Shown one piece after another: positions 1 to 12,519 of a stretch of DNA of 12,519 nt. The position numbers were made by a program, and so were the translations under genes. The notes below the pieces were generated by a model. The model was not told the DNA's origin and did not search any database. It was given only the letters and a program-made list of their open reading frames with translations. This stretch comes from Betaproteobacteria bacterium. Lineage in GTDB: Bacteria; Pseudomonadota; Gammaproteobacteria; Burkholderiales; SG8-41. Within the stretch, counting starts at the first letter, position 1; every line of letters starts with the position of its first letter. The DNA is taken from assembly GCA_025356695.1 (NCBI GenBank), contig JANXSE010000432.1:1-12519 (forward strand), written 5' to 3'.

Positions 1-1935
1 GAATGCGACTGGTCGAAAGTCACCACCGAATACCCGACACCGGGACAGAGCGTCGCGCGCAAACGCGTGTGGGGCGATTTCTCGACCGGCGGCAGCCGCG
101 GCATCCGCGAGTCGCATGAATACGTGCGCCGCGGCGGCGCCGTTGCGCGCACGATGCTGATCCAGGCCGCAGCCGACGAATGGAAAGTGCCGGCAGTCGA
201 ATGCAGTGCCGCCAACAGCATCATCACGCACAGCACGAGCGGCCGCACCACGACTTACGGCAAGGTCGCCGAAGCCGCCGCAAAAATCGTACAGCCGAAA
301 GACGTGCCGCTGAAGGACCCGAAGGACTGGAAACTGATCGGCAAGTCGGTCCACCGCCTGGACACCATCGATAAAGTCACGGGGAAAATGATTTACACCG
401 CAGACTTTACGCTGCCCGGCATGCTGCTGGCAGCGATCAAGGAATGCCCGGTGTTCGGCGGCAAGATCAAGAGCTTCGATGCGGCAAAAATCTCCGGCAT
501 GCGCGGCATCAAACACGTATTGCAGGTGGGCGACTCCGCAGTGGCCGTCGTCGCCGACAGCTGGTGGCGCGCCAAGACGGCGCTCGATGCGCTGCCGATC
601 GTGTGGGATGAAGGCGCCAACGGCAAGGTTTCAAGCGCCGGCCTCGCTGACATGCTGAAAGAAGGTCTCGGTGCCGAGCAGGCCTTCGTTGGAAACAAAA
701 ATGGTGACGCCAGGGCGGCGCTCTCCGGTGCCACGAAAAAGGTCGAGGCGGTCTACGCGCATCCCAACCTCAACCACGCAACCATGGAGCCGATGAACAC
801 CGTCGCGCGCTACACCGCGGAGCGCTGCGAAGTCTGGCTCGGCACGCAGAACGGCGAAGCGTCGTTCGCCGCCGTGCTCGCCGCGTCCGGACTGCCGGCC
901 GACAAGTGCGAGGTTTACAAGCTGATGCTCGGCAGCGGCTTCGGCCGGCGCGGCGCCTTTCAGGATTACGTGCGCCAGGCCGTGCTGATCGCCAAGCAGA
1001 TTCCCGGCGTGCCAGTGAAACTGCAGTGGTCGCGCGAAGAAGACATGACGCAGGGCCGCTACCATCCGCTGACCCAATGCAAACTGACCGGCGGCTTCGA
1101 TGCCAGCAACAATCTGACCGCACTGCACGTGCGCCTCTCCGGCCAGTCGATTCTCAGTTCGGTGCGTCCCGAAGCGCTGGTCAACGGCATGGACCCGGCG
1201 GCATTCCAGGGCATGGCGCCGTCAGGCGAGGCTGAATTCGGCTACAGCGCCATTCCCAACCTGCTGGTCGATCACGCGATGCGCAACACGCACGTACCGC
1301 CGGGTTTCTGGCGCGGCGTCAATATCAACCAGAACGCGATCTACATGGAATGCTTCATGGATGAACTTGCGCAGGCCGCAGGACAGGACCCGCTCGAGTT
1401 CCGTCGCAAGCTGATGGCGAAGAATCCGAAGCACCTCGCGGTGCTAAATGCGGCGGCCGAACGCGCCGGCTGGGGTAAGCCGGCGCCGAAAGGCGTGTTC
1501 CGCGGGCTGGCGCAAATGAAAGGCTATAACAGCTTCGTTGCCGCCTGCGCCGAGGTCTCGGTCACCGGCGGCAACAAGATCAAGGTGCATCGCATCGTCG
1601 CCGCCACCGACTGCGGCTATGCAGTCAATCCGTCGCTGATCGAACGGCAGATCGCCGGGTCTTTCGTCTATGGACTGTCGGCGTTGTTCTATCAGGAGTG
1701 CACGGTCAAAAACGGCCGCATCGAGCAGACCAACTTCCACAACTATCAGTCGATGCGCATCGCGCAGATGCCGAAGGTCGAAGCGATCGTCATGCCCTCG
1801 GGTGGATTCTGGGGCGGTGTCGGCGAGCCGACCATCTGCGTGGCAGCCCCCGCGGTACTCAATGCCTACGCCGCGGCGACCGGCAAGCGCATCCGCAGCT
1901 TCCCGCTGAAGAACCACGGCATCACGCTGGTGTAG
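1..1935 (+). CDS. Xanthine dehydrogenase-family molybdopterin-binding subunit (IorB-like), 5' truncated
   Basis: This is the large, molybdenum-cofactor-binding subunit of an aldehyde or N-heterocycle hydroxylase, closest in appearance to isoquinoline 1-oxidoreductase beta subunits. The frame is open from base 1, and the upstream residues ECDWSKVTTEY belong to the same family, so the gene starts outside the window; the GTG at 67 is not the true start. The visible part is 644 residues; IorB-type proteins are usually somewhat over 700. Family landmarks are STGGSRGIRESHEYVRRGG near the N-terminus, LKDPKDWKLIGK, the HATMEP block around base 780, LGSGFGRRG (usually LGGGFGRRG) around 930-955, and GGVGEP near the C-terminus, whose Glu at 1825-1827 matches the catalytic base of the xanthine oxidase family. 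The partner 2Fe-2S subunit and electron acceptor should lie upstream. The substrate cannot be told from sequence. The stop codon shares one base with the soxY GTG. Confidence 0.93.
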   Translation, partial: ECDWSKVTTEYPTPGQSVARKRVWGDFSTGGSRGIRESHEYVRRGGAVARTMLIQAAADEWKVPAVECSAANSIITHSTSGRTTTYGKVAEAAAKIVQPKDVPLKDPKDWKLIGKSVHRLDTIDKVTGKMIYTADFTLPGMLLAAIKECPVFGGKIKSFDAAKISGMRGIKHVLQVGDSAVAVVADSWWRAKTALDALPIVWDEGANGKVSSAGLADMLKEGLGAEQAFVGNKNGDARAALSGATKKVEAVYAHPNLNHATMEPMNTVARYTAERCEVWLGTQNGEASFAAVLAASGLPADKCEVYKLMLGSGFGRRGAFQDYVRQAVLIAKQIPGVPVKLQWSREEDMTQGRYHPLTQCKLTGGFDASNNLTALHVRLSGQSILSSVRPEALVNGMDPAAFQGMAPSGEAEFGYSAIPNLLVDHAMRNTHVPPGFWRGVNINQNAIYMECFMDELAQAAGQDPLEFRRKLMAKNPKHLAVLNAAAERAGWGKPAPKGVFRGLAQMKGYNSFVAACAEVSVTGGNKIKVHRIVAATDCGYAVNPSLIERQIAGSFVYGLSALFYQECTVKNGRIEQTNFHNYQSMRIAQMPKVEAIVMPSGGFWGGVGEPTICVAAPAVLNAYAAATGKRIRSFPLKNHGITLV

Positions 1936-2399
1936 TGCGCGCGCGCCGGCGATTTCTTTCCGCAGCGGGCGGGTTCGCGGCGGCAGCCATGCTGCCGCCG
2001 CGCGCTTTTGCGCAACTTACGCGCACACCGCTGAACAATATGCCGGAGGTCATCAAGCGGATGACCGGCGGCGCCGTCATCAACCACGGCCGCGTTAAAC
2101 TGGATGTGCCGCCGCTGGTTGAGAACGGCCATCTGGTGCCGCTCGGCGTCACCGTCGAGAGCCCGATGACAGCGACCGATTACGTCCGCGAAATCCACGT
2201 CTTCACGGAAAAAAATCCGCTGCCCGAAATGATCAGTTTTTATCTCGGGCCGCGCGCCGGCCGCGCTTCGATCGCCACGCGCGTGCGCCTGGCCGATACC
2301 GAAAACGTGGTGGCGATTGCGCGCATGAGCGACGGTTCGTACTGGTCTGACACAGCGTTCGTCATCGTCACGCTGGCCGCCTGCCTTGAGGAACTCTGA
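1935..2399 (+). CDS. soxY: Thiosulfate-oxidation carrier protein SoxY, variant C-terminus
   Basis: SoxY is the periplasmic subunit of the SoxYZ carrier; sulfur intermediates are held on a cysteine in a flexible C-terminal arm. I chose the GTG at 1935 (shared G in TAGTG) because it keeps a full Tat signal: ARRRFLS followed by an Ala-rich stretch and RAFA before Gln27. No clear ribosome-binding site is seen, which fits coupling to the upstream gene. The mature part matches SoxY: LDVPPLVENG, VTVESPMTATDYV, IHVFTEKNPLPE, VRLADTENVVAIARMSDGSY. Length is 154 residues, normal for the family. The odd part is the end: canonical SoxY ends in VTIGGCGG or similar, while this one ends VTLAACLEEL. Cys150 is the only cysteine in the protein, so the carrier thiol is kept while the flanking glycines are lost. 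The GAGGA spanning the two Glu codons of that tail (2388-2392) also serves as the Shine-Dalgarno for soxZ. Confidence 0.9.
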   Translation: MRARRRFLSAAGGFAAAAMLPPRAFAQLTRTPLNNMPEVIKRMTGGAVINHGRVKLDVPPLVENGHLVPLGVTVESPMTATDYVREIHVFTEKNPLPEMISFYLGPRAGRASIATRVRLADTENVVAIARMSDGSYWSDTAFVIVTLAACLEEL

Positions 2400-2719
2400 T
2401 GGCGGTCGCGCGCATTAACGTACCGAAGACCGCGCAGCGCGGCGAGATCATCGAGATCCGCACGCTGATCAGCCACATCATGGAGAACGGTTTCCGCCGC
2501 ACCACTCTCGGCGTGCCGCTGCCGCGCGACATCATCACCGGGTTCACCTGCACCTACAACGGCATCGAGGTTTGCCGCGCGACACTCTATCCTTCGATCG
2601 CGGCAAATCCGTTTTTGTCATTCACCACGATTGCCACCGAGTCCGGCACGCTGGTGTTCAACTGGCACGGCGACAACGGCTTCAACCACACGGAAACCGC
2701 GCGCATCACCATCGAGTAA
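2399..2719 (+). CDS. soxZ: Thiosulfate-oxidation carrier protein SoxZ
   Basis: SoxZ is the small beta-sandwich partner of SoxY, co-exported or bound in the periplasm. At 106 residues it has normal family length and no signal peptide, as expected because SoxZ normally travels with Tat-exported SoxY. Recognisable blocks are INVPKTAQRGEIIEIRTLISH at the N-terminus, FTCTYNGIEV in the middle, and AANPFLSFTTIATESGTLVF followed by a short strand ending ARITIE. The ATG overlaps the soxY stop by one base (TGATG), with GAGGA six bases upstream, so the two are co-translated in equal amounts. The gene ends six bases before the stop of the convergent epimerase gene. Confidence 0.93.
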   Translation: MAVARINVPKTAQRGEIIEIRTLISHIMENGFRRTTLGVPLPRDIITGFTCTYNGIEVCRATLYPSIAANPFLSFTTIATESGTLVFNWHGDNGFNHTETARITIE

Positions 2720-2725
2720 CGGCGG

Positions 2726-3691
2726 CTACCTGCCCAATACGGCCTGGCGATACCACGCCGCGTAGTCTGCAAGCAGACGCGGTATCGGATATTGCGGTTC
2801 ATAACCGAGGATTTTTTTCGCGCGACTGATATCAGCCGGCTTCCAGTCGCCGCCGCTCCAGGTCGAACCTTCGGGCTGCGCTTCGACACGCGTCTTTGCG
2901 CCCGGGATCGCGCGCTTCAACTCGGCTTCGAGTTCGTCCGGGCGGAAAATGCGGCCCATCGTGATATTGAACACGCCGCTGCCGAGGGACTTCGCGCGCA
3001 GCGCCTGCACTGTCGCCATCGCTGCATCCACCGAATACACCCATTCCATCGCCGTGCCCGGCACCACCGCCTCGCGGCCGTTGACTGCGTTCTCGACCAT
3101 CGCGCGAAAAATGCCGCTGGGCCCGCCGCCGCCGGGCCCGCTCCACGGGCCGGCCACCGGGCAATAACGCAGCGCGGCAAATTCAATGCCGAAGCTCTTC
3201 GCATAGTTCAGTCCGATGCTTTCGACCGCCTGCTTGGTCGAGGCGTAAAACGTGTTGGGCCGGGGCACCGCTTCTTCTTTCGACAGATCGCCGCCGTCTT
3301 CGCCACCGCTTTGGTAACGGTTCAATACGCTCGAACTCGACGCCACCACGCGTTTGATGCCGTGGATGCGTGCCGTCTCCATCACATTGACGAGGCCCAT
3401 GATGTTCAATTCGATCGCCGCATAGGGGTTGCGCTGCGCGCCCAGCGTCAGCAGTGGATAGGCCGCAGTGTGGACAATCGCGCTGATATTGCCGCGCGCA
3501 ATCGCTGCCCCCAGCGTCAGCGGACGCAGCACATCGCCTTCAATCAGATCGATCTTGTCGAGATCGACAATTTTCGCCAGCACATCGCGCTGCAGGCGCT
3601 GGTCCATCACCAGCGGGCGCTCGCCTGCCTCGGCCAGAATTTTTGCCACCTGCGAGCCGACGAGGCCCGCGCCGATAATCAATACCGTCAT
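2726..3691 (-). CDS. NAD-dependent epimerase/dehydratase family protein (extended SDR)
   Basis: This is a soluble 321-residue extended short-chain dehydrogenase/reductase. The N-terminal Rossmann motif is GAGLVGS (Gly7, Gly9, Gly12), followed by an acidic residue (Asp30) at the end of beta-2 that favours NAD, then EGDV at 51-54. The active site has Ser119-121, Tyr149 and Lys153 (YASTK). The C-terminal half has the usual epimerase pattern: a variable substrate loop at about 180-192 (GPWSGPGGGGPSG), MEWVYSVDAA, FNITMG and a final helix. Family members act on nucleotide sugars or other small carbonyl compounds; the substrate here cannot be named. The ATG has GGAG five bases upstream. It lies divergent to the Bug-type binding protein gene across 97 bases and convergent to soxZ, so it is probably a one-gene transcript. 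Confidence 0.88.
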   Translation of the reverse strand: MTVLIIGAGLVGSQVAKILAEAGERPLVMDQRLQRDVLAKIVDLDKIDLIEGDVLRPLTLGAAIARGNISAIVHTAAYPLLTLGAQRNPYAAIELNIMGLVNVMETARIHGIKRVVASSSSVLNRYQSGGEDGGDLSKEEAVPRPNTFYASTKQAVESIGLNYAKSFGIEFAALRYCPVAGPWSGPGGGGPSGIFRAMVENAVNGREAVVPGTAMEWVYSVDAAMATVQALRAKSLGSGVFNITMGRIFRPDELEAELKRAIPGAKTRVEAQPEGSTWSGGDWKPADISRAKKILGYEPQYPIPRLLADYAAWYRQAVLGR

Positions 3692-3742
3692 GCCATCTCC
3701 ATGTATTCAATTGCGCGCGAAATATACGCCCATGCGGAATTG

Positions 3743-3748
3743 TATAAT
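3743..3748 (+). promoter_or_regulatory. Perfect TATAAT -10 box in the divergent spacer
   Basis: TATAAT at 3743-3748 lies about 40 bases before the ATG of the Bug-type binding protein gene, in the locally AT-rich part of the 97-base spacer between two divergent genes. The expected transcription start would be near 3755, leaving a leader of roughly 34 bases. No good TTGACA-like -35 box sits at 16-18 bases upstream; TTGCGC at 3711-3716 is too far. An activator-dependent promoter is therefore possible. Confidence 0.5.
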
Positions 3749-3788
3749 GCGCCACCCCGGCATTGCGCCTACCCCGGCAGGAAAACCG

Positions 3789-4757
3789 ATGTCACTATCA
3801 CTGCACCGACTCTGCACACTCCTTTTGCTAATCGCACCGCTCGCAGCGAATGCAGCCGATAACTATCCCTCGCGCCCGATCCGCCTGATGTTGCCCTACG
3901 CCGCCGGCAGCATCGGCGACATCACCGCGCGCATCGTCACACAGAAAATGTCCGAGAACATGGGCCAGGGCATCGTCGTCGACAACCGCCCCAGCGCCGG
4001 CCTCATCGTCGCCTCGGTCGCCGTCGCCAAGGCCGAACCCGACGGCTACACGCTGCTGCACACCGGCAACGGCGCCGCGCTCACGGTCTCGATGTTCAAA
4101 GAGCTGCCCTACGACATCGTCAAGGACTACATTCATCTGTCGACGCTGGGGTTTTTCGACATCGTGGTGATCGCAGCGCCGGATGCAAAATTCGCGTCCC
4201 TGGCCGACGCGATCGCCTACGCCAGGAACAATCCGAACAAGCTCGATATCGGCTCGCTCAATATCGGCAGCACACAATACCTCGCGATCGAATTGTTCAA
4301 AACTATGGCCGGCCTCCACGCGCAGACCATTCCCTACAAGGCGCCGGCGGCGGCACTGGCAGGATTGCGCGGCGGCGAAGTGCAACTCGTCTTCGAGAGT
4401 CTCGGCGCGGTGATCGGCCAGATTCGCGCCAACACGGTGAAAGCGGTGGCCGTTGCAGCCAATAAACGTTCATCACTTTTGCCGGCAGTGCCGACTATCG
4501 CCGAAAGCGGCGTGGCCGGCTATCACGCCGCGTCGTGGGCCTCCTTCGTCGCCCCGGCCAAAACGCCGCGGGCGATCATCGACCGCCTCAATCGCGAAAT
4601 CAACGCGGCACTGGCCGCGCCCGACGTCAAACAGCGCCTGCTGGAAGTCGGCGTCGAAGCGCGCGGCAGCACGCCCGAACAGGCGCGCGACCTGATGGTC
4701 GCGGAAATCGCCAAGTGGAAGGAAGTGATCGAACGCGCGGGGATTCCGAAACAGTAG
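3789..4757 (+). CDS. Bug/TctC-family tripartite tricarboxylate transporter substrate-binding protein
   Basis: This is a periplasmic solute-binding protein of 322 residues, the normal size for the Bug (Bordetella uptake gene) family. The start at 3789 is chosen because AGGA lies six bases upstream and because it gives a clean Sec signal (MSLSLHRLC, a Leu-rich core, cleavage after ANA before ADNYPSRP). Longer in-frame extensions run over the divergent gene and its promoter. Family blocks are YPSRPIRLMLPYAAGS at the mature N-terminus, VDNRPSAG, AEPDGYTLL, ELPYD, IPYKAPAAALAGLRGGEVQL and VPTIAESGVAGY, ending with a helix in MVAEIAKWKEVIERAGIP. These proteins bind carboxylates or similar small molecules. 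No membrane components (TctA/TctB) are present here, so it is an orphan receptor, as is common in Burkholderiales. The ligand is unknown. Confidence 0.93.
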   Translation: MSLSLHRLCTLLLLIAPLAANAADNYPSRPIRLMLPYAAGSIGDITARIVTQKMSENMGQGIVVDNRPSAGLIVASVAVAKAEPDGYTLLHTGNGAALTVSMFKELPYDIVKDYIHLSTLGFFDIVVIAAPDAKFASLADAIAYARNNPNKLDIGSLNIGSTQYLAIELFKTMAGLHAQTIPYKAPAAALAGLRGGEVQLVFESLGAVIGQIRANTVKAVAVAANKRSSLLPAVPTIAESGVAGYHAASWASFVAPAKTPRAIIDRLNREINAALAAPDVKQRLLEVGVEARGSTPEQARDLMVAEIAKWKEVIERAGIPKQ

Positions 4758-4776
4758 GCGATCGCATGGCAGGACC

Positions 4777-4798
4777 GGAGCGGTTGACCGCCCGCTCC
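4777..4798 (+). terminator. Possible hairpin terminator after the Bug-type gene
   Basis: GGAGCGG at 4777-4783 pairs with CCGCTCC at 4792-4798 around an 8-base loop, 20 bases past the stop codon at 4755-4757. There is no T-run after the stem, so this is a weak call; it may only stabilise the 3' end or be chance in GC-rich DNA. Confidence 0.3.
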
Positions 4799-4861
4799 CG
4801 CAACGATAGAGTTTGGCGGCGCAAGTAAAACGCATCCAGGCCCAACCCGGGGGATTCAATC

Positions 4862-5428
4862 ATGCCGCTGCAAAATTCGGCCACGCACTACGGCGCGGTC
4901 ACACGCTTTCTGCACTGGGCCGTCTTTCTGTTGTTCGCGCATCAATACCTGAGCGGCAACTTCATGACCCGGATCGAAGGGGAACACACCCTTTTCGGGC
5001 TGACACAGGGCAATTATTACGATTGGCATAAATCCATCGGCGTCGTTCTCCTGCTGCTTGCCGTATTGCGCATACTCTGGCGCAAGCTGACACCGCTGCC
5101 GGACTGGGCGCCGGCACTGTCGCCGGCCGAACGCGCCATCTCGCACTGGAATGAAACCCTGCTCTACGCCTGCATGATTCTGATGCCGGTAAGCGGTTAT
5201 CTGTTTGTCATGGCAGGCGACTACGGCATCAAGCTGTTCGGACTGCACGACCTAGTCAATCCGATCGGCAAGCAGGCATGGCTGGCCGACGTTGCACGCG
5301 TTGCGCACATCCTGATTTCCTATGTGATCGTGATCGTCGCATCGTGGCATATTGGTCTCGGCCTCAAGCACCACCTCTTCGAGCGCAACGGTTTCCTGCG
5401 CCGGATGCTGCCCTTCTGCAAACCCTGA
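4862..5428 (+). CDS. Cytochrome b561 family protein (CybB-like)
   Basis: This is a small inner-membrane di-heme cytochrome b of 188 residues, related to E. coli CybB. It has four hydrophobic helices (about 17-30, 57-72, 99-117, 147-165). Four candidate heme-ligand histidines fall in the helices: His18 (RFLHW), His56 (DWHKS), His149 (VAHI) and His163 (SWHIG). The 14-residue spacing of the last pair matches my memory of CybB. Members of the family pass electrons from the quinone pool to periplasmic acceptors. The ATG at 4862 follows GGGGGA by seven bases. No clear partner gene is adjacent: the Bug-type gene upstream is separated by about 100 bases and the methyltransferase gene downstream is convergent. 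The N-terminal TRFLHW and C-terminal basic tail suggest the standard in-in topology. Confidence 0.92.
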   Translation: MPLQNSATHYGAVTRFLHWAVFLLFAHQYLSGNFMTRIEGEHTLFGLTQGNYYDWHKSIGVVLLLLAVLRILWRKLTPLPDWAPALSPAERAISHWNETLLYACMILMPVSGYLFVMAGDYGIKLFGLHDLVNPIGKQAWLADVARVAHILISYVIVIVASWHIGLGLKHHLFERNGFLRRMLPFCKP

Positions 5429-5437
5429 GTTCGGCAA

Positions 5438-5453
5438 GCGGCCTGCAGACCGC
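5438..5453. terminator. Near-palindrome between convergent genes
   Basis: GCGG (5438-5441) and CCGC (5450-5453) flank CTGCAG, giving a near-perfect palindrome in the 32-base gap between the stops of the convergent cytochrome b561 and methyltransferase genes. It could fold on either strand and end both transcripts. No T-tract is present, so this rests on position and symmetry only. Confidence 0.25.
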
Positions 5454-5460
5454 GACGCTG

Positions 5461-6339
5461 CTAGCGCGCCGGCGGCAGGGCCAGCAAATCCAGATGGCCG
5501 ATGGTAAGCGACAGCACTCCCGCATCAATTTGCGCAGCGCGCTGCGCCAGCCAATCGGCATAACACGCCGCGACTGAAGGGTCCGTTTCAAGCGCCACTG
5601 CAACCGACTCTTCCGCCATGCGCCGCAGCATTTCGCGATGCGCCACGCCGATTTGCCAATCGCTGCGCGCGGTGCTTACCGTGTATCCGGCCGCCGCCAG
5701 CCGCTTCGCGACATGACTCGTGGCCGCGGAACCCAGCGCGCGACCGAATCCTTTGTCGCCGGTCTGGTGACGCGCGAATGCTTTCTCGATCGGCGCATCG
5801 GCAGCGTGGGCCGGCTGCCATGCGCGCCGGCCATCGACCGTGAGTGTCGCGAACAACGGCCGTTGCGCACGAACCAGCTGATCGCAAAACGTCTCGACCC
5901 AGTCCGCCGAAACAAGATCCAGAAAAGCCGTCGTCGTCACGGCGTCGCAGGTCGTGAAATCCAGTTGAGACAGTGCCTGCGCCAGATCCAGCGTCTGTGC
6001 CTGTGCGCGCCACGTGGTCGCACCGCTGTGCACTGTGACACCCGCGTCGGGTTTCTCACAACGCCAACCTTCGCGCAGCGCCCAGCGCATGATCTCCGCG
6101 GATTGTGCGCCCAGCAATGCCGGATCGTGGTCCACCAGCGACCACGCCTGATCACCGTTCAGCAGCGGTGCGAGCACCCTGAAATTGGCGCCGCTGCCTG
6201 CGGCCAGGTCGATGATGCGCAACGTTCCCGCTTGACGCAGTTTGAGCGCGACGGCAAACCGGCGCACGAGGTCGCGATCGCGGGCCGCGGTGTCGAAGGG
6301 CTCGCGCTGGCGCAGCCAATCCGCACTAAAGCCGTTCAT
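5461..6339 (-). CDS. Class I SAM-dependent methyltransferase
   Basis: This 292-residue soluble protein has a Rossmann-type methyltransferase fold. Motif I is IIDLAAGSGANFR (about residues 42-54) and the motif II acidic residue sits in LVDHDPALL (Asp70). A later block, TTCDAVTTTAFLDLVSADWV, fits motif IV and the following helix. The start at 6339 is chosen because ATG overlaps the upstream glycosyltransferase stop by four bases (ATGA) and the family-like N-terminus FSADWLRQREPFDTAARD begins there; longer in-frame extensions encode low-complexity Arg/Cys-rich sequence antisense in style. It is the last gene of the minus-strand operon and presumably methylates a product of the reductase, dehydrogenase, T-fold and GT4 genes before it. 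The acceptor atom and substrate are unknown. Confidence 0.85.
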   Translation of the reverse strand: MNGFSADWLRQREPFDTAARDRDLVRRFAVALKLRQAGTLRIIDLAAGSGANFRVLAPLLNGDQAWSLVDHDPALLGAQSAEIMRWALREGWRCEKPDAGVTVHSGATTWRAQAQTLDLAQALSQLDFTTCDAVTTTAFLDLVSADWVETFCDQLVRAQRPLFATLTVDGRRAWQPAHAADAPIEKAFARHQTGDKGFGRALGSAATSHVAKRLAAAGYTVSTARSDWQIGVAHREMLRRMAEESVAVALETDPSVAACYADWLAQRAAQIDAGVLSLTIGHLDLLALPPAR

Positions 6340-7385
6340 GCGGCGAGCCGGTCCAGCGCGTTGGCCCAGCGGGTGACTGCCGTTGGCCAATCCGGCAACG
6401 TCGCGGCCGCAAGCGCGGCACCGGCGGCAAGCCGCGCACGCAGATTTGCGTCTGTCATGGCGCGTCTTAACGCATCGCACAGGGCGGCAGTATCGCCGGG
6501 CGGCACGAGCAGCGACGCGTCTGCCGACACGGTATCGGGAATCGCGCCGGCGGTGGTGGCAATCACGGGCAGACCGTGCGCCAGCGCTTCAGCATAGACC
6601 ATGCCGTAACCTTCTTCATAGGAAGGCAGCACAAACACGTCGGCACTCCGGTAGGCCGCCGACAGACTGGCCGGCGCACATTCACCGGCGAGCGCAATGC
6701 GGTCGCCGAGATTTTGTGCGGCGATGGCATGGCGCAATGCGGCCACCGTAGCGGTATCGCGTTCGAGACTGCCTATGCAGATGAGGCGCCAATCGAGATC
6801 GCGCAGGCTGGCCAGTGCGTTGATCAGCAGCACATGACCTTTGCGCGGCGTCACGGTGCCGACCGCCAGCAGCGCGAGCGGCCCCGCGCTTTTGGCTGCA
6901 CGTAACATTGCGGGTTTGGCGGTGCCCGGCATCACAATCTCGATGCGATCGGCGGCGACCCCGATTGCCTTGACGGCGCGCGCGGTATGCGCGCTCGGAC
7001 AGATCACGCCACGCAGCAGCGGCCAGAGCCGCGCTTCGAGCACGGCGTAGACGTGTGCCACGTCCGCAAGCAAACCGGTTTCGCGCGACAGCGGATGATG
7101 GATAAAGCCGATCAGTTGCAGGCGTCGCGCTTCCGCGGCCAGGCAATCGGCAAATGCCGGCAGCGCGAGACCGTCGATGACCGCAGTGCTGCCGTCCGGC
7201 AAGTTCGCAAGTGCCGTCGCGGCGGCACTGCGGGCGAGGTCATCAGCGGCGGGGAAGCGCCCGGCCAGTTCGATCACGTTGACGGTACGGCCCGCGGCAC
7301 GCAGCCCTTCCACAATCATGCGATCGAAAAGATAGCCGCCGGTGAGTTGATCGAGCGGTCCCGGCACCAGGAACGCCAGCGCCAT
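6336..7385 (-). CDS. Family 4 glycosyltransferase (GT-B fold)
   Basis: This is a cytosolic, retaining-type glycosyltransferase of 349 residues. The N-terminal domain starts ALAFLVPGPLDQLTGGY, where the Gly-Gly loop (16-17) normally contacts the acceptor or donor phosphate. The C-terminal domain has VGTVTPRKGH (about 175-184) and the GT4 EX7E motif, Glu258 to Glu266, in SYEEGYGMVYAEALAHG, followed by GLPVIATTAGAIPD. The ATG at 7385 overlaps the TAA of the upstream T-fold gene (TAATG); a GTG ten codons earlier is possible but would lie inside that gene. It overlaps the methyltransferase gene by four bases, so all three are coupled. In this context it probably glycosylates the small molecule made by the operon, although a role next to the OpgH-like glucan synthase cannot be excluded. 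Confidence 0.88.
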   Translation of the reverse strand: MALAFLVPGPLDQLTGGYLFDRMIVEGLRAAGRTVNVIELAGRFPAADDLARSAAATALANLPDGSTAVIDGLALPAFADCLAAEARRLQLIGFIHHPLSRETGLLADVAHVYAVLEARLWPLLRGVICPSAHTARAVKAIGVAADRIEIVMPGTAKPAMLRAAKSAGPLALLAVGTVTPRKGHVLLINALASLRDLDWRLICIGSLERDTATVAALRHAIAAQNLGDRIALAGECAPASLSAAYRSADVFVLPSYEEGYGMVYAEALAHGLPVIATTAGAIPDTVSADASLLVPPGDTAALCDALRRAMTDANLRARLAAGAALAAATLPDWPTAVTRWANALDRLAA

Positions 7386-7789
7386 TAACGCAACGCGCCT
7401 TCGAAGCTCGCCCACGCCACCGGCGATTCGCGCAGCACGATGCGCATCGAATCGAGTGTCCCGGCGGTGCCGGCGCCGAGCGCCCCGGCGACGATGCGGG
7501 TTTTCATGCGGTGGAAGATTTCACCGGCCATGAATTCGGTGGTGGTGTTTTTTCCGCTCAGCGCCGGCACCTCGTCGAGATTTTTGAAATTCAGTTCACT
7601 CAGCACTTCGCGCAGCGCTTTGAGCGCGAGGCCGATATCGCACACCAGGCCGTTGTTATCAAGTTCCGCGCGACGAAACTCGACTTCCACGCCATAGGTG
7701 GCGCCATGCAATTGCTGCGCCGGGCCGAATATCTCGCCCGTAAAGCTGTGCGCAATCATGATGTGGTCGGAAACGGCGAGCGCATACAT
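7385..7789 (-). CDS. 6-pyruvoyl-tetrahydropterin synthase/QueD-like T-fold protein, atypical active site
   Basis: This 134-residue protein belongs by pattern to the PTPS/6-carboxytetrahydropterin synthase family: IAHSFTGEIFGPAQQLHGATYGVEVEF, then LDEVPAL, NTTTEFMA and a C-terminal RESPVAW. Compared from memory with E. coli QueD, His14 and His28 (two zinc ligands) and Glu121 (substrate anchor) are kept. The catalytic Cys in CxxLHGH is Ala24, the second His of HGH is Ala30, and the Asp-His pair aligns with Asn67-Phe68. It is therefore unlikely to do the standard PTPS or QueD reaction, although I recall relatives with HGAT instead of HGHx, suggesting a distinct subfamily. The start at 7789 is fixed by a strong AGGAG at 7799-7803. 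It sits 16 bases after the dehydrogenase gene and overlaps the GT4 start. Confidence 0.85.
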   Translation of the reverse strand: MYALAVSDHIMIAHSFTGEIFGPAQQLHGATYGVEVEFRRAELDNNGLVCDIGLALKALREVLSELNFKNLDEVPALSGKNTTTEFMAGEIFHRMKTRIVAGALGAGTAGTLDSMRIVLRESPVAWASFEGALR

Positions 7790-7798
7790 GGCGATATT

Positions 7799-7803
7799 CT
7801 CCT
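7799..7803 (-). promoter_or_regulatory. Ribosome-binding site of the PTPS-like gene
   Basis: AGGAG read on the minus strand, nine bases before the ATG at 7789, in the 16-base gap after the dehydrogenase stop. It is the clearest Shine-Dalgarno in the operon and decides the start against an in-frame extension back to 7999. Confidence 0.8.
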
Positions 7804-7805
7804 GT

Positions 7806-8774
7806 TCAGCAATAGGTGATGACGTGGCAGAGCGTGCCGTCGGGGGCGCCGGCCAGCCGCGCCATGGTCGCGGGCAGTTCTTCGAAAGCGCTCGTGCCCG
7901 TGAGCAACGCGTCGAACAGCGGATCGGCCAGCAACTCCAGCGCAAGCGCAAGACGGCGGCGATGGTTCCAGCGCGCGCGCTGTGCCGTGGCCACCGCACC
8001 GACCTGCGACGAGCGCAGCGTCAGGCGTCGCGTGTGAAATGATTCTCCGAGCGGGGCAACCACCATGCGGTCGCCGTACCAGCTCATCTCAAGCACCGTC
8101 GCTTCGAATCCGGCCAGACGCAACGCAGTTGTCAGGCCCTCGGGATTGCCGCTGACATGAATGACGAGATCGGCATTTTCGCTCGCCCGTTCCGGCGCGG
8201 CAAAAGCGCAGCCCAGACGCGCGGCAATGGCCGCGCGGCGCGGATCCGTATCAATCAATTCGACACGAACTCCGGGCAGGCGCGCCGCCAGCGCGGCAAC
8301 CATGCAACCAACCACACCCGCACCGATCACCGCAATACGGTCGCCGAGACGCGGCGCCACATCCCACAGGCCGTTGACGGCGGTTTCCATATTCGCGGCG
8401 AGCACGCCGCGCGTTTCGGGCACGTCATCCGGCAGGCGAATCACGGCATCGGCCGGCACGACGTAAACATCCTGATGCGGATGCAGACAGAACACGCGTT
8501 GCCCGAGCAGTTCTGCAGGCCCCGCCTCAATGCGACCGACCGAGGCATAACCATATTTCACCGGTGCAGGAAATGCGCCTTCCTGAAAAGGGCAACGCAT
8601 GGCCTCGTATTGACTGGCGGGTACATGTCCGCTGAAAACCAGGCTTTCGGTGCCGCGACTGATGCCGCTGCACAACGCGCGCACCCGCACTTCACCCGTG
8701 CCGGGCACGGGCAACGCCGCCTCGCGAATTTCACCGGCGCCCGCACCGACAGTCCAAAAGGCGCGGCTACGCAT
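7806..8774 (-). CDS. Zinc-type alcohol dehydrogenase-like oxidoreductase (MDR superfamily), atypical zinc site
   Basis: This 322-residue medium-chain dehydrogenase-like protein has an N-terminal GroES-like domain and a Rossmann domain with VIGAGVVGCMVA (about 149-160) and an acidic end of beta-2 (VELIDTD). Cys35 in CSGISRGTE matches the first catalytic zinc ligand of the family. The GHE motif is replaced by KYGYASVG (about 73-80), and the four-cysteine structural zinc lobe is absent. The pattern resembles the sugar-dehydrogenase/BchC-like branch of the superfamily, so activity on a polyol or pteridine side chain is more likely than on simple alcohols; this is inference. ATG at 8774 is preferred: it lies four bases after the RibD-like stop with GTGAG upstream. 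A GTG at 8795 would add seven residues and overlap that gene. The next gene follows 16 bases later. Confidence 0.85.
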   Translation of the reverse strand: MRSRAFWTVGAGAGEIREAALPVPGTGEVRVRALCSGISRGTESLVFSGHVPASQYEAMRCPFQEGAFPAPVKYGYASVGRIEAGPAELLGQRVFCLHPHQDVYVVPADAVIRLPDDVPETRGVLAANMETAVNGLWDVAPRLGDRIAVIGAGVVGCMVAALAARLPGVRVELIDTDPRRAAIAARLGCAFAAPERASENADLVIHVSGNPEGLTTALRLAGFEATVLEMSWYGDRMVVAPLGESFHTRRLTLRSSQVGAVATAQRARWNHRRRLALALELLADPLFDALLTGTSAFEELPATMARLAGAPDGTLCHVITYC

Positions 8775-8778
8775 GGCA

Positions 8779-9573
8779 TTACTCACTGAAGTCACACTCG
8801 ATCATGATGTCCTCGCCGAGTTCGAAACGGCGCGTGCGCGGACGCAGGCCGCGGCGCAAATCCGTGATTTCCGGCAACAGTACGCTCGGTCGTCCAGAAC
8901 CCAGGATGAGCGGGGCCACCGTGATCTGCAAACGGTCGAGCGCGCCGGCCGCGAGAAAACGCGATACCGTAATGCCGCCGCCTTCGATCAACAGGCGGTG
9001 CAATCCACGCTGCGCCAGAATGCGGCGGATCTCATGCGGATCAAGTTCCGCTCCGCTGCGCGGCACCGGAACGATCTTGGCATTGCCCAGCATCTTGTCC
9101 TTGCACTCGCCATCCGCTGCCGTAAGCAGCAGGGTCGGCGCGGCGCCGTCCGTGAATACGCGCTGGCTGCCGTCAAGCCGGCGCTCGGGATCGATGATCA
9201 CGCGCAGCGGATTGGCACCTTCGCAGCGCCGCACTGTCAATTGCGGATCGTCGTGCAGTACGGTGTTGACGCCGACGATCACCGCATCAACCAGCGCGCG
9301 CATGCGATGCGTATGCAACAGGTCGGCGGGCCCGCTGATCCACCGCGAAACGCCGCTGTTCGTGGCAATGCGGCCGTCGAGACTTTGCGCCAAATGGCCA
9401 ACCGCAAATGTGCCGTTTCTGCCGGCATCGCACAGCGGCCCGTACAAATCGTGCAACGGCGAACGCTCCAGCGGCGCAGCAGCACTGATGCGGCGCGCCA
9501 ACACGGCCTGCCAGGCGGCATCATGCTCTGCAGCCGGTTCTCCGCGGTTGGCTTCGGTGCTTTTTTCGGTCAT
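8779..9573 (-). CDS. Stand-alone RibD C-terminal domain protein (pyrimidine/pteridine reductase-like)
   Basis: This 264-residue protein has the DHFR-like fold of the riboflavin-pathway reductase. After a variable N-terminal region of about 55 residues comes GTFAVGHLAQSLDGRIAT, then WISGPADLLHTHRMRALVDAVIVGVNTVLHDDPQLTVR, the usual RibD_C core for NADPH and substrate phosphate binding. It continues with LIEGGGITVSRFLAAGALDR and PLILGSGRPS. The deaminase half of RibD is absent. In riboflavin synthesis the homologous domain reduces a ribosylaminopyrimidinone phosphate; here the substrate is unknown and the neighbours point to a specialised pathway. The ATG at 9573 is preferred because AAGGAC lies seven bases upstream; an in-frame start at 9624 would overlap the preceding gene's end. 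The dehydrogenase gene starts four bases after its TAA. Confidence 0.87.
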   Translation of the reverse strand: MTEKSTEANRGEPAAEHDAAWQAVLARRISAAAPLERSPLHDLYGPLCDAGRNGTFAVGHLAQSLDGRIATNSGVSRWISGPADLLHTHRMRALVDAVIVGVNTVLHDDPQLTVRRCEGANPLRVIIDPERRLDGSQRVFTDGAAPTLLLTAADGECKDKMLGNAKIVPVPRSGAELDPHEIRRILAQRGLHRLLIEGGGITVSRFLAAGALDRLQITVAPLILGSGRPSVLLPEITDLRRGLRPRTRRFELGEDIMIECDFSE

Positions 9574-9601
9574 GCCCTTGGTCCTTGTTCGCGCAGCGAT
9601 C

Positions 9602-10540
9602 TTACCGCGATGCAGCGGCATCAAACGCGTCGAAGACGAGATCCGGCGCGCTCAAATTGTGCGTCGATTGCGCAATGCGCCCGAAACGGGCGCTGGTCGT
9701 GCGGAAACGGCCGAATTCGAGTATCGGCGCAGAAACCGGTGCAAGAGATGTGCCTGCCCAGCGTGCGACCGCCACGTCCGCCTGCGCCGGTGTAACGAAC
9801 ATCGAACGCAGCGCGGCAAACGGCCGCCCGGCGGGCAATGGCGGCTCCAGCGTCAACGCCAGCGTGACCCCGGCGCTAGTGGCGGCGGCGACGCGCAACA
9901 CACCGCGCGTATCGTCGCGAAAAACAAGATTGAATGTCAGCGTCGCCGGATCGAAGACAATGCTGCGAATGACCACAAACGGACGCGTTGATTCTTCAAT
10001 CGGCCCGAACAAAAACGAACTGCCGTAAGCACTATCAATCAGTGCAGGCGGTGGCAGCGGTTTCACGCGCCAATAGCCGTCCGCCGGATAGACCACCAAG
10101 ATTTCGATATCACGTTGCGGCCCGCGTTTGAGCAATTGCACCAGATGCAGGCCCCGCTCAAGGGTGCCGCCGACAAAAAAGTCCACCACATCGGGCCGCC
10201 AGTTCGTCGGAAAAACATGTCCGACAAGCCGTATGTCGGCATCTTCGTAGAGCGTCAGCGTGCGCGGTGCAAAAGAAAAATTCGGGTCCGGCGACATATC
10301 GCAGGCGGCGAAATCGGGTGCCGTGCTGTCGTCCATGACCGCGGCGATGTAGGGCGGATGTTCGGCTCTGATGCGGAACGACGCAATGCCGTTGCCCAGC
10401 ACTTTGACATAGACGTTGTCTTCTTCGGCACAACGTGTCGCGCGGCTGGCATTCACGAAGTCCACCGCGACTGCGGCACAGGCGCACTGCGCCAACAAAA
10501 AACCGAGGCATGCACAGGCCGCCAATACGCTGCGCATCAT
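9602..10540 (-). CDS. Exported protein of unknown function, coupled to the mdoH-like gene
   Basis: I do not recognise a family. The 312-residue product begins with a clear export signal (MMRSVLAACACLGFLLAQCACAA). It could be cleaved after ACAA by signal peptidase I, or processed as a lipoprotein at Cys19 in the LAQC sequence; the first reading is slightly preferred. The rest has no membrane helix and alternates short hydrophobic strands with polar turns (for example VVIRSIVFDPATLTFNLVFRDD and VLRVAAATSAGVTLALTLEP), suggesting a beta-rich periplasmic protein. Its ATG overlaps the stop of the glucan synthase gene by four bases (ATGA), which argues for joint function, perhaps in periplasmic glucan handling as OpgG does elsewhere. 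However, it is shorter than OpgG/OpgD and shows no resemblance I can see. The RibD-like gene starts 28 bases downstream. Confidence 0.8.
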   Translation of the reverse strand: MMRSVLAACACLGFLLAQCACAAVAVDFVNASRATRCAEEDNVYVKVLGNGIASFRIRAEHPPYIAAVMDDSTAPDFAACDMSPDPNFSFAPRTLTLYEDADIRLVGHVFPTNWRPDVVDFFVGGTLERGLHLVQLLKRGPQRDIEILVVYPADGYWRVKPLPPPALIDSAYGSSFLFGPIEESTRPFVVIRSIVFDPATLTFNLVFRDDTRGVLRVAAATSAGVTLALTLEPPLPAGRPFAALRSMFVTPAQADVAVARWAGTSLAPVSAPILEFGRFRTTSARFGRIAQSTHNLSAPDLVFDAFDAAASR

Positions 10541-12318
10541 TTGTTCGCAGCCGCCGCCGGAAGTTCGTTGGCGAATGGCGCGAACAGGCTGGTGTCCGCA
10601 GCGCCTTCGAGCCGTCCCGATTCTTCAGGCACCCGACACAATCCCGCGGCGCCCAGCAGGCGGCCCAGCGGCGGATGTGCGCTCAGCATGGCAAGCGGAA
10701 TGGCGCCGGCGAGTCCGAGCACAAACGGCGCCCAAAACCAGACTGCACCGGGCGCCACGCGCCAGAACCACCACGCAAAAACAATTCCCAGCAGCGTTTG
10801 CGGCCACAGGCGGTGCGCCGCCATCACCAGGGGCACACCCTCGGCGTCGCGTTGCTGCGAAGTCCAGCCGACCTGCCGGCCGAACGGCAGGCCGAGCAGA
10901 AAAATCGTCACCGCCACCGCGGACACCGGCGCAATCAGCAGCGTCAGCAAAAATTCGAGAGCAGCGCCGAGTACGATGCGAATGACGCCGCCATAGGCAC
11001 GCCGTAATTCGGCGCGTAGCAGCACATCGGCCAACGTGGCGAGCTTGGGCGCCAGTCCCATCGCCAGCGTGACGATAAACAGAGTAATGCCCAGGTCCGC
11101 ACGAAACGGCAACTGACGAATCAATCCCAACAACATGAACGCGAGCCACGCCGGCGCGCTCAGATACATGGCGATGGCGAGCACGAGCTGGCAGCGGCTG
11201 ACCGTAGGCAGGCCGAGCAGCGTGAGGAAATGGAAATACTGCATATTGCCCTGGCACCAGCGCAGATCGCGGCGGATGAACTCCACCAGGCTCGGCGGAT
11301 TTTCTTCCCAACTGCCTTCTTCATCGGGCAGCACCCGCACTTCAAAACCGGCGCGCCGCATCAGTACGGCTTCGAGCTGGTCGTGGCTTAACACGTGGCC
11401 GCCGAGTGGTGGTGCGCCGGGCAACACTGGCAGATGGCAATGCTCGATGAACGGCGCCAGACGCAGGATCGCGTTGTGTCCCCAATAGGGGCCGCAATCG
11501 CCCTGCCAGCTCGCCGCCCCCAGCGTGTAGGAACGCATGCCCAGCCGCATGCCAAACTGAAAAATGCGCGCGAAGGCGCTCGCACTCGGCAGACCGGTCA
11601 CCAGCGTTTGCAGAATGCCGATCCGCGGCTCGGCCTGCATGATGCGCACCAGGCGCAGCATGGCCGCCGGCGTCATCACGCTGTCGGCATCAAACACGAT
11701 GGCGAATTCATGCTGCCGCCCCCACTGCCCGCAGAAATCGCGGATATTGCCCGCCTTGAAGCCGCTGCTGAGTTGGCGCCGGCGATAGGTTATTTTCAGC
11801 GCGTCGCCGCAGCGCTGCGTCATCGCTGCGGCGACGCCTTCCTCTGCAACCGCAGCCGCGGCCTGATTGCTGTCGCTGAGAATGTAGAGATGAAACCAGC
11901 CCGCCTCGCCCGTGGCGATGAGGCCGTCGAGCATCCACTCAAGGTTGCGTAAAAGACGCGCGGTATTTTCGTTGCGGATGCAGATCAGCAGCGCCGTTTT
12001 GCAGGCAATCGGCGCGCCGCTGGACGCATGACGCCGATGCGGCGCCACCAGCGTCGCCGGGTCACGCGCAAAAATCATCAATGAGAAGCCGATCACCGCA
12101 TTCCAGAAGCCGATCGTCGTCCACGGCAGCGTCAACGCGAAGAACAGCAGCATGGCGATGCCGATCGCATCGGGTGTGGTGGTGAACAACGTGGCCGCCA
12201 TCAAAACCAGCAGCGCCACGGAACTGGCGAGCACGAGCGCGGCGAAACCGATGCGACGACTGCGCAATGTCAGGCCGCTGCGCGGCGGTTCCGGCGGGCT
12301 ATTCAACGTGGCGATCAT
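10537..12318 (-). CDS. mdoH: Short OpgH/MdoH-type glucans biosynthesis glucosyltransferase
   Basis: This 593-residue inner-membrane family 2 glycosyltransferase matches OpgH/MdoH, which polymerises glucose from UDP-glucose into osmoregulated periplasmic glucan. Two helices come first (about 23-45 and 52-83). The cytosolic catalytic domain has ILSDSNQ (Asp149), SGFKAGNIRDFCGQWG (185-200), FDADS (Asp210, Asp212), GPYWGHNAILRLAPFIEHC, PPLGGHVLSHDQLEA, EEGSWEENPPSLVEFIRRDLRWCQGN (ending near 358), and then C-terminal helices. The QxxRW position reads RRDLRW, so the Gln is not present. E. coli MdoH is roughly 850 residues; this short form lacks long N- and C-terminal extensions, like alphaproteobacterial versions I recall. 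The ATG at 12318 has only a weak ribosome-binding site. It heads the seven-gene minus-strand operon; no opgG is visible next to it. Confidence 0.9.
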   Translation of the reverse strand: MIATLNSPPEPPRSGLTLRSRRIGFAALVLASSVALLVLMAATLFTTTPDAIGIAMLLFFALTLPWTTIGFWNAVIGFSLMIFARDPATLVAPHRRHASSGAPIACKTALLICIRNENTARLLRNLEWMLDGLIATGEAGWFHLYILSDSNQAAAAVAEEGVAAAMTQRCGDALKITYRRRQLSSGFKAGNIRDFCGQWGRQHEFAIVFDADSVMTPAAMLRLVRIMQAEPRIGILQTLVTGLPSASAFARIFQFGMRLGMRSYTLGAASWQGDCGPYWGHNAILRLAPFIEHCHLPVLPGAPPLGGHVLSHDQLEAVLMRRAGFEVRVLPDEEGSWEENPPSLVEFIRRDLRWCQGNMQYFHFLTLLGLPTVSRCQLVLAIAMYLSAPAWLAFMLLGLIRQLPFRADLGITLFIVTLAMGLAPKLATLADVLLRAELRRAYGGVIRIVLGAALEFLLTLLIAPVSAVAVTIFLLGLPFGRQVGWTSQQRDAEGVPLVMAAHRLWPQTLLGIVFAWWFWRVAPGAVWFWAPFVLGLAGAIPLAMLSAHPPLGRLLGAAGLCRVPEESGRLEGAADTSLFAPFANELPAAAANK

Positions 12319-12376
12319 GCGTGCGGCAGAGATCCTGCATATACGGGCAAAAAGACGCGACAGGATACCTTAGTTT

Positions 12377-12410
12377 GCCGCGGGATTCGCGGCGAATTGG
12401 GCCGCGTTTT
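12377..12410. promoter_or_regulatory. Mutually exclusive hairpins upstream of the mdoH-like gene
   Basis: Three hexamers alternate: GCCGCG (12377-12382), CGCGGC (12388-12393) and GCCGCG (12401-12406), followed on the plus strand by TTTT (12407-12410). The middle one can pair with either neighbour (loops of five and seven bases), so only one hairpin forms at a time. Read on the plus strand the second hairpin plus TTTT resembles a short terminator; read on the minus strand it falls in the probable promoter or leader of the operon. No convincing -35/-10 pair was found in the 12319-12519 spacer. GC-rich chance pairing cannot be excluded. Confidence 0.3.
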
Positions 12411-12467
12411 CTGATGGAACATGCCGGCCATGAAAAGTTCCGTGCGACGGTGCGGAGGGGCCGATCA

Positions 12468-12519
12468 ATGCCAGTTGCGGCGTTATCTGACTATCAATTG
12501 ATGCTGACCCCTTTGATCG
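12468..12519 (+). CDS. Possible start of a divergent gene, 3' truncated by the window
   Basis: An ATG at 12468 opens a frame that stays open to the window edge (MPVAALSDYQLMLTPLI) and is preceded by GGAGG at 12454-12458, nine bases upstream. Seventeen residues are too few to name a family. If real, it is transcribed away from the mdoH-like gene, and the roughly 150 bases between the two starts hold both promoters. The alternative reading is that this edge belongs to a repeat or element boundary. Confidence 0.35.
   Translation, partial: MPVAALSDYQLMLTPLI

Follow-up and report, generated by a model that had tools for sequence, protein, structure and literature searches.

A conserved gene group around a PTPS-like protein without the PTPS active site, and its possible role in making a glycosylated and methylated GTP-derived conjugate

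What might be made by an operon in which a stand-alone RibD_C reductase, an MDR-family dehydrogenase, a PTPS-like T-fold protein, a GT4 glycosyltransferase and a methyltransferase-like protein are encoded one behind the other, and is this grouping more than chance? A sequence-only reading of the window (the whole stretch of DNA analysed here, 12,519 nucleotides) had described five co-directional genes joined, 5' to 3' on the minus strand, by a 4-base gap, a 16-base gap, a 1-base overlap and a 4-base overlap, and the coordinates match this description exactly. Whereas the five genes stood, the span given for the cluster proved too short, as an mdoH gene and a putative OpgG-like gene lie upstream in the same operon. 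The full putative operon comprises seven genes (12318-5461, all on the minus strand), with these two heading the five-gene core; they overlap by 4 bases, and the end of the OpgG-like gene is 28 bases away from the start of the RibD_C gene in the same direction.

10537..12318, minus strand: mdoH/opgH-like membrane glycosyltransferase (GT2), 593 aa, first gene of the operon
9602..10540, minus strand: predicted small OpgG-like exported all-beta protein, 312 aa, without a Pfam family
8779..9573, minus strand: RibD_C stand-alone pyrimidine-nucleotide reductase, 264 aa, without a deaminase domain (PF01872, E 5.8e-42)
7806..8774, minus strand: MDR-family dehydrogenase, 322 aa, with conserved GxGxxG and with KYGY in place of the zinc-site GHE
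7385..7789, minus strand: PTPS-like T-fold protein, 134 aa (PF01242, E 2.4e-22)
6336..7385, minus strand: GT4-family glycosyltransferase, 349 aa (PF13692, E 2.7e-29)
5461..6339, minus strand: class I SAM-methyltransferase-fold protein (MTase-like; fold from the predicted structure), 292 aa, without a Pfam family
4862..5428, plus strand: cytochrome b561-type membrane protein, 188 aa (PF01292, E 4.9e-26), convergent with the operon and outside its transcript

Scans of the whole window with Rfam (gathering threshold) and for tRNAs gave no match, and a promoter and terminator scan gave no signal above shuffles. A phage origin was rejected, with no match among 50,697 phage records.

Conserved linkage of the five core genes

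The five-gene span (5461-9573) shares 90% DNA identity with the nearest available genome (G001), where the corresponding locus (L103) has the same gene order and is also flanked by the cytochrome b561, OpgG-like and mdoH genes. Comparison of the window with G001 gave dN/dS values of 0.14-0.27 across the five core genes, indicating purifying selection. Due to this identity and shared order, the dN/dS values and the recurrent linkage in other genomes, we regard the five-gene group as more than a chance arrangement.

The linkage was counted in two sets of loci. Of 398 genomes drawn evenly from the phylum of G001, 27 proved to be strong carriers of the PTPS-like subfamily, after four weak matches (49-53 bits) had been dropped; in three of the dropped genomes (G010, G065 and G093) the QueD model matches at that position, too. 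Within approximately 10 kb of the PTPS-like gene, the 27 loci contain MDR in 27, GT4 in 26, MTase in 25 and RibD_C in 23 cases, and all five families in 20. The 20 canonical QueD loci used as a control, which were hand-picked from 104 QueD-model places, chiefly because of high scores and long contigs and blind to their neighbours, gave MDR 0, MTase 0, RibD_C 1 and GT4 1 (weak). Co-occurrence of the families, as proposed from the sequence, is therefore borne out by the neighbourhood counts, with nearly none of the partners at canonical QueD loci. The second set consists of 91 loci, namely the window, 10 plasmid loci (10 of 20 plasmid matches) and 80 genome contigs taken in order of their similarity to the PTPS-like protein, and was counted with profiles built from those same 91 loci; here MDR was found in 89, GT4 in 86, MTase in 79 and RibD_C in 64. 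Additional genes in this set code for a CDP-alcohol phosphatidyltransferase (60 loci), an LPG_synthase_TM protein (36), GTP cyclohydrolase II (GCHII; 32) and a creatininase (22).

Among the profiled genes, MDR immediately precedes the PTPS-like gene on the same strand in 27/27 and 87/91 loci. The exact order of the window, with RibD_C first and on the same strand, occurs in 11/91 loci and in 1/27 (G001); RibD_C is often on the opposite strand in relatives, and the window order is one of several. In two Streptomyces plasmid loci (L012 and L013), the PTPS-like gene stands without any of the partners. According to record titles, cluster carriers belong to Pseudomonadota, Actinomycetota, Gemmatimonadota and Acidobacteria, with one Nannocystaceae bin. 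The five core genes are a strongly conserved biosynthetic gene group. The earlier proposal of such a group with tailoring enzymes, probably acting on a GTP-derived pyrimidine or pteridine, agrees with these counts.

The core proteins and a possible source of the pyrimidine

The closest solved relative of the PTPS-like protein is S. coelicolor SCO6650 (3d7j, E 4e-39, nearly full length), and both motifs of the SCO6650 subfamily, DHxMIAHS and FGPAQxxHGAT, are present. In 118/118 relatives, an alanine (Ala24) stands where the catalytic cysteine is expected before the HGH motif, and the third histidine of the zinc site is replaced by alanine (Ala30), with H14 and H28 retained. The column of the catalytic histidine holds Tyr in 74, Phe in 26, Leu in 11, Met in 7 and His in none of the 118 sequences, as opposed to His in 19/19 canonical ORFs, and that of the catalytic aspartate holds Asn in 90 and Asp in 11 of 118, as opposed to Asp in 18/19. 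The canonical ORFs come from 18 of the 20 control QueD loci, and their catalytic cysteine (19/19) was part of the pattern by which they were picked. Residue Glu121, at the position which we take to be that of the QueD/PTPS glutamate binding the pterin ring, is retained in 118/118 relatives. On the basis of the lost cysteine, catalytic histidine and third zinc histidine, together with the unrelated neighbourhood, an ordinary QueD/PTPS function was rejected.

PF01872 is the sole Pfam family of the RibD_C protein, which has no deaminase domain and does not reach the cut-offs of the curated NCBIfam RibD/reductase models; its nearest solved structures, 6p8c and 2azn, are named diaminopyrimidinone or aminouracil reductases. 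Pfam support for the MDR protein is weak, with ADH_zinc_N below cut-off, and the nearest NCBIfam model, bchC, scored 46.5 bits against a cut-off of 291, which does not support a BchC-type dehydrogenase. Its GxGxxG and KYGY residues are conserved in an alignment of 115 sequences, the latter at what is presumably the usual zinc-site GHE. The best PDB chain for the GT4 protein is 6kih (Tll1590), followed by 3c4q/3c48, and PimB-type 3oka was also matched. The MTase-like protein has no Pfam or NCBIfam match, and its predicted structure (mean pLDDT 96.3) has a class I methyltransferase fold.

As the sequence-only reading stated, the window contains no GTP cyclohydrolase; neither a GCHII nor a creatininase gene is present. 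In tblastn searches with Pfam-confirmed query proteins, GCHII was found in 43/118 loci, whereas cyclohydrolase I, RibB, RibE and RibH were found in 0/118 each, and a riboflavin or cyclohydrolase I route was rejected by this linkage. The supply step for the window lineage was judged from G001, a genome that is 86% complete, in which a cyclohydrolase I gene is unlinked to the cluster and the riboflavin operon is separate from it; one of its RibD_C copies lies in the cluster and one inside this operon.

Creatininase occurs in a minority of loci (22/91 and 6/27). Of 32 GCHII proteins, 9 have Met and 3 have His at the position that we take to be Tyr105 of the E. coli enzyme, in numbering and role; a creatininase is present in 12/12 loci with a Met or His GCHII versus 5/20 with Tyr (Fisher p 3e-5, for lineages that are not independent, all 12 being actinobacterial). 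The best model for the two creatininases profiled was MftE, below cut-off; against the archaeal ArfB model one scored 36 bits (cut-off 180) and the other gave no match. GCHII, a creatininase-family protein and a stand-alone RibD_C occur together in, for example, L025, L026, L042 and L061. BrbF of S. meliloti is biochemically shown to be a creatininase-family formamidase acting on the formyl intermediate (PMC9478397).

Alternative gene sets for possible export or anchoring

The MdoH protein of the window passes NF003958 (522.7 bits, cut-off 419) and NF003962 (464.8 bits, cut-off 328), scores best with NF003963 (679.8 bits, under its cut-off of 884) and shares 35% identity with E. coli OpgH over 561 columns; two NCBIfam MdoH models are thus above cut-off and seven others below theirs. 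The OpgG-like protein has no significant sequence match to OpgG, and a Foldseek search with its predicted structure gave no match at E<=0.001; a likeness to the OpgG fold was seen only with VIA-align on the predicted structure, so that the putative kinship with OpgG is by fold alone. Cytochrome b561 adjoins mdoH within the cluster of relatives L014, L015, L017, L019 and L034, and in the 27-genome sample it is found in 7/13 MdoH loci versus 1/14 others.

MdoH is present in 13/27 sampled loci and in 13/91 others. Among the 91 loci, the phosphatidyltransferase and MdoH occur together in 2, the transferase only in 58, MdoH only in 11 and neither in 20 (p 8e-5, ignoring relatedness). For the 27 loci, a 600-bit MdoH cut, chosen after the scores were seen, gave both in 1, transferase only in 11, MdoH only in 9 and neither in 6 (p 0.014, ignoring relatedness), whereas counting every MdoH match gave 4, 8, 9 and 6, respectively, which is not significant (p 0.25). 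The phosphatidyltransferase and MdoH are therefore alternative gene sets, seldom found in the same locus, which is clear in the 91 loci and dependent on the cut in the 27. The CDP-alcohol motif is intact in 59/59 phosphatidyltransferase sequences examined, and the flippase-like LPG_synthase_TM protein accompanies the transferase, in 11/12 loci with it versus 0/15 without it (27 loci) and 35/60 versus 1/31 (91 loci). Taken together, the mdoH and OpgG-like genes upstream and, in relatives, the genes for the phosphatidyltransferase, the flippase-like protein and MdoH suggest that the product is exported or membrane-anchored.

Proposed pathway and comparison with known systems

Starting from what is established here, namely the genes and the conservation of their linkage, the loss of the PTPS active site, the linkage to GCHII and not cyclohydrolase I and the two alternative gene sets, we tentatively propose, at somewhat less than an even chance, that the operon makes a glycosylated and methylated GTP-derived ribityl-pyrimidine or pterin conjugate whose final place is the periplasmic face of the inner membrane. 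GTP would be opened by GCHII, encoded elsewhere in the window lineage, to 2,5-diamino-6-ribosylamino-pyrimidinone phosphate; some relatives might have a GCHII variant that stops at the formyl compound, with a creatininase-family formamidase completing the reaction. As judged from its family, the stand-alone RibD_C would then reduce the ribosyl to a ribityl group, and the 2-amino group would be kept because this protein has no deaminase domain. The T-fold protein, with its incomplete zinc site, might hold the 2-amino-4-oxo-pyrimidine through the conserved glutamate and, together with its near-constant neighbour MDR, catalyse a redox reaction of the ring or the side chain. Family and fold suggest glycosylation by GT4 and methylation by the methyltransferase. 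The replacement of one gene set by the other further suggests that, in the window lineage, MdoH and the OpgG-like protein could extend and export the glycoside, and that in other lineages the CDP-alcohol phosphatidyltransferase, often with the flippase-like protein, could anchor it as a phospholipid. A bolder version, which we consider unlikely, is that these are undescribed extracytoplasmic pterin-like conjugates with a reduced head whose carrier is a phospholipid in some lineages and an OPG-type glucan in others. The head would be a reduced ribityl-pyrimidine or a dihydropterin, and the conjugates might serve the linked cytochrome b561 as electron carriers. After oxidation of the ribityl C2' by MDR, ring closure with the 5-amino group would take place in the T-fold pocket; this reaction would be new and independent of the PTPS zinc site, and the dihydropterin would arise with no part played by GTP cyclohydrolase I.

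Could the product of the five genes instead be a soluble ribityl-pyrimidine cofactor or antimetabolite that has nothing to do with an ordinary periplasmic glucan made by the MdoH/OpgG-like pair, the two gene sets merely sharing an operon in this lineage? The MdoH counts, which leave the core five often without MdoH, would fit this, as would the non-significant exclusivity in the 27 loci when every MdoH match is counted. However, the mdoH, OpgG-like and RibD_C genes follow each other closely in one direction (4-base overlap, 28 bases), G001 yielded no MdoH other than that beside the cluster and no Pfam MdoG match, and the transferase fills 58/78 of the MdoH-less loci among the 91, and we consider a merely shared operon rather unlikely.

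An ordinary pterin glycoside made by PTPS, along the lines suggested earlier, is not supported: the active site is lost in 118/118 relatives, and the linkage is to cyclohydrolase II (43/118), with cyclohydrolase I in 0/118. A soluble pterin glycoside of the cyanopterin or limipterin type, for which cyclohydrolase I and PTPS would convert GTP before reduction, glycosylation and methylation, is unlikely for the same reasons, even if the aspartate of the catalytic pair is kept in 11 sequences, and we know of no pterin route that has RibD_C as a step; the PTPS fold with its retained glutamate, the membership in GT4 of 5zer, a solved BH4 glucosyltransferase (a weak match, E 1.6e-4), and the cyclohydrolase I gene elsewhere in G001 speak for it. 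A branch of riboflavin or flavin-like metabolism (toxoflavin, roseoflavin, deazaflavin) would account for GCHII and RibD_C, which belong to riboflavin-pathway families, and the toxoflavin operon combines GCHII, RibD and a methyltransferase. Nevertheless, with RibB, RibE and RibH in 0/118 loci, a separate riboflavin operon with its own RibD_C in G001 and, to our knowledge, no place for the PTPS-like, MDR and GT4 proteins in any of these routes, such a branch is hardly probable.

For the tentatively favoured conjugate, as for the cluster and its pathway, literature searches found no account within searchable papers, and the cluster is present in 27/398 sampled genomes of the phylum of G001 and in several phyla with no described product found. 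The gene group gives SCO6650 a genomic context, a substrate class and partner enzymes, and the role of a PTPS without its active site becomes a concrete assay question. Should the product indeed be anchored to a lipid or a glucan, the membrane or the periplasm would contain a new type of compound, derived from GTP via riboflavin-type first steps.

SCO6650 is of the same subfamily as the window protein and has the same HGA motif; the PDB lists it (3d7j) as uncharacterized. Its structure paper reportedly describes it as lacking zinc and PTPS activity. In several other Streptomyces loci of this subfamily, MDR, GT4, MTase, GCHII and creatininase surround the gene (for example L070, L073, L089 and L093). 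QueD/PTPS proteins share the T-fold family PF01242 and the substrate-binding glutamate, but have the catalytic cysteine, third zinc histidine and catalytic histidine and an unrelated neighbourhood. With the first steps of the archaeal-type riboflavin route, some clusters have GCHII, a creatininase-family protein and a stand-alone RibD_C in common, the chemistry of BrbF being described in PMC9478397. Unlike that route, the clusters are without RibB, RibE and RibH and add the PTPS-like, MDR, GT4, MTase and export-type genes. As in osmoregulated periplasmic glucan synthesis by OpgG and OpgH, a member of the MdoH family is encoded beside a protein of putative OpgG-like fold, but the latter has 312 aa and is without Pfam MdoG, and the pair stands in one operon with small-molecule genes of nucleotide type. 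Phosphatidylinositol mannoside synthesis pairs a CDP-alcohol transferase with GT4, two families shared with most of the 91 loci (transferase in 60), whereas the window is without the transferase and the acceptor would probably be a ribityl compound.

Linkage of the five genes

The sequence-only reading had taken the RibD_C, MDR, PTPS-like, GT4 and methyltransferase (MTase) genes for one putative biosynthetic cluster and had suggested a check for conserved linkage. The neighbourhood check came out in its favour, with all five found together in 58 of 91 loci of a first set and in 20 of 27 loci from an even draw of genomes. The first set comprised the window, 10 of 20 plasmid matches and the best 80, by similarity ranking, of at least 587 confirmed genome loci. 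According to record titles, it covers Beta-, Gamma- and Alphaproteobacteria, actinobacteria, Gemmatimonadota, Acidobacteria and one Nannocystaceae bin. The second set is free of similarity ranking, as it came from 398 genomes drawn evenly from the phylum of G001, the genome nearest to the window. A PTPS-like match above 190 bits was present in 27 of these, and the loci of all 27 were taken (L100, L103 and L110 being shorter than 20 kb); four further genomes with a match near 50 bits were left out.

Loci with each gene or arrangement (first set, counted with profiles made from those same loci; second set)
PTPS-like: 91/91; used for selection
MDR: 89/91; 27/27
GT4: 86/91; 26/27
MTase: 79/91; 25/27
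RibD_C: 64/91; 23/27
MDR immediately before PTPS-like, one strand: 87/91; 27/27
Order MDR-PTPS-GT4-MTase: 74/91; 24/27
Window order, RibD_C leading: 11/91; 1/27 (G001 only)
CDP-alcohol phosphatidyltransferase: 60/91; 12/27
LPG_synthase_TM: 36/91; 11/27
MdoH: 13/91; 13/27
OpgG-like: 5/91; 4/27
Cytochrome b561: 10/91; 8/27
GTP cyclohydrolase II (GCHII): 32/91; 11/27
Creatininase: 22/91; 6/27
FkbM: 15/91; 8/27
YceI: 14/91; 4/27
Membrane sulfatase superfamily: 18/91 and 12/91 (two related groups); 5/27 (one group)

Applied to 20 canonical QueD loci from this phylum, the same profiles found RibD_C, GCHII (73 bits) and GT4 (47 bits) once each, and MDR, MTase, MdoH and the phosphatidyltransferase at none.

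In G001, the five-gene stretch is 90% identical to the window at the DNA level, and mdoH, the OpgG-like gene and the cytochrome b561 gene are placed around it as in the window (locus L103). Across these eight genes, dN/dS between the two lies between 0.06 and 0.27. Elsewhere, G001 has a cyclohydrolase I, a RibBA, a QueD-like gene (88.7 bits, slightly below the model cut-off) and a riboflavin operon that includes a separate RibD_C, so the cluster copies are additional ones. The gene adjoining the cluster is the sole MdoH match in this genome (86% complete), in which no Pfam MdoG match was found.

Two Streptomyces megaplasmid loci (L012, 12001-12426, and L013, 12001-12399) carry a PTPS-like gene of the same subfamily with none of the partner genes around it; MEKHLA and cupin genes lie nearby. 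These loci show the inactive T-fold protein in another setting.

The PTPS-like protein and the probable entry from GTP

A solved relative of the PTPS-like protein is S. coelicolor SCO6650 (PDB 3d7j). Nineteen canonical ORFs, picked at 18 of the 20 control loci by a pattern already containing the Cys and HGH, served as the reference. Against these, all 118 cluster proteins carry Ala in place of both the catalytic Cys and the third zinc His, and Tyr, Phe, Leu or Met in place of the catalytic His, the Asp partner of which is retained in 11/118. His14, His28, Asp51, Glu85 and Glu121 are retained in all 118. Given these lost and retained residues, the protein should be able to bind a 2-amino-4-oxo-pyrimidine or pterin but should not perform PTPS chemistry. 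Its MDR partner, which lacks the usual zinc motif, has conserved residues of its own (115 sequences).

Using G001 housekeeping enzymes with Pfam-confirmed identities as tblastn queries, a GCHII domain was detected in 43 of the 118 loci, matching the profile-based total (32 + 11). None of the 118 had a match to cyclohydrolase I, RibB, RibE or RibH. The branch therefore seems to leave GTP via the entry of the riboflavin pathway, without continuing to riboflavin. In 12 of 32 cluster GCHIIs, Met or His replaces the canonical Tyr of RAYALQD, a change that in S. coelicolor SCO6655 reportedly halts the reaction at the formyl compound. A creatininase is present at 12/12 loci with a Met/His enzyme versus 5/20 with Tyr. 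S. meliloti BrbF, a member of the creatininase family, deformylates the formyl intermediate (PMC9478397), and the creatininase-family proteins of the clusters fit such a formamidase role. Two points count against this: two of them, compared with NCBIfam models, were nearer to MftE than to ArfB, with every score below the cut-off, and most loci are without GCHII or without creatininase.

Accompanying genes and possible location of the product

In the first set, two loci have both the phosphatidyltransferase and MdoH, 58 only the transferase, 11 only MdoH and 20 neither (p 8e-5, kinship ignored). When every MdoH match is counted in the 27 loci, the respective numbers are 4, 8, 9 and 6 and avoidance is not significant (p 0.25, kinship ignored); with a 600-bit MdoH cut, picked once the scores were known, they are 1, 11, 9 and 6 (p 0.014, kinship ignored). 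MdoH scores were 681-1005 bits in all nine of these loci without the transferase versus 346-633 in the four with it. The flippase-like family LPG_synthase_TM accompanies the phosphatidyltransferase (11/12 versus 0/15 other loci in the 27; 35/60 versus 1/31 in the 91), whose catalytic motif is intact in 59/59 sequences tested, and cytochrome b561 accompanies MdoH (7/13 versus 1/14 and 7/13 versus 3/78, respectively). We infer that the two gene sets may be alternative routes by which a product of the same type ends up outside the cytoplasm, carried on a lipid with one set and on a periplasmic glucan with the other.

Two further window proteins are:
9602-10540, minus strand: OpgG-like exported protein (312 residues, no Pfam model)
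67-2719, plus strand: molybdopterin-binding oxidoreductase large subunit, close to the window edge

The former has an OpgG-like fold, 1871 relatives at E<=1e-3 (7997 candidates scored) and C37/C80 invariant in 34 sequences; its family is possibly a minimal OpgG. The latter gene is followed by SoxY and SoxZ genes.

Membrane sulfatase-superfamily proteins (groups C7 and Sulf) occur in loci L025, L026, L061, L082 and others. The two groups are homologous by profile comparison, and the tested member of one (18/91 loci) had no Pfam or NCBIfam match; an LtaS/EptA-like role would be a guess. YceI-family genes are found in L021, L026, L031, L061 and other loci. In E. coli, yceI and yceJ are likewise a pair and, by this analogy, YceI and cytochrome b561 in the loci hint at a common periplasmic partner, of redox or lipid-carrier type.

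Proposed route

With all steps assigned by enzyme family, we propose that GCHII, with a formamidase where required, would convert GTP to a diaminopyrimidine nucleotide, the ribosyl group of which would be reduced to ribityl by RibD_C. The T-fold protein and the MDR enzyme could perform a redox or ring step, followed by glycosylation by GT4, methylation by the MTase and membrane transfer by either MdoH and the OpgG-like protein or the phosphatidyltransferase and the flippase-like protein. In the boldest form, MDR would oxidise C2' of the ribityl chain and the ring would close to a dihydropterin, with no cyclohydrolase I required; G001 already has a cyclohydrolase I gene, which argues against the need for such a route. 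A description of the cluster was not found in the mainly open-access literature searched. The enzyme families are already known, and it is their combination and the product that are apparently new.
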